Of a stretch of DNA of 64,000 nt, positions 1 through 64,000 are shown piece by piece. The position numbers and the translations under genes are program-made. Source of the stretch: Clostridia bacterium (GTDB lineage Bacteria > Bacillota > Clostridia > Christensenellales > Borkfalkiaceae); NCBI GenBank assembly GCA_017502525.1, contig JAFVUV010000011.1:1-64000 (forward strand). Reading direction: 5' to 3'. The stretch's first letter is position 1. Every line of letters starts with the position of its first letter. The notes under the pieces are model-generated. The model saw only the letters and a list, made by a program, of their open reading frames with translations, was not told where the DNA came from and made no database searches.

Positions 1-10
1 AAAAGACAAA

Positions 11-52
11 AAGGAACCAAGCCTCTACAGACAGCTGGTTCCTTATTTTTTT
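11..52 (+). terminator. Intrinsic terminator at left edge
   Basis: A 9-bp stem (AAGGAACCA at 11-19 pairing with TGGTTCCTT at 36-44) is followed by a T-rich run on the + strand. It probably ends a gene lying left of the window. No open reading frame of note lies between here and 420. Confidence 0.6.
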
Positions 53-213
53 TATTATTATATTTTATTATTATATAATATTTTAACCATCTTGTCAATT
101 ATTTATAGAAACAAATTGCTTTTAACTTTATAATAGGTTATTTACAAATACATTGACTTAAAGTGTGTGGGACAAAATCTATCGTGACGTTTCCCTAAAA
201 AATTGCACTAAAA

Positions 214-258
214 AAGACCTATAAAAGCGTAAAAATGCTCTTATAGGTCTTAATTTTT
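214..258. terminator. Bidirectional hairpin terminator
   Basis: AAGACCTATA (214-223) pairs with its complement ending at 251. There are A-runs on the left and a T-run (TTAATTTTTT) on the right, so it could work on either strand. The stem sequence is related to the separate hairpin at 301-327. Confidence 0.55.
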
Positions 259-300
259 TCTGTAAAACGCTGATTTTAGCGTGAAAATATAAAAAATATA

Positions 301-327
301 GGTCTATAAGCAAAATACTTATAGACC
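301..327 (-). terminator. Terminator that probably belonged to tRNA-fMet
   Basis: There is a perfect 10-bp stem, GGTCTATAAG (301-310) with CTTATAGACC (318-327). Reading on the minus strand it is followed by a T-rich tract (287-300). It sits directly left of the candidate attL, exactly where the 3' flank of tRNA-fMet would lie if the element at 334-9087 were removed. I infer that the integration separated the tRNA from this terminator. Confidence 0.6.
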
Positions 328-333
328 CATACA

Positions 334-342
334 AGTGGTTGC
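334..342. repeat. Candidate attL of element 1
   Basis: The 9 bases AGTGGTTGC are identical to 9079-9087 at the 3' end of tRNA-fMet. Nine bases could match by chance. The position next to a tRNA-type terminator, and on the far side of an intact recombinase-bearing element, makes an attachment site likely. Confidence 0.5.
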
Positions 343-419
343 ACATCCGCAAAACTAATTGAAATTTTTAGTTATAAATGGTCCGTCGGCTTGATTTTGA
401 GTTTGTAAACCGTAAACAC

Positions 420-445
420 AAAAGGCGAGGAATTCCTCGCCTTTT
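420..445 (-). terminator. Perfect 26-bp palindrome ending the cargo operon
   Basis: A gap-free palindrome (GGCGAGGAATTCCTCGCC in the core, with A4 and T4 flanks) starts 6 bases beyond the stop codon of the DUF2971 gene. It is the likely terminator of the whole minus-strand cargo operon. Confidence 0.75.
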
Positions 446-451
446 ATGCTA

Positions 452-1462
452 TCATTTAGTTATATTTACAAGTATAGCGTCTAATTTATTTTGTGTGTTT
501 ATAAATGACTTATAGATTTTATTTATCCCAGCTTCACGAGCCATACTAATTACAAGATTTTCTTCCGCTTTGTCCATACGCAAACCAAGAATAATTCCGC
601 TAGGAATCCACTCTAAAACGGGTGATTTCATAGAACAATTAGTAATTATACGCCATTCTTCATCGTATTTATGACATTCTTTTTTTATCAATGTTATACG
701 TTCACGTTCCCAATTACCATTACACATTCCTTGATACAACTCTTGCGGAATGTCCACCTTGGCAAGTTCGCCAATCTTATGCAACATAACGCGTTTTGCA
801 AATTCTGTCGCATTGTAAGGCATATCCGAATAATAAACAGGGTATAATGGAGTTCCAAAATTTATTATCCCGCAGTTTTTGCATTTTTCTTGTTTTCCAC
901 ATAAAAAGTTCTCATCTTTTTCCATATCGTATATCAATGCAAATCCTTTATGCCTATCAGCATATTTTAACCACAAAGACTCATTAAGCCCATTTTCAGA
1001 AAAACAAATCGACCACGTATCTTTTTTTAGTTCATCACGCAAGGATAGTGCAGAACCGAGAAAATTTTCTATAAGTCCATTTTTTTGTGCTTCAATAATA
1101 TTTTCTACTGTAAAGTTTTTCTTTTGCTCTTCCGTTAAAACGTTCTTTAAAAGAAACTTAGTTTTATCTACAACATATTCCGCATTTTTACGTGTATTGA
1201 AAGATTTTAGGTATTCTTCTTTTATATTTTCAATATCTATATGCAAAAAGGTATCAAACGGGTCATCATAATAATTTGCCGTAGAAAAATAGAGTCTGTT
1301 AGTTCTGAGCGCCTCTAAAGTGTTCATACTCACAGAGCGATATCTATATAAATATTTGGGCGTTATTATTTTCTCAAAAAGTTGTTTTGCTTCATCCTGC
1401 GGATTTTCGCCTTTTAGAGAACAAAGCGTTTGCCAAAACAACTCTCTTTCTTTTAAATCCAT
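452..1462 (-). CDS. DUF2971 family protein
   Basis: The product is 336 residues. The N-terminal part has the layout I associate with DUF2971: a YRYRSV-like segment near residue 38, then LYFSTANYYDDPFD near residues 72-85, and later WSICFSE and LWLKYADRHKGFALIYD. The biochemical function is unknown. From family knowledge, DUF2971 genes often lie in defence islands. It is the third gene of a minus-strand operon, 17 bases after the GYQP-repeat gene, with an AAGGAAGA ribosome site. A terminator palindrome follows at once. Calling it part of an anti-phage module is inference from company, not from motifs. Confidence 0.75.
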   Translation of the reverse strand: MDLKERELFWQTLCSLKGENPQDEAKQLFEKIITPKYLYRYRSVSMNTLEALRTNRLYFSTANYYDDPFDTFLHIDIENIKEEYLKSFNTRKNAEYVVDKTKFLLKNVLTEEQKKNFTVENIIEAQKNGLIENFLGSALSLRDELKKDTWSICFSENGLNESLWLKYADRHKGFALIYDMEKDENFLCGKQEKCKNCGIINFGTPLYPVYYSDMPYNATEFAKRVMLHKIGELAKVDIPQELYQGMCNGNWERERITLIKKECHKYDEEWRIITNCSMKSPVLEWIPSGIILGLRMDKAEENLVISMAREAGINKIYKSFINTQNKLDAILVNITK

Positions 1463-1479
1463 TACTATCTTCCTTGTTG

Positions 1480-1653
1480 TTACTTTTGTGCTTTTGTCAC
1501 ATTACTTCCTGTTTTAGGTGGAGGCGGTGGCGTTGACGAACCCGTCAAAGGTTGATAACCATTATTAGCCCCAGGTTTAGGTTGATAGCCTCTATTATCT
1601 CCATTTTGTCTAGGTTGATATCCTTCATTAAGTGAACCCTTTTGTTTATTCAT
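1480..1653 (-). CDS. Small GYQP-repeat, proline-rich protein
   Basis: A 57-residue open reading frame starts ATG at 1653. It has an AAGGAG site 6 bases upstream and overlaps the end of the DUF6338 gene by 8 bases (ATGAATAA). The protein is low-complexity and probably disordered: GYQP occurs at residues 11-14, 22-25 and 32-35, followed by PPPPPK near 42-47 and a basic tail. There is no signal peptide or membrane segment. I recall similar GYQP-repeat small proteins next to DUF6338 genes, but no function is known to me. The good ribosome site, coupled start and regular repeat make it a real gene. Confidence 0.75.
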   Translation of the reverse strand: MNKQKGSLNEGYQPRQNGDNRGYQPKPGANNGYQPLTGSSTPPPPPKTGSNVTKAQK

Positions 1654-2254
1654 TGTTTTCTCCTTTTTTTATTTCAATATATTTAATTTGATTTTTTGCT
1701 ACATAAAACCCTGCACTTTCTTCATCCAATATCCACGTACCATCATCAGTTACTTTATAACCTTTCTGCACATAAATGTCCCTTTCTTCCTCATCCGAAG
1801 AGGTAAATGAGTCTTTTGCATACCATCCATACAGCTTAGTATCATCTACAAGAGTAATAATTACAAATGCTGATTCCTGTTTCGAAAAATAATAATCCCA
1901 AGCAGTAGGCGTTGAATGAATTGTCTTCGCTCCAATCTTTTCTAATAATCGCTTAGCCAAATTAGATTGTTTTAAAAATGCAATAATTAATCCTAAAATA
2001 GCGGAACCTAAAACGGATATTGCAACTAATAATAACCAAAACCAAAATGTTGAAACCAAATCACTCTCTAAAACTATCTTATATAGCCATGACCATATAG
2101 CGCAATGCATTATGCTAAAAATAATACATTTCAATAAATATGTAAATTCCCTAAATCTTTTTGGCGGATTTGTAGAATCTATAATACTATTAACAATAAA
2201 GCCAGGCAAAACGAATATCGCCGTATAAAAAACAGCGTCTAATGACTCTATCAT
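1646..2254 (-). CDS. DUF6338-like membrane protein
   Basis: The product is 202 residues. The N-terminus (MIESLDAVFYTAIFVLPGF) is hydrophobic, followed by membrane segments at about 38-58 and 70-92. Then comes a soluble C-terminal region of about 110 residues with YYFSKQESAFV, KLYGWYAKDSF and the tail motif FYVAKNQIKYIEI. This order matches what I know of DUF6338, a family of unknown function. GGAGG lies 11 bases before the start and overlaps the end of the decayed gene upstream, so translation may once have been coupled. It is the first gene of the tight DUF6338/GYQP/DUF2971 trio. Confidence 0.7.
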   Translation of the reverse strand: MIESLDAVFYTAIFVLPGFIVNSIIDSTNPPKRFREFTYLLKCIIFSIMHCAIWSWLYKIVLESDLVSTFWFWLLLVAISVLGSAILGLIIAFLKQSNLAKRLLEKIGAKTIHSTPTAWDYYFSKQESAFVIITLVDDTKLYGWYAKDSFTSSDEEERDIYVQKGYKVTDDGTWILDEESAGFYVAKNQIKYIEIKKGENNE

Positions 2255-2260
2255 AATGGA

Positions 2261-2717
2261 TTATACCTCCAAGATGCTTTCGTCGCCACAAATGTTGCGA
2301 ATCTTGATGCGAAGAGGTTTCTTTTCGCACTTAATAGTTCCATCCCAAAACTCTTTTGTTTTTGTGCCGTTCACAATAACATAACCGAGCTTATCAATCT
2401 TGATTTCACTATCAGAATGCCATTCACCCGAACTTGCCGTTGTATCAATAGAAATAAACTCAATAAGTTCAAGTCCGTCTTCACTTAGAAGACACTTCTA
2501 ATTCATCTAAATCCAACGTGTTAAAAACACCATTCTTAAAAAGCTCAAACAACGGTTTATTGTCACAAGCAATTTTAAGAAACAAATACGTTTTTATTGC
2601 ATCAACTTGAGCGTCACGCATTTGGTTAGTTTTTTCTATATATTCAATGAGTTCTTTTACTACACAATCGCCAGCAAACCACTCATCTCTTTTTTTAGTT
2701 ATCATTTTATAAAACAT
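2261..2717 (-). pseudogene. Remnant of helicase/methylase-like defence gene(s), fused by deletion
   Basis: Two fragments lie in different frames. The 78-codon upstream piece (2717-2481) has a start region typical of long helicase-type proteins (ITKKRDEWFAG, RDAQVDAIKTYLFLKIA) and then stops. From about 2497 a second frame (+1) stays open for about 78 codons to TAA at 2261. It contains EDGLELIEFI, GEWHSD, IDKLGY and FWDGTI, which look like the C-terminal end of a large protein. My recollection is that the first resembles a DEAD/DEAH or Res-type helicase and the second a type III methylase-like tail. A large internal deletion would explain both. The identification is tentative; the broken structure is clear. 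Confidence 0.6.
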
Positions 2718-2734
2718 AATGTTTTCCTCTTGTT

Positions 2735-3595
2735 TTATTGCAACGTTTTAGTTATTTCTATAAAAAACTCTTTGCTCCATAAGTCTAATTTTGACTTGTC
2801 TTTAACAAATGGTAGCACGTCTTCTTTTGCTTGTGCAAAGTCCATATTAGAAAATCTTTCGTTTAATAACTGTTTTAAGTTCTCTATAGTCAAGTCGTAA
2901 TCTTCAGCAATATAATTTGATTGCACCAACTTAGCCTTTAAGTTGACAAGATTTACCTTAGCACCCATTGCTAAAAAGAATACGTAGTCGTAAAAATCTC
3001 TTCCTTTTACTCTTGATTTCCAATTTCTACATAAGCAAGCGTGAATTTTACCCGCAAAAAGCGACGGCATATCGTAAAGCCTTACTTGATACGGTGACGG
3101 CAATAAACTAAATTTCGTTTCAAAAGTTGCACCCATAGGAGGATTTATATCAACCTCAAATTTAATACTAATTAATTCATCTTTATTGATAATATTCGTG
3201 TCGTTAGACTCTTCGTAGAAAGTTAGAATATGTTCTTTAGTATTTCCTTTCAAAAAAGCCGACTTAACGTTAGAATCAAAGGATTTTGCTTTTTCGCTAA
3301 CGCTAAAATTTAGCCCTAAAGACTTAGTTTCGTTCTCTATATAAGAAAAATATTTAGTCAAGTCAAACTCAGGGTTTTGCGAAACAAGTGAAAAATCTAA
3401 ATCTTCACTAAATCTATCTAACCCATAGAAAATCCTAAGCGCAGTTCCGCCGTAAAAAGCGGCATCTTTAAAAAAACCGCCACGAGAAAGCCCACAAAGA
3501 ACAACTTCTTGCACTATTTCTTTAATAGCGTTTTTCTTATCTTCAATATTTCTTATTTGATATTTTGAAAGCATTTGAGCTAAAACTTGTTGCAT
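2735..3595 (-). CDS. abiEii: AbiEii/AbiGii-family nucleotidyltransferase toxin
   Basis: The product is 286 residues. The nucleotidyltransferase signature is visible: FYGGTALR at about residues 48-55, then SEDLDFSL at about 63-70, with the paired acidic residues that bind metal. A later segment (PSLFAGKIHACLCR, then KGRDFYDYVFF) is typical of the family. In type IV toxin-antitoxin/abortive-infection systems this protein is the toxin. The start codon follows the AbiEi stop by one base (TAATATG), so the pair is translationally coupled. It looks intact. Confidence 0.88.
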   Translation of the reverse strand: MQQVLAQMLSKYQIRNIEDKKNAIKEIVQEVVLCGLSRGGFFKDAAFYGGTALRIFYGLDRFSEDLDFSLVSQNPEFDLTKYFSYIENETKSLGLNFSVSEKAKSFDSNVKSAFLKGNTKEHILTFYEESNDTNIINKDELISIKFEVDINPPMGATFETKFSLLPSPYQVRLYDMPSLFAGKIHACLCRNWKSRVKGRDFYDYVFFLAMGAKVNLVNLKAKLVQSNYIAEDYDLTIENLKQLLNERFSNMDFAQAKEDVLPFVKDKSKLDLWSKEFFIEITKTLQ

Positions 3596-3596
3596 A

Positions 3597-4184
3597 TTAT
3601 TTCTCTTCTCCTATAAGCTTTACTAATAAATTTAAGTTCGTTGAACGATACAACGGTGCCATTTTTAATATATCTTCCTTATTTAACTTGTTAAAAGCCT
3701 CTTCGTTGATTCGCAAATCTTCAAAAAGCAGATTTTTTAATTCTTTAACACTTGTAACAGGCGATATTGTATAAAGCTTATCACAAAGCGCCTTTTCTGG
3801 TGTTGCTACTTGGTAGGAATACTGTCCATTCATAATAGCGATAACACCTAAACTAAAAACTTCTTTTGGAACGTCTCTATAAATAAACGTTCCAAATCTA
3901 TTTTTATACGTTTTTATTTTCCTCTTATTAAACGTAGCACAAGTAATCGTATGATAAACTGCTTCAGGAATAAGCCCACGATTGTGCAAAACAAAATCAA
4001 AAGATATATACGATGGACCGTAAATAAATTGCGCCAAATTGTGTCCGCTTGCATTCGGGTCAGTTTCATATATCCCTTTAACTAAAGGAAACAATTTGCC
4101 ATTTTTAACGTCTCTTAAAATTCTACCCTTGGGGTCAGAAAGAGAACTATAATATTCTTTTAGTTGTTGTGTTGTAATAATCAT
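3597..4184 (-). CDS. abiEi: AbiEi-family antitoxin/autorepressor
   Basis: The product is 195 residues from ATG at 4184, chosen because GGAGG sits 7-11 bases upstream; a longer frame to 4298 would run through the promoter. The N-terminal winged helix (about 1-45) is followed by the family body with FDFVLHNRGLIPEAVY and TPEKALCDKLY. AbiEi proteins neutralise AbiEii and repress their own promoter through inverted repeats. Two such repeat pairs are present just upstream (4186-4232 and 4249-4293). The gene is first in the cargo operon. Confidence 0.85.
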   Translation of the reverse strand: MIITTQQLKEYYSSLSDPKGRILRDVKNGKLFPLVKGIYETDPNASGHNLAQFIYGPSYISFDFVLHNRGLIPEAVYHTITCATFNKRKIKTYKNRFGTFIYRDVPKEVFSLGVIAIMNGQYSYQVATPEKALCDKLYTISPVTSVKELKNLLFEDLRINEEAFNKLNKEDILKMAPLYRSTNLNLLVKLIGEEK

Positions 4185-4185
4185 T

Positions 4186-4293
4186 GATTTCCTCCAGATA
4201 GTTGTATTATACCACACTATTTGGAGGAAATCAACAAGTTTGCAAAATATTTGCTCCAAATAATTGTGTTTTTCGCAACTTTCTGGAGCAAAT
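4186..4293. promoter_or_regulatory. AbiEi operator: two inverted-repeat pairs
   Basis: Pair 1 has 16-base arms with one mismatch (4186-4201 and 4217-4232) and covers the promoter spacer and the leader with its Shine-Dalgarno site. Pair 2 has perfect 10-base arms (ATTTGCTCCA at 4249-4258, TGGAGCAAAT at 4284-4293). All four half-sites share the core GGAG(G/C)AAAT. This layout matches negative autoregulation by AbiEi. Confidence 0.7.
4206..4234 (-). promoter_or_regulatory. abiE promoter
   Basis: On the minus strand TTGATT (4234-4229) and TATAAT (4211-4206) are separated by 17 bases, with TGG before the -10 box (extended -10). It would drive the AbiE genes and probably the whole cargo operon to the terminator at 420. 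Confidence 0.75.
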
Positions 4294-4500
4294 CTCACTT
4301 TCGAAACTTTAAAAATTTTTATTTTTCGAAAGCGACGTAAAGGTTATCACAAGTTTTATATACTTTTCGTGACAAGTTTTTAACTCTATCTTGCACGTTT
4401 TCTTACACGATAACTTACATGGTTGTGTCAATAGGGTTATAAATCAATTTTGAGACGCAATAAAGACAAATTTCTTATTTTTCACATAATATCATACAAT

Positions 4501-4521
4501 ATATGACATAATCTGTCATAT
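4501..4521. promoter_or_regulatory. Inverted repeat, candidate operator
   Basis: Perfect 8-base arms ATATGACA and TGTCATAT enclose 5 bases. They lie just before a -10-like TATACT (4531-4536) upstream of the gene at 4557, so they could be an operator or a -35 overlap. No regulator is assigned. Confidence 0.4.
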
Positions 4522-4556
4522 TTACTGTGTTATACTCAAAAAAAAAGGAGAAAAGT

Positions 4557-5681
4557 ATGAAAGTTAATCGTGCGTATAAGTTAAATAAAGAAAAGCAACC
4601 TGCCGAAGAAAAAGGCAAGTTTCTTTACTTCTTTTATAACAACCACAAGTTGGATTGTATTGCCGTAGACGAAGAACAATGGGAAAAGTTAGTTGAATTA
4701 GATACCGAAATGTATAACGGCAATCGTAGGCATAAAGACCACTCGGTTAAACTAACCGATAACGTTAAGCCTGCCGTTGGTGCGGATAACGGCTTTTTAC
4801 ATAGTAAAAAATTTGACTCTGAAGAAGATTTCTTACGTAAAAAAGATATTGAAAATCTTCTACACAGAGAATTTAGCGAACTTGACCGTGACATTTATGC
4901 CCTTTACGAAGATAATTTTACACAAAAAGAGATTGCCAAACAAGTAGGCTTTTCACAAAGCGAAGTTTCTAAACGATTAACTGAAATGTTCTCCGCCATA
5001 GAAACGGATGACTTAAAAGGTCAAACTCAAGATGACGATGAAATTTACGCTATAAAGCAATGGCGTAAATTCAAAAATAAAGGCGTTACCGATGGTGACG
5101 AAGATATTTTGTGGGACGTGTTCCGTGTAGAAATGCCATTGCAACTACAAGAATATATTTGTTCTTGGTTTTATAGTTATAAAGAATACTGCTACTTTGC
5201 CATTAAATATCTTGTTATGAGGGCTTGGGAAAAGTATAACGAGTTAGAACTTGGAAACCGATTGAACGAACTACCACGCCAAGTGAGAGAGTGGTTTTAC
5301 GAATATTACGAATACGAGCCACCGTGTTTTCAATGGTTGTTTATTGCTTTCTTTGAACGCATTGAAGAAATGAAAAAACAAAATCAACCACGCCCTACTG
5401 ACGTAAACTTTCAAAAACTTTTAGATAAGTATAACGAGATTGTAAAGCGACTTGAGTGCACGGCAGAAGAGTTTTACAAAGAACGTATCGCAAAACCTTA
5501 CGTTGAAAAACGGAATAAACGCTATCAAAAATATCTTGACGAAAACTATGTTTTAGTTGTTGATGAGAACGATACACGCCCAATAAAAGAGCAACTTACA
5601 GCGTTTATGGAACATTGTAAAAAACTCGATAAAAAGTATAAAAATAAAGTTGTTACAAAAAAATTAAAAATTACGGAATAA
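4557..5681 (+). CDS. Mobile-element protein with sigma-70 region-4-like helix-turn-helix
   Basis: The product is 374 residues from ATG at 4557, preceded by AAGGAG; an upstream ATG at 4527 lacks a ribosome site. At about residues 105-144 it has a region-4-like segment, SELDRDIYALYEDNFTQKEI followed by GFSQSEVSKRL, the pattern of a sigma-like helix-turn-helix. The rest is charged and rich in aromatic residues and matches no domain I can name. It is followed by two terminators and precedes the mobilisation region. It may control or start replication or transfer of the element, but that is a guess from position. Confidence 0.6.
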   Translation: MKVNRAYKLNKEKQPAEEKGKFLYFFYNNHKLDCIAVDEEQWEKLVELDTEMYNGNRRHKDHSVKLTDNVKPAVGADNGFLHSKKFDSEEDFLRKKDIENLLHREFSELDRDIYALYEDNFTQKEIAKQVGFSQSEVSKRLTEMFSAIETDDLKGQTQDDDEIYAIKQWRKFKNKGVTDGDEDILWDVFRVEMPLQLQEYICSWFYSYKEYCYFAIKYLVMRAWEKYNELELGNRLNELPRQVREWFYEYYEYEPPCFQWLFIAFFERIEEMKKQNQPRPTDVNFQKLLDKYNEIVKRLECTAEEFYKERIAKPYVEKRNKRYQKYLDENYVLVVDENDTRPIKEQLTAFMEHCKKLDKKYKNKVVTKKLKITE

Positions 5682-5731
5682 TTTCGGCGTTTTAACCGCT
5701 TGATATATGGAGGGGTAATTTAGCCAACCTT

Positions 5732-5758
5732 GGAGCATCAATTTAGGTGCTCCTTTTT
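5732..5758 (+). terminator. Intrinsic terminator
   Basis: GGAGCA (5732-5737) pairs with TGCTCC (5748-5753), followed by T5. It ends the gene at 4557-5681. Confidence 0.6.
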
Positions 5759-5763
5759 AATTT

Positions 5764-5792
5764 GCGCAAGTAATGAACACTTGCGCTTTTTT
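5764..5792 (+). terminator. Second intrinsic terminator
   Basis: Perfect 8-base arms GCGCAAGT (5764-5771) and ACTTGCGC (5779-5786) are followed by T6. It lies in tandem with the preceding terminator. Confidence 0.7.
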
Positions 5793-5796
5793 GTTT

Positions 5797-5811
5797 CCTA
5801 ATGAACGGGAT
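5797..5811 (+). repeat. 15-base direct repeat, copy 1
   Basis: CCTAATGAACGGGAT recurs exactly at 7156-7170, and its GAACGGGAT part occurs again at 5842-5850. The copies flank the relaxase gene. They may be binding sites for an element protein, or traces of recombination. Confidence 0.5.
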
Positions 5812-5847
5812 TTTAAGTTGGAAATCAGCCCTCGGCAGAGCGAACGG

Positions 5848-5897
5848 GATACAAAAACGAAGTTTGTATCTTAGTGAGATATGGCTATGCAATAGCC
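5848..5897 (+). other. Candidate oriT: stacked inverted repeats before the relaxase gene
   Basis: Three short hairpins follow one another: GATACAAA/TTTGTATC (5848-5855, 5863-5870), TATCT/AGATA (5867-5871, 5877-5881) and GGCTAT/ATAGCC (5883-5888, 5892-5897). They lie 50-100 bases before the MobV-type relaxase gene, which is the usual place for the nick region of this family. The nick site itself cannot be identified by eye. Confidence 0.45.
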
Positions 5898-5947
5898 GTG
5901 TCAAAAAAACTAAACGCTCAATAAATAACTGACAACGGTCAAAGGAG

Positions 5948-7081
5948 GTGAAAATTATTAGTTATCAGGTTATAAGAGTTCAAAAGTTTACAAAAAATTC
6001 GCTCGGGAAAATCGGTGCGGAAACCGAAAGAACAAGTAGAAGCAACCGAAATGCAGATATTGACACGGAACGAACTCCGTTAAATTTGTATTTTAAAAAG
6101 TCCACAAACGGTATGAACGCCGAATGGAAAAGTATCGCCACCAAAACAAACGCTACTTTTAAGGACACGAAAAAGTCGGTTGCTTTTGAAGGAATTATAG
6201 TAACGTCGGACAAAACGTTCTTTGAAAACCTTGGCTACGTGCAAGGCGAACAGCCACCAACAAAAGTTTTAGAGTTTTTTAACGATTGTTACAAATTCGT
6301 TCTTAGAGAAATCGGTTATAACGGAACGGACGAAAATATTTTGTCTGCCGTTATTCACTTTGATGAAACCACACCACACTTGCAACTTTATTACGTACCG
6401 ATAGTAGACCAAGGCAAAAAGAAAGTTTATGCAAAAGGTAGTGACGGAAAAGTTTTGCGAAACGAAAAAGGCTCTCCCATACAAGCAAAAGATATTAACG
6501 GAAAAGGAATATACGAGTACAATGCTCTACCTTTCCCTAAAATATGTTCTTCTGACTTTTGGGAACATCGAGGCGGACAAGTTTCGTTTGGAAATTTACA
6601 AGACGATTTTTACGAGCAAGTTGCTTGTCGCTATGGCTTAGACCGTGGCGAGATTGGAAGCAACAAAAAACACACAACTAAATACGAGTGGGAAATGAAA
6701 AAACTTGAAGAAAAGAAAAACACCCTTTCAAAAGAATTAAAACCTTTGGAAGAGTATTTAATAGCGTTTGAAGATGCTATTAACGGCAAAAAACCTTTCT
6801 TTAAAAGTGGACTTGAAAAACAAGTGGTCGGCTTAATTGCTAAATACAAACTGCTTGAAGAAGAAAAGAAAACGACCGATAAGGACAAAGAGTATCTCTT
6901 TAATGAACTAAGAAAATACGAAAAACAAATTCCCGAACTACAACAGCATAAGGAGTTTTTGAAGTTCTTATCTAAGTACGCACCAAACGAACTTGAAGAA
7001 GTAAAATTGGTTGCTAAGCAACGTGAAAGTCTTTCAAGAAAACCCACGAAGAAAAAATTTAATAATTTTATAAAATATTAA
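5948..7081 (+). CDS. MobV-type relaxase (Mob/Pre plasmid recombination enzyme)
   Basis: The product is about 375 residues. It begins ISYQVIRVQKF, the usual start region of Mob/Pre proteins, and carries the histidine motif HFDETTPHLQLYYVP (about residues 137-151), which binds the metal used to nick oriT. A coiled, lysine/glutamate-rich C-terminal half follows (from about 235). The start is unusual. GTG at 5948 overlaps its own AAAGGAGG site, so initiation more likely uses ATT at 5954 or 5957, 5-8 bases downstream. The listed 5' end is the frame's first conventional start. The gene looks intact. Confidence 0.85.
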   Translation: MKIISYQVIRVQKFTKNSLGKIGAETERTSRSNRNADIDTERTPLNLYFKKSTNGMNAEWKSIATKTNATFKDTKKSVAFEGIIVTSDKTFFENLGYVQGEQPPTKVLEFFNDCYKFVLREIGYNGTDENILSAVIHFDETTPHLQLYYVPIVDQGKKKVYAKGSDGKVLRNEKGSPIQAKDINGKGIYEYNALPFPKICSSDFWEHRGGQVSFGNLQDDFYEQVACRYGLDRGEIGSNKKHTTKYEWEMKKLEEKKNTLSKELKPLEEYLIAFEDAINGKKPFFKSGLEKQVVGLIAKYKLLEEEKKTTDKDKEYLFNELRKYEKQIPELQQHKEFLKFLSKYAPNELEEVKLVAKQRESLSRKPTKKKFNNFIKY

Positions 7082-7155
7082 TCAAAATTGCTTGCTTTAT
7101 TCCGAAATTTAGGGTAGGATACACAAACACTTTTTTGGGGTGTCTAAATAAAAAT

Positions 7156-7170
7156 CCTAATGAACGGGAT
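7156..7170 (+). repeat. 15-base direct repeat, copy 2
   Basis: This is identical to 5797-5811. It lies in the 270-base gap between the relaxase gene and the small gene before the recombinase. Apart from it, that gap shows an AAGGAGG site at 7220-7226 and a possible short reading frame. Confidence 0.5.
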
Positions 7171-7239
7171 AAAACCTTAATTAAAGAGTAAAGCAAGCCA
7201 CAAACCAATCAAAAAAATTAAGGAGGAAAATTGTGGTTT

Positions 7240-7380
7240 ATGGTTAAAGATTTACTAACAAACACAACGCACTATATAAAGTGTAGTTTATTGGTGCTCT
7301 ACCATCAGGAAAGAGAACATTGTATCCGCACAAATAAAAAATTAAGGAGAATTGAAAAGACATTATTTAGACGAAATTAA
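7240..7380 (+). CDS. Possible 46-residue leader-type ORF
   Basis: ATG at 7240 opens 46 codons ending at TAA 7380, overlapping the next gene. An AAGGAGG site lies upstream but 13 bases away, which is long; the nearest GTG gives only four codons. The product is basic and matches nothing I know. It may simply be a gap between genes, or a coupled leader. Confidence 0.2.
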   Translation: MVKDLLTNTTHYIKCSLLVLYHQEREHCIRTNKKLRRIEKTLFRRN

Positions 7381-7561
7381 CAAAGTGGAAATAAACCTTT
7401 CCACAAACGAAACGGAAACCTATCCGTTTGAAGCAGACCAAAACACTATTTTAAGAGCCGCAAGCATACTTGCAAACAAAATTTTAGACTTCGCAAACCA
7501 AGGCGGAGATGTTAAAAACATTACGCCGAAAACACTTTTCGGCAACAAGGAGGAATTATGA
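7352..7561 (+). CDS. Small element protein coupled to the recombinase
   Basis: The product is 69 residues, acidic to neutral (YLDEINKVEINL, PFEADQNTILRAASILANKI, ending GNKEEL). The frame begins at TTG 7352 only two bases after AAGGAG, so the true start is uncertain. Its stop overlaps the recombinase start (ATGA at 7558-7561), showing translational coupling. I do not recognise a domain. Position suggests a role in recombination control, for example a directionality factor, but this is speculative. Confidence 0.55.
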   Translation: MKRHYLDEINKVEINLSTNETETYPFEADQNTILRAASILANKILDFANQGGDVKNITPKTLFGNKEEL

Positions 7562-9080
7562 AAAAGAAAGCAGTAATTTACGCAAGATTTAGTTCACACG
7601 CACAAACCGAACAATCTATTGAAGGTCAACTACGTGAGTGCTATGATTTTGCAAAGAGAAACGATATTACCATTATCGCCGAATACATAGACCGTGCGCT
7701 TACGGGCACGTCGGATAAACGCCCGCAATTTCTTAAAATGATTGACGATAGTAAAAAGAAGCATTTTGAATACGTTTTAGTTTATCAATTAGACCGTTTT
7801 GCCCGTAATAGGTACGATAGTGCAAACTATAAAGCAAAGTTAAAGAAAAACGGCGTTAGGGTTTTATCGGCAAAAGAAAACATTTCAGACGACGCAAGCG
7901 GAATACTTATCGAAGGCGTTTTAGAGAGTATGGCGGAGTATTACTCCGCCGAACTTTCACAAAAGACAAAGCGTGGCGTTAAAGAAAGTTTACTTAAAGG
8001 TCATTTTATTGGTGGATACACCCTACTCGGTTATAATATCGTAAACAAAAAGTGGGTAGTAAACCCCGCAGAAGCAGAAATCGTTAGAGACGTTTTCAAT
8101 CGTTACCGTAACGGCGAAAAAGGAAAATCAATAGTCGATAGATTAAACAGTCAAGGCATTAAGCCTAAAAACGGAAAAGCATTTACAATGACGGGGATTT
8201 GCCGTATGATACGTAACGAAAAGTATATAGGAATTGTGACTGTTGACGGGACAACCTATCCCGACGTCGTTCCACCTATCGTTGACAAAAGACTATTTAA
8301 GGAGTGCAATTTGATTATGGATGGACATAAACATAGACAGCGTGAAGTTTACCACGAAAACCCTTACATATTAAGTGGCAAAATGTACTGTGGGTATTGT
8401 GGCAACACAATTACAGCAGAGACGGGAACGAGCCACAACGGAAGAGTTTACCACTACTATAAATGTTTTGGAAGAAAGTCCGATAAAAATAGTTGCAGTA
8501 AGAAAAACGTTAAGCAAGACTATATTGAAAGCGTAGTTTTTGGTGCAACCGTTGAATACGTTTTAACGCCAAAAGTTATTGATAAAATTGCTAAAACGGT
8601 AGTTGATAATTTTAACGCTGAAATTGAAAAGCCAACGGCACTACTTGCTTTTGAAAAAGACCTAAAAACGGTTAAAAAATCTATTGATAAAATTTTAACT
8701 GCGATAGAAGAAGGAATTTACACTAAGTCCACAAAAGAAAAACTTCTATCACTTGAAGCCACGCAAGAAGATTTAGAAGCGAAAATTGCCGTTGAAAAGG
8801 CTAAACAAATTAAGCCGTTAGAACTTGTTGACGTTAGGACTTTTCTTAACTACTATGCAAGGAAACAGTATGAAAATGGGCAAGAAAAAAACGAGTTCTT
8901 TAACTCGTTTATAAACCGTGTATTTTTATTTGACGATAAGGTTATTATTCTCTATAACACCAACAAGAGAGAAACAAAGCGATTAAACAAAAAAGAGTGC
9001 TTAGAGATAATAAACGGCAAAAACCTAGAAGAAATAAAAGAAAACTCGTTTGAACGAGAAAAGTTCAAACGAGTATCTAG

Positions 9081-9102
<22 letters not shown>
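7558..9102 (+). CDS. Large serine recombinase (integrase of element 1)
   Basis: The product is 514 residues. The resolvase-type catalytic domain begins at once: YARFSS with nucleophile Ser12, then QSIEGQ and DRFARN. The recombinase domain follows (GYNIVNKKWVVNPAEAEIV, about 155-250), then a zinc ribbon (CGYCG near 283 with a later Cys pair) and a coiled-coil. The last codons (AGT GGT TGC GGG GAG GGG ATT TGA) are read from the attachment site and the tRNA-fMet gene. In an excised circle the frame would instead continue across attL for 21 codons to TAA at about 406, giving roughly 531 residues. It appears active. Confidence 0.92.
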
Positions 9103-9158
<56 letters not shown>

Positions 9159-9245
9159 ATATTTGCTCCCTTGAGATGCTTATTTATAATATACCATATT
9201 TGCTTTTTTGTCAACCGTATAAACTAAAAAATTTTAAATATTATT

Positions 9246-9274
9246 TTGTTTACACTTGTATTTTTGCTTATACT
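9246..9274 (+). promoter_or_regulatory. tilS promoter
   Basis: TTGTTT (9246-9251) and TATACT (9269-9274) are separated by 17 bases. The start codon at 9291 is only 16 bases beyond the -10 box, so the mRNA leader would be about 10 bases, and no ribosome site is visible. Confidence 0.55.
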
Positions 9275-9290
9275 TTGTTACAATGTTACT

Positions 9291-10580
9291 ATGTTAGTTG
9301 ATTTAAGTCCTTTTGTTAAGCCAAATTCTACTGTTGCCGTTGCTCTTTCGGGCGGACGCGACTCAATGGCTTTATTACATTATATGCTTTCGCTTAAGCT
9401 AAAATACCACTTTAACGTAATTGCCTTAAACGTTGAACACGGTATTCGTGGCGAAACTTCTAAAAACGACACTTCTTTCGTTAAAAATTATTGCAAGCAA
9501 AACAACGTTGAACTTTTATGCTTTTCTGTTGACAGCATTAAAACCGCAAAACAATATAAACTTTCTATCGAGCAAGCGGCAAGAAAATTACGTTACGATT
9601 GTTTTTTTAATGCTATCAACGACAAAAAGTGCGACGTGGTTGCAACGGCACACCACCAAAGCGACCTTTGTGAAAGTGTTTTGTTAAATATTTTGCGTGG
9701 CTCTGGCGTTAAAGGTGCCATAGGGATTAAATCTAACTTTGAAAACAAAATTATTCGTCCATTTTTAAGTGTCAGCAAACAAGAGATTGATAACTACGTT
9801 AAAGAAAACGATATACCTTTCGTTACTGACGAAACAAACTTTTCCGACGAATACACACGCAACTTTTTACGTCTTAACGTTATGCCAATTATCAAAAAGG
9901 CTTTTCCCGAAGCTGAAAAAAGCATTGCAAGATTTTCTGAAATTTCTGAAATCGAAAACGATTTTATGGAAAGCACTGCACTAAAAGCCGTTAATATTTC
10001 TAGCGACGGCGTTAAAATTACTCTTCCCCTACACCCTGCAATTTTAAGCAGAGCTACCATTATTGCTCTTAAAAATTTAGGGGTTGAAAAAGACTGGGAA
10101 AAAGCGCATATAGATGCGGTGATTAACCTTTCAAACTTAAATAACGGTTCAAGGATTAATCTTTTAAATGGCATTATCGTCGCAAAAGAATACGGCGAGT
10201 TAACCTTTTATAAACAACGCGCTTCATCTGATATTGAACTTCCGTTCAGCGTTGGCGTTATAGATATATACGGTCAATCGGTTACGATTGAAAAGGTCAA
10301 AAAACCGCAAGACCTAAAAGACGGTTTTTACGCCGACCTAAACAAAATACCAAATAGCGCGGTAATTAGATTTAAGCGCGACGGCGATACGTTCACTAAA
10401 TTCGGTGGCGGAACAAAACCGCTTGGAGAGTACTTGTGCGATTTGAAAATCCCGTTAAGAACGCGCGATTTTATACCCGTGATTGCCGACGGAAAAACAA
10501 TTTTAGCAATAGTGGGCATTGCCATTTCTGAAAAAATTAAAGTTGAAAACCACACGGTTGAAACGATTAAAGTATATTAA
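9291..10580 (+). CDS. tilS: tRNA(Ile)-lysidine synthase
   Basis: The product is about 429 residues. The PP-loop SGGRDSM lies near residues 20-26, and the N-terminal ATPase domain continues with TAHHQSD and ETNFSDEYTRNFLR, typical of TilS. A C-terminal domain of about 200 residues follows. The enzyme attaches lysine to C34 of the CAU-anticodon tRNA-Ile, so AUA is read correctly. ATG at 9291 is the first ATG in frame; the longer frame begins with TTG inside the promoter. The hpt gene follows 25 bases later, the usual Firmicute order. Confidence 0.95.
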   Translation: MLVDLSPFVKPNSTVAVALSGGRDSMALLHYMLSLKLKYHFNVIALNVEHGIRGETSKNDTSFVKNYCKQNNVELLCFSVDSIKTAKQYKLSIEQAARKLRYDCFFNAINDKKCDVVATAHHQSDLCESVLLNILRGSGVKGAIGIKSNFENKIIRPFLSVSKQEIDNYVKENDIPFVTDETNFSDEYTRNFLRLNVMPIIKKAFPEAEKSIARFSEISEIENDFMESTALKAVNISSDGVKITLPLHPAILSRATIIALKNLGVEKDWEKAHIDAVINLSNLNNGSRINLLNGIIVAKEYGELTFYKQRASSDIELPFSVGVIDIYGQSVTIEKVKKPQDLKDGFYADLNKIPNSAVIRFKRDGDTFTKFGGGTKPLGEYLCDLKIPLRTRDFIPVIADGKTILAIVGIAISEKIKVENHTVETIKVY

Positions 10581-10605
10581 ATTTCAAACTACAAAGGAAA
10601 AAATT

Positions 10606-11151
10606 ATGGAAAGCAATTTAAAAATTTTATTAACAGCAGAGCAAATTCAAAAGAGAGTTAAAGAGCTTGCAAATCAAATCACGCTTGATTACTCAAGCAT
10701 TGACAACTCTATTCGTCGCCCCGTTTTTATTTGCACGCTTAAAGGCGCGGTTTACTTTTTCGCAGATATCACCAAAAATATTAAGCGTCCGATTATGCTT
10801 GATTTTGCAAAACTTTCAAGTTATAAAAACGGTATGGTTAGTGGCGAAATGGAAATGCAAAGCGACATTACCACCGATATCGAAGGGCGCGACGTTATTA
10901 TCGTTGAAGACATTATAGATAGTGGCAAAACGCTAGCATATTTTATTGACGTGCTTAAAAAGCGCAATCCTAAATCAATTAAAATTTGTGCTTTCTTGGA
11001 CAAAAAAGAACGCCGTGAAATCGATATTAAAGCAGACTACGTTGGCTTTGATATCCCCTGCGGTTTTGTTGTTGGATACGGGCTTGATTACGCTGAAAAA
11101 TATAGAGAACTTCCATATCTAGCAGAAATTATAGACCCCGAAAAAGCTTAG
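10606..11151 (+). CDS. hpt: Hypoxanthine phosphoribosyltransferase
   Basis: The product is 181 residues from ATG at 10606, behind AAAGGA. The PRPP-binding motif VEDIIDSGKT is clear near residues 102-111, and the purine-binding C-terminal part has DYVGFDIPCGFVVGYGLDY. It salvages hypoxanthine and guanine to nucleotides. It is co-transcribed with tilS, a conserved pairing, and ends at a strong terminator. Length is normal for the family. Confidence 0.95.
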   Translation: MESNLKILLTAEQIQKRVKELANQITLDYSSIDNSIRRPVFICTLKGAVYFFADITKNIKRPIMLDFAKLSSYKNGMVSGEMEMQSDITTDIEGRDVIIVEDIIDSGKTLAYFIDVLKKRNPKSIKICAFLDKKERREIDIKADYVGFDIPCGFVVGYGLDYAEKYRELPYLAEIIDPEKA

Positions 11152-11166
11152 AACTTTTTGTAACAC

Positions 11167-11206
11167 GTGGGCGTATGCAAAATCTATTGCATACGCCCAC
11201 TTTAAA
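11167..11206 (+). terminator. Terminator of tilS-hpt
   Basis: Perfect 14-base arms (11167-11180 and 11187-11200) enclose six bases and are followed by TTTAAAT. Confidence 0.8.
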
Positions 11207-11208
11207 TA

Positions 11209-11237
11209 TTGACTATACCTTAAAAGTATGATATCAT
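11209..11237 (+). promoter_or_regulatory. Promoter of protease gene (leaderless)
   Basis: TTGACT (11209-11214) and TATCAT (11232-11237) have a 17-base spacer. The ATG at 11245 begins 8 bases after the -10 box, so transcription should start at or next to the start codon. Confidence 0.6.
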
Positions 11238-11244
11238 TTATTTT

Positions 11245-12225
11245 ATGAGTAGAAAAAGCGCAATTCTTAAAACGGTGGCGATACTGCTTACCATTATATG
11301 TATGTGTTTTGCCATTACAACTTGTACGCCGACAGAAAATTGTAGTACAGTTAAGCACGAAATTACTTTTTGTTCGGACGCGGGAATTTACTCTAAAATT
11401 CAAGTTGCACAAGGCAAAACAATAATTAAACCGGAAAATCCTCAAAAACAAAATTATATATTTTTGAACTGGTGTGTCGACCAAGAATTAAATATTGAAT
11501 ACGACTTTTCAAAATCAGTTTACGAGTCTTTTTCTCTTTACGCCAAATTCAAGATGGACGGCGTTGCAGTTACAAACGAAATCACCACGAATACGATAAA
11601 AAGCATCGTTAAAATTACGAATACGAGTTATAACACTAATATAATAGGCATGACGACTGAATACGTTACTGGGTTAGGCTCTGGCGTTGTTTATAAAATT
11701 GAAAACGATTGGTTCTATATTCTAACCAACTGCCACGTTGCCATAAAAAAACAAAATTTTTCTCGTTTAAGCCTTACCGTTTTCGACTATATGGGCAGAG
11801 AATTTGATGCCGAGTTGATTAGTGCAAACGCAAATTACGACCTTGCCGTTATAAGATTTAAACAAAAAACCAACGAAAAAGAAAAAACTGATGCGATAGC
11901 ACTAAATTTTGCATTAAACGACCCCAAAATAAATGACGACGTTATTGCGCTAGGCTCGCCACACGGACAGGTTAACGCAATATCATACGGAATCGCAACA
12001 CAATTTAAAAAAATAACGCTCTCTGAAACATCCGAATATTATAGTAACGTTCAGTTTGACGTGTTGCAACACTCGGCATATATAAACAATGGGTCTAGCG
12101 GTGGACCGTTACTCAATGCTAATCTTGAAATAATAGGCATCAATTATGCTGGCGAAAACAACGGCGAAAAAGGTTATTCAATACCGGTCAGCAAAGTACA
12201 AGAATTTTTACTATCCATTATTTAA
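11245..12225 (+). CDS. Exported DegP/trypsin-like serine protease with InlB-type repeat
   Basis: The product is 326 residues. An N-terminal hydrophobic segment (about 8-26) ends at Cys27, so it is a secreted protein and perhaps a lipoprotein, although the lipobox is imperfect. Residues about 38-103 look like a bacterial surface repeat of the InlB/Flg_new kind (KPENPQKQNYIFLNWCVD, FSLYAKF). The protease domain follows with His164 (TNCHVA), Asp199 (YDLAVI) and Ser285 (NGSSGGPL). There is no PDZ domain. It probably acts in surface protein quality control. It lacks an upstream ribosome site, consistent with a leaderless mRNA. Confidence 0.85.
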   Translation: MSRKSAILKTVAILLTIICMCFAITTCTPTENCSTVKHEITFCSDAGIYSKIQVAQGKTIIKPENPQKQNYIFLNWCVDQELNIEYDFSKSVYESFSLYAKFKMDGVAVTNEITTNTIKSIVKITNTSYNTNIIGMTTEYVTGLGSGVVYKIENDWFYILTNCHVAIKKQNFSRLSLTVFDYMGREFDAELISANANYDLAVIRFKQKTNEKEKTDAIALNFALNDPKINDDVIALGSPHGQVNAISYGIATQFKKITLSETSEYYSNVQFDVLQHSAYINNGSSGGPLLNANLEIIGINYAGENNGEKGYSIPVSKVQEFLLSII

Positions 12226-12248
12226 TGAAAACAAGATTTAAAAAAACA

Positions 12249-12277
12249 CACCCCTAAAGCAAACTGCTTTAGGGGTG
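12249..12277. terminator. Bidirectional terminator between protease and mscL
   Basis: Perfect 13-base arms CACCCCTAAAGCA and TGCTTTAGGGGTG surround a 3-base loop, with an A-run on the left and T-rich sequence on the right. It serves the convergent protease and mscL genes. Confidence 0.8.
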
Positions 12278-12308
12278 ATTGTTTTAACTTAACTATACCG
12301 TAAAGTTT

Positions 12309-12926
12309 TTATTTGTTAACGCTTTTTTCAAGCAATGATTTGATATCCTTTAACAAATCTTCGGTAGTTGGGTTTGCAAGTCTTTCTGCTTTTGCTTGTT
12401 CTTCTGCAAGGCGTTTTTCTTCTTCAGCCTTTGCTGCTAATTCTGCTTCTTTTTTAGCAAAATATTCTTTAACAGCCTTTCTATCAGAAATTTTAACGCC
12501 TGCGGCTTTAAGTTCTTTTCTTTCCTTTCTATTAAGCGTGTTTTTCTTAATTTCGTCGGTAAACTTTAAGTTTCCAACTTTTAATTTGTTAAAAATTCTA
12601 ACGATTGAGAACAATACCAACGCAATAAGCAAGAAGTTAATTATAGCATTGATGAACGCACCCCAATCAATATAAATTGAAAGCGTTAAATCTGCAACGT
12701 TAGGGTCGGTTGCACTTGGAACGTATTTTAAATAAGTTAAAATCCCGCTAAGCGAATTGCTGCCGAATATGAGCGCAAGTATCCAGTTGATTATAGGCTT
12801 TAAGATAAAATTGCTCATACCATTTACTATTGCAGTAAACGCACCGCCGACGATAACGCCGACTGACATATCAAGCACGTTTCCGCGCGTGATAAACTTC
12901 TTAAATTCTCCAAAAAAGTTCTTCAT
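12309..12926 (-). CDS. mscL: Large-conductance mechanosensitive channel
   Basis: The product is 205 residues from ATG at 12926, with AAGGAG upstream. The conserved start FFGEFKKFITRGNVLDMSVGV is followed by TM1 with the pore lining VGVIVGGAFTAIVNG, a loop, and TM2 (FINAIINFLLIALVLFSIV). It releases solutes on osmotic downshock. It is longer than the usual 130-150 residues because of an expanded periplasmic-type loop and a long, charged, probably coiled C-terminal tail rich in Ala, Glu and Lys (about 140-195). Confidence 0.92.
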   Translation of the reverse strand: MKNFFGEFKKFITRGNVLDMSVGVIVGGAFTAIVNGMSNFILKPIINWILALIFGSNSLSGILTYLKYVPSATDPNVADLTLSIYIDWGAFINAIINFLLIALVLFSIVRIFNKLKVGNLKFTDEIKKNTLNRKERKELKAAGVKISDRKAVKEYFAKKEAELAAKAEEEKRLAEEQAKAERLANPTTEDLLKDIKSLLEKSVNK

Positions 12927-12957
12927 AAGTTTCTCCTTTTTATATAATCTTGCGTTA

Positions 12958-13809
12958 TTATATTCCGAACACAAGTTTTGATACGATTGATGCGATTGAA
13001 ATCAAAATCAAATACAAACTAAACCATTTATAGTTGGCTTTTTTAATAACTTTAAGCATTACTTTTATTGCGATATAACCCGTGATTGCCGCGGTAAGTA
13101 TACCAAATAATAACGGTAAAATTTCTACGGTAATTCCTGCTTCAAGTAAATCAAGTCCCGAAACGAGCGCTGCGCCCAAAATAACGGGAATACTCATAAG
13201 GAACGTAAAATTTGCGTTTTGGCTTCTTTCTACACCCATGAAGCAACCTGATGATATGACCGTTCCACTGCGCGAAAGCCCGGGGACGATTGCTACACCT
13301 TGCGCCAAGCCCATAACTAACGTGTTTTTATAACTTAATGGCAATGCTTTTTTATATTTTTTACTTATCCACTCCGAAACGAATAACTCGCCTGCCGTTA
13401 AAATAAAGGTTATAGATAGCAAAATTGCAGAAAGATTATCGCCACTGTAAAATGCGCCTTCAACGTGTTCAGCTAACAACATACCCGTAAGACCAGCGGG
13501 AATAGTTGCAATAATTAAATAAATGAGTTTGGGGTTAAACAACGGGCGTTTTTTAACGGATTTGCCGTTAGAATCTAAAACTTCAACTGCTTTAGGGCGC
13601 TTAAACAGTCCTAAGATTTCGTTAAAGAACACAATAAAAACTGGAATTAGCGTGCCCACGTGAAGCATTACGTCAAAGAAAAGCCCCCCGCCGTTTTCAT
13701 TAACACCTAGCCAACGTTGAATCAAAATCAAGTGTCCGCTAGATGAAACAGGCAAAAACTCTGCAAAACCTTGCACCGCACCAAGAACTATCGCTTGCCA
13801 AATTTGCAT
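12958..13809 (-). CDS. uppP: Undecaprenyl-diphosphatase
   Basis: The product is 283 residues and multi-spanning. Signature motifs are present: QGFAEFLPVSSSGHL near residues 13-27 and PGLSRSGTV near 176-184, both parts of the active site. It recycles undecaprenyl diphosphate to the monophosphate carrier for peptidoglycan and other wall polymers, and can give bacitracin tolerance. It starts 3 bases after the LysR gene on the same strand, so the two are probably co-transcribed. Confidence 0.95.
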   Translation of the reverse strand: MQIWQAIVLGAVQGFAEFLPVSSSGHLILIQRWLGVNENGGGLFFDVMLHVGTLIPVFIVFFNEILGLFKRPKAVEVLDSNGKSVKKRPLFNPKLIYLIIATIPAGLTGMLLAEHVEGAFYSGDNLSAILLSITFILTAGELFVSEWISKKYKKALPLSYKNTLVMGLAQGVAIVPGLSRSGTVISSGCFMGVERSQNANFTFLMSIPVILGAALVSGLDLLEAGITVEILPLLFGILTAAITGYIAIKVMLKVIKKANYKWFSLYLILISIASIVSKLVFGI

Positions 13810-13812
13810 AAA

Positions 13813-14700
13813 TTATTCTCCTTTAATAAGTTTTATAAACTCTTTAACAGCAAAGGTCAAATTATCTTGTTTAGGAAGAGCAAGCCCTATTGCGCGCGCT
13901 GGCAACGACGGATTAGTTTTGATTTCCTTAAGACTTCCCGCATCTAGTTCGTGATTTACGAATTCTTTGGGTATGCACGCAATACCTATTCCGTTTTTAG
14001 CAAGTTCGGTCATAAGTTCTAAGCTTGCAAGTTCGATTTCAGGATGAAGGTGTATGCCGTGAGAGTGCGCAAAACTAACAATTGCTTGCCTTGTTGCAGT
14101 AGACAATTCCAACATTAAAAGCGGATAGTCTTGCAATCTTCTAAGGTCTATCGTATCGCCGAAAAGTTCAGCAAATTTTTCGTTCGCGACGAAAGTATCG
14201 TGCAACTGCATAACCGTATTTGAAAGGTTAATATCGCTATCGTCGATAGGCAAGTTTACAAAACCTATATCGCCTTTACCGTTTTTGAGCATTTCTATCG
14301 TTTCGCTTGAGGTTCCGTTTTGTAAAATCAAATTTACGTTAGGATATTTTGCGTGATATTCTTTTATGTAAGGTATAAGAACGTGCGTGCTAACCGTATC
14401 GGATGCACAAATTCTAACGATACCCGTTGCAGTATCCTTAAGTTCAGAATATTTACTTTCAGCTTCGTCAAAAAGTTTTAACGCCTTTTCAACGGTAGAA
14501 AAAATTTGTTTTCCGCCCGTTTCGGAAAGTTCCATACCCTTGTGCGTGCGGTTAAACAGTTTTCCGCCGAGTTGGTTTTCAAGTTGTTTTATAGCCTGCG
14601 AAACGGCTGGTTGCGAAATATAAAGTTCTTCCGCCGCCTTAGTTAAACTACCGCACTTTGCAACCGTGTAAAACACCCTGTAAAGTTCTAGATTGACCAT
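13813..14700 (-). CDS. LysR-family transcriptional regulator
   Basis: The product is 295 residues. The N-terminal winged helix-turn-helix is typical (FYTVAKCGSLTKAAEELYIS, then QPAVSQAIKQLE, residues about 9-44). It is followed by a periplasmic-binding-fold effector domain from about residue 88. The likely target cannot be read from sequence. It lies between mnmE and uppP on the same strand, 28 bases after mnmE, and may be read through from it. The ligand is unknown. Confidence 0.9.
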   Translation of the reverse strand: MVNLELYRVFYTVAKCGSLTKAAEELYISQPAVSQAIKQLENQLGGKLFNRTHKGMELSETGGKQIFSTVEKALKLFDEAESKYSELKDTATGIVRICASDTVSTHVLIPYIKEYHAKYPNVNLILQNGTSSETIEMLKNGKGDIGFVNLPIDDSDINLSNTVMQLHDTFVANEKFAELFGDTIDLRRLQDYPLLMLELSTATRQAIVSFAHSHGIHLHPEIELASLELMTELAKNGIGIACIPKEFVNHELDAGSLKEIKTNPSLPARAIGLALPKQDNLTFAVKEFIKLIKGE

Positions 14701-14728
14701 AACTTTCTCTACTTCCCCCTTTTAATAA

Positions 14729-16066
14729 CTATTTGCCCACGCAAAACTTTGCGAAAATATTGTTAATTATATCTTCGGTTGCAGTTCTGCCCGAAATTTC
14801 GCCAAGTGCGTCCCAACCGTCTTTAACGTCAATAGCAAGAACGTCCAGCGTAACTACGCCTACAGCGTTAAGCGCACTAACGAGCTTTTCTTTTGCTCTA
14901 ATTAACGCGTCGTAATGACGTTCTTCGCAAAGGAAATCACCGTTTAAGTCCACACCCGCACCTACCGTGCGGTCATAAATTAAGTCTTTTAATTGCTCTA
15001 CGTTTTCGTTCTTTAATGCTGAAACGTAAATATCCGCCCTATCGTCTTTAACCGAACATTTATCGGTTTTGTTTAACGCAACGATAAGGTTTTTATCTTT
15101 AACAAGGTCGTAAATAACTTGGTCTTGTTCGTTTATATCCGAACCATCCAAAACGAATAAAATCAAATCGCTTTCGGCAAGAATTTTTTTAGACAAGCCT
15201 ACTCCCAACGCTTCTATTTTATCGTCGCTCTCGCGAATACCAGCGGTGTCCGAAAAATTAAAACGTACGCCTTTAATTTCAATATTACCTTCTACTATAT
15301 CGCGCGTTGTCCCCGCAACGTCTGAAACGATTGCTTTTTCATAAGATAAAAGCGCGTTAAGTAAAGAACTTTTACCCGTGTTGGGCTTACCGACTATACC
15401 CACCGACACACCATTTTTTAGCGTTCTGCCCGTGCGGTAAGTTTTAATTAGCGCATCAATTCTATCGATAACCGTTTTTAAATCACGCGTTACCGCCTCA
15501 GTTGAACTTCTTTCTAAATCTTCTTCAGGGAAGTCCATATCACAATCTATTTGCGCAATCGTATCGGTTATTATATCTTGCAACGCATTGATTTCGTCGG
15601 TCAGTTTTTCTCTATATAAATAATACCCCGCCTTAACGCCACTTACCGATTCGCTGTTAATCATATCGATAAGCCCTTCGGCAGAAGAGAGCGAAAGCTT
15701 GCCGTTCATAAACGCGCGTTTGGTAAATTCACCGTTAGTTGCAAGGCGCGCTCCAAGGCTTAAAATCTTTTTTAAGATGCCTTTGGTTATAGCTACACCG
15801 CCGTGACAATGAAATTCAACAACGTCTTCGCCCGTGAAACTTTTAGGACCTTTAAAATATACGCACATACCGAAATCGGTAAAACCATCGGCACAAATTT
15901 CGCCAACGTATAGTTTGTAAGGCTCAAAGTCTTTCACCCCCGTAGAACCTATGGGAGTGAACATTTTTTCAGCTATATCAAGCGGACTGTCTCCGCTTAT
16001 TCTTATAACGGCTACGCCACTTGCAGATAACGCCGTGGATATTGCCGCAATATTTTCAGACTTCAT
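14729..16066 (-). CDS. mnmE: tRNA modification GTPase MnmE
   Basis: The product is 445 residues. The N-terminal folate-binding domain (AAISTALSASGVAVIRISG, then FHCHGG) is followed by helical segments and an inserted G domain: GKPNTGKSSLL near residues 217-227, DTAGIRES, NKTD. It ends in the K-loop cysteine motif FCVGK. With MnmG it makes the cmnm5U34 modification of tRNA. Its ATG overlaps the stop of the upstream membrane-protein gene by one base (TAATG), indicating coupling. Confidence 0.96.
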   Translation of the reverse strand: MKSENIAAISTALSASGVAVIRISGDSPLDIAEKMFTPIGSTGVKDFEPYKLYVGEICADGFTDFGMCVYFKGPKSFTGEDVVEFHCHGGVAITKGILKKILSLGARLATNGEFTKRAFMNGKLSLSSAEGLIDMINSESVSGVKAGYYLYREKLTDEINALQDIITDTIAQIDCDMDFPEEDLERSSTEAVTRDLKTVIDRIDALIKTYRTGRTLKNGVSVGIVGKPNTGKSSLLNALLSYEKAIVSDVAGTTRDIVEGNIEIKGVRFNFSDTAGIRESDDKIEALGVGLSKKILAESDLILFVLDGSDINEQDQVIYDLVKDKNLIVALNKTDKCSVKDDRADIYVSALKNENVEQLKDLIYDRTVGAGVDLNGDFLCEERHYDALIRAKEKLVSALNAVGVVTLDVLAIDVKDGWDALGEISGRTATEDIINNIFAKFCVGK

Positions 16067-16995
16067 TAATTATCGTCCTTTTTATCGTTTGAATTAAAAT
16101 CCGCAAAAGGTTCTTCGGGATTATTTTTCTTCGGCTCAAAATCTTGGAAGGGATTGTTTTGAGCGTTTGCATAAGTGTTGCCGTATCCGTTTTGTGTATA
16201 AGGATTATTCGGGTTATTCGGATTACCTTGCGGTCCACGCGGGCCGTAACCATACGGGCTATACGGACCGTAATTTTGATAACGCGTGCGCAAATAATCA
16301 AAATAATTTAAGGGTTGTTTGTTTCTGATTATGAACACGAATATCGGGAACGCACCGAATATTGAAAATATCGTTGCAAGCACGAAGTGTTGTGGCCAGT
16401 ACTTTTTGAACACGTTGAAGAACAACACGAATTCTATAATTGTTACGCACAAACTTAATACGTCGCTAAATATCGTAATTAAATTGAGCCATTTTTCAAT
16501 AAATACGAACTGATAAGGATAAACGAACGCGCCGTTTACAGCCGTCGTTTGCATATTTATAAATATCCCAGAAATCGCCTGATATTGAACGAAGCCTTTG
16601 CCTATTAAATTTTTAGCACCGCCTTCATCAATCGCAATATAAATATTTCTTCCTTCTAAAAGGTTGCCAACTAATGGAAAAGCAATTAAAAACTCATACG
16701 CAAAAGAAAGCAATATAGATGCTGTAGTCAATATGGTAAACACAATCGCCCATTTTCCTATCGTGCTTTTAAAGAACTTAACCTCTTTTATTAGCATTGC
16801 AAAAGGATAAATCCATAACCCCGGGAAAAAAGCTAAAAACGCCGCTTTAATTTTGGCTTTTTTCGCAAGCATAAATACGCCAATCGTTCTAAAAACGTAA
16901 AACGCAATAGGTACTAAAAGCGTTGCGAAAGTTGCTATAATTAGTTCGGTTGCACCTATCACTTGTTCGCCAAAGGTGCTGTTAAAATAAATCAT
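16066..16995 (-). CDS. Polytopic membrane protein of unknown function
   Basis: The product is 309 residues from ATG at 16995, chosen because GAGGAG lies 7 bases upstream; the longer frame starts with TTG. About six hydrophobic segments span residues 10-235. The C-terminal 75 residues are low-complexity and rich in Asn, Pro, Tyr and Gly (YGPYSPYG, NPNNPNNPYTQNGYG), likely cytoplasmic and disordered. I recognise no catalytic motif; DUF5684-like membrane proteins have a similar build, but this is unsure. It is coupled to mnmE by a one-base overlap. Confidence 0.7.
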   Translation of the reverse strand: MIYFNSTFGEQVIGATELIIATFATLLVPIAFYVFRTIGVFMLAKKAKIKAAFLAFFPGLWIYPFAMLIKEVKFFKSTIGKWAIVFTILTTASILLSFAYEFLIAFPLVGNLLEGRNIYIAIDEGGAKNLIGKGFVQYQAISGIFINMQTTAVNGAFVYPYQFVFIEKWLNLITIFSDVLSLCVTIIEFVLFFNVFKKYWPQHFVLATIFSIFGAFPIFVFIIRNKQPLNYFDYLRTRYQNYGPYSPYGYGPRGPQGNPNNPNNPYTQNGYGNTYANAQNNPFQDFEPKKNNPEEPFADFNSNDKKDDN

Positions 16996-17060
16996 CAAAT
17001 ACTCCTCGTTCAAGTTTATTTGCCATTATTGTAAACGGCTATACTTGAACTGTGCTTGAA

Positions 17061-18491
17061 TTAGTATGCTCTTGCAAAGATAACTTTATGCTTAGCAGGT
17101 TTACCGCAAATAGCGCAAACTTCAGGCACGCCTTCTTCGTCACACATAACGCGCGCAGTAGCCGAAGCCGTTTCTTTAACTTTATCTTCACATTCTCTAC
17201 AACCACACCAACCCGCTTTGACAAAGTTTTGACCTTCAACGCCTTTCAATATTTCGTCAAGGCTTGACGCTTCAACAATCTTAGCGTCTCTACGAACTTC
17301 CGCAGCCTTAAGCATATCTTTTTGGATAGTATCCAAAAGCGCGGGGATAGCAGTTGCTAACTCGTCGATAGAAACCGTTTGTTTTTCAAGCGTGTCACGA
17401 CGCATCAAAACCACTTGATTGTTTTCAATATCGCGCGGACCGATTTCTATACGCAAGGGAACGCCTTTCATTTCCCATTCGTTGAACTTCCAACCGGGGC
17501 TCATATCACGAACGTCGGTTTGTGCACGAACACCCGCTTTAATTAAAACAGATTCTATCTCTTTTGCTTTTTCTATAACGCCACCTTTATGTGCAGCGAT
17601 AGGAATGATAATCGTTTGAATAGGAGCAACACGCGGAGGCAAAACTAATCCCCTTTGGTCGCCGTGCGTCATTATAATAGCACCTATCATTCTCGTAGAA
17701 GTTCCCCAAGAAGTAGTATAGCCGTGTTTTAATTGACTATCTTTATCAAGGAATTTAATATCGAACGCTTTAGAGAAGTTTTGACCGAGATAGTGTGAAG
17801 TGCCTGATTGCAAGCTTTTGCCGTCGCGCATCATAGCTTCCAAACCGAAAGTGGCAACAGCACCCGCAAACTTTTCTTTTTCAGTTTTTCTTCCGCAAAG
17901 AACGGGTAGCGCGAGAGTTTCGTTCATAAAATCTTTATAAACGTTAAGCATTTTTATAGTTTCTTCCATTGCCTCGTCTTCAGAAGCATGAACGGTGTGT
18001 CCTTCCTGCCACAAAAATTCACTAGTACGAAGGAAAGGACGGGTAGTCTTTTCCCAACGCATAACGTTACACCACTGGTTCATAATTACGGGTAAATCTC
18101 TATAAGATTGTATCCATTTTGAATACATCGTTCCGATAACCGTTTCGCTGGTCGGACGGATAGCAAGCGGTTCTTCAAGCTTTTCGCCACCGGCGTGAGT
18201 AACAACTGCAACTTCGGGCGCAAAGCCTTCAACGTGTTCAGCTTCTTTGGTGAAGAAACTCATAGGGATAAGCAACGGAAAGTAAGCGTTTTGTGAGCCA
18301 GCTTCTTTGAAACGGGCGTCCATATCCTTTTGAATATTTTCCCAAATAGCGTAACCGTAAGGGCGTATAACCATAGTGCCTTTAACGGGGCCGTAATCAA
18401 CGAGTTCGGTCTTTAAAACTACGTCAGTGTACCATTGTGTAAAATTGTCGTTAATGTCGGCAATTTGCGTTACGAATTGTTTTTCACTCAT
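17061..18491 (-). CDS. proS: Prolyl-tRNA synthetase (archaeal/eukaryal-like, short form)
   Basis: The product is 476 residues from ATG at 18491 (GGAGAG upstream). Class II motifs are visible, with RPTSETVIGTMYSKWIQSYRD-type motif 2 flanks and WQEGHTVH. The anticodon-binding domain follows. The protein ends in a cysteine-bearing C-terminal domain (CGCREC, CAICGKP) and Tyr as last residue. This is the ProS type without the inserted editing domain of typical bacterial ProRS. It is monocistronic from its own promoter, divergent from tkt. Confidence 0.95.
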   Translation of the reverse strand: MSEKQFVTQIADINDNFTQWYTDVVLKTELVDYGPVKGTMVIRPYGYAIWENIQKDMDARFKEAGSQNAYFPLLIPMSFFTKEAEHVEGFAPEVAVVTHAGGEKLEEPLAIRPTSETVIGTMYSKWIQSYRDLPVIMNQWCNVMRWEKTTRPFLRTSEFLWQEGHTVHASEDEAMEETIKMLNVYKDFMNETLALPVLCGRKTEKEKFAGAVATFGLEAMMRDGKSLQSGTSHYLGQNFSKAFDIKFLDKDSQLKHGYTTSWGTSTRMIGAIIMTHGDQRGLVLPPRVAPIQTIIIPIAAHKGGVIEKAKEIESVLIKAGVRAQTDVRDMSPGWKFNEWEMKGVPLRIEIGPRDIENNQVVLMRRDTLEKQTVSIDELATAIPALLDTIQKDMLKAAEVRRDAKIVEASSLDEILKGVEGQNFVKAGWCGCRECEDKVKETASATARVMCDEEGVPEVCAICGKPAKHKVIFARAY

Positions 18492-18536
18492 AAAAAATCT
18501 CTCCAAGCATAATTTTCCATTATTATTGATGATAAC

Positions 18537-18565
18537 ATTATAACAATAAAGAATAAATATATCAA
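18537..18565 (-). promoter_or_regulatory. proS promoter
   Basis: On the minus strand TTGATA (18565-18560) and TATAAT (18542-18537) have a 17-base spacer. The leader of about 40 bases is too short for a T-box. Confidence 0.75.
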
Positions 18566-18595
18566 GTTTTTTTCTTTAATTTTGTAGAAAAAGGC

Positions 18596-18624
18596 TTGAA
18601 AAACAAACTATATTCCTATATAAT
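18596..18624 (+). promoter_or_regulatory. tkt promoter
   Basis: TTGAAA (18596-18601) and TATAAT (18619-18624) have a 17-base spacer. The leader of about 85 bases contains a weak AGCGG/CCGCT hairpin followed by T-rich sequence (to about 18680), which could attenuate, but the stem is short. Confidence 0.75.
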
Positions 18625-18714
18625 ATATATTGCATTACGTTGGCGGTCGTTTAGCGGCAATAATTTTTCCACCGCTTTTTATCTAAAACCGCATATCTTC
18701 AAGGAGGATTTAAC

Positions 18715-20688
18715 ATGGATAACGTAAAACAACTTACAGTTAACGCTATTAGGGTGCTTTCAGCTGAAGCTATCCAAAAAGCAAACTCCGGTCACCCCGG
18801 ACTTCCCTTAGGCGCTGCCCCCATCGGCTACGCTGCATTTACAAACATGACTTTCAACCCGAAAGACACTAAGTTCGACAATAGAGATAGATTCGTTCTC
18901 TCTGCAGGTCACGGTTCTATGCTCGACTACGCACTTTATTATCTTTTCGGTTTCGGTCTTACTAAGGAAGATATTATGAACTTCCGTCAACTAGGTTCAC
19001 GCACGGCTGGTCACCCCGAATACGGCGTATGCCCCGGCGTTGAAACAAGTACCGGTCCGCTCGGCCAAGGTATTGCTAACGCAGTTGGTATGGCTATTGC
19101 TGAAAACTATCTTGCTGAAAAGTTCAACAAAGAAGGCTTCCCCATCGTTGACCACTATACTTACGCTCTTTGTGGCGACGGTTGTATGCAAGAAGGTATT
19201 GAAAACGAAGCAGCTTCACTTGCAGGCGCGTTAAAACTTGGAAAACTTATCGTGTTATACGATGATAACGACATCACTATCGAAGGCGACACCGACATTA
19301 CCTTTACCGAAGACGTTGGCAAACGCCACGAAGCTATGGGTTGGCAAGTTATTAAGGTTAAAGACGCTAACGACCTTAACGCACTTAACCGCGCAATCAA
19401 AAAGGCTAAAGCCGAAAAAGAAAAACCCTCTCTTATCGTTATCAAGTCACAAATCGGTTACGGTTCACATTTAGTTGGACAAGCTAGTTGCCACGGCGCA
19501 CCGCTCGGTGAAGAAGGCGTTGCAACATTAAAGAAAAACCTTGATTGGACTTGCGAACCCTTTGAAGTTCCTGAAGAAGTGTTCAAACACTGCAAGAAGT
19601 TTGCTAACAAAGGCAAAAAGGCTCAAAGACAATGGAAAGCATTATTCAAGGCTTACGAAGAAAAATATCCTGAACTTGCTAAAGAGTATATCGCTTGGAA
19701 GAAAAACCAAATGCCCGACCTTAAGAGCATTGAAGAATTGTGGCAATTTGAAAAAGACGACGCTTCTAGAGGATATAGCAGCACCGTTCTTAACAAAATC
19801 GCTAAATACGTTCCCAACCTTATCGGTGGTAGTGCAGACTTAGCACCCGCTAATAAATCTTATATGAAAGGTCGCGGTGACTTCGGTCCTAACGACAAAA
19901 CCGGTTCAAATATGCACTTCGGTATTCGTGAACACGCTATGAGTGCTATCGTAAACGGTATGTATCTCCACGGTGGTCTTATCCCCTACTGCGCAACGTT
20001 TGCAGTATTCTCTGATTATATGAAGAACGCAATGCGTATGAGCGCACTTATGGAATTACCCGTTATCTATATTCTTTCGCACGATTCAATCGGCGTTGGT
20101 GAAGACGGACCTACCCACCAACCTATCGAACATCTAACCGGACTTCGCGCAATGCCCAACATGAAGGTTTATCGCCCTGCAGACGGCAGAGAAACTACCG
20201 CTGCTTGGATTGGCGCTCTTACCGGCAAAGAACCTTCTTGTATCGTAGTATCTCGTCAAACCTTACCTATGCTTGACGGAACGGGCGAAAAGGCGTTCAA
20301 GGGTGGTTATATTTTAGCAGATAGCACCAAGAAAACTCCCGACGTTATCATTATGGCAACCGGTAGTGAAGTTACTCTCGCCGTTGGCGCAAAAGCAAAA
20401 CTCGCTGAACAAGGTATTGATGCAAGAGTCGTTTCTATGCCTTGCGTAGAAGAATTCGAAAAACAATCTGAAAAATATAAAGAAAGCGTTCTTCCCAAGT
20501 CAGTTCGTGCAAGAGTTGCCGTTGAAGCAGGCGCAACTATGTGCTGGTACAAATACGTAGGTATGGACGGAAAGATTGTTGGTATCGACCAATTCGGCGA
20601 ATCAGCACCCGCTAAAAAGTTGTTTGACAAATACGGCTTTACCGTTGACAACGTTGTTGCAGCAGCAGTTGAAGTTGCAAGCAAGTAA
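18715..20688 (+). CDS. tkt: Transketolase
   Basis: The product is 657 residues behind AAGGAGG. The thiamine diphosphate signature GDGCMQEG (near residues 154-161), the N-terminal HPGLPLGAAP, and the pyrimidine-domain motifs FGIREHAM and DSIGVGEDGPTHQP are all intact. It is the full-length enzyme that moves two-carbon units in the non-oxidative pentose phosphate pathway. Codon use is optimised compared with neighbours (many GGT, AAC and TTC), which suggests high expression. It is transcribed alone and ends at a strong terminator. Confidence 0.97.
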   Translation: MDNVKQLTVNAIRVLSAEAIQKANSGHPGLPLGAAPIGYAAFTNMTFNPKDTKFDNRDRFVLSAGHGSMLDYALYYLFGFGLTKEDIMNFRQLGSRTAGHPEYGVCPGVETSTGPLGQGIANAVGMAIAENYLAEKFNKEGFPIVDHYTYALCGDGCMQEGIENEAASLAGALKLGKLIVLYDDNDITIEGDTDITFTEDVGKRHEAMGWQVIKVKDANDLNALNRAIKKAKAEKEKPSLIVIKSQIGYGSHLVGQASCHGAPLGEEGVATLKKNLDWTCEPFEVPEEVFKHCKKFANKGKKAQRQWKALFKAYEEKYPELAKEYIAWKKNQMPDLKSIEELWQFEKDDASRGYSSTVLNKIAKYVPNLIGGSADLAPANKSYMKGRGDFGPNDKTGSNMHFGIREHAMSAIVNGMYLHGGLIPYCATFAVFSDYMKNAMRMSALMELPVIYILSHDSIGVGEDGPTHQPIEHLTGLRAMPNMKVYRPADGRETTAAWIGALTGKEPSCIVVSRQTLPMLDGTGEKAFKGGYILADSTKKTPDVIIMATGSEVTLAVGAKAKLAEQGIDARVVSMPCVEEFEKQSEKYKESVLPKSVRARVAVEAGATMCWYKYVGMDGKIVGIDQFGESAPAKKLFDKYGFTVDNVVAAAVEVASK

Positions 20689-20714
20689 TTCTTAAAACTA
20701 AACTTTAAGATACG

Positions 20715-20752
20715 CAAAAAGGATTAACGAATTTTTTCGTTAATCCTTTTTT
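20715..20752 (+). terminator. tkt terminator
   Basis: GGATTAACGAA (20721-20731) pairs with TTCGTTAATCC (20736-20746), followed by T6; an A-run precedes it. Confidence 0.85.
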
Positions 20753-20799
20753 AATTTTTATTCGACACGATTTAATCACTTTAGATTTTGCATAACCAC

Positions 20800-20828
20800 T
20801 TGAATTTTGGGGTAAAATATGTTAAAAT
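20800..20828 (+). promoter_or_regulatory. Promoter of first PlsC/zinc-ribbon gene
   Basis: TTGAAT (20800-20805) and TAAAAT (20823-20828) are separated by 17 bases. Confidence 0.6.
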
Positions 20829-20918
20829 TAGTTATCAAAATATAAAATCGTGCGTTTTCTGGTTGAAAAGGTATGATAAGCTCGTGAAGTACGAGATAAA
20901 TGGGAAAAGGTTTAAGTT

Positions 20919-22193
20919 ATGAAAATTAAAATGCGCGAATTATCTTACGAACAGGTTTTAAAGCTACCACGATTAAAGCACAAAAAACCCTTGAAACCAA
21001 GTCGGTTTCTAGCAACACTCGTTCGTGTTTTATCTGCACCAACCTTGCGAAAAATAAAATTTTCTTACACGACTGAACGTATGGAACTCGTGGGCAAAAA
21101 ACCTTGCCTTATTTTAATGAACCACTCAAGTTTTACCGATATGAAACTTGCGTTCGGCATATTCTACCCAAGAAAAATGGGAATAGTTACTTCGGTTGAC
21201 GCTATGACCGGTTTTTTAGGCAAAATTATGCGCGGACTTGGTTGCACGCCAACGCGTAAATACGTCCCCGACTTTTCGTTAATTAACGATATAAAATATA
21301 TGCTCCACAAAAACAAAACCAGCGTGCTCATGTATCCCGAAGCGGGATATTCTTTTGACGGACGCACGACTACGCTTCCAAGAGGACTAGGCAAATTGAT
21401 GAAATTCTTGAGCGTCCCCATCGTAACGGTTATTACTAAAGGAGCTTTCCATCGCGACCCGTTATATAATATGCTTCAAATTAGAGACGTTGAAGTTAGC
21501 GCGCACGTAAACTGCATCGCTACTGCCGAAGAAGTTAATCAAAAGTCGGTTGAAGAACTTGATGCTTTACTAGACAAATCTTTTTCTTTTGATAACTTTG
21601 CGTGGCAAAGAGATAATAAAATATCTATAGACGTTCCTTTCCGCGCAGACGGATTGCATAGAATTTTATATAAATGTCCGCACTGCCAAGCAGAAAATCA
21701 AATGGAAGGAAAAGGCGTTTATCTAACTTGTAATGCTTGTGGCAAAAAATGGAAAATGGATAAATTCGGTCAACTTGAAGCCATTGAGGGCACAACCGAA
21801 TATCCACATATACCCGACTGGTATACTTGGCAAAGAGAGTGCGTGCGCAAAGAAATTGAAGACGGCACTTATTTTTTAGACGTCGACGTGGATATAGTCG
21901 CCCAAGTAAATCTTAAATGCGTTTATAAAATTGGTGTTGGACGCTTATCACACAATGATAACGGTTTTCATTTGGTAGGTGCAGACGGAAAACTAGATTA
22001 CACTCAATCATCCACTTTTGCACATACTCTATACGCCGATTATTATTGGTATGAAATAGGCGACGTGATAGGAATAGGCAATAATGAAATTTCATATTTT
22101 TGTTTTCCAAAAGAAAACGTTTCAGTTACTAAGGCACGCCTTGCCACCGAAGAACTTTACAAATTAAAAAAGTTAAAAAACAATAAAGTTTAA
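20919..22193 (+). CDS. PlsC-like acyltransferase with zinc ribbon and C-terminal PH-like region
   Basis: The product is 424 residues. The acyltransferase domain has NHSSFTD (the HX4D motif, near residues 67-73) and MYPEAGYSF (near 141). At about 250-275 there is a zinc ribbon (CPHCQ and CNACGKKW), then a beta-rich C-terminal region resembling a PH-type domain. The same order is found in the protein at 30240-31418. The acyltransferase part probably makes lysophosphatidic or phosphatidic acid, or acylates a related lipid. The role of the zinc ribbon is unknown. Confidence 0.8.
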   Translation: MKIKMRELSYEQVLKLPRLKHKKPLKPSRFLATLVRVLSAPTLRKIKFSYTTERMELVGKKPCLILMNHSSFTDMKLAFGIFYPRKMGIVTSVDAMTGFLGKIMRGLGCTPTRKYVPDFSLINDIKYMLHKNKTSVLMYPEAGYSFDGRTTTLPRGLGKLMKFLSVPIVTVITKGAFHRDPLYNMLQIRDVEVSAHVNCIATAEEVNQKSVEELDALLDKSFSFDNFAWQRDNKISIDVPFRADGLHRILYKCPHCQAENQMEGKGVYLTCNACGKKWKMDKFGQLEAIEGTTEYPHIPDWYTWQRECVRKEIEDGTYFLDVDVDIVAQVNLKCVYKIGVGRLSHNDNGFHLVGADGKLDYTQSSTFAHTLYADYYWYEIGDVIGIGNNEISYFCFPKENVSVTKARLATEELYKLKKLKNNKV

Positions 22194-22229
22194 GCAAAAA
22201 ACCCGATAGGATTTACCTATCGGGTTTTT
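22193..22229. terminator. Terminator, copy 1 of a duplicated hairpin
   Basis: ACCCGATAGG and CCTATCGGGT around ATTTA, with A6 before and T5 after. A 37-base stretch is identical to 22319-22355. It ends the acyltransferase gene. Confidence 0.85.
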
Positions 22230-22318
22230 ATTACTACTTGGCTCACCATGACGTCCGCTTCGCTACCGTCGCCTACACTTCGTTTCGGGCATAAGCGCAA
22301 GCCGTTACGTTGATTACC
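22230..22318. other. 89-base spacer between duplicated terminators
   Basis: This is a GC-richer stretch than its surroundings (for example GTCCGCTTCGCTACCGTCGC). It has no reading frame of note and no clear RNA fold. It is enclosed by identical 37-base terminator copies, so it may have been inserted or duplicated together with one of them. Confidence 0.4.
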
Positions 22319-22358
22319 AGCAAAAAACCCGATAGGATTTACCTATCGGGTTTTTTGC

Positions 22359-22361
<3 letters not shown>
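22317..22361. terminator. Terminator of tRNA-Arg, copy 2 of the duplicated hairpin
   Basis: A perfect 20-base-arm palindrome around ATTTA. The outermost bases on the right (TGG, 22359-22361) are the encoded CCA end of tRNA-Arg, so the terminator stem runs into the tRNA 3' end. Confidence 0.85.
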
Positions 22362-22435
<74 letters not shown>

Positions 22436-22524
22436 AAATTTTTATTATCCGTTTAGGCTGTCTAACGTAGACAGCCTAAACATTATATGATAATTTTTTT
22501 GCTTTGTCAAATAAATAAAGGCTT

Positions 22525-24351
22525 TTATTTTAAGATTGCTTTAATTCTTCTTACGCCACTTGATGAGCTTTCTTCTTTTTTAATGATAAACTTGCCTAAA
22601 TCACCGGTGTTTTTAACGTGTGGGCCACCGCAAATTTGTTTATCTACTCCGTCAATGGTGTAAATTGATACGATTTGGTCGTCACTTTCAGCGTTGAACA
22701 CACCATACGCACCTGCTTTAACTGCGTCGGCATACTTCTCTTCAGTTTTCACCACGTCGATTTTCTTTTCTATAACTTCATTTACAAAGTCTTCAAGCGT
22801 TTTTAATTCTTCAGGCGTCATCTTGTGGTCGCAGTTGAAATCGAAACGCAATCTTTCTTCCGTAATATTCGAGCCTTTTTGTTCAGTACTCGTACCAAAC
22901 ATTTTTCTTAAGCCCGCAAGCATAATATGAGTTGCCGTATGATATTTAATAGTCGCTTCAGTTTGTTCGGTCAAACCGCCTTTTGCTGCTTGCGCTTGTG
23001 CTTTAGAAAGTTCTTGGTGTGCCTTAAACGCTTCGTTAAAGCCCTTTTCATCAACCGTTAAACCACGCTCTTCGGCAAGCTCAATCGTTAATTCTAACGG
23101 ATATCCGAAAGTATCGTAAAGCCTAAACGCTTGTTTGCCTGAAATTTGTGTTTCGGGAACGTAAGACGGGTCTTTCTCTTTCATAAACGCGTTCTTTCTT
23201 TCCATACCCGTAATACACTTGTCAAATTCTTTCAAGCCAGCGGCAAGCGTTGCTTCAAACTTTTTGATTTCTTTAGTAATTTCATCAAGAATATAATCTT
23301 CTTTTTCCACAAGTAACGGATACGCTTCATCATAAATCTTTTCAATGAAGATTTTAGCAACGCCAAGCATTTCAGTAGCGTCAACACCAAGGTTTTTGCA
23401 GTATCTTATAGCACGGCGAAGCAATCTTCTCAAAATGTAACCTGCGCCCGTGTTAGACGGAACGATTCCGTTTTTGTCACCGATAAGCATAACGGCAGTT
23501 CTGGTATGGTCTGCAATAATACGCATAGCCTTTGTATCACTTGCATTTGCACCGTAAACTTTTCCCGACGCTTTTTCTAAATGCGCAATGGTATCTGCAA
23601 AAAGGTCGGTTTTATAACCATCGTCAAGACCGTTAAGGAATAATAACAACCTATCTAAGCCGAAGCCCGTATCAACGTTTTTATTTTCAAGTTCAGCGTA
23701 TTTACCGCCTTCCAACTTTTTATATTGCATATAAACGTCGTTGCCGATTTCAACGTATCTACCGCAATCGCAGTTCACGTCACACTTGTCACAGCAAGGA
23801 TTATCGTGGCGGGGATAAAACCATTCGTTATCAGGTCCACAAGGCGTACCTACCGTTCCTTCAAGTTCCCACCAGTTGTTTGATTTATCTAAATAGAAAA
23901 TATTTTCAGGTTTAATTCCAAGTTCTTTTAAGTAACTTGCGGTTTCTTCATCTCTCGGTGCAGCGTCGTTACCTTCAAAAACGGTTGAACAAATTTTATC
24001 TTTATCAAACCCGAACACTTCGGTTAAAAGTTCAAACGACCATTTGGTTTTTTCCTTTTTAAAGTAGTCGCCTAAACTCCAGTTACCCATCATTTCAAAA
24101 AAGGTAAAGTGCGTTGCATCGCCAACCGACTCGATATCAACCGTTCTAACACATCCTTGAACGTTACAAAGTTTAGTCCCCATCGGGTGCTTTTTGCCAA
24201 GCAAGTACGGCATTAAAGATTGCATACCCGCAACGTTAAACATAACGCCCGTCGTACCGTCGCCGATAAGCGAAACGGCACCGATATTAACGTGTCCGCG
24301 TTCTTCGTAAAATTTTATCCATTTATCTCTTAATTCTTTTGAAGTAATCAT
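22525..24351 (-). CDS. alaS: Alanyl-tRNA synthetase, short form
   Basis: The product is 608 residues from ATG at 24351. The catalytic core is clear (FTFFEMMGNWSLGDYFKKE, NNWWELEGTVGTPCGP, GFGLDRLL), and so is the editing domain with its zinc ligands (HTATHIM, then CGGPH). It stops after the editing domain (ends GVRRIKAILK), with no C-Ala oligomerisation domain. Typical bacterial AlaRS has about 870 residues. A short AlaRS subfamily of about 590-620 residues is known, so I read this as natural rather than truncated. It follows cysS by 13 bases. Confidence 0.92.
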   Translation of the reverse strand: MITSKELRDKWIKFYEERGHVNIGAVSLIGDGTTGVMFNVAGMQSLMPYLLGKKHPMGTKLCNVQGCVRTVDIESVGDATHFTFFEMMGNWSLGDYFKKEKTKWSFELLTEVFGFDKDKICSTVFEGNDAAPRDEETASYLKELGIKPENIFYLDKSNNWWELEGTVGTPCGPDNEWFYPRHDNPCCDKCDVNCDCGRYVEIGNDVYMQYKKLEGGKYAELENKNVDTGFGLDRLLLFLNGLDDGYKTDLFADTIAHLEKASGKVYGANASDTKAMRIIADHTRTAVMLIGDKNGIVPSNTGAGYILRRLLRRAIRYCKNLGVDATEMLGVAKIFIEKIYDEAYPLLVEKEDYILDEITKEIKKFEATLAAGLKEFDKCITGMERKNAFMKEKDPSYVPETQISGKQAFRLYDTFGYPLELTIELAEERGLTVDEKGFNEAFKAHQELSKAQAQAAKGGLTEQTEATIKYHTATHIMLAGLRKMFGTSTEQKGSNITEERLRFDFNCDHKMTPEELKTLEDFVNEVIEKKIDVVKTEEKYADAVKAGAYGVFNAESDDQIVSIYTIDGVDKQICGGPHVKNTGDLGKFIIKKEESSSSGVRRIKAILK

Positions 24352-24364
24352 TTTTCGTTCGCTC

Positions 24365-25756
24365 CTATTTTTTAGAAAGTTCATAGCCGTCTTTAGCGTC
24401 TTTAACTAAGTATCCCATTTGTGCAAGTTTATCGCGAAGTTCATCCGACTTTGCCCAGTCTTTATTCTTTCTTGCTTCAAATCTTTCGTCCGCAACCGCT
24501 TTAACTTGTTCGGGGATTTCTTCTACGGGATGTTTTTTCTCGTAATCGGTGATAAATTTATCAGCGTCTTCGTTAAATAGTCCTATCAAAGAATAAGTTT
24601 TGCGAATTTGTTTAGCATCGGCAGTAGCGGTTTTATCTCCCGCGTTAACCTTAGCTTTTAACGTCTTAAATATTCCATAAAGATTAGAGATTGCAAGCGC
24701 GGTATTAAAATCGTCGTCCATGGCTTTGTTGAAAGAACTATCAATTATTTCGTCCGCAACGCCGTCGCCGTTAAGTTGTTCGGCACTCTTTAAGATTTTA
24801 TAGAAATCGTAAAGGTGCTTTTCAGCGTCGGGGAATAAATTATCGGTAACGTTTATATCGCCACGATAGTTGGTTTGCAACAGAGCGAATTTAATGGTTT
24901 CAGCAGAGTAAGCGTCAAGCAAATCTTTTAAGAATAAACTGTTGCCGAGCGATTTGCTCATTTTCTGACCGTTTACTTTAATTAAGCCGTTGTGAATCCA
25001 AAAATTAGCAAACTGTTTACCGGTTAATGCTTCAGTTTGAGCAATTTCGTTTTCGTGGTGCGGGAATATTAAATCTCTTCCGCCACCGTGAATATCTATT
25101 TGTTCACCAAACGCTTTTTTGTTCATAGTAGAGCATTCAATATGCCAACCGGGGCGACCTTCACCCCACGGTGAAGTCCAACTAGGTTCGCCTTCTTTAG
25201 CAGATTTCCAAAGCGCAAAGTCGAGCGGATTTTTCTTCATTTCGTCGTTATCAACACGCACTCCGTTCATAGCGTCTTCTAAATTCCTGTGCGAAAGTTT
25301 GCCGTACGACGGGAAACTTTCAACCGAGAAATACACGTCGCCCTTTTCGGTTGGATACGCGTGCCCCTTTTCAATAAGAGTTGAAACGAACGCGATAATA
25401 TCTTCAATACTTTCAGTTGCCTTTAACCACACGGACGGGTCGTCAACCTTAAGCCTTGCCATCTGCTCGTCAATATTTTTAATCATTTCTTTTGCGTAAA
25501 CGTCGGCAGGAATACCCGTTTGGTTAGATTTTGCGATAATTTTATCATCAACGTCGGTATAGTTTCTAGCGTAGGTTACGTCGTAACCGATTTTTTCAAG
25601 ATATTTTCTAATTATATCGTAAATGAGCGCTTGATAAGCGTGCCCGATATGAGCTTCGCCCGAAACGGTAATACCACAAGCGTACATTTTAACCTTGCCT
25701 TGTTCAAGCGGTAAAAATTCTTGTTTTTTACCCGTTAAAGTATTATAAATTTTCAT
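24365..25756 (-). CDS. cysS: Cysteinyl-tRNA synthetase
   Basis: The product is 463 residues. The class I motifs HIGH (GEAHIGHAY near residues 34-42) and KMSKS (GQKMSKSLGN near 267) are intact. The zinc ligand Cys28 (MYACGITV), the second Cys in HIECSTM and the HHENEIAQ ligands are also present. It charges cysteine to tRNA-Cys. It lies between cysE and alaS in one operon (20 and 13 base gaps), a pairing of cysteine synthesis with cysteine charging that is common in Firmicutes. Confidence 0.97.
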   Translation of the reverse strand: MKIYNTLTGKKQEFLPLEQGKVKMYACGITVSGEAHIGHAYQALIYDIIRKYLEKIGYDVTYARNYTDVDDKIIAKSNQTGIPADVYAKEMIKNIDEQMARLKVDDPSVWLKATESIEDIIAFVSTLIEKGHAYPTEKGDVYFSVESFPSYGKLSHRNLEDAMNGVRVDNDEMKKNPLDFALWKSAKEGEPSWTSPWGEGRPGWHIECSTMNKKAFGEQIDIHGGGRDLIFPHHENEIAQTEALTGKQFANFWIHNGLIKVNGQKMSKSLGNSLFLKDLLDAYSAETIKFALLQTNYRGDINVTDNLFPDAEKHLYDFYKILKSAEQLNGDGVADEIIDSSFNKAMDDDFNTALAISNLYGIFKTLKAKVNAGDKTATADAKQIRKTYSLIGLFNEDADKFITDYEKKHPVEEIPEQVKAVADERFEARKNKDWAKSDELRDKLAQMGYLVKDAKDGYELSKK

Positions 25757-25776
25757 AGTCCACCTATAATAAAAGT

Positions 25777-26421
25777 CTATTTTTCTTCTTTATCTTTCTT
25801 TAAGTCTTCAATCATTTTTTCAAGGCTGAACACTTTTTCACGCAACGAACAAATTTCTTCGTGAATAGGGTCGCGTTTTTCTTGTTCCAAATTTTGCACT
25901 TTTTCGCCGTTAATTCTAACCACGTTGCCTGGTACGCCAACCACGGTAGCATACGGTGGAACTTCCTTTAACACTACTGCGCCCGCGCCGATTTTAGCGT
26001 ATTCACCCACGGTAAATCCACCCAAAATTTTTGCGCCCGCACTTATCATTGCGCCCTTTTTAACGGTTGGGTGACGTTTGCCCGTTTGCTTACCCGTACC
26101 ACCAAGCGTAACGCCTTGATAAATAACCACACCTTCTTCAATTTCAGCCGTTTCACCGATAACCACTCCTTCGCCGTGGTCGATAAACACTCCCCCCGCT
26201 ATTTTTGCCGCAGGGTGAATTTCAATACCCGTGAAAAACTTTGCCATTTGACTGACCGCCCTTGCGCAAAGGCGGAGTTTTATTTTATGCAGAAAATACG
26301 CAAACCTGTGCCAAGCGAGTGCGTGCACACCCGAATAAGTTAGCCAAATTTCAAACTTACTGCGCGCCGCAGGGTCGTTTAGCTTTGCCGCGCGTATATC
26401 TGCGCGTAATCTTTTAAACAT
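25777..26421 (-). CDS. cysE: Serine O-acetyltransferase
   Basis: The product is 214 residues from ATG at 26421, behind AAGGAAG. The left-handed beta-helix repeats are clear (IHPAAKIAGGVFIDHGEGVV, then VTLGGTGKQTGKRHP). The catalytic residues are in DHGEGVVIGE and GKRHPT. It makes O-acetylserine for cysteine synthesis. A charged tail of about 40 residues (LREKVFSLEKMIEDLKK) is probably a coiled coil. It leads the cysE-cysS-alaS operon. Confidence 0.93.
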   Translation of the reverse strand: MFKRLRADIRAAKLNDPAARSKFEIWLTYSGVHALAWHRFAYFLHKIKLRLCARAVSQMAKFFTGIEIHPAAKIAGGVFIDHGEGVVIGETAEIEEGVVIYQGVTLGGTGKQTGKRHPTVKKGAMISAGAKILGGFTVGEYAKIGAGAVVLKEVPPYATVVGVPGNVVRINGEKVQNLEQEKRDPIHEEICSLREKVFSLEKMIEDLKKDKEEK

Positions 26422-26481
26422 AATTATCTTCCTTTTATGATACCACCATACGCTTATATTTAGCAAGCGTAATTATACGGT

Positions 26482-27240
26482 TTAATAAACTTTAGTGCCG
26501 TTTTGTTCGATAAACGCTTTGAGTTCTTTTGAAAAGTTTTTATCCACGACCATACAGTTTACGTCTGATAAAGACGCAAAAGTGTAAGGCGTTTTTTTAT
26601 TTACTTTAGAACTGTCTAAAAGCATAATAACGTTATCTGCTTTTTTTATTACCGCTCTTTTGACTTCTGCTTCAGCTTGGTTTCCGCAAGTGAAACCGCC
26701 AACGTCTTTAATAAAGCCAGTCGCAGTCATTACCGCCGTTTGAATATTGATTTTATTAATATAATCGTGGCAAGTGTTACCAACCGTAATAAAATTATTT
26801 CTTCTCAAATCCCCGCCAAGTAACGCTACTAACGGTTTTTCTTTTCTTAAAATAGTTTCAGCAATAACAAGCGCGTTAGTTAAAACGTAATAGTTTTCGT
26901 CAGGCAACGCACGTGCAAAATAAGTGGTTGTTGAACCACCGTCAATAAACACGCAACTGTTCGGCTCAACGAGTTTAACCGCTTTATCTGCAATCTCTAA
27001 TTTTTCCGCAGTGTTGTAAACGATACGTTCGGAAAAATCTTCTTCTTTTGCTCTTAAAACGGTGTTTACTGAAATTGCACCGCCTGAAATTCTTATAATT
27101 GAGTTCTCTTCTTCAAGTCTATTAAGGTCGCGACGCAAAGTCATAGAAGATACGCTTGGAAAAGCACATTCTAATTCGTGCAAAGTAACTTTCCCGTTTT
27201 TATCAATAAATTCTTTGATACTAAGCAATCTATCTTTCAT
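26482..27240 (-). CDS. DeoR-family transcriptional regulator
   Basis: The product is 252 residues from ATG at 27240. The N-terminal DeoR helix-turn-helix (LHELECAFPSVSSMTLRRDL, residues about 20-40) is followed by the sugar-phosphate sensor domain with IDGGSTTTYFA (near 88), LGGDLRRNNF and MLLDSSKVNKK. The family usually responds to phosphorylated sugars. No sugar operon is adjacent, so the target is unclear; autoregulation is suggested by direct repeats in its promoter. Confidence 0.9.
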   Translation of the reverse strand: MKDRLLSIKEFIDKNGKVTLHELECAFPSVSSMTLRRDLNRLEEENSIIRISGGAISVNTVLRAKEEDFSERIVYNTAEKLEIADKAVKLVEPNSCVFIDGGSTTTYFARALPDENYYVLTNALVIAETILRKEKPLVALLGGDLRRNNFITVGNTCHDYINKINIQTAVMTATGFIKDVGGFTCGNQAEAEVKRAVIKKADNVIMLLDSSKVNKKTPYTFASLSDVNCMVVDKNFSKELKAFIEQNGTKVY

Positions 27241-27262
27241 AATATACTCCTTTACTAGATAT

Positions 27263-27327
27263 ATTTTAGCACTTTTTTGGTTGAGTTTGCAAGAAGAAAA
27301 GAACAAAATTAACATCTTTTTGGTTAA
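27263..27327 (-). promoter_or_regulatory. DeoR-gene promoter with two direct repeats
   Basis: On the minus strand TTGCAA (27292-27287) and TAAAAT (27268-27263) have an 18-base spacer. The spacer contains a repeat of the form AACCAAAAAAGTG (27270-27284), found again as AACCAAAAAGATG at 27313-27327, 43 bases upstream, close to four helical turns. They are candidate autoregulatory operators. Confidence 0.5.
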
Positions 27328-27384
27328 ATTTTTTCACACAAGCACTTTTTTGTAATTTTATTATGCAATTTGCGCCTAAAATCA

Positions 27385-27413
27385 TTGATTTTAAGAACAA
27401 ATATATATATAAT
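27385..27413 (+). promoter_or_regulatory. serS promoter
   Basis: TTGATT (27385-27390) and TATAAT (27408-27413) have a 17-base spacer. The leader is about 27 bases, so no T-box fits. Confidence 0.75.
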
Positions 27414-27446
27414 GGTAAGTACGAATTATTTAACGGAGTTTTTATA

Positions 27447-28727
27447 ATGTTAGATTTAAGAAGAATTCAAGAAAACAAAGAAAAAGTTGCTGAATTATTA
27501 TCTCGTAAAGGTTTTATTGCAGATTTTGATACCGTTTTAGAACTTGACAAAGAACGCAGAGCAATAATCGGCGAAGTAGAACAATATAAAGCGCAAAGAA
27601 ACAAAGTTTCCGCGCAAATTCCCACACTCAAAAAGGCAGGACAACCCGTTGACGAAATTTTTGCCGAAATGCGTGCTTTAGGTGATAAAATTACAGAGTG
27701 CGACGCTAAAGCAAAAGAATTAGAAGAAAAAGTTTTCGACTTGCTTTCTCGTATGCCAAATATTCCCGACGAAGATTTGCTCGCCGGTGAAAAAGAAAAT
27801 AACGCGGTTATTAGAGAAGTTGGTAAAAAACCCGAATTTGACTTCCCTATGCAAAACCACGTTGACCTTTGCACAAAGTTAGGTATAATCGACTACGCCC
27901 GTGGAACAAAACTTTCCGGCGGTGGCTATTGGCTATACCGTGGCGACGGTGCAAGACTTGAATGGGCGCTTTTGAACTTTTTTATTACAGAACACTTAAA
28001 AGACGGTTACGAAATGATTTTGCCCCCACACCAACTCGGATATAACTGCGGTTTCGGTGCAGGTCAATTCCCCAAGTTTGCCGACGAAGTTTATTGGCTT
28101 GACTGTGATGAAGATAGAAAGAAAAATCGCTTTATGTTGCCAACTGCGGAAACGGCGCTAGTTAATATGTACGCAGGCGAAATTATCGACGAAAGCAAAC
28201 TTCCGATGAAGTTTTTTGCATACACCCCCTGTTATCGTAAAGAAGCAGGTTCATACCGTGCTGAAGAACGCGGTATGATTAGAGGACATCAATTCAACAA
28301 GGTTGAAATGGTACAATACGCTCACCCCGAAAAATCGATGGAAGCGTTCAACGAATTAGTTGATAAAGCCGCAAGCCTTATTGAAAAGTTAGGTCTTCAC
28401 TTCCGCGTTAGCAAACTTGCCGCAGGCGACTGCTCTGCTTCAATGGCAAGAACTTACGATATTGAAGTTTGGATTCCAAGTATGGGCATTTACAAAGAAG
28501 TTAGTTCGGTAAGTAATGCAAACGATTATCAAGCGAGAAGAAACAATACCAAATACCGCGATAGCAAGACGGGTAAACCCGCATTTTTACACACGCTTAA
28601 CGGTTCGGGCTTAGCTACTAGCCGTGTATTCCCTGCTCTTATAGAACAATATCAAAATGCCGACGGCTCGATTACTATTCCCGAAGTACTAAGACCGTTT
28701 ATGGGCGGACAAGAAGTTATTAAATAA
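27447..28727 (+). CDS. serS: Seryl-tRNA synthetase
   Basis: The product is 426 residues from ATG at 27447, behind ACGGAG. It has the N-terminal coiled-coil arm (about 30-105) that grips the long variable arm of tRNA-Ser. The class II core follows, with motif 2 (PCYRKEAGSYRAEERGM) and motif 3 (NGSGLATSRVFPALIEQYQN). It charges serine to tRNA-Ser and tRNA-Sec. It is transcribed alone and ends at a strong palindromic terminator shared with the convergent carrier gene. Confidence 0.96.
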   Translation: MLDLRRIQENKEKVAELLSRKGFIADFDTVLELDKERRAIIGEVEQYKAQRNKVSAQIPTLKKAGQPVDEIFAEMRALGDKITECDAKAKELEEKVFDLLSRMPNIPDEDLLAGEKENNAVIREVGKKPEFDFPMQNHVDLCTKLGIIDYARGTKLSGGGYWLYRGDGARLEWALLNFFITEHLKDGYEMILPPHQLGYNCGFGAGQFPKFADEVYWLDCDEDRKKNRFMLPTAETALVNMYAGEIIDESKLPMKFFAYTPCYRKEAGSYRAEERGMIRGHQFNKVEMVQYAHPEKSMEAFNELVDKAASLIEKLGLHFRVSKLAAGDCSASMARTYDIEVWIPSMGIYKEVSSVSNANDYQARRNNTKYRDSKTGKPAFLHTLNGSGLATSRVFPALIEQYQNADGSITIPEVLRPFMGGQEVIK

Positions 28728-28753
28728 ATTTAATAAACCTATATGATACAAAT

Positions 28754-28798
28754 AGTGGCGCGAACAAAATTGTTCGCGCCACTTCTTTTTATTTTTTT
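28754..28798. terminator. Terminator between serS and gltS
   Basis: 14-base arms AGTGGCGCGAACAA and TTGTTCGCGCCACT with a 2-base centre (28754-28783), followed by T-rich sequence on the + strand. Confidence 0.85.
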
Positions 28799-28804
28799 AT
28801 TTTT

Positions 28805-30238
28805 TTATTCTTCGTTTTTAACTTCCGTTACCGCAACCGCAGGTTGCTCTAAACACGCTTTTTTCTTTCTTCTAAAAATTTGATTTCTAAACAATATTAA
28901 ATTCATAACGATAAAATATACGACCAAGATAACCATAGTTAGCGGTACGTTAGAAGGTGCAAACGTCGCCAAAATCATCATCGGAAAACCGAACGCTATC
29001 GCGGGCAAGGTTTGATAAACCAAATTATCCGCAGCGGGCGTTTTAAATTCCCCGTCGATTTCTCTCAAAAGTATTACACCCGTTGACGCCGTGCCGGTAA
29101 GCATTCCGTACATTGCCATAAATTGTTCTTCTGCGTAATCTTTATACAATACTTTTACAACTATTCTATTGTAAATATAAGTAACAATAAGACCTGCTAA
29201 TGCAAGAATAATTATTACGCCCCAGTACTTTTCTAATAGACCTAATTGAATTGCCGCAATACCTGCAACTACCATAATATCGTAAAATAAATTACTAGTT
29301 CTGGTCAACAAGAAATTATTAGTGTATTGTTTTTTTACGATGTTTTTCTTTCTTAAAAATTTTAATACCGTTTTAACTATTACCGCGCCAACAACACCTA
29401 AAAGGAAGTTAAAGCCGTAAATAGTATTGCGCATATTTTCGCCCTTCAAAATAAGGCACAAAAGGCACATAAACACGTATGCGATTGCGTATGAAATAAT
29501 TATCAAGGCAAGTTGAACGGTTAACTTATCGATACTGCCTTGCATAGAAATTTCATTTTCGCCTTCAACTTGACCGTTAAATCTTGATTGTGCTTTTGAG
29601 TTGAGTGGAAGTTTACCTTTCCTTTTAAGAACACTTAAATGAATTACACCGCCAATACTTGCCGATAAAAAGCCGAGCGCCGCGATAGTTAACCCAAAAC
29701 TTCTGCCACCTGCTAAACCCATATTTTGATAAATATTGCCGTAATTCAAGGCTTGCCCCGTTCCTTGTCCAAAGCCAAAACATAAAAGCGCGCCTGCCGC
29801 AGGGAAGAAATCGGTTATAAATAAAGTAGCAATAACGGTTATGGTTATACCTACTATTGCTTGAAGAAGATATGTTGAAACGGTTGTAACGCCCGCGTTA
29901 AAAACTTCACCGACTCTTCTTTTAGTAATTTTGTTGTTTGACGACCTAAGCGTTGATGCAATAAAGCCTAACGCCAAACTGTGATATGTTATAATTTCTA
30001 AAACCGCGTATCCGTTACCGCCGAATATTGCAGAATTAAAAAACTCTTTGCCCGTTATCGCACCGTAAACTTCTGCGATAATCAACAGAGTTAATCCACC
30101 GATTACCGATACGGGAATTAGCGAATTTCGCATAAACGGAACGCTTTTTTTAATGACGTTACCTAAAAGTAAACTACCAAATATAGTTATTAATATAAAT
30201 ATCAATCCCCACGCGGAAAAATCACTAAAATCACCCAT
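28805..30238 (-). CDS. GltS-like sodium/glutamate symporter family carrier
   Basis: The product is 477 residues with about 11-12 hydrophobic segments. The two inverted halves of the ESS/GltS family are suggested by glycine-rich re-entrant motifs: CFGFGQGTGQALNYG (near 153-167) and MLTGTASTGVILLRE (near 378). The usual substrate of the family is glutamate with sodium. Substrate here is inferred by family only. The ATG follows the stop of the acyltransferase gene by one base (TAATATG), so they are coupled. The C-terminal tail is charged. Confidence 0.8.
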   Translation of the reverse strand: MGDFSDFSAWGLIFILITIFGSLLLGNVIKKSVPFMRNSLIPVSVIGGLTLLIIAEVYGAITGKEFFNSAIFGGNGYAVLEIITYHSLALGFIASTLRSSNNKITKRRVGEVFNAGVTTVSTYLLQAIVGITITVIATLFITDFFPAAGALLCFGFGQGTGQALNYGNIYQNMGLAGGRSFGLTIAALGFLSASIGGVIHLSVLKRKGKLPLNSKAQSRFNGQVEGENEISMQGSIDKLTVQLALIIISYAIAYVFMCLLCLILKGENMRNTIYGFNFLLGVVGAVIVKTVLKFLRKKNIVKKQYTNNFLLTRTSNLFYDIMVVAGIAAIQLGLLEKYWGVIIILALAGLIVTYIYNRIVVKVLYKDYAEEQFMAMYGMLTGTASTGVILLREIDGEFKTPAADNLVYQTLPAIAFGFPMMILATFAPSNVPLTMVILVVYFIVMNLILFRNQIFRRKKKACLEQPAVAVTEVKNEE

Positions 30239-30239
30239 A

Positions 30240-31418
30240 TTAAATAATCTCCCTTATAATTTCGTATAAGAATAAGAATCGCAAAGCACAAAATCTTTTA
30301 TCGCCAACGAGTTGCAAAGTCGTTCCGTCAGGCAAATAAAAATTAATTTTCTTTTTGCCTAAAACGGTTACGCCGTCAAGTTCTTGCCAATCAAACGCAT
30401 ATTTTTGTTTGTCGGTTTTAACCTTAAAACCCTGTTTATTAGCAAAAATATCCACCTTTCCTTGTCCGTGCCATTTTTTATCGTAAATTAGCCTTGCCTT
30501 TAAGCCTTTTTGATTAAATTCTATTTCGCACCCGTTTAAAATCGCAATTTTTAATTTTTCTTTCTGGGCATTGTACCACTCGTAAACGGTAGAATAAGGC
30601 AAAACTCCGTCAACCGCTTTGATTTTTAAATCCAAAGTGTATTCGGCAACCATTTCACAATTCTTGCAGTAAAGATAATTACCTTTAGAATACAAACTTT
30701 CAAAACTATTACAGTTTGGGCAATAATATAGCGCACGTTCTAGATATTCCGCCCTTTTTCTGCTCTTAAATTTTTGGTCGCTTTCGTAATCGTTTGAGCG
30801 CAAAGTGTCAACGATTTTTTGGTAAAGTTGTTCTAACGGCATTTGTTGAACTTGTTCGGTCGGAATAATTTCAACCGTTCCAGCGCTCATTTTACCACGT
30901 CTAATTTTACCACCCCATCTTGGGTCGGTGCCATAACCCCCGTCGATTTTATATAAAACTAACGGAACTTTTGCCGTCTTTGCAAGTTTTGCAGTTGATA
31001 TATCTATTTTCCAACTTCCACCGGAAAAAGTTCTATTCCCTTCAGGGAAAAGTGCAACCGTGCCCCCTTCTTTTAACACTTTAAGCATATTTCGCACGGC
31101 ACTTAAATCGCTTTTTGATTTTGATTTTGAAATAGGCTTCATAAAATTTTTCATAAGCGGGCCTAAAACGGGGTTTAAAAACAAATCTTCTGAAGCAACA
31201 AAATAGATAGGGCGCTTAAAAGAGCACGCCACTATAAACTGGTCGTACGTGGTTTGATGGTTGGCCATGATAAGCGCAGGACTAGGCACTTTTTTCTCGT
31301 CTTTATTCGGTTTTAATCTGTAGCGAAGCCTAAAGAAGGGCTTAAATACACCCCTTAACAACGCAAAAGTAAATTTGTGATGTTTTCTTTGCCACTTTTT
31401 TCTTTTTGTATTAGCCAC
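30240..31418 (-). CDS. Second PlsC-like acyltransferase with zinc ribbon and PH-like region
   Basis: The product is 392 residues with a basic N-terminus (KRKKWQRKHHK). The acyltransferase box is ANHQTTYDQ (near residues 52-60), followed by LFPEGNRTFSGG (near 124). A zinc ribbon (CPNCN, CKNCEMV) lies at about 235-260, and a beta-rich C-terminal domain ends the protein. This is the same unusual order as in the protein at 20919-22193, with low sequence similarity, so the two are diverged paralogues. It is translationally coupled to the GltS-like gene. Confidence 0.8.
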   Translation of the reverse strand: MANTKRKKWQRKHHKFTFALLRGVFKPFFRLRYRLKPNKDEKKVPSPALIMANHQTTYDQFIVACSFKRPIYFVASEDLFLNPVLGPLMKNFMKPISKSKSKSDLSAVRNMLKVLKEGGTVALFPEGNRTFSGGSWKIDISTAKLAKTAKVPLVLYKIDGGYGTDPRWGGKIRRGKMSAGTVEIIPTEQVQQMPLEQLYQKIVDTLRSNDYESDQKFKSRKRAEYLERALYYCPNCNSFESLYSKGNYLYCKNCEMVAEYTLDLKIKAVDGVLPYSTVYEWYNAQKEKLKIAILNGCEIEFNQKGLKARLIYDKKWHGQGKVDIFANKQGFKVKTDKQKYAFDWQELDGVTVLGKKKINFYLPDGTTLQLVGDKRFCALRFLFLYEIIREII

Positions 31419-31574
31419 TTTTATCCTCCATTAACCATCCGCTATTATTATATAGTGTATAGAATTTTTTTTCAAGTAATTAACCGCTTTTTTCTTTACA
31501 ATCAAAATTTTTTAAGTAATTTTTAGTCGATTAAAAGAATAATTATAAAAATTTAAAATTCACTTTGATTTATT

Positions 31575-31603
31575 TTGCAAAATGCGTTTCGTTTTGTTAT
31601 AAT
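31575..31603 (+). promoter_or_regulatory. Promoter of ArsB/NhaD-type gene
   Basis: TTGCAA (31575-31580) and TATAAT (31598-31603) with 17 bases between. Confidence 0.7.
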
Positions 31604-31633
31604 CGCCTTAATAGATTTTTACGGAAGATTAAT

Positions 31634-32947
31634 ATGACTTTTACCATAATTATTGCCTCGCTTACCGCCGCCACTATGATTTCGGCGGTTTTAATAAAGC
31701 CTTACGCCACGATAAAAAATTTTTCTATCGGGCTTTATTGGGTTGTATGTTTAATAGGTGCAATCGCAATGCTTGCGTTTAACAGACTTCCCCTTTCTTC
31801 CGCTATCAACGGTATTACCGCTCAAACTTCGGTCAATCCTATAAAAATTTTAACGCTGTTTTTATCAATGACCTTGCTTTCCGTTTACCTTGGCGACGCT
31901 GGTTTTTTCGATTATATAACGGAAAAAGTTTTTCTTAAAACCAAAGGCAGCGCTTTTAAACTTTTTATTCTTTTATACGCGGTGGTTTCGGTACTAACCA
32001 TTTTCACTTCTAACGACATAATAATTTTAACCTTTACTCCGCCTATTTGCATCTTCGCAAAAAAAGCAAAAATTTCACCTATTCCTTTTTTGTTAGGCGA
32101 ATTCGTTGCTGCTAATACTTGGAGTATGACGCTTATTATCGGCAACCCCACAAATATTTACCTTGCAGGTAGCGCGGGTATAAATTTTATAAATTACCTT
32201 TCAGTAATGTGGTTGCCAGCACTTTTCGGTGGACTTACGGGACTAATAACTATTATACTTTTATTCAGAAAACAACTTTTCCGTCCACTTCCTAAAACCG
32301 ACAGTTTACACCACGGTGCACCGCATATGATTATTAAACATAAAACCCCGTTAATAGTTGCTATCGTGCATTTACTCGTTTGCATAATGCTTTTGGCGAT
32401 TTCCGACTTAATAGGACTAGAAATGTGGATTATTTGCTTAACGCTTGCACTTTCTATGACCGTGTTCGATTTGGTTTACGATATAATAGTTGAGCATAGC
32501 GCAATCCCGGTTCTTAGGTCGCTTAAAAAAGAGCCTTACGAACTGATACCTTTCGTGCTTTCAATGTTCATAATCGTTCTCGCGTTAAAAGAGTGCGGGG
32601 TTACGAGCGCTCTAAACAAACTTTTAATAACCAACTCAAAAACCGACGGCGTTACTTTCGGCGTTCTCTCCGCATTATCGGCAAATCTTTTAAACAATAT
32701 TCCTATGAGCGTATTATTTGAAAGTATAATCGGCGGTGATAGCGTCCCCGCGCTTTACGGCGCGATTATCGGCTCTAACGTAGGCGCGTTTATAACGCCT
32801 GTAGGTGCGTTAGCAGGTATCATGTGGAATAAAATTTTATCACGATACGGTGTAAAATTATCTTTTATTAAATTCGTAATTTACGGAGTTGCAATAGCCG
32901 TTCCCACGCTTTTTGCGTCTATCGGTGCGCTTATGCTAATCTTATAA
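31634..32947 (+). CDS. ArsB/NhaD/SLC13-type ion transporter
   Basis: The product is 437 residues from ATG at 31634 (GGAAGA upstream). About eleven membrane segments are visible. Family-type motifs are TSNDIIILTFTPPI (near 129-142), NTWSMTLIIGNPTNIYLAGS (near 164-183) and LSANLLNNIPMSVLFE (near 354), which look like the paired substrate-binding signatures of the ion-transporter superfamily. The substrate could be an anion, arsenite or dicarboxylate and cannot be decided. The MFS gene follows 11 bases later, probably as an operon. Confidence 0.8.
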   Translation: MTFTIIIASLTAATMISAVLIKPYATIKNFSIGLYWVVCLIGAIAMLAFNRLPLSSAINGITAQTSVNPIKILTLFLSMTLLSVYLGDAGFFDYITEKVFLKTKGSAFKLFILLYAVVSVLTIFTSNDIIILTFTPPICIFAKKAKISPIPFLLGEFVAANTWSMTLIIGNPTNIYLAGSAGINFINYLSVMWLPALFGGLTGLITIILLFRKQLFRPLPKTDSLHHGAPHMIIKHKTPLIVAIVHLLVCIMLLAISDLIGLEMWIICLTLALSMTVFDLVYDIIVEHSAIPVLRSLKKEPYELIPFVLSMFIIVLALKECGVTSALNKLLITNSKTDGVTFGVLSALSANLLNNIPMSVLFESIIGGDSVPALYGAIIGSNVGAFITPVGALAGIMWNKILSRYGVKLSFIKFVIYGVAIAVPTLFASIGALMLIL

Positions 32948-32958
32948 TAAGGTGTGAT

Positions 32959-34146
32959 ATGACTTTACTTTTAATTATTATATATATAGTTTTTATCGGC
33001 TTAGGCTTACCCGACTCTGTTTTAGGCTCGGCTTGGCCGGCTATGTTTCCCGACTTTAATCTCCCCGTCGGCTCTCAAAGTTTTTTAACCGTTTTAATCT
33101 CTAGTGGCACGGTGCTTGCAAGCTTCTTTTCTGCAAAATTAATAAATAAATTTGGAACGGGAAAAATCACCGCTTTCTCATCGCTATTATCCGCGCTGTC
33201 TCTTTTAGGCTTTTCCATATCAAACTCTATAGTTTGGTTGTGCCTTTTATCACTTCCGTTAGGGTTTGGCGCGGGCGCAATTGACGCAGCACTCAATAAT
33301 TACGTTGCCGTGCATTACAAGGCAAAACATATGAACTTTTTGCATTGTTTTTACGGGGTGGGCGTTTCTCTTAGCCCTTACTTAATGTCGTATGCGCTAT
33401 CGTTTGATAATAATTGGCGATTAGGTTTTAGAATTGTATTTTTTATTTTACTTGCTATTGCAATCGTTTCTTTTTTAGCTCTTCCGCTTTGGAATAAAAC
33501 AACTAGCACCCCGACCGAGCAACAAAAAGAACTCCAACCGCAAAGCTTATCACTAAAACAAATGGCAAAAATGCCAAAGGTTAGAATTGCTTGGATAGTT
33601 TTCTTTAGTTCGGTAGGACTTGAGTTTTTGTGTGGCATTTGGGGTTGCACTTATCTTGTTAGTGCGGAAAATTTATCCGAATCAAGCGCCGCAAAAATGA
33701 TAACTCTTTATTATTTAGGCATAACTTTAAGTAGGCTTATTTCAGGGTTTATATCTTCAAAATTTTCCCAACAAAAAATAGTCGCGATAGGCTACGGCGT
33801 GGTTGGTATTGCGTTAGCGATACTGTTCTTGCCTTTACCACCTATCGTAAAAGGTGTTGCTCTGCTTTTAATCGGTTTAGGTAACGGTCCTACCTTCCCA
33901 AACCTTGCGTTCTTAACGCCTAAGTTTTTCGGCAAGGAAAAATCTCAATCTATAATGGGCACTATTTTAGCATCTTGCAATATTGGTATTTTACTTGTGC
34001 CACCTATGTTCAGCGTACTTGCTCAATACGTGGGTTTACAGACTTTCCCTCTCGTACTCGCCTTAATTTATATCGTTATGGCAGTCAGCACGATATTTTA
34101 TTTGAAACCTATTAAAAGAACTAATTTTACTTTGCCCCTTGCATAG
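32959..34146 (+). CDS. MFS transporter
   Basis: The product is 395 residues with twelve predicted membrane segments. The start LPDSVLGSAWPAMFPDFNLP resembles fucose-permease/YfkF-type carriers of the major facilitator superfamily. Conserved glycine and proline motifs follow (LPLGFGAGAIDAALNNYVAV, near residues 98-117). The substrate is unknown; sugar or drug export are both possible. It has an AAGGTG ribosome site and lies directly after the ion transporter gene. Confidence 0.85.
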   Translation: MTLLLIIIYIVFIGLGLPDSVLGSAWPAMFPDFNLPVGSQSFLTVLISSGTVLASFFSAKLINKFGTGKITAFSSLLSALSLLGFSISNSIVWLCLLSLPLGFGAGAIDAALNNYVAVHYKAKHMNFLHCFYGVGVSLSPYLMSYALSFDNNWRLGFRIVFFILLAIAIVSFLALPLWNKTTSTPTEQQKELQPQSLSLKQMAKMPKVRIAWIVFFSSVGLEFLCGIWGCTYLVSAENLSESSAAKMITLYYLGITLSRLISGFISSKFSQQKIVAIGYGVVGIALAILFLPLPPIVKGVALLLIGLGNGPTFPNLAFLTPKFFGKEKSQSIMGTILASCNIGILLVPPMFSVLAQYVGLQTFPLVLALIYIVMAVSTIFYLKPIKRTNFTLPLA

Positions 34147-34213
34147 TTTTTAGTTTTGTGTTAATATAACCATATAGTTTAACGATTAAAGAAAGATTGA
34201 AAAAGGAATTATT

Positions 34214-34690
34214 ATGAAAAAAATAGCGCAATTTTTTAAAGTTAGTGAAAATGAATATATAAAGAGCGCCTCTGTCGAAAGTTATAATGATATTATCTTG
34301 CCTAAAAGAGCGACTTCAGGTAGCGCGGGTTACGACTTTTTTGCGTCCGAAAATTTTAGTTTAGAGCCCAACCAAACTATAAAAATTCCAACGGGTATTC
34401 GTGTTAAAATCGACGAAGGGTGGGTGCTTAAAATTTATCCGCGCAGTAGTTTAGGCTTTAAATATCGCTTAAGTTTAAATAACACGGTTGGCATTATTGA
34501 CAGCGATTATTATTATGCTGAAAACGAAGGTCATATTTTTATCAAAATGACTAACTGTGGCGACAAACCTTTAACGGTAGAAAAAGGCAAAGCGTTTGCA
34601 CAAGGCATTTTCGTTGAATACGGAATAACCGTTGACGACGATGCAACCACACTTCGTACAGGTGGATTCGGTAGCACGGATAAAAAGTAA
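34214..34690 (+). CDS. dut: dUTP diphosphatase
   Basis: The product is 158 residues. The five trimeric dUTPase motifs are in order: SAGYDFF (motif 1), PRSSLGFK (2), NTVGIIDSDYYYAENEGHIF (3), GKAFAQGIF (4) and RTGGFGST (5). It hydrolyses dUTP to dUMP, keeping uracil out of DNA and feeding dTMP synthesis. Motif 3 carries a short extra loop (YYAEN), seen in some clostridial members. It has its own ribosome site and a strong terminator after it. Confidence 0.94.
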   Translation: MKKIAQFFKVSENEYIKSASVESYNDIILPKRATSGSAGYDFFASENFSLEPNQTIKIPTGIRVKIDEGWVLKIYPRSSLGFKYRLSLNNTVGIIDSDYYYAENEGHIFIKMTNCGDKPLTVEKGKAFAQGIFVEYGITVDDDATTLRTGGFGSTDKK

Positions 34691-34710
34691 TGATAAAATT
34701 ATATAAACTT

Positions 34711-34752
34711 ACACCCCACTAAACAAATAAAAGTTTAGTGGGGTGTCTTATT
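34711..34752. terminator. Terminator between dut and rsmI
   Basis: Perfect 14-base arms ACACCCCACTAAAC (34711-34724) and GTTTAGTGGGGTGT (34733-34746). It serves the convergent dut and rsmI genes. Confidence 0.85.
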
Positions 34753-34766
34753 GTTCAATGTTATAT

Positions 34767-35561
34767 TTATATTGTATATTTATAAAGTGATGATTTTGAA
34801 ACGCCACGTTCTTTTGCAACGCGCTTTAAGGCTTCTTTTTTATCAAGCCCTTGACTTAAATAATATTCTATATGCTCTTTTTCGGTTAAGTTTAAGTTTT
34901 GATTTTCTTGTTTCCCGCCTTCAACTAATATAACGTATTCGCCTTTCGGCTCTGACGGTAATCCGCAAGACAAGTTAAACCTTTCTGCGCGTTCGTGAAG
35001 TTTGGTTATTTCTTTTACCGCAACGGCTCTTCGTTCGCCAAAGACCGAATATATGCTTTCAATATCCTTTTTCACGTCGTGTGGGGCAGAATAAAAAATT
35101 AGCGTCATATCTAAATTTTTATACTTTTCTAAAAACTCTTTTCTCTCGGAATTTTTAGTTGGCATAAACCCTAAGAAACAAAATCTTGAACTATCCAGCC
35201 CACCAAGTACCAACGCCGAAACAAAAGCACACGCACCCGGCACAACCGTAAAATCCAAACCGTTTTCAACAAGCATTTGCGCCAAAATATTACCGGGGTC
35301 GGAAACGACGGGCATACCGGCATCTGTTATAACGGCAACGTTTTTACCCGCTTTTAATTTTTCTATAATTTTTTCGCCCGATTCCCTTTCGTTAAATTTG
35401 TGATAAGCAAACAACGGTTTTTTTATGTCGTATGCGTTAAGCAACCCTAAAGAGTGCCTTGTATCTTCGCAAGCAATCTCATCAACGCTTTTTAAAACTT
35501 CAAGCGCGCGTAAAGTTATATCTTTTAAGTTGCCTATCGGCGTTGCCACAAAATAAAGCAT
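34767..35561 (-). CDS. rsmI: 16S rRNA C1402 2'-O-methyltransferase
   Basis: The product is 264 residues. It has the tetrapyrrole-methylase fold motifs of RsmI: VATPIGNLKDITLRA at the start, ACEDTRHS, ITDAGMPVVSDPG (near 78-90) and PGACAF. It methylates the ribose of C1402 in 16S rRNA with S-adenosylmethionine. A C-terminal helix-turn-helix-like region (KKEALKRVAKERGVSKSSLY) is also usual. It follows the tRNA methyltransferase gene by 8 bases, the common Firmicute order. Confidence 0.95.
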   Translation of the reverse strand: MLYFVATPIGNLKDITLRALEVLKSVDEIACEDTRHSLGLLNAYDIKKPLFAYHKFNERESGEKIIEKLKAGKNVAVITDAGMPVVSDPGNILAQMLVENGLDFTVVPGACAFVSALVLGGLDSSRFCFLGFMPTKNSERKEFLEKYKNLDMTLIFYSAPHDVKKDIESIYSVFGERRAVAVKEITKLHERAERFNLSCGLPSEPKGEYVILVEGGKQENQNLNLTEKEHIEYYLSQGLDKKEALKRVAKERGVSKSSLYKYTI

Positions 35562-35569
35562 AATTCTCC

Positions 35570-36235
35570 TTAATTAGTAAGCGTGTTTTCTATAATCATA
35601 CCGCTTTTACCACCTTTAACACCTTCAATTAAAAGCAAATACGGTTTTTTATTTAAGCCCGAAACGAACTGTAATCGTTTTGGCTCAATATTATTTTTGC
35701 GCATTTCAGATATAATATCTGCAAGTCTATCCGCGCGATGCACCATATTAAACCTACCGCCAAACTTTAACGCTTTTGAAACGGCTTTTATAAGTTCACT
35801 TAGATTTAAAGTGATTTCCGCGCGACAAACAGCAATACACTCTTTATCGTTAACCGCACCGCTACCTTCTTTTTCGTAAGGCGGATTGCAAGTAATTAAT
35901 GAGAATTTGCCGTTGTATTCATTTGAAATCTCTTGAATTTTACAATTAACTGGGTTAAATTTATCGGTCAAATTATTGAATTTTATAGACTTAACGGAAA
36001 GGTCGAATAAACTTTTTTGCATTTCAAAAAGGGTAACCGATTTTATACTGTCGGCATTTAACCCGTAAAGGTGAAGCCCGACGATACCACTACCCGAACA
36101 AAAATCCGCAACCACATCTCCCTTTTTAACGCGCGTAAACTTAGATAACAACACCGCGTCCGAAGTGAAGCAATATAATTGGTCGTCTTGATAAATTTTT
36201 AAATCCAAAACGTTTAAGTCTTCTAATCTTTCCAT
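35570..36235 (-). CDS. trmN6: tRNA1(Val) adenine-37 N6-methyltransferase family
   Basis: The product is 221 residues. Class I methyltransferase motifs are visible: DFCSGSGIVGLHL (SAM-binding, near 44-56) and the adenine-N6 signature CNPPYEKEG (near 115-123). It belongs to the YfiC/YabB group, which methylates A37 of tRNA1-Val in Escherichia coli. The Firmicute members sit before rsmI, as here. The exact tRNA target in this organism is inferred. Confidence 0.88.
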   Translation of the reverse strand: MERLEDLNVLDLKIYQDDQLYCFTSDAVLLSKFTRVKKGDVVADFCSGSGIVGLHLYGLNADSIKSVTLFEMQKSLFDLSVKSIKFNNLTDKFNPVNCKIQEISNEYNGKFSLITCNPPYEKEGSGAVNDKECIAVCRAEITLNLSELIKAVSKALKFGGRFNMVHRADRLADIISEMRKNNIEPKRLQFVSGLNKKPYLLLIEGVKGGKSGMIIENTLTN

Positions 36236-36358
36236 ATTATATATATTGTATAAGGTTTAATTTTTTAGCGTTTGCCTTTTTAAATGATATTTTTGTATCA
36301 AAAACGAGTTTAATAAAATAGTAAACTAACCCAAACGAAGTGCCAAAACTAAAATTTA

Positions 36359-36381
36359 AGGCGCAGTATTAAACCGCGCCT
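36359..36381 (-). terminator. Terminator after the ferredoxin gene
   Basis: AGGCGC and GCGCCT arms (36359-36364, 36376-36381) with a T-rich run on the minus strand. The stem is modest. The rest of 36236-36413 is AT-rich without features. Confidence 0.5.
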
Positions 36382-36413
36382 CCGTTCTAGTTGCCTTGAT
36401 AGTTTGCTACTTA

Positions 36414-36584
36414 TTATTCTTCTGAAATAGCCTCTACGGGGCAGCCTGCAGCACAAGCACCACAGCTTACGCAAGATTCAGCGTCGATAACGAATTGACC
36501 TTCGCCTTCGCTGATAGCGCCACAAGGGCAAGTATCTGCACAAGCACCACAAGAGATGCATTGGTCACTAATCTTATATGCCAT
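36414..36584 (-). CDS. 2[4Fe-4S] ferredoxin
   Basis: A 56-residue open reading frame has ATG at 36584 and AGGAGG upstream. Two clostridial-type cluster motifs are complete: CISCGACADTCPCGAI at residues 9-24 and CVSCGACAAGCPVEAI at 38-53, each CxxCxxCxxxC. It is a small low-potential electron carrier typical of anaerobes. It is last after the greA-to-ricT run and 64 bases after ricT, so it may be read from that operon or from its own promoter. Codon use is strongly biased, suggesting high expression. Confidence 0.95.
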   Translation of the reverse strand: MAYKISDQCISCGACADTCPCGAISEGEGQFVIDAESCVSCGACAAGCPVEAISEE

Positions 36585-36648
36585 TAGAGTATCCTCCTGA
36601 AATTTTTATCAAATATATTGTAGCACAAACTTTTTCATTTGTAAACTA

Positions 36649-37536
36649 CTAATCCAATATTTTCTTTATATCTTCATTGACTTCTTCGTCGTCTTCGTCT
36701 TTTTGCTTTCCGCCGTTAACCTTTTTGAATTCTAGCCTATCAACGGGAAAGTCTTTATATACTTCGCTTCCGTCGCCCTTGGTTATCTTTACTTTAGATA
36801 TGAGTTTTAACATATCGTTTGAAACGACTACACCGTTTCCTTCGGGCGTGCCTACCGTTCCGCCAACTTTGGGCATTTTACTATATACTTCCGAATAATA
36901 TTCGTTTTCGTATTCTAGACAGCACATAAGTCTTCCGCAAAGCCCACTTATTTTGCCGGGGTTAAGATGCAAGCCTTGTGTTTTAGCCATTTTTATTGAA
37001 ACTTTACCAAACTCGCTCATACAACTTGCGCAACAGCAAGTTCTTCCACAAGGTGCGATTCCACCTAAAATCTTAGTCTCGTCGCGAATACCGACTTGAC
37101 GCAATTCTATGCGCAAATGAAAGCGTGCGGCAATCACTTTTACAAGTTCACGGAAGTCCACTCTACCGTCGGAAGTAAAGTAGAACACCACTTTTTTGCC
37201 ATCGAACGCGTATTCACAACCGATAAGTTTCATATCTAATCCCATCTCGGTTATCTTTTCTTGCGCGAAATCCATTGCTTCTGGAATTTTCTTTTCGTTG
37301 TCTCTAACCGTCTTTTCATCCTTTTCGGTCGCCCTACGAAGAATAGGTTTTAAGGGATGAACTATTTCTTTATCGTCAACTTCTTTCATCCCAAAAACAA
37401 CCGTGCCGTATTCAAGACCTTTGGCGGTTTCAACAACTACACCCGTTTTTTCGGGGTAATTTTCTTCACCCTCTGCCGGTGCGAAATAGTATACTTTGGC
37501 GGTGTTTTTAAATTTCACGCCTATAATTTTTGCCAT
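36649..37536 (-). CDS. ricT: RicT/PSP1-family iron-sulfur protein
   Basis: The product is 295 residues. The PSP1 core (GVVVETAKGLEYGTVVFG; then DGRVDFRELVK) includes the cysteine cluster CGRTCCCASC (near 168-177) and CGRLMCC (near 205), which holds Fe-S clusters in the RicAFT complex of Bacillus subtilis. That complex aids mRNA maturation by RNase Y and affects sporulation and biofilm. It overlaps the end of holB by 16 bases, the same order as in B. subtilis. Confidence 0.93.
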   Translation of the reverse strand: MAKIIGVKFKNTAKVYYFAPAEGEENYPEKTGVVVETAKGLEYGTVVFGMKEVDDKEIVHPLKPILRRATEKDEKTVRDNEKKIPEAMDFAQEKITEMGLDMKLIGCEYAFDGKKVVFYFTSDGRVDFRELVKVIAARFHLRIELRQVGIRDETKILGGIAPCGRTCCCASCMSEFGKVSIKMAKTQGLHLNPGKISGLCGRLMCCLEYENEYYSEVYSKMPKVGGTVGTPEGNGVVVSNDMLKLISKVKITKGDGSEVYKDFPVDRLEFKKVNGGKQKDEDDEEVNEDIKKILD

Positions 37537-38504
37537 TTATATTTACCCTCCAAAATTTGGAACAACAACCACTCGGTAAGCATAGTTGCATTTGCGTTGA
37601 ATTTTTTACGCATCGAAGCTTCGGTTATTTTTTCAAGCGCGCTGAGTATCGAGCCTGTTTTATAACCTTTTGCTCCCTTAAGTTTTTCTAAGGCTTTGAC
37701 GTTGCTGATTAAACTCTCTTTACCCTCGAAATAAACGAGCAAATCTCTATATAACAATTCCATTACCGATAGGAATTTATTAAAATCGCATTTGCTTGAA
37801 GTAATTTTATTTGAATATTCAAGCACTTCACTACTAGATTGCATATCAACGATAACTTCTAAACAAAGTTCCGTCAATTCCTTAAGCGTTTGGTCGGAAT
37901 AATTTAAAATAGCCGTCCCAACCGTGCCGTCCCCACACGCGATTGCTGATAGTAAACTCTCTTCATCAGGATAATCCTTTTTTAAGGCGTTAAAAAGTTT
38001 CTCTGCGCTAAAAGACGGTATTTGCAATTTTTTAACCCTTGATTTAATAGTGGAAAGCAAGGGAAATTCACTTGTTGAACCGATAAGAATATGTACATTT
38101 TTAGGTGGTTCTTCAAGCGTTTTTAACAGTTTGTTTTGCGCTTGAGTATTCATAGTTTGAGCGTTAGTTATTAAAAATATTTTTCTTTCGCTCTCTATCG
38201 GCTTAACGAAACTTTCGCTAATGAGCGCGTTTACTTGCTCGCTAGTTACCGTCTCGCCATCGGTTGGATACAGTATAACGTCTGCAAACCCGTTAGATTC
38301 TATCAGTTTACAAGTTCTGCATTTACCGCAACAGCCCCACTCTTCACAATCAATAAGTTTTGCAAAAATTTTTAAATATTCAGTTAAATTCTCGCCGTCA
38401 GGCGTTAAGAAAAGATAGGCGTGCGAAAGCCTGCCCGAATCTTTATCACCCTTGACGGTTTTATACGCGTTCGTGTCTTTAATAAGCCCTAAAAGGTCTA
38501 TCAT
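37521..38504 (-). CDS. holB: DNA polymerase III delta-prime subunit
   Basis: The product is 327 residues. The AAA+ clamp-loader features are visible: a four-cysteine zinc motif (CCGKCRTC with an earlier Cys), SEQVNALI, then TMNTQAQNKLLKTLEEPP (the SRC-like region), and KSRVKKLQIP (near 172). There is no canonical Walker A, in keeping with the delta-prime role. It helps load the beta clamp. It overlaps tmk by 4 bases and ricT by 16, showing tight coupling. Confidence 0.93.
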   Translation of the reverse strand: MIDLLGLIKDTNAYKTVKGDKDSGRLSHAYLFLTPDGENLTEYLKIFAKLIDCEEWGCCGKCRTCKLIESNGFADVILYPTDGETVTSEQVNALISESFVKPIESERKIFLITNAQTMNTQAQNKLLKTLEEPPKNVHILIGSTSEFPLLSTIKSRVKKLQIPSFSAEKLFNALKKDYPDEESLLSAIACGDGTVGTAILNYSDQTLKELTELCLEVIVDMQSSSEVLEYSNKITSSKCDFNKFLSVMELLYRDLLVYFEGKESLISNVKALEKLKGAKGYKTGSILSALEKITEASMRKKFNANATMLTEWLLFQILEGKYKWQKL

Positions 38505-39124
38505 ATAATACCTTTTTCTTTAAGCGCTTTAATAATTTTAGCGTGGGTTTCGTGTTTTTCACCGCTAGCGTCTATAACTATAAACCGCTCGCTATCCCTT
38601 TTTGATAGTTGTTTATAGCCGTTATAAACCTTTTCGTGAAATTCCATACCCGAAAGTTCCACTCTGTCGCCTTTGTCCACGCCACCCTTTCTCTTAAACG
38701 CTTGTTCGGGCGGTAAGTCTAGAAAAAGAGTATAGTCGGGCATAAAGTTTTTTATAGCGTAATCGTTAATCTTTTCAACGAAATCAACGCCGAGTCCACG
38801 CGCATAACCTTGGTACGCAAGCGAAGAATCAATATACCTATCGCAAAGCACTAATTCTCCGGCTTCAAGTTTTGGGCCTATAACTTCTTTTAAAAGTTGC
38901 ACCCTTGCGGCAGCGTATAAAAGCGCTTCGCACTCATCAGTCATAGCGACGTTTTTACCATCCAAAATAACCGAGCGAATTTGTTCGGAAACTTCGGTGC
39001 CACCCGGCTCGCGAGTTAAATAATATTTTATTCCGTTGTTTTTTAAGTAATCTTCGAGATAGCGTATTTGACGGGATTTTCCTACCCCTTCACACCCCTC
39101 GAAAGTGATAAACGTTCCTTTCAT
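38501..39124 (-). CDS. tmk: Thymidylate kinase
   Basis: The product is 207 residues. The P-loop FEGCEGVGKS (near residues 8-17), the DR(Y/x) motif in CDRYIDSSLAYQG (near 94) and the TREPGGTEV segment are typical. It phosphorylates dTMP to dTDP. It lies two bases after the unknown membrane-anchored gene and overlaps holB, as part of the greA-to-ricT operon. Confidence 0.96.
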   Translation of the reverse strand: MKGTFITFEGCEGVGKSRQIRYLEDYLKNNGIKYYLTREPGGTEVSEQIRSVILDGKNVAMTDECEALLYAAARVQLLKEVIGPKLEAGELVLCDRYIDSSLAYQGYARGLGVDFVEKINDYAIKNFMPDYTLFLDLPPEQAFKRKGGVDKGDRVELSGMEFHEKVYNGYKQLSKRDSERFIVIDASGEKHETHAKIIKALKEKGII

Positions 39125-39126
39125 AA

Positions 39127-40161
39127 TTAATCCAAAATATCGCTACATTGTCTAACTATAGTATTGATAAAAGAAATTGCTTCAAACTCCAAGTCATATT
39201 GATATTTCCAAAAATCAAACGCCATTATGACTAAGTGGTCAGCCTTTCCATCACTACCGATTAATGAAAAGTATTCGGTTGGGTTTGTTTTTGTTTCGCC
39301 AACGCTAGGATTGTAATCTTTAAGCGCGGATACGTTCAAGCCGTAAATTTGTTCTTGTTGGTTTTTGACAAATTCTTCGTATTTTTCTTTTTCTTTATCG
39401 TCAGTTGATAACGCTAACGCTTGCTCATACTTAGTATAGCGGAAGAACAAGTCCGGATGATTAGCTTCCGCTAAAAGCAATTTTTCGAACTGAGCCACTT
39501 CAAAACAAAGTTTTTCTATCCTTTGCTTTTCAAGTTCAACGCCGTCTTCAATTTGTTTTTGGGTGCGGAAACGATTATCCTTTTTCATCCTTTTTTTGAA
39601 ATGCGCTTCAATTTTATTTTCGTCTAAATTTGCGTACGAACTTGCTAAGTCAAGGTCTGCGTCAGAATTTTCCGTGTAATCGGTTGTCGTTTTCAAACTA
39701 TCAAGCAAGAAATTGTCGCGCAAATAGGTTTTAGCATCCTTGAGCATTTTTTGATAAGAATAACCGTATAAATTATCTACGATTAACTTTGCTCTAACAA
39801 CTTTATCGAGTGACTCTTCGTCTGCTTCTTTACTATCGGTAACAATAACGTCGCCTTCTTGAACGGAAAGTCTAGTAGATAAAACGTTGAAATCAGACGA
39901 AAGCCCTTCGCTTGTATAACTTAAAACGTCATAAGAAAACACTTTCTTATCAATCATTAAATTGTATAGCTTATGCTCACCTGCACCGTATACGTTTTGG
40001 TCGTAATAATACTTAAACTCTTGCCCTACGGTTAACTTAACCGAGCCGATTGTATAGGCAAATTCCCACGCAACCATTGCTACTACGGCAACGATAATCA
40101 TTATTATCCACTCGTACGCCAAAAAGTCGGATAGTCTTTTTTTAGTTATCTTGTTATCCAT
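39127..40161 (-). CDS. Membrane-anchored protein of unknown function
   Basis: The product is 344 residues, from ATG at 40161 with AAGGTG close upstream (GTG at 40167 is also possible). A single N-terminal membrane segment (about 19-42, WIIMIIVAVVAMVAWEFAY) is followed by a large extracytoplasmic region that is charged and probably helical (about 170-275). I recognise no domain. It sits between lysS and tmk in the operon. Lack of cysteine lipobox excludes a lipoprotein. Confidence 0.75.
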   Translation of the reverse strand: MDNKITKKRLSDFLAYEWIIMIIVAVVAMVAWEFAYTIGSVKLTVGQEFKYYYDQNVYGAGEHKLYNLMIDKKVFSYDVLSYTSEGLSSDFNVLSTRLSVQEGDVIVTDSKEADEESLDKVVRAKLIVDNLYGYSYQKMLKDAKTYLRDNFLLDSLKTTTDYTENSDADLDLASSYANLDENKIEAHFKKRMKKDNRFRTQKQIEDGVELEKQRIEKLCFEVAQFEKLLLAEANHPDLFFRYTKYEQALALSTDDKEKEKYEEFVKNQQEQIYGLNVSALKDYNPSVGETKTNPTEYFSLIGSDGKADHLVIMAFDFWKYQYDLEFEAISFINTIVRQCSDILD

Positions 40162-40172
40162 GTTCACCTTAA

Positions 40173-41678
40173 TTATTTTTTAATAGGTTTCATTGTTGGG
40201 AATAAAATTACGTCCCTAATAGACGCACTGTCCGTTAAAAGCATAACTAATCTATCCACGCCAAAGCCTAAACCACCCGTCGGGGGCAAGCCGTATTCGA
40301 GCGCGGTTACAAAATCTTCGTCCACCTTAGCGTCGTTACCGCCTCTAGCGCGTTTTGCTTCAACTTGCTTAACGAATCTTTCTTTTTGGTCGATTGGGTC
40401 GTTAAGTTCTGAGAAAGCATTACCCATTTCTCTTGCGTAAATAAAGTATTCAAATCTTTCGGTAAACGCTGGGTTAGACGGTTTACGCTTAGCAAGCGGA
40501 GAGTTTTCTACGGGATAATCGTAAATGATTGTCGGTTGCACCAACTTCTCTTCAACGAAAGCGTCAAAGAACGCAATCAAAACGTGTCCTTTAGTCGCCT
40601 CGTCCCCTTCTTCAACTTCAACGCCCTTTGCTTTAGCAACTGCGCGCGCTTCTTCGTCGGTCGCCCAGTCGTTATAGTCAACGCCAGCATATTTTTTAAC
40701 TGCTTCAATCATTGTCAAGCGTTCCCATTTCTTGCCCATATCAATATCTACACCTTGATAAGTGATTTTATCAGTTCCACAAACTTGAACGGTAATCGTG
40801 CGATACATATCTTCGATTAAATCCATCATATCTAGATAATCGCTGTACGCTTGATACATTTCTACCGTGGTAAATTCAGGGTTGTGCGACCTATCCATAC
40901 CTTCGTTACGGAAAATTCTGCCAACTTCATAAACCTTATCAAACCCACCTACGATAAGTCTTTTTAAATAAAGCTCTGTTTCAATGCGCAAATACATATC
41001 GATATCGAGCGCGTTGTGATGAGTTTTGAACGGTCTTGCAGCAGCGCCGATTTCAAGCGGTTGCAACACGGGGGTGTCAACTTCTAAATAGCCTACGCCG
41101 TCAAGATAATTTCTGATTGCCGAAAGAATTTTTGAACGCATAACAAACGTTCTTTTTACTTCCGGATTAGCGATAAGGTCAATTTCTCTTTGACGGTATC
41201 TAGTATCTTCGTCTTTTAAGCCGTGATATTTTTCAGGAAGAGGAAGAAGTGATTTTGATAAAAGTTCAATGCTTCTTGCGTGAATTGAAACCTCACCCGT
41301 TCTAGTGGTGAAAACTTCACCCGTAATACCAACGATATCGCCTATGTCGTATTCTTTAAATGAAAGATAATCGTCGCCTAAATCGTTAATAGAAAGATAT
41401 GATTGAATAGTGCCTTTACCGTCTAAAATAACAGCAAAAGACGCTTTACCCATAATACGTTTTGAAATAAGTCTGCCTGCAATACCAACTTGCTTGCCTT
41501 CGTATTCAGCATAGTTGTCTTTAACGTCTTGGCTGTAAGCAGTTCTATCGTATCTAACCTTTTCAAAAGGATTTTTGCCAGCCGAAACTAACGCTTCTAA
41601 CTTTTCGCGTCTAATTTTTAAAATTTCGCTTAAATCTTGTTCTTCTACGGCAACGTTTGCCGTTCTGATTTCGTCCAT
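40173..41678 (-). CDS. lysS: Lysyl-tRNA synthetase (class II)
   Basis: The product is 501 residues from ATG at 41678. An N-terminal OB-fold anticodon domain (about 55-150, with GRLISKRIMGKASF) is followed by the class II core: motif 2 YEVGRIFRNEGMDRSHNPEF, and motif 3 GLPPTGGLGFGVDRLVM. It charges lysine to tRNA-Lys. It lies 25 bases after greA, an arrangement common in Firmicutes. Confidence 0.96.
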   Translation of the reverse strand: MDEIRTANVAVEEQDLSEILKIRREKLEALVSAGKNPFEKVRYDRTAYSQDVKDNYAEYEGKQVGIAGRLISKRIMGKASFAVILDGKGTIQSYLSINDLGDDYLSFKEYDIGDIVGITGEVFTTRTGEVSIHARSIELLSKSLLPLPEKYHGLKDEDTRYRQREIDLIANPEVKRTFVMRSKILSAIRNYLDGVGYLEVDTPVLQPLEIGAAARPFKTHHNALDIDMYLRIETELYLKRLIVGGFDKVYEVGRIFRNEGMDRSHNPEFTTVEMYQAYSDYLDMMDLIEDMYRTITVQVCGTDKITYQGVDIDMGKKWERLTMIEAVKKYAGVDYNDWATDEEARAVAKAKGVEVEEGDEATKGHVLIAFFDAFVEEKLVQPTIIYDYPVENSPLAKRKPSNPAFTERFEYFIYAREMGNAFSELNDPIDQKERFVKQVEAKRARGGNDAKVDEDFVTALEYGLPPTGGLGFGVDRLVMLLTDSASIRDVILFPTMKPIKK

Positions 41679-41703
41679 AATATTCGTCCTTAACTGTTTA
41701 AAA

Positions 41704-42168
41704 TTATTTAACTTCTTTGATGGTGATTGTGGTAATTCCTGCAGGAACGACAACCTTAACAACGTCTTTAGCCTTATGTCCTAAAAGCGCGTTGCCGATA
41801 GGCGATTCGTTAGAAATTCTACCTTGTTCAACGTCCGCTTCGGTAGTACCAACTATTTCATAGGTCAATTCTTCTTTTGTGTCTTCATCAATGAAAGTAA
41901 CTTTGCTGCCAAGAGAAACCGTGCCTTTTTTTGCTTCCTTAATGATAACTGCGTATTTGAGTTTGTTTTCAATTTCTAAAATTTCGCCTTCAATCATTGC
42001 TTGCTCGTTTTTAGCAGCATCGTATTCAGCGTTTTCCGAAAGGTCGCCAAATTCTCTTGCGGTTTTAATTCTTTCGGTGATTTCCGCTCTTTTAACGACT
42101 TTTAAGTACTCTAAACGTTTTTCAAGTTCCTCTTTGCCTTCTTTAGTAAGCATTACTTCTTCTGCCAT
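41704..42168 (-). CDS. greA: Transcription elongation factor GreA
   Basis: The product is 154 residues from ATG at 42168 with GGAGG upstream. The N-terminal coiled coil carries the tip motif GDLSENAEYDAAKNEQ (near residues 42-57) and the C-terminal domain ends with PIGNALLGHKAKDVV. It rescues backtracked RNA polymerase by stimulating transcript cleavage. It is first in the operon running to ricT. Confidence 0.96.
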   Translation of the reverse strand: MAEEVMLTKEGKEELEKRLEYLKVVKRAEITERIKTAREFGDLSENAEYDAAKNEQAMIEGEILEIENKLKYAVIIKEAKKGTVSLGSKVTFIDEDTKEELTYEIVGTTEADVEQGRISNESPIGNALLGHKAKDVVKVVVPAGITTITIKEVK

Positions 42169-42254
42169 AATATGACCTCCGTATAATAAATCAGATTTTG
42201 TTTTAATTTTTGTGAAAAGGCGTATCATACCCCTTATAAACACTTAACTATGTT

Positions 42255-42283
42255 ATTATATAACATATAAGCCTTATTGTCAA
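42255..42283 (-). promoter_or_regulatory. greA-lysS operon promoter
   Basis: On the minus strand a consensus TTGACA (42283-42278) and TATAAT (42260-42255) have a 17-base spacer. The leader is about 80 bases. Confidence 0.85.
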
Positions 42284-42410
42284 GCACAAATATGCGTTTT
42301 ACACGCCCTATAAATACTCGTAATGCTTATAAAAACTATTAAAAATTCTTAAAAAGCCTTAAAAAGTTGTAAAAAATTACTAATATTTGAAAAAAATTTC
42401 CAAAAACCTC

Positions 42411-42438
42411 TTGACAAACATAATTTTTGTGCTATAAT
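42411..42438 (+). promoter_or_regulatory. Strong promoter of structured RNA
   Basis: Consensus TTGACA (42411-42416) and TATAAT (42433-42438) with a 16-base spacer. It faces the structured RNA at 42445-42652. Confidence 0.85.
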
Positions 42439-42444
42439 GCAAAA

Positions 42445-42652
42445 GTAGTTTGAAGAAAAGACCTAATAAATTGACCCAAAACACGTATTTTTCAAACGAA
42501 TTTCCGCCAGACGGGCGGTGCGCTAGGGATGAGCGCAAGTGCGGTATGAGGGGACCGCTTAGGTGTTTTATTCAGCTTCCGCAAAATATGGCGGTAGAAA
42601 TATTCCGAATAATATATGAGAAGAAGGTTGCGTTTCACGCAACCTTCTTTAC
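42445..42652 (+). ncRNA. Structured non-coding RNA of about 205 bases, class not assigned
   Basis: The stretch lies between a consensus promoter and an intrinsic terminator, has no credible reading frame and is richer in GC than its flanks. Paired elements: AAAACAC (42478-42484) with GTGTTTT (42563-42569), enclosing three hairpins at 42504-42518 (CCGCC/GGCGG), 42520-42536 (GCGCT/AGCGC) and 42537-42560 (GCGGT/ACCGC with flanking pairs). A fourth hairpin is CCGC/GCGG (42579-42594), before the terminator. The 5' side near 42499-42508 could also pair with 42591-42606, suggesting a pseudoknot or switch. It lacks the SRP, RNase P and tmRNA signatures I know. raiA-type RNA or 6S RNA remain possible. 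Confidence 0.7.
42621..42652 (+). terminator. Terminator of structured RNA
   Basis: Perfect 13-base arms (42621-42633 and 42637-42649) around TTC, followed by T-rich sequence. Confidence 0.9.
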
Positions 42653-42723
42653 TTTCCGAAAGTTTTTCTTTTTTGCGCGTTTTCGCGCTCCACTCAGCGT
42701 CCCCTTTCGATAAAACGCTTTTT

Positions 42724-42867
42724 TTACTTTTGTTGATAATCGCCACAACAAGTGCATTGGTCACCGCAACCGCAAGTCACTTTAATGCTTCCGAGTTGGC
42801 AGTTTTTCCCTTCAACGTTGTGTCTGCAACTTTTAACGTCGCATTCAATACAAAAATTCTTTTCCAT
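42724..42867 (-). CDS. DUF1540-type small cysteine-rich protein
   Basis: The product is 47 residues from ATG at 42867, with AAGGAGATG upstream. The pattern CIECDVKSCRHN, then CQLGSIKV, then CGCGDQCTCC has ten cysteines, in the order of the DUF1540 family, which is common in Clostridia and thought to bind metal. Function is unknown; some members are linked to spores. It is transcribed away from rplI. Confidence 0.85.
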   Translation of the reverse strand: MEKNFCIECDVKSCRHNVEGKNCQLGSIKVTCGCGDQCTCCGDYQQK

Positions 42868-42947
42868 AACGCATCTCCTTTTTTTCACTATGGTTATTAT
42901 GTACTTCTTTTTGGTTTTTATACGCATAAATATTGCTCATATTATTA

Positions 42948-42976
42948 TTGACATTTTTTACGCTTTGGGTTAAAAT
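42948..42976 (+). promoter_or_regulatory. rplI promoter
   Basis: TTGACA (42948-42953) and TAAAAT (42971-42976) with a 17-base spacer. Confidence 0.8.
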
Positions 42977-43010
42977 AATTATCGAACTAAACTTAAAGGA
43001 GATTTTTACT

Positions 43011-43451
43011 ATGAAAGTAGTTTTATTAAAAGACGTTAAAGGTTCTGGAAAAGCAGGCGATATTATTGACGCTAAAGACGGCTTTGCACAAAACTTTTTG
43101 ATTAAAAAGGGACTTGCAAAACCTGCGGACGCGCAAGCAATGAACGAAAACAAGGCACAAAAACAAGCACAAGAATTTCACCGCCAAGAAATGCTTAAAG
43201 CCAACAAAGCTTTAAGAGAAAAACTTGACGGCACGGAAGTTACTATTCAAGTTAAAAGCGGTGCTGGTGGCAAATTCTTCGGTAGCGTAACCAACAAGGA
43301 AGTTGCCGATAAATTACTAGAACTCGGTTTTGATATCGACAAAAAGAAAATCGTTTTGCAATCCAACATAAAAACGGCTGGCGTATACCCCGTTACCATT
43401 AGAATTTCTGCTGAAGAAACGGCAAAAATTTCGGTAAACATTATCAACTAA
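43011..43451 (+). CDS. rplI: 50S ribosomal protein L9
   Basis: The product is 146 residues from ATG at 43011 behind AAAGGAG. The N-terminal domain ([19 protein letters not shown], then [11 protein letters not shown]) is joined by the long charged helix to a C-terminal domain with [13 protein letters not shown]. Full normal length. It binds 23S rRNA and helps keep the reading frame. It is transcribed alone here rather than with dnaB or rpsR. Confidence 0.97.
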
Positions 43452-43460
43452 ATATTTGCA

Positions 43461-43499
43461 AAAAAGCCGTCACGGAAATTTTCTCCGTGACGGCTTTTC
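43461..43499. terminator. rplI terminator
   Basis: AAAAGCCGTCACGGA pairs with TCCGTGACGGCTTTT across a 7-base loop. It also lies behind the convergent glycosyltransferase gene. Confidence 0.85.
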
Positions 43500-43515
43500 T
43501 TATACTTTTCATATA

Positions 43516-44739
43516 TCATTTGTTTTTCTTATGCTCTTCTAATAGCCTATAATACTGTTCTATACAAGTTTGCGCCGAGGCGTTCCAGCTTTTTACAAGC
43601 GTTTTATTTGCCATATGCGAAATCTCCTTTAATCTTTCTCTATCGGTTATTGCCGATATGATTTTACTTGAATAATCTTTTACGTTGTTAGCAGAAATAT
43701 AGCCGTTTATACCGTCATTTATCTCTTCGCTAACGCCCGTATTCTCTATTGCAATCGTGGGCGTAAACTGGCTTGCCGCCTCAAATTTTGTCAGCGCACA
43801 AGAGTCTTTAACCGACGGAAACAAGTGCAAATCGGCACGGCGATAATAGCACTTCAAAAGGTCTCTATCAAAAACTTCTCCTGCCATAACGATATCGTTA
43901 ATTATGCCTAATTCTTCTGCTAAATTCACGATATTATCTTTGTCTTTCCCCCCGCCAACTATTAACATTTTAAATTGAACGCCAGCCTCTTTTATTGCTT
44001 TTAAACTTTCTAATAAAAAGCCTATATTTTTGCACTCCATTTCTAGTCTTGACGCAAATACGAAAACGTTGTTAAAACTATCACTAATTCCGTGTTTTTC
44101 GTATATGATTTTGTTTGCGATGGAAATATCAATACTCTCCGTCATGTCGGTAGCGTTTGGTAACACTTGCATAGGTCTATCGACACCGTTTTTTCGATAG
44201 TTTTCTTTTGTAATATTACTAACGGGCATAACCAAATCAGCTTTATTTACTATTTTGTATCCGCGTTTAACTAAATTTTTACAAATTGGTTTAAATTTTA
44301 TATAAGTTGGATATTCGCTATCAAACATGCCGTGTCCGTGATAAACGATAGGCAAGCCGTTCTTTTTTGCGTATTTCATAAAAAAGGTACTCATGCCCCA
44401 AACAGAGTGAACGTCCACCACGTCTATTTGCATTTTTTCAATCAACTTTTTAAGTTTTTTATCAATCGCCGGAACTGGTTGACTATCGCCCCACGACTTA
44501 GGTATAGGAAAACTTTTAGCCCTAATAACAGGATACGGTGCGTTGTCTTGATACCCTTTTACCGCACCTGTAAACACGGCAACGTTAACCTTTCCACTTG
44601 CCATAAACGCTTTTGCCAAGTTATCCACCACGAAAGACACCCCGCCAAAGGTAGGAAAAAATATATCCGTAACTATCGCTACGTTAAGTTTGTCTTTACT
44701 ATAGAAATTTTCTAATAGTTTTTCGTTGTGAATTTGCAT
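43516..44739 (-). CDS. GT4-family glycosyltransferase
   Basis: The product is 407 residues from ATG at 44739. The N-terminal Rossmann half has DIFFPTFGGVSFVVDNLA (near residues 24-41) and YHGHGMF. The C-terminal half carries the GT4 donor-binding region with FPSVKDSCALTKFEAAS (near 315), including the E of the EX7E-type motif. It probably transfers a sugar from a nucleotide donor to a lipid or glycan at the inner membrane face. Substrates are unknown. It is a paralogue of the enzyme at 46411. Confidence 0.85.
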   Translation of the reverse strand: MQIHNEKLLENFYSKDKLNVAIVTDIFFPTFGGVSFVVDNLAKAFMASGKVNVAVFTGAVKGYQDNAPYPVIRAKSFPIPKSWGDSQPVPAIDKKLKKLIEKMQIDVVDVHSVWGMSTFFMKYAKKNGLPIVYHGHGMFDSEYPTYIKFKPICKNLVKRGYKIVNKADLVMPVSNITKENYRKNGVDRPMQVLPNATDMTESIDISIANKIIYEKHGISDSFNNVFVFASRLEMECKNIGFLLESLKAIKEAGVQFKMLIVGGGKDKDNIVNLAEELGIINDIVMAGEVFDRDLLKCYYRRADLHLFPSVKDSCALTKFEAASQFTPTIAIENTGVSEEINDGINGYISANNVKDYSSKIISAITDRERLKEISHMANKTLVKSWNASAQTCIEQYYRLLEEHKKNK

Positions 44740-44827
44740 ATAAACCACCCTTTTAATTCTTAAACATATTAACATAATCGGCTTTTCCTTGTCAAGTTTT
44801 GGTTGCTTTTGTTTTTTCGTTTTTAAG

Positions 44828-44856
44828 TTGACATCAAAATTAGTTTGTAGTATAAT
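44828..44856 (+). promoter_or_regulatory. Promoter of flippase-like gene (leaderless)
   Basis: TTGACA (44828-44833) and TATAAT (44851-44856) with a 17-base spacer. The ATG at 44866 is 9 bases after the -10 box, so the mRNA would begin within about 3 bases of the start codon. Confidence 0.75.
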
Positions 44857-44865
44857 GACATTACT

Positions 44866-46332
44866 ATGGCTGAGAAAAAAAAGATTTCATCAAAAATCAA
44901 AGATTATCAAACCAAAGAAAAAAAAGCGAGAAAAGAACTTCTAGACGTTATCAATACGGAAATTGATAATTCTAAAAAACCCAAAGAAGTCAATATAGTA
45001 AAAGCCGATTTCGTTGAAGCTAAATCAAAAAAATCTTCAGCCAAAACTATGGTTGTGGAAAGAGTATGGGGCGTTAACAAAGAAAAAGACGCAATCATAA
45101 GTAAAAAACAACGAATTTTCAAAAGACTTTTTACGGCTGCTTTTATTGTTTTCGTAGTAGGCGTATTAATTTACACCGCTTATAACGACTTTTTTGCTCC
45201 GGGCGAAAACAGAAAAATACCCGAATGGAGCGATTTTAAGGCTCTTTTAATAGACAGCTGGTATTACCTTGTCGTTGCGCTTTTGTGTTTACTTGGCGGT
45301 CTTCTTGCTAAGGGTAGTAAACTTGCTATTATGTGCAAAAAAATGACCGGTAAAGCACACTTTAAAACTTGCTTTGAAACAGGTATTATTGGAACTTATT
45401 ACAACAATATTACCCCGCTTGCCGTTGGTGGCCAGCCGTTTGAAATTTATCACCTTTCAAAACACGGCGTTCATGGTGGCGTTGCATCTTCATTGCCTAT
45501 CGCGGCGTACATAACCAACCAACTTTCGTTCGTCTCTCTCGGTGGTATATCCTTAGGATTATACACTTCTAACGTATTGAAACTACCTTCGTCGCTAGCA
45601 GTGTTTACCGACGCTTTTACCGTAATGACGATTATCGGTATGGCTTGTTGTTCAGTGATGCCATTGCTCGTGCTTTTGTTCTGTTTCATGCCAAAGACTT
45701 GTTCAAAGATAGTACAGTTTGTAATGTACCTAGGCGGAAAACTGCGTATCGTACGCGACCCGAAGAAAACGACGATTAAAACTATTAAAGTTATAATACA
45801 AAATGCAGAATGCCTTAAGCAACTTTCAAAAAGCCAGTTTATCTTGCTCTCCTCTTTCTTTTTAAGTTTTTTAGAGCATATATTAAACGCGTCAATTGCT
45901 TTCTTCGTATTACTCGCATTTACCTTCCCCGGTGAATTATTCGGGGGCGCAAATCCTAGTTTTGAACTTTTATATTTGCAAGTTCTACAAATTTGCTTTA
46001 TGTTGTTCTTGTCGGTATCGTTTATTCCAACCCCCGGCAACTCTGGTGCGGCGGACTTATCTTTCTTTAACTTATTTAAACAAGGGTTACCCGCTGGCTT
46101 TGCCTTCCCCGCGATGGCTGTTTGGAGATTCTTCTCGTTCTATAGTTCAATAATAATCGGCTTTACTTTTGCTAGCATTAAAAAGAAAAACGATAAAAAA
46201 CGCGAAGCAAATGCGGTAGAACAAACTTCTAAAAACAACGAACAACAAGTTGAAGTAAAACCAAACGATACAAACGACCAAATTACTTCCCTCAATCCGA
46301 CTCCATCTAAGACGGACGACGCTACAAATTAG
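44866..46332 (+). CDS. UPF0104/lysylphosphatidylglycerol-flippase-like membrane protein
   Basis: The product is 488 residues. A soluble basic N-terminus of about 85 residues precedes roughly eight membrane segments. Motifs of the family are visible: YYNNITPLAVGGQPFEIYHL (near 180-199), and near the end FIPTPGNSGAADLSFFNLF (near 385). The family includes the flippase half of MprF and glycolipid-linked proteins. The C-terminal 50 residues are polar. Its place between two glycosyltransferases suggests a role in moving or anchoring a glycolipid. No ribosome site precedes ATG, in keeping with a leaderless mRNA. Confidence 0.8.
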   Translation: MAEKKKISSKIKDYQTKEKKARKELLDVINTEIDNSKKPKEVNIVKADFVEAKSKKSSAKTMVVERVWGVNKEKDAIISKKQRIFKRLFTAAFIVFVVGVLIYTAYNDFFAPGENRKIPEWSDFKALLIDSWYYLVVALLCLLGGLLAKGSKLAIMCKKMTGKAHFKTCFETGIIGTYYNNITPLAVGGQPFEIYHLSKHGVHGGVASSLPIAAYITNQLSFVSLGGISLGLYTSNVLKLPSSLAVFTDAFTVMTIIGMACCSVMPLLVLLFCFMPKTCSKIVQFVMYLGGKLRIVRDPKKTTIKTIKVIIQNAECLKQLSKSQFILLSSFFLSFLEHILNASIAFFVLLAFTFPGELFGGANPSFELLYLQVLQICFMLFLSVSFIPTPGNSGAADLSFFNLFKQGLPAGFAFPAMAVWRFFSFYSSIIIGFTFASIKKKNDKKREANAVEQTSKNNEQQVEVKPNDTNDQITSLNPTPSKTDDATN

Positions 46333-46351
46333 TAATTATTTAACGACTTAT

Positions 46352-46391
46352 AAAACCTCACCCCACACGGAAAGTGTGGGGTGAGGTTTTT
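46352..46391. terminator. Terminator between flippase-like and GT4 genes
   Basis: 17-base arms (46352-46368 and 46374-46390) with a 5-base loop and flanking A/T runs. It serves convergent genes. Confidence 0.88.
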
Positions 46392-46410
46392 AATTTCATT
46401 ATTCTCTTTT

Positions 46411-47625
46411 TTATTTTTTCTTGTTTTTATTCTTTCTTTTATTCTTTTTAAGTTGCTCTAATTCTCGTTGTTTATTTTTGTAGTTTTCAATCACTTGTTT
46501 ATACTTTTCAACCACTTCTTCGCCAACCATATCCCAACTGCGATAAATAGTTTTACGCGCGTTATCACCCGCTTGTTTTACAAGTTCCGGGTTAGAACAA
46601 AGTTCGATAAGTTTATTCGAAAAACTTTCTATTGTCTCATCACACAAAAACCCGTTCACACCGTCTTCAACCAGTTCCGCACTACAAGAAGACGCAACGA
46701 CTAACGACGCTTTATTATGCGCCGCCGCCTCTACTTTTGCAACAGGCGCCATATCGCAAGTTGACGGATACAATATCAAATCACTTCTAAGATAATACGC
46801 TTGTAACATTTGGGAATCGGATACTTGACCTGTAAAAATACATTTATCGGTAATTCCCAACTTCTCTGCATAGTCGTATACTTCTTGATAGTCGAATCCT
46901 CCGCCCACGAAGAGCATCTTAAAATCTTCACCCTTATCTTTAAGCACTTTCAACCCGTCGCAAATAAGTTTAAGGTTTTTATACCAAACCATTCTGCCAA
47001 GGAAAAGGAATACGTTTTTTTGTCCTTTTAATTCGTGCAACTCGTTTACTTTTTCAATCAACTGCTCTGCGTTGTCTGGATAAGTAAAGTTGGTTCCGTT
47101 ACGAACGACAACCGCATCGCCCTTATAACCGTAACTTCTTAAAACGTCCACCGAACGTTGACTAACCGTCCAAACGCTATCCGCCTTATTATACACTTTG
47201 ATAATGTATTTAAGTGCAAAGTTAACCCAAAATTTGTTTCCTTTATAAACCCTTTCAAAATCGGCTTTGTATTGCGTATGCAAAGTAGCAACTACGGGAA
47301 CTTTGCATTTTTTGCCAAGTTTTAATGCTATTCTTCCCATAGTATACGGTGAGTGGGCATGCAAAATATCAAACTTTTCTTTTTGCATGCGTCTTTTAAA
47401 CTTCAAATCAAAAGCGGGAACACCGCAACGATATTTTTCCGGCGCAGGAAGAGAAAAGCATCTAACAACTTCAAACTCATCCGTTTCTTTATATTTTTTT
47501 GCAGGTTTAGGTGTGGCAAGATAACTGCACTCTATTTTATTTACGCTTTGCGCGTAATATTTAGATACGTTTATCGCACCGTCAACAATAGGATAATACG
47601 TATCTATGAACTGACAAACTTTCAT
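46411..47625 (-). CDS. GT4-family glycosyltransferase
   Basis: The product is 404 residues. It shows MKVCQFIDTYYPIVDGAI at the start, LHAHSPYTMGRIAL (near 90) and, in the donor domain, FLGRMVWYKNLK (near 210) and YPSTCDMAPVAKVEAAA (near 297), typical of GT4. It has a lysine-rich tail (KKNKRKNKNKKK), which may hold it at the anionic membrane. The Glf gene lies 11 bases upstream in the same operon, so it may use or build on galactofuranose, by context only. Confidence 0.85.
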   Translation of the reverse strand: MKVCQFIDTYYPIVDGAINVSKYYAQSVNKIECSYLATPKPAKKYKETDEFEVVRCFSLPAPEKYRCGVPAFDLKFKRRMQKEKFDILHAHSPYTMGRIALKLGKKCKVPVVATLHTQYKADFERVYKGNKFWVNFALKYIIKVYNKADSVWTVSQRSVDVLRSYGYKGDAVVVRNGTNFTYPDNAEQLIEKVNELHELKGQKNVFLFLGRMVWYKNLKLICDGLKVLKDKGEDFKMLFVGGGFDYQEVYDYAEKLGITDKCIFTGQVSDSQMLQAYYLRSDLILYPSTCDMAPVAKVEAAAHNKASLVVASSCSAELVEDGVNGFLCDETIESFSNKLIELCSNPELVKQAGDNARKTIYRSWDMVGEEVVEKYKQVIENYKNKQRELEQLKKNKRKNKNKKK

Positions 47626-47636
47626 ATTGTTCTCTC

Positions 47637-48824
47637 TTAGTCTTTTTTCTTTAGGGCGGGAATTGTGGACATATCAAATTCTTCGCCTTCAATTTTAGCA
47701 AAAAGATTAATAGCGTTCTTTACCGCTTGGTCCATATTCAAATATCTATAAGTTCCCAATCTACCTAACAAATAAAGGTTTTTGTAGTTTTTAGCTTCTT
47801 GTTCGTATTTATCGTAATCAACCTTATTCCTGCCCGTAGTAACGGGATAGTAGGGTATGTTTCTGCCTTTTTTATGATTAACTGCGTATTCTTTAACGAT
47901 AACCGTACTGTCTTTGGGCTTGCAAGTAAATTTAGTAAACTCCGTAATTCTCGTATACGACGCAGACGTGGTATAGTTTACCACAGAGGCGGGTTGGAAA
48001 GACGATTGTTTTAATGTTTGGAATTTAAATTTAAGACTTCTATACGGCAAAACGCCGTACTTATAGTCAAAAAGTTCATCCACGCAACCGGTATAAATAA
48101 GCGTTCCGTCAAGAACTCTACCGCCAAAATAAATTTGACCGTCTTTTAATGCAATTTCTTTCTTAAGGTCGGTTTTAAGTTTAAGTTTAATTCTTGGATG
48201 ACGCAAAATATTAGAAATCAATTGCGTAAAACCCTTTTGTGGCATAACTTGATATTTGTCGCTAAAATAACCGTCGTCGTTAGAAACTTTTACGGGGACT
48301 CTGCCCATAATGGTTTGTCCTAACTGCTCGGGTTTACATCCCCATTGTTTCATAGTATAAATATAGAATATGTATTTATAAACGAAGTCTGCAAACTCGC
48401 GCAAAAGGGGATTTTCACTCTTTCTAAGTTCTAAAATAGGAATTTGATTACCTTCACCCACTTCAGTTTTTAGCGCTTCTTCGATACACAAAGCCTTTGA
48501 CAGTGGGAAAAGTGAATATAACGACGTAAGGTTAAACGGCACGGGCACGTATTTATCCTTTCTAACCCTTGCAACAACCTTGTGTTTATATTCGTTCCAC
48601 TCGGTAAATTTAGACAAAAACTCAAAAACTTCTTCATCGTTGGTGTGAAAAACGTGCGGGCCGTACGCTTGCACCAAAATACCGTTTTTGTCATAATAAT
48701 CGTATATGTTTCCACCTATGTTTTCGCGTTTATCTACGACTATTACGTCCTTGCCACTTTCGGCAAGTAATCTCGCAATCGTCGCACCTGAAAGGCCTGC
48801 GCCCACTACTATAACTTTCTCCAT
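47637..48824 (-). CDS. glf: UDP-galactopyranose mutase
   Basis: The product is 395 residues from ATG at 48824. The FAD-binding start VIVVGAGLSGATIARLLA is followed by ENIGGNIYDY, AYGPHVFHTND (near 64-74) and MKQWGCKPEQL, which are family signatures. The C-terminal LLGRLGTYRYLNMDQAV is also conserved. It turns UDP-Galp into UDP-Galf, the precursor of galactofuranose in surface glycans. It heads a two-gene unit with the GT4 enzyme at 46411. Confidence 0.95.
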   Translation of the reverse strand: MEKVIVVGAGLSGATIARLLAESGKDVIVVDKRENIGGNIYDYYDKNGILVQAYGPHVFHTNDEEVFEFLSKFTEWNEYKHKVVARVRKDKYVPVPFNLTSLYSLFPLSKALCIEEALKTEVGEGNQIPILELRKSENPLLREFADFVYKYIFYIYTMKQWGCKPEQLGQTIMGRVPVKVSNDDGYFSDKYQVMPQKGFTQLISNILRHPRIKLKLKTDLKKEIALKDGQIYFGGRVLDGTLIYTGCVDELFDYKYGVLPYRSLKFKFQTLKQSSFQPASVVNYTTSASYTRITEFTKFTCKPKDSTVIVKEYAVNHKKGRNIPYYPVTTGRNKVDYDKYEQEAKNYKNLYLLGRLGTYRYLNMDQAVKNAINLFAKIEGEEFDMSTIPALKKKD

Positions 48825-48883
48825 ATCGTTTCCCTTTAATATACAAATGAACAAATAACGCTAAATCGCGTCTTTAATAAGTA

Positions 48884-50062
48884 TTATTTTTTATTTTTAA
48901 GTTCTTTTACGAACTCAGCAATTCGTTCGGTTGCTTCTATCAAGTCCTTTATGCTGTAAGCATAAGAGCACCTAACGTAATATTTACCAAAATCGCCGAA
49001 AGCATTACCCGGAACAACTGCGACCTTCTTCTCTTCTAAAAGTTTCGTTGCGAACTCTTCGCCTGTAAGTCCCGTGCTTTCAACCGAAGGGAATATGTAA
49101 AATGCACCTTTGGGTTCAAAACACTCTAGCCCCATTTTTTTGAAGGCATCACACATTAAACGTCGACGCTTATTGTACTCGTCGCACATTTCCCTAACCG
49201 TTTCAAAATTGTTCTCCCTTCCGCTTTTTAAGGCTTGAAGCGCAGCATATTGCGAAAAAATCGGTGCACAAATGGTGGTGTACTGATGAATTTTAAGCAT
49301 TGCCGAAGTCAAATCGTTGTTTGCGCATACAAAACCTATACGCCAGCCGGTCATTGCGAACGCTTTTGAAAAACCGTTGATTAAAATCACCCTGTCTTTC
49401 ATTTCTGGGAAAGACGCGATTGAGCAGTGTGGTGCACCATAAGTAAGTTCCGCGTAAATCTCGTCAGAAATAACGAGTAGGTCGTATTTTAAAATAACGG
49501 GAATAATCTTTTCGATATATTCTCTTTCCATAATGCCACCCGTTGGGTTATTAGGATAAGGAAAGATAATTGCTTTGGTCTTTTTGGTTATAACTTGTTC
49601 TATCGCTTCAGGCGTAAGTTTAAAACCGTTTTTGCCGTCCGTAGGAATAGGCACGGCAACACCGCCCGATAGTTCTACGCACGGTTTATAAGAAACGTAG
49701 CTTGGGTCGGGAACTAAAATCTCGTCGCCTTCATCAACTACCGCGCGCAAAGCAAGGTCAATCGCTTCGCTAGCGCCAACCGTCACTATAATATCGTCGG
49801 ATGAAAATTCCACGCCGAACGAGCGCATTAGATATCCCGAAATTTCCGTGCGCAGTGCGGGAAGCCCTTTGTTAGACGTATATTGCGTATATCCGCGCTT
49901 AATAACGTTAATACCAGCGTCGCGGATATCCCACGGGGTGATAAAATCAGGCTCGCCCACGCCAAGCGAAATAACGTCTTTCCTCTCAGCAACGATATCG
50001 AAAAACTTTCTTATCCCCGAAGGTTTAATATTTTTTGCGTGTTTACTTACAAAATCTCTCAT
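48884..50062 (-). CDS. Class I/II PLP-dependent aminotransferase
   Basis: The product is 392 residues. Motifs of the aspartate-aminotransferase fold are present: GVGEPDF, YPNNPTGG (near 169-176), SDEIYAELTYG, and the PLP lysine in NGFSKAFAMTGWRIG (Lys near residue 233). The final arginine is in YYVRCSYAYS. The substrate cannot be fixed; the group often acts on aromatic or aspartate-type amino acids. It overlaps the Lrp/AsnC regulator by 4 bases (ATGA), which suggests amino acid-responsive control. Confidence 0.92.
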   Translation of the reverse strand: MRDFVSKHAKNIKPSGIRKFFDIVAERKDVISLGVGEPDFITPWDIRDAGINVIKRGYTQYTSNKGLPALRTEISGYLMRSFGVEFSSDDIIVTVGASEAIDLALRAVVDEGDEILVPDPSYVSYKPCVELSGGVAVPIPTDGKNGFKLTPEAIEQVITKKTKAIIFPYPNNPTGGIMEREYIEKIIPVILKYDLLVISDEIYAELTYGAPHCSIASFPEMKDRVILINGFSKAFAMTGWRIGFVCANNDLTSAMLKIHQYTTICAPIFSQYAALQALKSGRENNFETVREMCDEYNKRRRLMCDAFKKMGLECFEPKGAFYIFPSVESTGLTGEEFATKLLEEKKVAVVPGNAFGDFGKYYVRCSYAYSIKDLIEATERIAEFVKELKNKK

Positions 50063-50550
50063 GCTTGTATAAGTTGTCTTCTACTTTCTCCACTCTGTTT
50101 GGTAACCTGCCCTTCAATTTTATATCTTTTCAATATAAAGTGAGTTTGGACGCTAGTTATCCCTTCGATAACGCTAAGCTTTTCTGAAACGAATTTAGCG
50201 ATATCAGTTATGTGATTGCCTTCAACGAAAACCGCAAGGTCAAAAACCCCGCTCATAAGATATAAACTTTGAACTTCGTCAAAATTGTAAAGTTGTTCGG
50301 CGTAACTGTCAAAACCTTTAAGTTTTTGCGGTGCAACCTTTACTTCGATAAGTGCTTGAACTTTTTTGTCAGCAAGAGCCTCGTTATTGATTATGGCGGC
50401 ATACTTAACTATAACCCCTTCCGCTTCAAGTTCTTTCACAGCGTTCGCCACTTCGTTTTCCGCGACAGCGGTCATGGCGGCAAGTTGCGCGTAAGTGTAT
50501 CTTGCATTTTCGGTAAGAAGTTTAACTAATTCTTTTTTAAGTTTTTCCAT
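50059..50550 (-). CDS. Lrp/AsnC-family regulator
   Basis: The product is 163 residues from ATG at 50550, with GGAGGG upstream. The N-terminal winged helix (residues about 1-48) is followed by an alpha-beta RAM-type effector domain (ALIEVKVAPQ, LMSGVFDLAVFVEG). The DNA-binding part is somewhat divergent from classical Lrp. It is coupled to the aminotransferase and probably controls it and itself, sensing an amino acid. Its promoter is back-to-back with that of the gene at 50674. Confidence 0.88.
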   Translation of the reverse strand: MEKLKKELVKLLTENARYTYAQLAAMTAVAENEVANAVKELEAEGVIVKYAAIINNEALADKKVQALIEVKVAPQKLKGFDSYAEQLYNFDEVQSLYLMSGVFDLAVFVEGNHITDIAKFVSEKLSVIEGITSVQTHFILKRYKIEGQVTKQSGESRRQLIQA

Positions 50551-50590
50551 AATCCCTCCGAGTGATTTTTCCAATTTTATTCTATTATAC

Positions 50591-50619
50591 ATTGTACATT
50601 TTTAAAACCGTTTTGTCAA
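50591..50619 (-). promoter_or_regulatory. Lrp-gene promoter
   Basis: On the minus strand TTGACA (50619-50614) and TACAAT (50596-50591) with 17 bases between. Its -35 box is only 8 bases from that of the divergent promoter. Confidence 0.7.
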
Positions 50620-50627
50620 TACAAAAG

Positions 50628-50656
50628 TTGATTTAATTTATTTATTGTGTTACAAT
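50628..50656 (+). promoter_or_regulatory. Promoter of gene at 50674
   Basis: TTGATT (50628-50633) and TACAAT (50651-50656) with 17 bases between. An Lrp-type protein bound here could affect both directions. Confidence 0.65.
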
Positions 50657-50673
50657 AAATTCAAGGAGTTATT

Positions 50674-50934
50674 ATGATAAGAATTTGGGCAAAGGTTTTA
50701 GTTAAAGGAAAAATCGCTAGTCAATACGTTTTTGAGCGCGATAACGAAATAGATTATTCAGAATTTTTCGATTACGTTAGGGAGATTTGCGAAAACTTAG
50801 ATATCCCCACCCCCGTAGTCATAAAAACTCATCTATTTAATTTTGCCAAATATAACGTTTTAAGATTTGGGGCGGACGATTTTTTAGAACCTATCCCGTT
50901 CGATAAACTTATTTTAGAAAATATATTTTCGTAA
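50674..50934 (+). CDS. Hypothetical 86-residue protein
   Basis: It has a good AAGGAG site and own promoter. The product is alpha-beta (IRIWAKVLVKGKIASQYVFE; later TPVVIKTHLFNFAKYN and FGADDF) with no signal peptide. It resembles small clostridial conserved proteins without assigned function. It is divergent from the Lrp/aminotransferase pair, which may indicate shared control. No function is proposed. Confidence 0.7.
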   Translation: MIRIWAKVLVKGKIASQYVFERDNEIDYSEFFDYVREICENLDIPTPVVIKTHLFNFAKYNVLRFGADDFLEPIPFDKLILENIFS

Positions 50935-50985
50935 ACCGCATATTTCCCCTATAACTACACAAACTTTTTTGTAAAGGGGGTAAGT

Positions 50986-51201
50986 ATGAAGATTACGACT
51001 ATCATTGCGTTCACGTTAGTGATTATAGGCGCACTCGTTTGGCTACTCGTTGGGTTGTTTAACTTCAACCTTGTTGCGTTTATTTTCGGCGCAGGCGGTG
51101 CTGCGATAATTTCGCGTTTAATATATTCACTAGTGGGAATTTCGGCATTGTGGATGCTCTTTTACTGGGCGGTATATCATCCGTTCAGACATATCGACTA
51201 A
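50986..51201 (+). CDS. DUF378-type small membrane protein
   Basis: The product is 71 residues with two membrane segments (about 5-28 and 35-60). The LVIIGALVWLLVGLFNFNLV region and the GAGGAAIISRLIYSLVG region match the DUF378 family as I know it. Function is unknown. It follows an AAAGGGGG site and ends before a terminator. Confidence 0.8.
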   Translation: MKITTIIAFTLVIIGALVWLLVGLFNFNLVAFIFGAGGAAIISRLIYSLVGISALWMLFYWAVYHPFRHID

Positions 51202-51218
51202 TTAATCGAAATGTTATT

Positions 51219-51257
51219 AAAAAGTGGCTAACCTTTATTAAGGGTAGCCACTTTTTC
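51219..51257. terminator. Terminator
   Basis: AAAAAGTGGCTAACCTT and AAGGGTAGCCACTTTTT arms with one mismatch, between the DUF378 gene and convergent queT. Confidence 0.8.
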
Positions 51258-51284
51258 GTTTGATTTTTACTTCTATTTTACATT

Positions 51285-51788
51285 TTACTTTTTATTAAAT
51301 TTTTTTGCTATCGCAAGGTAAACCGAACAACCTAATGCGTAAACTGATAGCGTTTGCCCTGCTAGTAATAAACATACTTGAACAATGTAAACGTACTCAA
51401 TCGCACCGTAACAGTACACCCAAATTACAGGCAATAAAAACGCGTTTAATAACACGGGGAAAAGTCCGCCGACAAAAATTTTAAGAAAGGTGTTTTTTAT
51501 AAGTTTGCCAACGCCTAAAGTTAATATTGATGCGCCCAACGTGATTAAACTGCCAAGCACAACGTCTAACGGTGCGCACGCCGTTATCAAATTAGAAAAG
51601 GCGCAACCGATAAACAATGCCGGAACAGCCTCTGGAAACAACAAGGGCAAAACGGCCAGTGCCTCACTCAAACGAACTTGCACCGCGCCACTCGCTATCG
51701 GGGCGGTAATAAGAGAAGTTACGATATATAAGGCAGAAATAATGCCTGCCCTTGCAATTTTGACAGTAACGTTTTTATTTTTTAACAT
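51285..51788 (-). CDS. queT: QueT-family queuosine precursor transporter (ECF S component)
   Basis: The product is 167 residues with about five membrane segments. Family motifs are IISALYIVTSLITAPIASGA and VRLSEALAVLPLLFPEAVPAL (near residues 38-58), plus GCAFSNL. QueT brings in preQ1 or preQ0, usually with a shared ECF energising module. A preQ1-I riboswitch stands directly before the gene, which supports the substrate. Its ribosome site (AAAAGG) is inside the hairpin next to the start codon. Confidence 0.92.
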   Translation of the reverse strand: MLKNKNVTVKIARAGIISALYIVTSLITAPIASGAVQVRLSEALAVLPLLFPEAVPALFIGCAFSNLITACAPLDVVLGSLITLGASILTLGVGKLIKNTFLKIFVGGLFPVLLNAFLLPVIWVYCYGAIEYVYIVQVCLLLAGQTLSVYALGCSVYLAIAKKFNKK

Positions 51789-51789
51789 G

Positions 51790-51834
51790 AAAAAACCTTT
51801 TCTACGAACAACACTTGCCCAAAGAAAAGGTTTT
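51790..51834 (-). terminator. Riboswitch expression platform
   Basis: AAAACCTTTTCT (minus strand 51834-51823) pairs with AGAAAAGGTTTT (51803-51792), then T-run and ATG within two bases. The 3' arm holds the AAAAGG ribosome site, so the hairpin can stop transcription and hide the site. Upstream AAGGTTTT could compete for the 5' arm, and ACAACACTT (minus strand) complements AAGTGTTGT in the loop. Confidence 0.7.
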
Positions 51835-51847
51835 ATTATTCCTATTT

Positions 51848-51885
51848 CTCGGTTGTTTTATAGAAGTGTTGTCCGAAAACCTTCT
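51848..51885 (-). promoter_or_regulatory. preQ1-I riboswitch aptamer
   Basis: On the minus strand P1 is AGAAG (51885-51881) with CTTCT (51866-51862). The loop contains TTCGG and the A-rich tail ATAAAACAACCGAG ends in CCGAG, which pairs with TTCGG to form the H-type pseudoknot of class I preQ1 aptamers. Size (38 bases), tail and the queT gene downstream all fit. Confidence 0.88.
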
Positions 51886-51892
51886 TAAGTCA

Positions 51893-51921
51893 ATTATAGC
51901 GATTTGCACCCAAAATAGCAA
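51893..51921 (-). promoter_or_regulatory. queT promoter
   Basis: On the minus strand TTGCTA (51921-51916) and TATAAT (51898-51893) with 17 bases between; transcription would begin just before the aptamer. Confidence 0.75.
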
Positions 51922-51944
51922 GCGTTTACTATCTCTTTTTTATA

Positions 51945-51985
51945 AAAGTAACGCCGAGCAAATTTTTGCTCGGCGTTACTTTTTA
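51945..51985. terminator. Terminator overlapping a stop codon
   Basis: GTAACGCCGAGCAAA and TTTGCTCGGCGTTAC with A and T flanks. It ends the CotF-type gene (stop at 51983-51985) and insulates the queT promoter. Confidence 0.85.
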
Positions 51986-52270
51986 ACTTAATTGAGATTT
52001 TACTTTTGAAAATTTAGTTTTTTGTTCTTGTAAAACTTGTTCGGGCGCGCTTTCAACTTGATAATAGCCGTGCTCGGTCATTTCAAAAAACACTTTGATT
52101 TGGTCGTCAGTCGCTTGATTCCAATGCTCGCGAATAAGCGTTCTAAACCCCTTGCTTACCCCTTCGGTCATAGCCGTTGAGTAAATCTTAACAAGACTTT
52201 TTTCAAGGTTTAACATATCTTGTAAACTATCTTTTTCGTTTAGCGTAATGTCTGCTTTATAATTATCCAT
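51983..52270 (-). CDS. CotF-domain spore coat-like protein
   Basis: The product is 95 residues, helical. It has ITLNEKDSLQDMLNLEKSLV and HWNQATDDQIKVFFEMTEHGYYQ, the pattern of the Coat F domain (a ferritin-like fold). These proteins are found in endospore-forming Firmicutes. It lies 9 bases after the small gene upstream, so they form a pair. The role in sporulation is inferred from the family. Confidence 0.82.
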   Translation of the reverse strand: MDNYKADITLNEKDSLQDMLNLEKSLVKIYSTAMTEGVSKGFRTLIREHWNQATDDQIKVFFEMTEHGYYQVESAPEQVLQEQKTKFSKVKSQLS

Positions 52271-52279
52271 AATTCCCCC

Positions 52280-52471
52280 TTACAATAAATCAAAAAGCGC
52301 GTTAAAACGCCTTTCGTGGTTATCCGCTATTTTGTTAAATTCTGACGCAAGTTTGCTGTCGGTCAATATTCTCGAATACAATCTTGCCTTTTTACACGCT
52401 GATTCTTCCATAGTCATAAGGTCGGAAATAAGCGTTGCTTCTTTTGTCGTAAGCATATTTTTATTGCTCAT
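52280..52471 (-). CDS. Small helical spore coat-like protein
   Basis: The product is 63 residues from ATG at 52471 with GGAGGTG upstream; a longer frame to 52576 has a basic, non-conserved extension. The sequence LTTKEATLISDLMTMEESACKKARLYSRIL and the final HERRF part look like the partner protein often found with CotF-domain genes. It is the first gene of the pair. Function is inferred by neighbour and fold. Confidence 0.7.
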   Translation of the reverse strand: MSNKNMLTTKEATLISDLMTMEESACKKARLYSRILTDSKLASEFNKIADNHERRFNALFDLL

Positions 52472-52620
52472 AAAACACCTCCGTTTTTTGTTTCTACGCT
52501 TATTTTTACCCTTTAATTTTTTTCTATACACTAAAGCAAAATAATTTGAACAAATAAAAACCGCAACGCGAAACAAATCGCGTTGCGGAAGCCTGTTAAA
52601 CCGTCTTATAAAAGTCTAAA

Positions 52621-52950
52621 TTAAAAAACACCTTTATTATATTTAATCATTGCGCGGAAAATTAGCACGAGTCCAATTGCAAAGCCAACCACCAAAACAC
52701 CCGTAGATATCCAAGTCAAAACAGTAATCTTAGTGTAAAATTCAATGGCGGAAACAACGCTTGCAACACAAACTGACGCGCCCATAATGATACTACCAAG
52801 TCCAACTTGCTTGCCGAAAGGAATTCTATCTTCTTCACTAACCCTTTTCCTGTGATATTTGTGCATCATAGAAATATTGCCTTTAATATTTATTGCACCT
52901 ATTATAATTATTCCAACGCCAACTAAAAAGGCTACTATAAATTCAAGCAT
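52621..52950 (-). CDS. Small membrane protein, DUF3784-like
   Basis: The product is 109 residues with three membrane segments (about 5-22, 50-68 and 78-98). A conserved-looking loop NIKGNISMMHKYHRKRVSEE, then DRIPFGKQVGLG (residues about 22-52), is typical of a clostridial family that I associate with DUF3784, without certainty. Function unknown. Confidence 0.65.
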   Translation of the reverse strand: MLEFIVAFLVGVGIIIIGAINIKGNISMMHKYHRKRVSEEDRIPFGKQVGLGSIIMGASVCVASVVSAIEFYTKITVLTWISTGVLVVGFAIGLVLIFRAMIKYNKGVF

Positions 52951-53293
52951 AACTACTTCCTTATTTTTATTCCATTATTTAATATCATTATAGCATATAA
53001 ATTAAAAAAACGCAACTTTTTATTTTATGACGATACTGTCATAACCGATTTGTTTGTTGTCATAATTCTGTTTGTTATCACAATAGCAAAAAAGACCTTA
53101 AAAAGTATTTTTTTTAAAGGTCTTTTTCTATGTGTTTTTGTGAAAGGGCTATGAAAAGGATACAAAATTGAAAGTGGATGAATTAAGCAAAAACGGATGA
53201 TTTTTTTGAAAGCGGTTTCAATTTTAATTATTCGGCTGAAACCTTAAGCCTGTTTGGTTATTCTTTGCTTTCTCCAATATGTGTAATGAGTTC
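52951..53293. other. Intergenic stretch of about 340 bases
   Basis: AT-rich. It holds a terminator (AAAAAGACCTT with AAGGTCTTTTT, 53089-53127) and a weaker GGTTTCA/TGAAACC hairpin near 53214-53254 behind the lipoprotein gene. No convincing reading frame is seen. It marks the edge between AT-rich core and the GC-richer gene to the right. Confidence 0.6.
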
Positions 53294-54208
53294 TTATTGT
53301 CTTGTGTATGTGTCAAATACCCAGACCGAGTCCTGAATTTCGGTGGGGCTATATGGATGATGATAGAGCCCGTTTATAACGATGCTGTTGTCATTGTTAT
53401 CGAAGCTGCCGCGGAGATAGAAATCGGGCGGATAGTAGATGCTGACGGTGGTGTCGTAGTTATCCTTGTCGGCCTTTCTTACCTTCTCATAAATGTCGTT
53501 TTCGATATAGAGATAGAGCGTTTTTCTGTCCTCGGAAATATTGAAGATTCCCTCAACGACTGTCTCGCCGTTTGTGTAGATGAAGAGCGAGAAGCTCTGA
53601 TTTATCAGGGGCAGTACAAATAAGCTCTGGCTGCTCTCTGCGGTGTAGGTGCCCTCGGGCAGACGGTACTGTCCGTCGTTATAGATGTCCTTACTGTAGG
53701 ACTTATGAGAATTGCCCTCCAGCACGTAGGTTCCGAATTTGTATGGCATCTTGCCTATGCGGTAAACGTGAGTATAGACCGTGCCGTCTGTGAAGCCCAG
53801 GTCCTCCTCGGCGTAGATGATGCTGAACTGTGTGAAGCCATTGTCAACGCCCTCGGCGTAGCAGCTGATCCAGTCCTCATTCGCCTTGTCGCTTCTTGTG
53901 AGAATGAAGGTCAAGGGAGTCTTTGCATCGTCGGAGCTTCTGTATATAGATCTGAAGCCGCCCTGATATTTCAGCGCGTCGTCCTCGTAGTAGCTGAAGG
54001 TCATAACGCCCTCCGAACCGTCAAAAACGAAGTAGGTATCCTCCTCGTCCATAAGTAGCCACTTTCCCGTGGAGGCATCCATTTTTTCGTCATAATTAAC
54101 CGTACCGTCAGGCTTCTGACCGAAAATCAAGTCACATCCCGAAAACATAGCCAAGACAGTCGCGACAATAAGTAAAAGCGCAATAAATCTTCCGTTGATT
54201 TTTTTCAT
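53294..54208 (-). CDS. Lipoprotein of higher GC, probably acquired
   Basis: The product is 304 residues. The signal peptide ends in a lipobox-like MFSGC (Cys25), so the mature protein is lipid-anchored. The body is beta-rich, with repeated short beta-hairpin units (GKWLLMDEEDTYFVFDG, GTYVLEGNSHKSYSKDIY, GTYTAESSQSLFV), no catalytic motif, and no domain I can name. Codons ending in G or C are far more frequent than in all neighbours, which points to recent transfer from a higher-GC gut relative. It lies next to element 2 but faces away from it. Confidence 0.75.
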   Translation of the reverse strand: MKKINGRFIALLLIVATVLAMFSGCDLIFGQKPDGTVNYDEKMDASTGKWLLMDEEDTYFVFDGSEGVMTFSYYEDDALKYQGGFRSIYRSSDDAKTPLTFILTRSDKANEDWISCYAEGVDNGFTQFSIIYAEEDLGFTDGTVYTHVYRIGKMPYKFGTYVLEGNSHKSYSKDIYNDGQYRLPEGTYTAESSQSLFVLPLINQSFSLFIYTNGETVVEGIFNISEDRKTLYLYIENDIYEKVRKADKDNYDTTVSIYYPPDFYLRGSFDNNDNSIVINGLYHHPYSPTEIQDSVWVFDTYTRQ

Positions 54209-54599
54209 GGTATTTCTCCTTTCCTTTGTCTACTAAATTTATGCTGCGAGTTTATATAATGTTTATATCATATTTTTCCAATAATTTCAACAATATTTTA
54301 TCCTTTGCCAGCTATATTGTAGCGATTAGCTCCATAAATTTAACGAATACCCATAATTTTAACGAAAGCAAAAAAAGCCCATTCGCTGGGAGTGCAAAAA
54401 TTCTCGGAAGATAGGCTCTTTTTTATTATAATATTCAGTTTTACGCTTTCAAATGGCAAAAATACCCCTAAAAATCAATAAAAACGCAGAATTGGCACAA
54501 ATAACTGTATCCTATTCTGCGTTCTTTTTTGGTGCATCCGCCATATTCCGTAGTGTATCCACAACGCAGTCTTATTGTATCATAACAATACTCAAAAAT
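54209..54599. other. Junction region between lipoprotein gene and element 2
   Basis: About 390 bases without a gene. It contains the perfect terminator at 54483-54529 and a short TATTGT/ACAATA inverted repeat at 54573-54590. The left end of element 2 probably lies here, but no duplicated attachment site can be seen within the window. Confidence 0.5.
54483..54530. terminator. Terminator left of element 2
   Basis: AACGCAGAAT (54484-54493) pairs with ATTCTGCGTT (54514-54523), with a T-run on the + strand and T-rich sequence on the minus strand. It can end the recombinase operon of element 2. Confidence 0.7.
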
Positions 54600-54761
54600 C
54601 TACCGTTTTTTACTGTTTTTTGTTGCCTTTTTGGTTGAATTCGGTTGCAAAGAAATTTTTTTCTTAACCCCGAAATCGAAACCGTCGAGTCGAACCCATA
54701 ACGCCACGTTTACGCCCTTATTTGATAGTTTTAAGTTTACATTTGTACCTTTTATTTCCAT
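54600..54761 (-). CDS. Small basic protein at the element end
   Basis: A 53-residue frame starts ATG at 54761 with AAGGAG 10 bases upstream. It follows the second recombinase by 44 bases. The product begins MEIKGTNVNLKLSNKGVNVA and ends in a lysine-rich tail. No domain is recognised. It may be a DNA-binding accessory protein of the recombinases or an accidental frame near the attachment site. Confidence 0.4.
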   Translation of the reverse strand: MEIKGTNVNLKLSNKGVNVALWVRLDGFDFGVKKKISLQPNSTKKATKNSKKR

Positions 54762-54805
54762 AACTTTTTTGCTCCTTATGTATTATGATTTTAGTGCTTT
54801 TTTGC

Positions 54806-56407
54806 TTAAAATTGAATTTGTAAGCGGTTAAAGTCAAATTCCATATTTCTTAGAGTAAAGGGGTATCTAATGTTATCTATACTTTCATAAACAGTGCAAG
54901 TAAGCGGTGTTTTTAGTCCTGCTAATTCGTGAAGATTGATTATTGTTTCAACGGTATCAACATTTATTTTTATTTCCTTGATAAGCGTTTGTAGTAATTC
55001 TTGCTTCAAGTAGAAGTCTATTCCGTCTAACACTTTCTTAAAATCAAGAACTTTCTTTCTCAAAGTTTCCTTGTTGATTCGGGGCAAGGAACTTCTTTCC
55101 GCTTTTATTTCGTCTATTATTAAAGCAATTCTATTTGCTTCGTTTCTTTCTTCCGTAATGTTGTTAGATATGACGGTGGCAAGTGTCTTTCCCTTATTTT
55201 TGAGTATTATATCGTTAAGACTTGAAATCAACGCTTCTTTTTCTATTAACTGCTTTTTTAAGTCGGTTAATTTTTCCGTTTGACTGTCGTGTAGTTTAGT
55301 AATACCTTGTCTTAATAACAGTATAATATTGTCGGTATTTCGTAAGGATAAAAATGCTTGGGTTAATAGATTAACTATGTATCTATCTAAGTAAACAACG
55401 TTTATTGATTTTCTTCCTTCGTGTTTTGGCTTTCCATTGCATACATAGGAAAAATAGGCTTTTCCACGAGCAACACTTTTTCCGCCTGCTACTGCCGAGC
55501 CACACATACCGCACGTTATAAGTCCCGTTAAAAGGTACTTTCCTTTTTTTCGTCCACGTCCGTTTTTCTGCATTCGGCTATCTAACTTTACTTGTACTCT
55601 TTCAAACACGTCGGTTTCTACTATTTGGGGCATACCGCCAACTATTCTTACAACTTCCGATTCGGGTTTTCTTTGTCGTCTCCATTTTTCACGGCAAGGG
55701 GAACGCTTATAAAGGTTGAACACGTATTCTCCGATATATTGTCGGTTTCGCAATAAATCGGTTATGTTGTATGAAAGCGGTCTGCCGTCTCTCCGTCTAT
55801 AACCTTCGGCATTAAGAATATCAACAGTTTCTTTGTATGTATGACCTTCATCAACCAAGTGGAACATTTTATATATTGCTTCGGCTTCTTTTGGTACTAT
55901 TCGATACCTTTTTTGAGCGACTTCGTACCCGTATAAAGCAACGCCAGAGTGTGCTTTACAATTTTTCGCATTCTCTATTTGTCCGTTAAAGGCTTCTCTT
56001 GAAAGCCGTTTACTGTATAGTGCCGCCATACCCATACTCATTAGTTTGAAGAAATCGCCTTCGGGTGTATCATCAAAATTTTCAACTGTACTTATGACCT
56101 TAATTCCGAGTTTATCTAAATGCTTTTGAGCAGATAATGCAAGTTCAACGTTTCGAGCAAATCTATCCCATCTATGTACTATTACAAGGTCAAAGTCGCC
56201 CGAATAAGCGTCCTGCAACATTTGTTGAAATTCTTCTCTATTGCCGTCCGTACCTGTCCTTGCTTCGTCCTTATACTCTTTGATAACAGTTATATTGTTT
56301 GCCTTGCAGAACTTTCTACACTCGGCTATTTGAACTGCTATGCTTGATTCTTGTTGTTTGTCGGAACTATATCGGCTATATATAACGCCGTTTAGTCTTA
56401 CACTCAT
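54806..56407 (-). CDS. Large serine recombinase (second of element 2)
   Basis: The product is 533 residues. The catalytic domain has YSRYSSDKQQ with nucleophile Ser14, then QIAECRKFC and DRFARN. It is followed by the recombinase domain (GYEVAQKRYRIVPKEAEAIY, near 165-185), a zinc ribbon (CGMCGSAVAGG near 300, with a later Cys) and a coiled-coil. It appears complete and active. The start follows the upstream gene by 10 bases with AAGGTG overlapping its stop. Confidence 0.92.
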   Translation of the reverse strand: MSVRLNGVIYSRYSSDKQQESSIAVQIAECRKFCKANNITVIKEYKDEARTGTDGNREEFQQMLQDAYSGDFDLVIVHRWDRFARNVELALSAQKHLDKLGIKVISTVENFDDTPEGDFFKLMSMGMAALYSKRLSREAFNGQIENAKNCKAHSGVALYGYEVAQKRYRIVPKEAEAIYKMFHLVDEGHTYKETVDILNAEGYRRRDGRPLSYNITDLLRNRQYIGEYVFNLYKRSPCREKWRRQRKPESEVVRIVGGMPQIVETDVFERVQVKLDSRMQKNGRGRKKGKYLLTGLITCGMCGSAVAGGKSVARGKAYFSYVCNGKPKHEGRKSINVVYLDRYIVNLLTQAFLSLRNTDNIILLLRQGITKLHDSQTEKLTDLKKQLIEKEALISSLNDIILKNKGKTLATVISNNITEERNEANRIALIIDEIKAERSSLPRINKETLRKKVLDFKKVLDGIDFYLKQELLQTLIKEIKINVDTVETIINLHELAGLKTPLTCTVYESIDNIRYPFTLRNMEFDFNRLQIQF

Positions 56408-56417
56408 AATTTCACCT

Positions 56418-57470
56418 TTAATAGAGCAACCAATAACCCCATTTTTGGGGCGGTATCGGTATGGTTTCTATTCCTTTTTCTTTTAGTAGTTTATATGTTT
56501 CCCACGCTTTATTGACGTTTCGTGAGTATCGTATAACGTCGGTTAATATAACGTGAGTAAATGCCTTTTCATTTGCTTTTCGTATTAACGCTTTTAAGCC
56601 GTTTCCGTATTCGTGTATTCCTGAAACATTTTCATCTTCAAACACGGCAACTATATTAAGGCTTAGTTTAATACATATATCGGTACAACGCTTTATTTGA
56701 AACTTTGTTGCATTACCACCGCCTTGTTGGTTAGTTCGTGCATAAATACAAACACGTGTTCCTTTTTTAAGGTCATCTATACACGGAAAACGTACTAACG
56801 GCGGTATAGTTAAAGGCAAGTTCCAATAGTTAGTAAACGGTGCTATTGTATTTGTGGGCGTTTCTCGTTCGCCCGTTTTATGATTATATTTAAGTTCATA
56901 CATTTTGTTTTGGCTCCAATCTTTATATAACCACTCAAAGTATCTGCCGATAACTTTTATTAGTCTGTTCCACTTGGGTGGTAGTAGGTTTGTGCCACGT
57001 TTTTCAATAGTTTTTCCGTTATTAAAGAGCATTGTTATTTGCCACCACGTATAAGGGGAAAGGTTTGTAGGTTTAGAGTAGAAGTCGTTCCATAGTTCTA
57101 TGTGCTGTATAAAAAGCCGTGCTTTAAGTTGGCTTGCTTCTTCTTTTCCAATTGTATATGGTGGGGATATGGTAGTTTGCTTGTATTTAGGGGAAGTAGT
57201 AATTATACCGCCGTTATCGGTTAAATCAATTTTAAGGCTCTTAAAGTCTCCGCACCCGTTAACGTATGATAAGCAAAATTGTTTTAGGTTGCTATAAGCA
57301 TTTATATCTAACGCTTTTAACATTTCGGGGCACTTGATACATTTACCGCAAACACGATTTAAGCGGGTATCGTAAGGCTCTTTGTTTATTTCATCATTAA
57401 GGCTTTCGATAGTGAACGTATAACCTTTTAAATTCGTTTTTGTACAAAACGGGCAAGTTGTTTTTATCAT
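56418..57470 (-). CDS. Recombinase-like protein lacking catalytic serine, with N-terminal zinc motif
   Basis: The product is 350 residues. The N-terminus has two cysteine pairs (CPFC at 6-9 and CGKCIKC at 41-47), probably a zinc site. A middle region (110-235) is rich in Trp and Tyr and unknown. The C-terminal 115 residues resemble a serine-recombinase catalytic domain (VCIYARTNQQ, FEDENVSGIHEYGNGLKALI, IRYSRNVNKAWE), but the nucleophile position is Asn247 and the protein ends after it with no recombinase or zinc-ribbon domain. I infer a catalytically dead partner or regulator. It lies between two active recombinases in one operon. Confidence 0.75.
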   Translation of the reverse strand: MIKTTCPFCTKTNLKGYTFTIESLNDEINKEPYDTRLNRVCGKCIKCPEMLKALDINAYSNLKQFCLSYVNGCGDFKSLKIDLTDNGGIITTSPKYKQTTISPPYTIGKEEASQLKARLFIQHIELWNDFYSKPTNLSPYTWWQITMLFNNGKTIEKRGTNLLPPKWNRLIKVIGRYFEWLYKDWSQNKMYELKYNHKTGERETPTNTIAPFTNYWNLPLTIPPLVRFPCIDDLKKGTRVCIYARTNQQGGGNATKFQIKRCTDICIKLSLNIVAVFEDENVSGIHEYGNGLKALIRKANEKAFTHVILTDVIRYSRNVNKAWETYKLLKEKGIETIPIPPQKWGYWLLY

Positions 57471-57527
57471 AGTTTTCTCCTTGTAGAATAGATAAAAGCC
57501 GAACGGCTATTCCGTTCGGCTCATCTT

Positions 57528-59087
57528 TTAATTATGTAGTTGTATTTCTATTTTGTCATCTTTGACTATTATTGTTTTTATGAACGCCCTTATTAACTTT
57601 CTTGTGATAGTTATGTCGTTAAACAGTTGGGTGTCGCTTATTATGGGGTTTCCGTTGCCGAGTCCGTTTAGGTAGTTAATGTAGTTATTAAGGCTTTTTT
57701 GTTTACGATTAAGTACTTTTATGATTGAAACGTTGTCGGTAATGGTTTTTTGTAGTGCTTGTGCTAAATCTTCGGTTGCAAGGCAGTATTTTTTAGATAG
57801 TCGCTTGTTTTCTCTTTCCAAATCTTGAACACGTCGGTTAAGTTGATTGAGTTGGTCTTTGTGCTTTGATAGAAGATTTGTTAAAGAGTTTCCTGATAGT
57901 TTGCCTGCTTTTAAGAAAGCGTTAACTTCTCGGTGTATTACTTTCTTAACGGTGTTTTCAAGGTGTTCCGCATTGATTTTCTTGACCTTACAACCGTTTT
58001 TTCTTCTGCTATCCGAACACACGTAATATCTGTATTCTTTTTTTCCACGCTTGCTTTTAGTCGTTTCGCCGAATACTTTCTTTCCGCATTCGCACTCAAT
58101 TATTCCTGATAATATGTATTCGGGGTGAGCGTTCTGCTTGTTTCTTCCGATTTCCCTTTCATCTAAAAGGTCTTGTACTTCAAGGAATAACTTTTTGCTT
58201 ACTATTGCTCTTAAAACGGTGTTATCGTTTCTAACTTCTGCTTGTTCCCCGAGTAATACTCTCCGTTTCTTTCGGTTAACGGGGTTTCCGTTCTTATCCT
58301 TTCGGCAGTAAACGTATATTCCCGCATATTTCCAGTTTCGGAGCATATCGCTTATAGTTGACTGTTTGAACGGCTCGCCCGAACGGGTTAAGTATCCGTT
58401 GGCAGTTAGTGTTGTAATTATTTCTTGGTAAGGGGTTTTCTTTACCGCAAGGTCGAATAACAGTTTAATGGCGGGTGCTTCGTTAGGCTCTATATCAAAT
58501 TGCTTTCCGATGCATTTTAGACCGTAAGGGGCTCTTCCACCTGCTGATTTTCCGCTTTGAGCACGTAAGTGTAGGGTTTGAGCCGTTTTCGTTGCTGCTG
58601 TTCTTGCTTCAAATTGAGCCATTGCAAAGCATAAGTTTGAGTAGAATTCGCCCATATTTGAATTTTCGTAGTACACGTTGCCGAAGATTAAAAACACTTT
58701 GTACTGTTCAAGTTCTTTTTTAATGTTGTCAAAGTCGCCAATGTTTCGGGTTAATCTTTCGTGGTGGTATAGAACTATAACGTCTATATTACCGTTTTTG
58801 ACTTCTTTCATCATTTTGGTTAAGCCATCTCTATTATCTGTAAACATACCGCTTTTTGCTTCGTCTTTATAGATATGACAGTCTTGTAAGTTAAGTAGGT
58901 TGGGGTAGTTAGATATAAGGCTTTTACAGTCGGTAATTTGAGTTTCTATTGACGTTGCCGTTTTATCTTCAGAAGATTTTCTTGCATATATTGCAGTTTC
59001 TAACTTTTTCTTATTTGAGTTGTTAAACTGCTTTGCAACAAGGACGGTTTGCATTAACGTTAATTCTTTGGGTTCAAGTTGTCGCAT
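57528..59087 (-). CDS. Large serine recombinase (first of element 2, Ccr-like)
   Basis: The product is 519 residues from ATG at 59087, which has AGGAGG upstream and overlaps the small gene before it by 14 bases. The catalytic motif YARKSSED (Ser38) is followed by HHERLTRN, a recombinase domain (RAPYGLKCIGKQFDIEPNEA), a zinc ribbon (CECGKKVFG with CSDSRRKNGC) and a long coiled coil (about 415-470). It is a cassette-type recombinase by family and context. Confidence 0.9.
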   Translation of the reverse strand: MRQLEPKELTLMQTVLVAKQFNNSNKKKLETAIYARKSSEDKTATSIETQITDCKSLISNYPNLLNLQDCHIYKDEAKSGMFTDNRDGLTKMMKEVKNGNIDVIVLYHHERLTRNIGDFDNIKKELEQYKVFLIFGNVYYENSNMGEFYSNLCFAMAQFEARTAATKTAQTLHLRAQSGKSAGGRAPYGLKCIGKQFDIEPNEAPAIKLLFDLAVKKTPYQEIITTLTANGYLTRSGEPFKQSTISDMLRNWKYAGIYVYCRKDKNGNPVNRKKRRVLLGEQAEVRNDNTVLRAIVSKKLFLEVQDLLDEREIGRNKQNAHPEYILSGIIECECGKKVFGETTKSKRGKKEYRYYVCSDSRRKNGCKVKKINAEHLENTVKKVIHREVNAFLKAGKLSGNSLTNLLSKHKDQLNQLNRRVQDLERENKRLSKKYCLATEDLAQALQKTITDNVSIIKVLNRKQKSLNNYINYLNGLGNGNPIISDTQLFNDITITRKLIRAFIKTIIVKDDKIEIQLHN

Positions 59088-59241
59088 TATCGCCGTCCTC
59101 CTGATTTGCAAGGATTTCTATCAATAATTCATTGACAACGTTAATTCTTTCGTTTGAGCACAATGTTCTTTTGGTGTTTGTTAATGGAATATTACCGCTT
59201 TTTTCAGTTATTACTTTTCGTGGGAAGATATATTTACGCAT
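59074..59241 (-). CDS. Small protein between Cch-like gene and recombinase
   Basis: The product is 55 residues from ATG at 59241, with GGGAG 9 bases upstream. It overlaps the Cch-like gene by 8 bases (ATGCGTAA) and the recombinase by 14 bases. It is basic at the N-terminus (MRKYIFPRKVITEK) with a helical C-terminus (INVVNELLIEILANQED). Staphylococcal cassettes also have a small gene between cch and ccr, but I cannot claim homology. Confidence 0.6.
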   Translation of the reverse strand: MRKYIFPRKVITEKSGNIPLTNTKRTLCSNERINVVNELLIEILANQEDGDNATT

Positions 59242-61036
59242 TATCGTCATCTCCCTTGAAGAAAGCATTTATTGAATCGTCATCATTCCAATTTGTATTA
59301 TCAACTTTCATTTCGAGTTGGACTGGCTGTTTAGGTTGATTTTCTTCCGTTAAATCTTCTTGAATTTGTTCCGATTCCATTTTGAATTTGAAAACGTTGC
59401 ACCATATACCATTGATGAGTTTTCTTGTTCTAATGGTAGTTTTTCCGTTCTTTTTCTTTTCTTCCGTTCCGATTAGAATTCCACGTTTTTTCAATTCGTT
59501 GGTGGCGGTGCCCCATTCGTTAAAACCTTCCGCTTTCAAAATCTTTTTTAAGCGGTCTTCGTGTATTATTACAGTCCATTCGTCATCTTTTATATTGATA
59601 ATACCTTCATTAGTTTGTTTTGCTATGGTTTCGTTAGAAAAAGTACCGTTTCCTTTATAATGAGTTTTAAGATAATTAACGTCAAAGCGTGAATATTTAT
59701 ATTCTTGTGCATAAGTTTTTATAATGTTTAACAGTTTTTCGGCGGGGTTTCTATCGTCAACGGTATCTTGTTCGCTTTCAATTAACGGCTCTATAAGTTC
59801 TTCGGTAGTCCAAGTAAACGGGGAATTGAAACATTGTTTTACAAGTTCGCAAGATAGATATATTGAAGCAAGTCTTGTTGCTATTCTATCGCTTAACCCG
59901 TCTTTCTTTGTCATCAAAGGTTTAACCTTATTAAGTGCTTTTTCATATTCGCTTTTAAGCGTTTCTATGGGCATACTTACTATATAGTCTATAAAGGTTT
60001 TTCCCGTTAAGCCATAGTTGGCGTTTACTATTGTTTTTATTTCTTCTGCACTTTCTGCCGATTCCGTCCATTGAACGTTTGTTGCATTTAACAGTCTTGG
60101 ATAGGTACCTTGTTGAACTTTCATTGATTCCATTAATGGGGTTTCTGAACTTGCAATTACTATTCCCGACCAACCGTCAATATTTCTATTCCACTTTTCA
60201 CCGCAACGCATTTTAGTTTCTTCTTGTGATATTGTATAAAGTAGTTCGGTTAAGTTTATGTTTGAGTTTTGTTGCAAGTCGTCTATTACTCTTGGCAGAC
60301 CGTGTATTCCTTCCAAAGCGTCAAGGAAACCGTTTAACGTGCCAGAATGTGGAAGTCCTAAACCGTGTTTTGTGAAGACGGGGGAGCCGAACGGACTTAA
60401 TAGTAGTTGTTCCATAGTGCTTTTGCCCGTTGAAGATTTTCCGCTTACATTTAGAACTATTGTTCCCAAGTCTGCAATTCGTAGTTTGTTGATTAGAGAT
60501 ATTACAACGGCACTAAAACCGAGACAGTAAGCAAGGGCAAGTTCCTTTCGGGAAAAAACGTGTTTATTAAGCATTTCTTGGTATTTGTCGATATCTCCTG
60601 CTTGGAATAAGAAATCACGTTTACACTCTGATACTTTTCCGTTTATGTTGGTTTTGTCATATAAGAAATAGTATTGTCCGTCTATATTATGCCAACCAAG
60701 TTTGGTGTGATATAGTTGATAATAATTTGAAGTGAAAGCAACCCTTGCTTGGTGGGTTAATAACATTGATATATCGTGAACTTGATAATGTTTTGCAAAA
60801 ATGTTGTTAGCGTTTAATGCTTTTATTAAGTTTGAAAGGTCGTTTAATAAACTTGTCGGAATTTCTGCATTGAATTCTTTGCCTCTATCGTTTACATATA
60901 ATAAAATAGAATCTTCTTCGTTTGCCGTGATGTTTTTTATTAAAGATTGAACTCTAAAAAACGGGCAATCATCTGGTATTGAAACTTCTCTCCCTTCATA
61001 ATTGAAAGAGTCATTGTTTTTGTTTGGATTTAACAT
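59234..61036 (-). CDS. Cch-like DUF927 replicative ATPase/helicase
   Basis: The product is 600 residues. An N-terminal region (1-170) leads to a DUF927-type ATPase domain with Walker A GKSSTGKST (199-207) and an acidic Walker B-like RVIDDL (249-254). Sensor-like residues follow (IVIASSETPLM, near 291). The C-terminal third contains winged-helix-like stretches (about 455-540). In staphylococcal cassettes Cch proteins are self-loading helicases that replicate the excised cassette. The same job is inferred here from the Walker motifs and recombinase neighbours. Confidence 0.8.
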   Translation of the reverse strand: MLNPNKNNDSFNYEGREVSIPDDCPFFRVQSLIKNITANEEDSILLYVNDRGKEFNAEIPTSLLNDLSNLIKALNANNIFAKHYQVHDISMLLTHQARVAFTSNYYQLYHTKLGWHNIDGQYYFLYDKTNINGKVSECKRDFLFQAGDIDKYQEMLNKHVFSRKELALAYCLGFSAVVISLINKLRIADLGTIVLNVSGKSSTGKSTMEQLLLSPFGSPVFTKHGLGLPHSGTLNGFLDALEGIHGLPRVIDDLQQNSNINLTELLYTISQEETKMRCGEKWNRNIDGWSGIVIASSETPLMESMKVQQGTYPRLLNATNVQWTESAESAEEIKTIVNANYGLTGKTFIDYIVSMPIETLKSEYEKALNKVKPLMTKKDGLSDRIATRLASIYLSCELVKQCFNSPFTWTTEELIEPLIESEQDTVDDRNPAEKLLNIIKTYAQEYKYSRFDVNYLKTHYKGNGTFSNETIAKQTNEGIINIKDDEWTVIIHEDRLKKILKAEGFNEWGTATNELKKRGILIGTEEKKKNGKTTIRTRKLINGIWCNVFKFKMESEQIQEDLTEENQPKQPVQLEMKVDNTNWNDDDSINAFFKGDDDNA

Positions 61037-61112
61037 ATTTATTCTCCTTATTTGGAGTACAAAAACAGGGAATAGGTTTCCAATCTTTCATTCAAAGGTG
61101 GCTTTATTTCAT

Positions 61113-61192
61113 TATATCTAATTTAGATATAAGCCTTTACCTTGTAGAGCCCTTTAAGCACGGCGGTAAGGGTATTTGTGCTTAAAGGCTCT
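61113..61192. other. Candidate replication origin or control site before the Cch-like gene
   Basis: Two inverted repeats lie in the 178-base gap. The first is TATATCTA/TAGATATA with a 3-base centre near 61114-61132. The second is a large hairpin, with 15-base complementary arms (one extra C) at 61146-61161 and 61178-61192. Cch helicases need an origin, and a position right before their gene is plausible. A terminator is the simpler alternative for the second repeat. Confidence 0.4.
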
Positions 61193-61214
61193 AAGTTTGT
61201 ACTTTTAGTATAAA

Positions 61215-61517
61215 TTAGTATTCGTATGAAAACAGTACTTGGTAAGAATCGGGGTATTCAAAGAAATATATTGTTTCATTTATAAAGTTCTTGAATTCTT
61301 CTCGATAGTCATAAAAATAAATTGTAGTGGGATATTCTTCTTGGAATACTTTTATTATGAGCATATCGTTGCTTGCTTCAAACTTAAACACTTGTAAATA
61401 ATCTGGGTTTTCAAAAAGTTGTTTATGGTTTTCTACAATTTGCCAACAATATTGAATTACATCGGGCGCAATTTTTAATACTATATCGTAGGTCGTAAAC
61501 ATAGGTTTTTTAGGCAT
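61215..61517 (-). CDS. Divergent DUF960-like protein
   Basis: The product is 100 residues behind AAAGGAG. It has MFTTYDIVLKIAPDVIQYCW, then DYLQVFKFEA and a final FEYPDSYQVLFSYEY, which align by eye with the DUF960 protein at 62243-62551 (DYLQVFTFQK, DGDHSTMLFAKEY). It has lost the DDGDHSTM acidic motif. DUF960 genes are common accessory genes in staphylococcal cassettes; function unknown. Confidence 0.65.
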   Translation of the reverse strand: MPKKPMFTTYDIVLKIAPDVIQYCWQIVENHKQLFENPDYLQVFKFEASNDMLIIKVFQEEYPTTIYFYDYREEFKNFINETIYFFEYPDSYQVLFSYEY

Positions 61518-61564
61518 ATAAGTCTCCTTTGTTGTTTAATAATAGAGTATTGAAACATTAAAAA

Positions 61565-61640
61565 AACGAGGAAATGAACGCACGAAGTCAAGCCGAAAGA
61601 ACCTTTCGACTCGCAACGGGAACATTTTTCCTCGTCAATA
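61565..61640 (-). other. Structured hairpin region, possible small RNA or terminator
   Basis: On the minus strand ACGAGGAAA (near 61637) pairs with TTTCCTCGT (61565-61574) and is followed by T7, as in a terminator. The roughly 50 bases inside contain a further 8-bp hairpin (GTCGAAAG with CTTTCGGC). This is more structure than a terminator needs and GC-richer than its flanks. The rest of 61518-61808 is AT-rich with no gene. Confidence 0.45.
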
Positions 61641-61808
61641 TATGTTTCGATTAAATTAAATACATTTTAGATAAAATAATAAATTAAGTTGATTAGTAGT
61701 AGTTTTAACCAACAGACAATAAGCGTTTATTATTTCACCTCCAAAAAACGCTTGTTATCAAAATATTACAACATTATAACACATAGAAAACCTTTTTGTA
61801 AAGCGATT

Positions 61809-62231
61809 TTAAGAAATTTCTATTAAATCTTGTAAATTTTTCTCTCTTTCGGGACTTACAACAAATCTACATAGTTTATCTTCGGGGTTTTTCTTGCCGT
61901 TTAAGTAGTTCTTAAAACCTTCGCCAACACGTACTATAACCCTTTTTCTATCTGCCATTTCATAAGTTTTGTGGTCTAATGGACTTACCCACGTTTTGCC
62001 TTCATAACTTCTTGGCTCCATAGTAAGGTAATTTTTCTTTATTACCTTATATCCGTCATCAACGTATTTCATAGTAAGTTTTTGTTCTTCAAGAATAATA
62101 TTTAACACCGTGTTAATGGGTAGTTCGTATTTTTGAGCGATTATTCTCGCAAAAGTTAGTTGGTCTATTGTTTTAACGGGTGCTTTGATTGTGTTAGTTC
62201 CTTTTTTCTTTTTCGTAGTAGTTTTTGCCAT
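61809..62231 (-). CDS. HU-like DNA-binding protein
   Basis: The product is 140 residues. A lysine-rich N-terminus (TKKKKGTNTIK) is followed by a divergent HU-type pattern: LTFARIIAQKYELPINTVLN (helices 1-2), LTMEPRSYEGKTWVSPLDHKTYEM at the beta-arm, and KRVIVRVGEGFKNYLNGKK (final strand and helix). It probably binds and bends DNA, perhaps as an element-specific architectural protein. The match is to the fold pattern; direct homology is unproven. Confidence 0.65.
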   Translation of the reverse strand: MAKTTTKKKKGTNTIKAPVKTIDQLTFARIIAQKYELPINTVLNIILEEQKLTMKYVDDGYKVIKKNYLTMEPRSYEGKTWVSPLDHKTYEMADRKRVIVRVGEGFKNYLNGKKNPEDKLCRFVVSPEREKNLQDLIEIS

Positions 62232-62242
62232 TTTTATTCTCC

Positions 62243-62551
62243 TTAATATTCTTTCGCAAACAGCATTGTACTGTGGTCGCCATCATCAATAACGAAGATT
62301 TTTTCGTTTAGTATTTCTTCGTATTCTTGCTTATAGTTGGTATAGTGAGTTGTACCAAAATTTGGGTTTTCTTGGGTTTGCCTTATCGCAAGCGTATCTT
62401 CACCGATTTTTTGAAAGGTAAATACTTGCAGATAGTCAAGTTTACTACAAAACTTTTTTTGTAGTTCTATCGCAGACCATATCGCAACCTGCAAAGTTTC
62501 AGGCACTCTATCACTAATACCGCACGTTATGTATCTTTCATTGTCAAACAT
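62243..62551 (-). CDS. DUF960-family protein
   Basis: The product is 102 residues from ATG at 62551, where AAGGAG is well placed; the longer frame has a basic extension. Family features are MFDNERYITCGISDRVPETL at the start, DYLQVFTF in the middle and IFVIDDGDHSTMLFAKEY at the end. DUF960 proteins are seen in staphylococcal cassettes and other mobile elements of Firmicutes. Function unknown. Confidence 0.82.
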   Translation of the reverse strand: MFDNERYITCGISDRVPETLQVAIWSAIELQKKFCSKLDYLQVFTFQKIGEDTLAIRQTQENPNFGTTHYTNYKQEYEEILNEKIFVIDDGDHSTMLFAKEY

Positions 62552-62655
62552 AAATTTTTCTCCTTTTTTCTTTGCTTTTGTATTAAACCGTGTAAATTTG
62601 GGCGTTTTTGCCACGCTCTCACATGTTTATAGTGGGGTATGGTATCGGGCAAGGG

Positions 62656-63012
62656 TTAAGTTTTTCGTTGCAACTCGGTATCGTTCTCGTCCACAAACGG
62701 CACACGTTCGTATATAATCACGCCGTTGCCCGAATCTCCGAACACAAACACCCGTTCTCGCCACGACTCGCCGCTCACGGCTGTTATGCACACATCCGAT
62801 TCGGGCATATTTTCGCCAAGCGAAAATTCAATAGTGGCTTCGTCCGATTCCTTTCGTGTTTCGGCGATTATAAGGTATGACGGCGTTGCTCCACCTTTAA
62901 TGCAGTCTTCAACTGCTTTTATGGAATTTTCAAGTGCCGTCTTAAATTCTTGACTATATTCTCTTTTGGAAATATAGTCGTTTAATTGTTGTTTTGTTTG
63001 AAATTTCTTCAT
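62656..63012 (-). CDS. Hypothetical element protein
   Basis: The product is 118 residues behind AAAAGGAG. A helical N-terminal half (QQLNDYISKREYSQEFKTAL) is followed by a beta-rich half (YLIIAETRKESDEATIEFSL; ERVFVFGDSGNGVIIYERVP). No domain is recognised. Codons ending in G or C are more frequent than in neighbouring element genes, so it may have a separate origin. Confidence 0.6.
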   Translation of the reverse strand: MKKFQTKQQLNDYISKREYSQEFKTALENSIKAVEDCIKGGATPSYLIIAETRKESDEATIEFSLGENMPESDVCITAVSGESWRERVFVFGDSGNGVIIYERVPFVDENDTELQRKT

Positions 63013-63145
63013 CCGTTCTCCTTTTTTGCATTAAAAAAGGGCTAACGGTTTTTATTCCGTTAACCCAAGTTTTAAGTGTTATTTAGTTTATTCTTTTTCG
63101 GCTCGAATTCTATTATTCATAGTTATAATATATTGTCGATAAGCC

Positions 63146-63787
63146 TTAATTACCATTAAACAATTTTTCATATTCTTCTTTAGTTAAAATAGTTTTTCCG
63201 TCTTTATCTATGTATTTTTGCTCTTTCAACCAATCAAAAACTTCTGAAGCGAGTGGAAAGCCAATAAATAACTTACTTTGCAATGCTACACGAGAAATAC
63301 CACCTTCTTCAAAAGCAAATTTTAAGCCTTCTATTTTATGAATAATTCTATTTGCTTTTTCAAGCCCTATTTTCCTTGCTGTTTGTGCATTTTCAAATGC
63401 CTTAAAATAATTCTTTTCAACGTAATCGCCATTTAAGTACATACAAGCCATTCTATAATATCCGATATGTATATTGTTTTCGGAGGCAATCTTATATGTT
63501 TCAAAAGCCTTTTTATAGTCTCTTTCAATATCCAATCCGTAATAATATAAATGAGCAATGTGGCAATATGCTTTTACACAACCTTTTTCAAGTGCTAAAT
63601 TATAATATTCGAGTGCTTTTTTAGAAGATTGTTCAACACCTTCACCATGAGCATACATATCTCCAATAAGAGAAAACGCATCGAATTCGCCGAATTTAAC
63701 AAGTTCATCTAAACATTTTTTAATGCTAACATAGTCTTCGGTCTTGTATATTTCAAAATATTTATCCCAAAGTTCTTGTATATCCAT
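63146..63787 (-). CDS. Sel1-repeat protein with FtsK-gamma-like winged-helix tail
   Basis: The product is 213 residues. Three to four Sel1-type repeats span about 35-150 (SLIGDMYAHGEGVEQSSKKA, HIAHLYYYGLDIERDYKKAF, YYRMACMYLNGDYVEKNYFK). They form a helical solenoid for protein contacts. The tail, VALQSKLFIGFPLASEVFDW (about 167-186), follows the spacing of the FtsK gamma winged helix, which reads DNA. Such a fusion is unusual. It is preceded by AAGGAG. Confidence 0.78.
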   Translation of the reverse strand: MDIQELWDKYFEIYKTEDYVSIKKCLDELVKFGEFDAFSLIGDMYAHGEGVEQSSKKALEYYNLALEKGCVKAYCHIAHLYYYGLDIERDYKKAFETYKIASENNIHIGYYRMACMYLNGDYVEKNYFKAFENAQTARKIGLEKANRIIHKIEGLKFAFEEGGISRVALQSKLFIGFPLASEVFDWLKEQKYIDKDGKTILTKEEYEKLFNGN

Positions 63788-63789
63788 TT

Positions 63790-64000
63790 TTATTCTCCTT
63801 GTCTTCTTTCCATTGTATTTTTACAGTATTCCTTAAAACTCATTGCTTGATAAGGGTTTAAGGCTTCGCAAAGTGTTTCTATTAAATACTTGTTTTGTTC
63901 TTCTATATAGTAATTTTTTGAAGATTTAGACCTTTTGAAGTAATATTCTCCACAAGCAACGATATGGTTTAATGCTAAGTCGTAAAAGTTTTCAAAATCT
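63790..64000 (-). CDS. Partial gene at the right edge (C-terminal part)
   Basis: A minus-strand frame runs open from the window edge to TAA at 63790-63792, giving the last 69 residues of a protein. The visible part is charged and aromatic (YDLALNHIVACGEYYFKRSK, then ALNPYQAMSFKEYC). It ends two bases before the Sel1-repeat gene, so it belongs to the same operon. No domain is recognised. Confidence 0.6.
   Translation of the reverse strand, partial: DFENFYDLALNHIVACGEYYFKRSKSSKNYYIEEQNKYLIETLCEALNPYQAMSFKEYCKNTMERRQGE

Follow-up and report, generated by a model that had tools for sequence, protein, structure and literature searches.

DUF6338 (PF19865), a family described as of unknown function, almost certainly forms one functional unit of two genes together with a short, proline-rich protein built around GYQP motifs, whose frame lies immediately 3' of it. 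This pair was found in a window of 64,000 nucleotides, the whole stretch of Clostridia bacterium DNA analysed here, and was then followed through a survey of other genomes. We favour, at slightly less than even confidence, the reading that this single two-gene unit is cargo of mobile elements, often lodged near anti-phage systems, in which a membrane protein with an Sm-like domain would be regulated by a disordered partner. The features of the window locus are as follows.

1646-2254, minus strand: DUF6338 gene, 202 residues (PF19865, E=2.6e-30)
2265-2270, minus strand: Shine-Dalgarno-like GGAGGT of the DUF6338 gene (from the sequence)
1480-1653, minus strand: gene of the GYQP-repeat small protein, 57 residues (from the sequence)
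1660-1665, minus strand: Shine-Dalgarno-like AAGGAG of the GYQP gene, 6 nt 5' of its ATG (from the sequence)
1612-1623, minus strand: GYQP unit 1, residues 11-14 of the small protein (from the sequence)
1579-1590, minus strand: GYQP unit 2, residues 22-25 (from the sequence)
1549-1560, minus strand: GYQP unit 3, residues 32-35 (from the sequence)
1516-1530, minus strand: PPPPP tract in the C-terminal tail of the GYQP protein (from the sequence, the alignment of relatives and divergent clades)
452-1462, minus strand: DUF2971 gene, 336 residues (PF11185, 22.7 bits against a cut-off of 22)
1470-1475, minus strand: Shine-Dalgarno-like AAGGAA of the DUF2971 gene (from the sequence)
296-332, minus strand: terminator-like hairpin 3' of DUF2971, 17 pairs of which 4 are G-C (consensus scan)

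The original prediction had described three packed minus-strand genes, and their arrangement was confirmed: the DUF6338 and GYQP genes overlap by 8 nt (1646-1653), a gap of 17 nt (1463-1479) precedes DUF2971, and the 57-residue protein indeed carries three GYQP units and a PPPPPK tract (residues 42-47). Both family assignments also stood, since the DUF6338 protein matches PF19865 over residues 1-196 with 106 bits against a curated cut-off of 26.5, as a full-length member, and the DUF2971 protein, just above the PF11185 cut-off, matches the PADLOC candidate family PDC-S31 (E=4.6e-27). Among PADLOC profiles, the DUF6338 protein reached only 0.019 to PDC-M48A and the GYQP protein had no match, nor did the latter match any Pfam or NCBIfam profile. 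The minus-strand run probably ends at the hairpin at 296-332, the consensus scan having returned 9 such sites in 5 kb against 2.3 expected. Close to the contig edge, positions 214-332 contain two terminator-like hairpins in tandem whose stems resemble each other (CTATAAG...CTTATAG type), and an Rfam scan around the locus detected no RNA except tRNA.

The pairing was surveyed in 84 DUF6338 loci from plasmids, phages, IMG/VR, GTDB contigs and whole genomes; the very diverse DUF6338 alignment was too variable for a pattern search, so that the survey started from gamma-proteobacterial seeds, towards which its loci are biased. Among plasmids and phages, the first relatives of DUF6338 to be found were already followed by short ORFs that encode GYQP units and a PPKKP tail. 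Overall, a short ORF with a GYxP motif and a proline tail immediately follows DUF6338 in 74 of the 84 loci and in 43 of 51 non-redundant clusters (one, L027, being probably spurious), and the window pair, with its overlapping frames, presents the same downstream, same-strand arrangement. When a strict test was applied (30-115 residues, a GYxP-like motif, PP near the C-terminus and at least 10% proline), it was passed by 103 of 337 small ORFs located downstream of DUF6338, compared to 26 of 6,658 elsewhere in the same loci. Ten loci failed it, among which two have DUF6338 and the GYQP tail joined in one fusion protein (L080 and L019), one harbors a degenerate version (L020) and two reach a contig edge (L067 and L070). 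Outside Actinomycetota and three very divergent hits (L021-L023) that have no clear downstream small ORF, such an ORF is present in nearly all surveyed loci.

These small proteins have a median length of 53 residues and mostly contain one to three units, GYQP being the commonest variant (126 of 209 units), and their frames are mostly spaced from DUF6338 by -23 to +27 nt. Tandem copies, two to four in number, occur in 19 of 77 loci under a looser filter, and one Pseudomonadaceae locus (L130) presents both GYQP and GWQP small ORFs behind DUF6338. The pairing extends over at least five phyla; the hypothesis that GYQP proteins are exclusive to Pseudomonadota was rejected, as loci were found in the phylum of the window itself, in Chlorobiota, in Synergistota and in Sumerlaeota. 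Codon comparisons between related pairs among the relatives yielded pN/pS values mostly of 0.03-0.33, with pS up to 0.9, and only two pairs deviated, each with three or four differences in total. At the level of codons, the small ORF is thus under strong purifying selection as a protein in the relatives, from which all selection figures come, no close homologue of the window GYQP gene having been found. A chance origin of the frame was rejected on the basis of this recurrence and selection, and the conservation of a GYQP frame in related operons, on which the original prediction depended, is clear.

The tails of the small partners are of PPPKKP, PPKER, PPGDE or Gly-rich type, and tail type tracks the DUF6338 tree, with 11 changes against a shuffled mean of 34.9 and none of 200 shuffles as low. 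A test on the polyproline tail only retrieved 81 of 106 DUF6338 genes versus 17 of 620 other genes of the same loci, these loci being related and not independent. In divergent DUF6338 clades, other Pro-rich small ORFs occupy the equivalent place, e.g., 'KGSNPPPP...NVNPPPTS.RP' or 'MTSKAPQPMP...APPPLKR', and the Pro-Pro tail is the feature that most of the partners have in common; this polyproline tail, rather than GYQP, is their ancestral-looking feature. One divergent sister clade (L134-L148, L111-L115) accounts for 15 of the 20 hits of a Pseudomonadaceae sample and has ORFs of the latter type directly 3'.

None of 40 GYQP proteins matched Pfam or PHROGs, PHROGs has no family for DUF6338, and viral contigs searched with the window DUF6338 alone gave no match. 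The sole match of a viral contig search with GYQP alone (L013) was discarded as a false, low-complexity match inside a phage gene, and the small protein is best located via DUF6338, not by its own sequence. The suspicion that gene callers miss such proteins was right for some annotations, e.g., those of CP119217 and NZ_MH220285, where the first of three copies is unannotated, but RefSeq records others as 'hypothetical protein'.

The third gene behaves differently. Among the surveyed loci, DUF2971 adjoins the DUF6338-GYQP pair in the window only; in L060 it lies about 4.4 kb from DUF6338, across integrase and helicase genes, and of the two closest relatives of the window DUF2971, one neighbours an AbiU-like gene and the other belongs to a type I restriction operon, both without DUF6338. 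The recurrent link of the three families that had been predicted was thus not found, and DUF2971 was rejected as part of the unit. A three-gene defence module, in which DUF6338 senses, the GYQP protein links and DUF2971 acts as soluble effector, can point to the tight packing in the window and to the PADLOC candidate family matched by DUF2971, but given this distribution it is extremely improbable. DUF2971 looks instead like a candidate defence gene in its own right within the same island. One relative, 43% identical to that of the window, is encoded at 7294-8292 of L122 (G159:C14), flanked by genes for the R and an S-like subunit of type I restriction, a position suggesting that DUF2971 is itself a recurrent guest in defence operons.

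Structure prediction divides DUF6338 into two parts.

1964-2251, minus strand: three long helices, residues 2-97 of DUF6338 (2-28, 36-63 and 69-97; AF2 and hydrophobic sequence)
1664-1903, minus strand: Sm/LSm-like region, residues 118-197, a short helix and a beta barrel (AF2 and Foldseek)

The AF2 model of the window DUF6338, built with 41 homologues, reached a pLDDT of 86 and a pTM of 0.65; its helices would form the membrane part, and residues 129-197 are modelled as a small beta domain. Foldseek against the PDB matched this model almost only to Sm/LSm proteins, with a probability of 1.00, E of 0.012-0.1 and TM-scores by target mostly of 0.5-0.7, the best matches being archaeal and eukaryotic Sm/LSm proteins; Gemin6/7 are also among the hits. 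An independent homologue model, that of the L080 fusion, gave the same fold (E 0.003-0.03). Despite the probability of 1.00, E-values were modest in both predicted models (0.003-0.1, none at or below 0.001), and DUF6338 displayed no detectable sequence similarity to solved chains; on these models, the C-terminal domain is predicted to adopt an Sm/LSm-like fold. As GYQP proteins were misplaced when aligned with the fusion, the latter was folded with DUF6338 rows only, and its GYQP tail showed a pLDDT of 54-68, above typical disorder and with no confident docking. The predicted design of a membrane sensor or effector with a disordered linker fits the anatomy of DUF6338 and its partner.

The surroundings of the pair in the window include the following genes.

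2735-3595, minus strand: AbiEii toxin-like gene, upstream neighbour (PADLOC, E=8.1e-108)
3597-4184, minus strand: AbiEi antitoxin-like gene, upstream neighbour (PADLOC, E=2.9e-58)
9081-9158, strand opposite to the serine recombinase ORF: tRNA-Met

Both profiles of AbiE, a type IV toxin-antitoxin system, were thus matched, and the pair lies between these two genes and the separate DUF2971 gene. The original prediction had placed all of them in one operon-like run; the AbiE genes are real, but 226 nt (2255-2480) separate DUF6338 from the AbiE-side genes, so that a common transcript is no more than a possibility. This stretch contains a short GTG-started frame (2261-2374, '..NGTKTKEFWDGTIKCEKKPLRIKIRNICGDESILEV'), AbiEii is followed by an ORF of 78 residues (2481-2717) without convincing family match, and the region 2255-2717 possibly includes a degraded or unannotated gene. 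The predicted mobile-element setting was borne out: genes for a MobV relaxase and a serine recombinase, on the strand opposite to the minus-strand run, mark a mobile element that ends at tRNA-Met. The recombinase ORF (7558-9102) terminates within the 3' end of the tRNA-Met gene, suggesting that the element integrated there, and its left end is missing because base 1 of the window is the start of the assembly contig (C10). Farther along, three successive recombinase/resolvase-like ORFs (533, 350, and 527 residues), with a 600-residue ORF further right, make the region 54806-59111 look like a second mobile element.

In other genomes, the pair is carried in prophages, plasmids and defence islands and sits beside unrelated systems, so that the defence-like setting proposed for the window recurs in many of them. 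In L014, a CBASS cyclase and a 2TM/SLATT effector stand in one run with DUF6338, and another cyclase-like gene is found near it in L076. Caspase genes adjoin DUF6338 together with TIR genes in L025, L028, and L091, and additional caspase neighbours occur in L127 and L085. A UG19 reverse transcriptase lies 55 nt upstream in L124, and single loci harbor SIR2-HerA (L081), IetS of IetAS (L071), E2-E1-JAB (L088), DarTG (L065) or DUF4062 (L083). In an E. coli prophage (L094), CAP12-TIR and SIR2 genes are nearby, the pair (WP_021544535/WP_021544534) standing alone in an orientation opposite to its neighbours. PADLOC matches near DUF6338 also include Dsr1, type I restriction and reverse transcriptases; at E≤1e-10, 124 models were counted within about 5.5 kb of 13 genomic loci versus 10 in equal-sized regions of the same contigs, a rough enrichment only, since models rather than genes are counted and many models match one gene. 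Some loci, e.g., L092, have no obvious defence neighbour.

In several prophages (L053-L055, L059, L060, L094), the pair occupies the same variable site between helicase and DNA polymerase genes, with CAP12-TIR-like genes close by and SIR2 in some, and this site is a probable defence hot spot. The Klebsiella phage pJN2-26 (L018, MZ779062), whose circular genome includes a replication gene of RepB type, also carries the pair, at positions 3962-4712. The distribution of DUF6338 is sporadic, with 5 of 398 species in the phylum of the window and 20 of 298 in the Pseudomonadaceae sample.

In the literature searched, DUF6338 was named by one paper only, although the family is widespread, and nothing relevant was found on DUF2971, GYQP or Sm-like defence proteins. 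In P. stutzeri, the operon Pstu14405_RS12030 encodes three small Pro-rich proteins together with a DUF6338 gene (PMC10433244). Mass spectrometry identified these small proteins, abundant without infection, from 44-114 spectra; the DUF6338 protein yielded no peptide, membrane fractions being outside that analysis (PMC10433244). Likened by description, they resemble the GYQP partners, being short, Pro-rich and directly linked to DUF6338. The authors of that study regarded them as lacking conservation outside P. stutzeri and as possible de novo genes (PMC10433244). Contrary to that view, the small-partner type recurs in at least five phyla, and the suggested de novo origin is probably wrong; it is contradicted as a general statement, the sequences being compared by description.

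As for the way in which the pair might work, DUF6338 would anchor its Sm/LSm-like barrel at the membrane, and the small partner would be an intrinsically disordered, multivalent peptide. It would bind the Sm-like domain both with its GYxP repeats and with its polyproline tail, of PPPKKP, PPKER, or PPGDE type. In so doing, the partner would probably bridge or gate several DUF6338 subunits and hold the complex silent or assembled until infection disturbs it, and DUF6338 might then act on the membrane, so as to arrest growth, exclude superinfection or cause abortive infection. This specific mechanism, with partner binding to the Sm-like domain, gating of DUF6338 oligomers and alteration by infection, is somewhat unlikely to hold in all its parts. 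That the unit is mainly defensive is rather probable, as suggested by its genomic context.

Several other readings share part of this evidence. The pair could serve toxin-antitoxin-like maintenance, with DUF6338 as a membrane toxin neutralised by the disordered GYQP protein and defence as a by-product of life on mobile elements. A small disordered partner encoded by an overlapping or abutting frame would be expected there, as would plasmid and prophage carriage and the sporadic distribution, but many loci have two to four partner copies, and the natural fusions of L080 and L019 would be unusual in neutralising pairs; we consider this explanation unlikely. In another reading, DUF6338 would be a common protein of the envelope or of stress responses that has a small subunit and no link to defence, its neighbours reflecting hot spots of mobile DNA. 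Defence genes were not seen around the chromosomal sister clade, whose loci are short, and the abundance of the P. stutzeri small proteins without phage agrees with such a role (PMC10433244). Against it speak the very uneven presence between related species, the frequent carriage in prophages and plasmids, and the sharing of one run with a CBASS cyclase and 2TM effector or with a UG19 reverse transcriptase, which make it quite unlikely.

Most Sm/LSm proteins bind RNA, and Hfq is a protein of this type. The best fold matches of DUF6338, being archaeal and eukaryotic Sm/LSm proteins, could accordingly point to a membrane-anchored module that binds RNA in the manner of Hfq/SmAP rings, with the GYQP protein as chaperone or assembly partner. 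However, the Sm-like fold also serves protein-protein contacts, as in Gemin6/7, and the RNA-binding explanation is distinctly unlikely. Compared to the favoured two-gene unit with a regulated membrane protein, the archaeal SmAP and eukaryotic Sm proteins would have the fold of the C-terminal domain in common, by structure comparison of models, but differ in that DUF6338 is predicted to be membrane-anchored, is not detectably similar in sequence to the solved chains and has a disordered peptide as partner.

No known counterpart of the DUF6338-GYQP architecture was found. The three loci with TIR and caspase genes resemble in this respect the TIR-caspase (type IV) Thoeris, reportedly described by Rousset and colleagues in 2025 (cited in PMC12799240), but these genes look like a separate system and most DUF6338-GYQP loci lack them. 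Nuclease-protease pairs have been acquired recurrently by unrelated antiviral systems (PMC12799240). DUF6338-GYQP is similarly a two-gene unit beside several unrelated defence systems; unlike these pairs, it encodes no nuclease or protease and also stands alone in prophages. New for DUF6338 are the small partner that regularly accompanies it and the predicted Sm-like domain. The function of the pair could still place it among toxin-antitoxin or superinfection-exclusion modules.

The analysis turns two families of unknown role into one testable complex, in which DUF6338 is regularly accompanied by a micro-protein, has a domain predicted to be Sm-like and tends to reside in defence islands. More broadly, conserved disordered proteins of 40-60 residues escape family libraries, as did all 40 GYQP proteins searched, and the recurrence of the small-partner type challenges the published idea of newly born genes in P. 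stutzeri (PMC10433244). Tentatively, DUF6338-GYQP may represent a portable two-gene immune module, acquired repeatedly beside unrelated defence systems and standing alone in prophages, in which a membrane-anchored Sm-like protein is controlled by a disordered, multivalent micro-protein. If this is true, the module would have been overlooked because its second protein counts 40-60 residues and has been dismissed as hypothetical or de novo.
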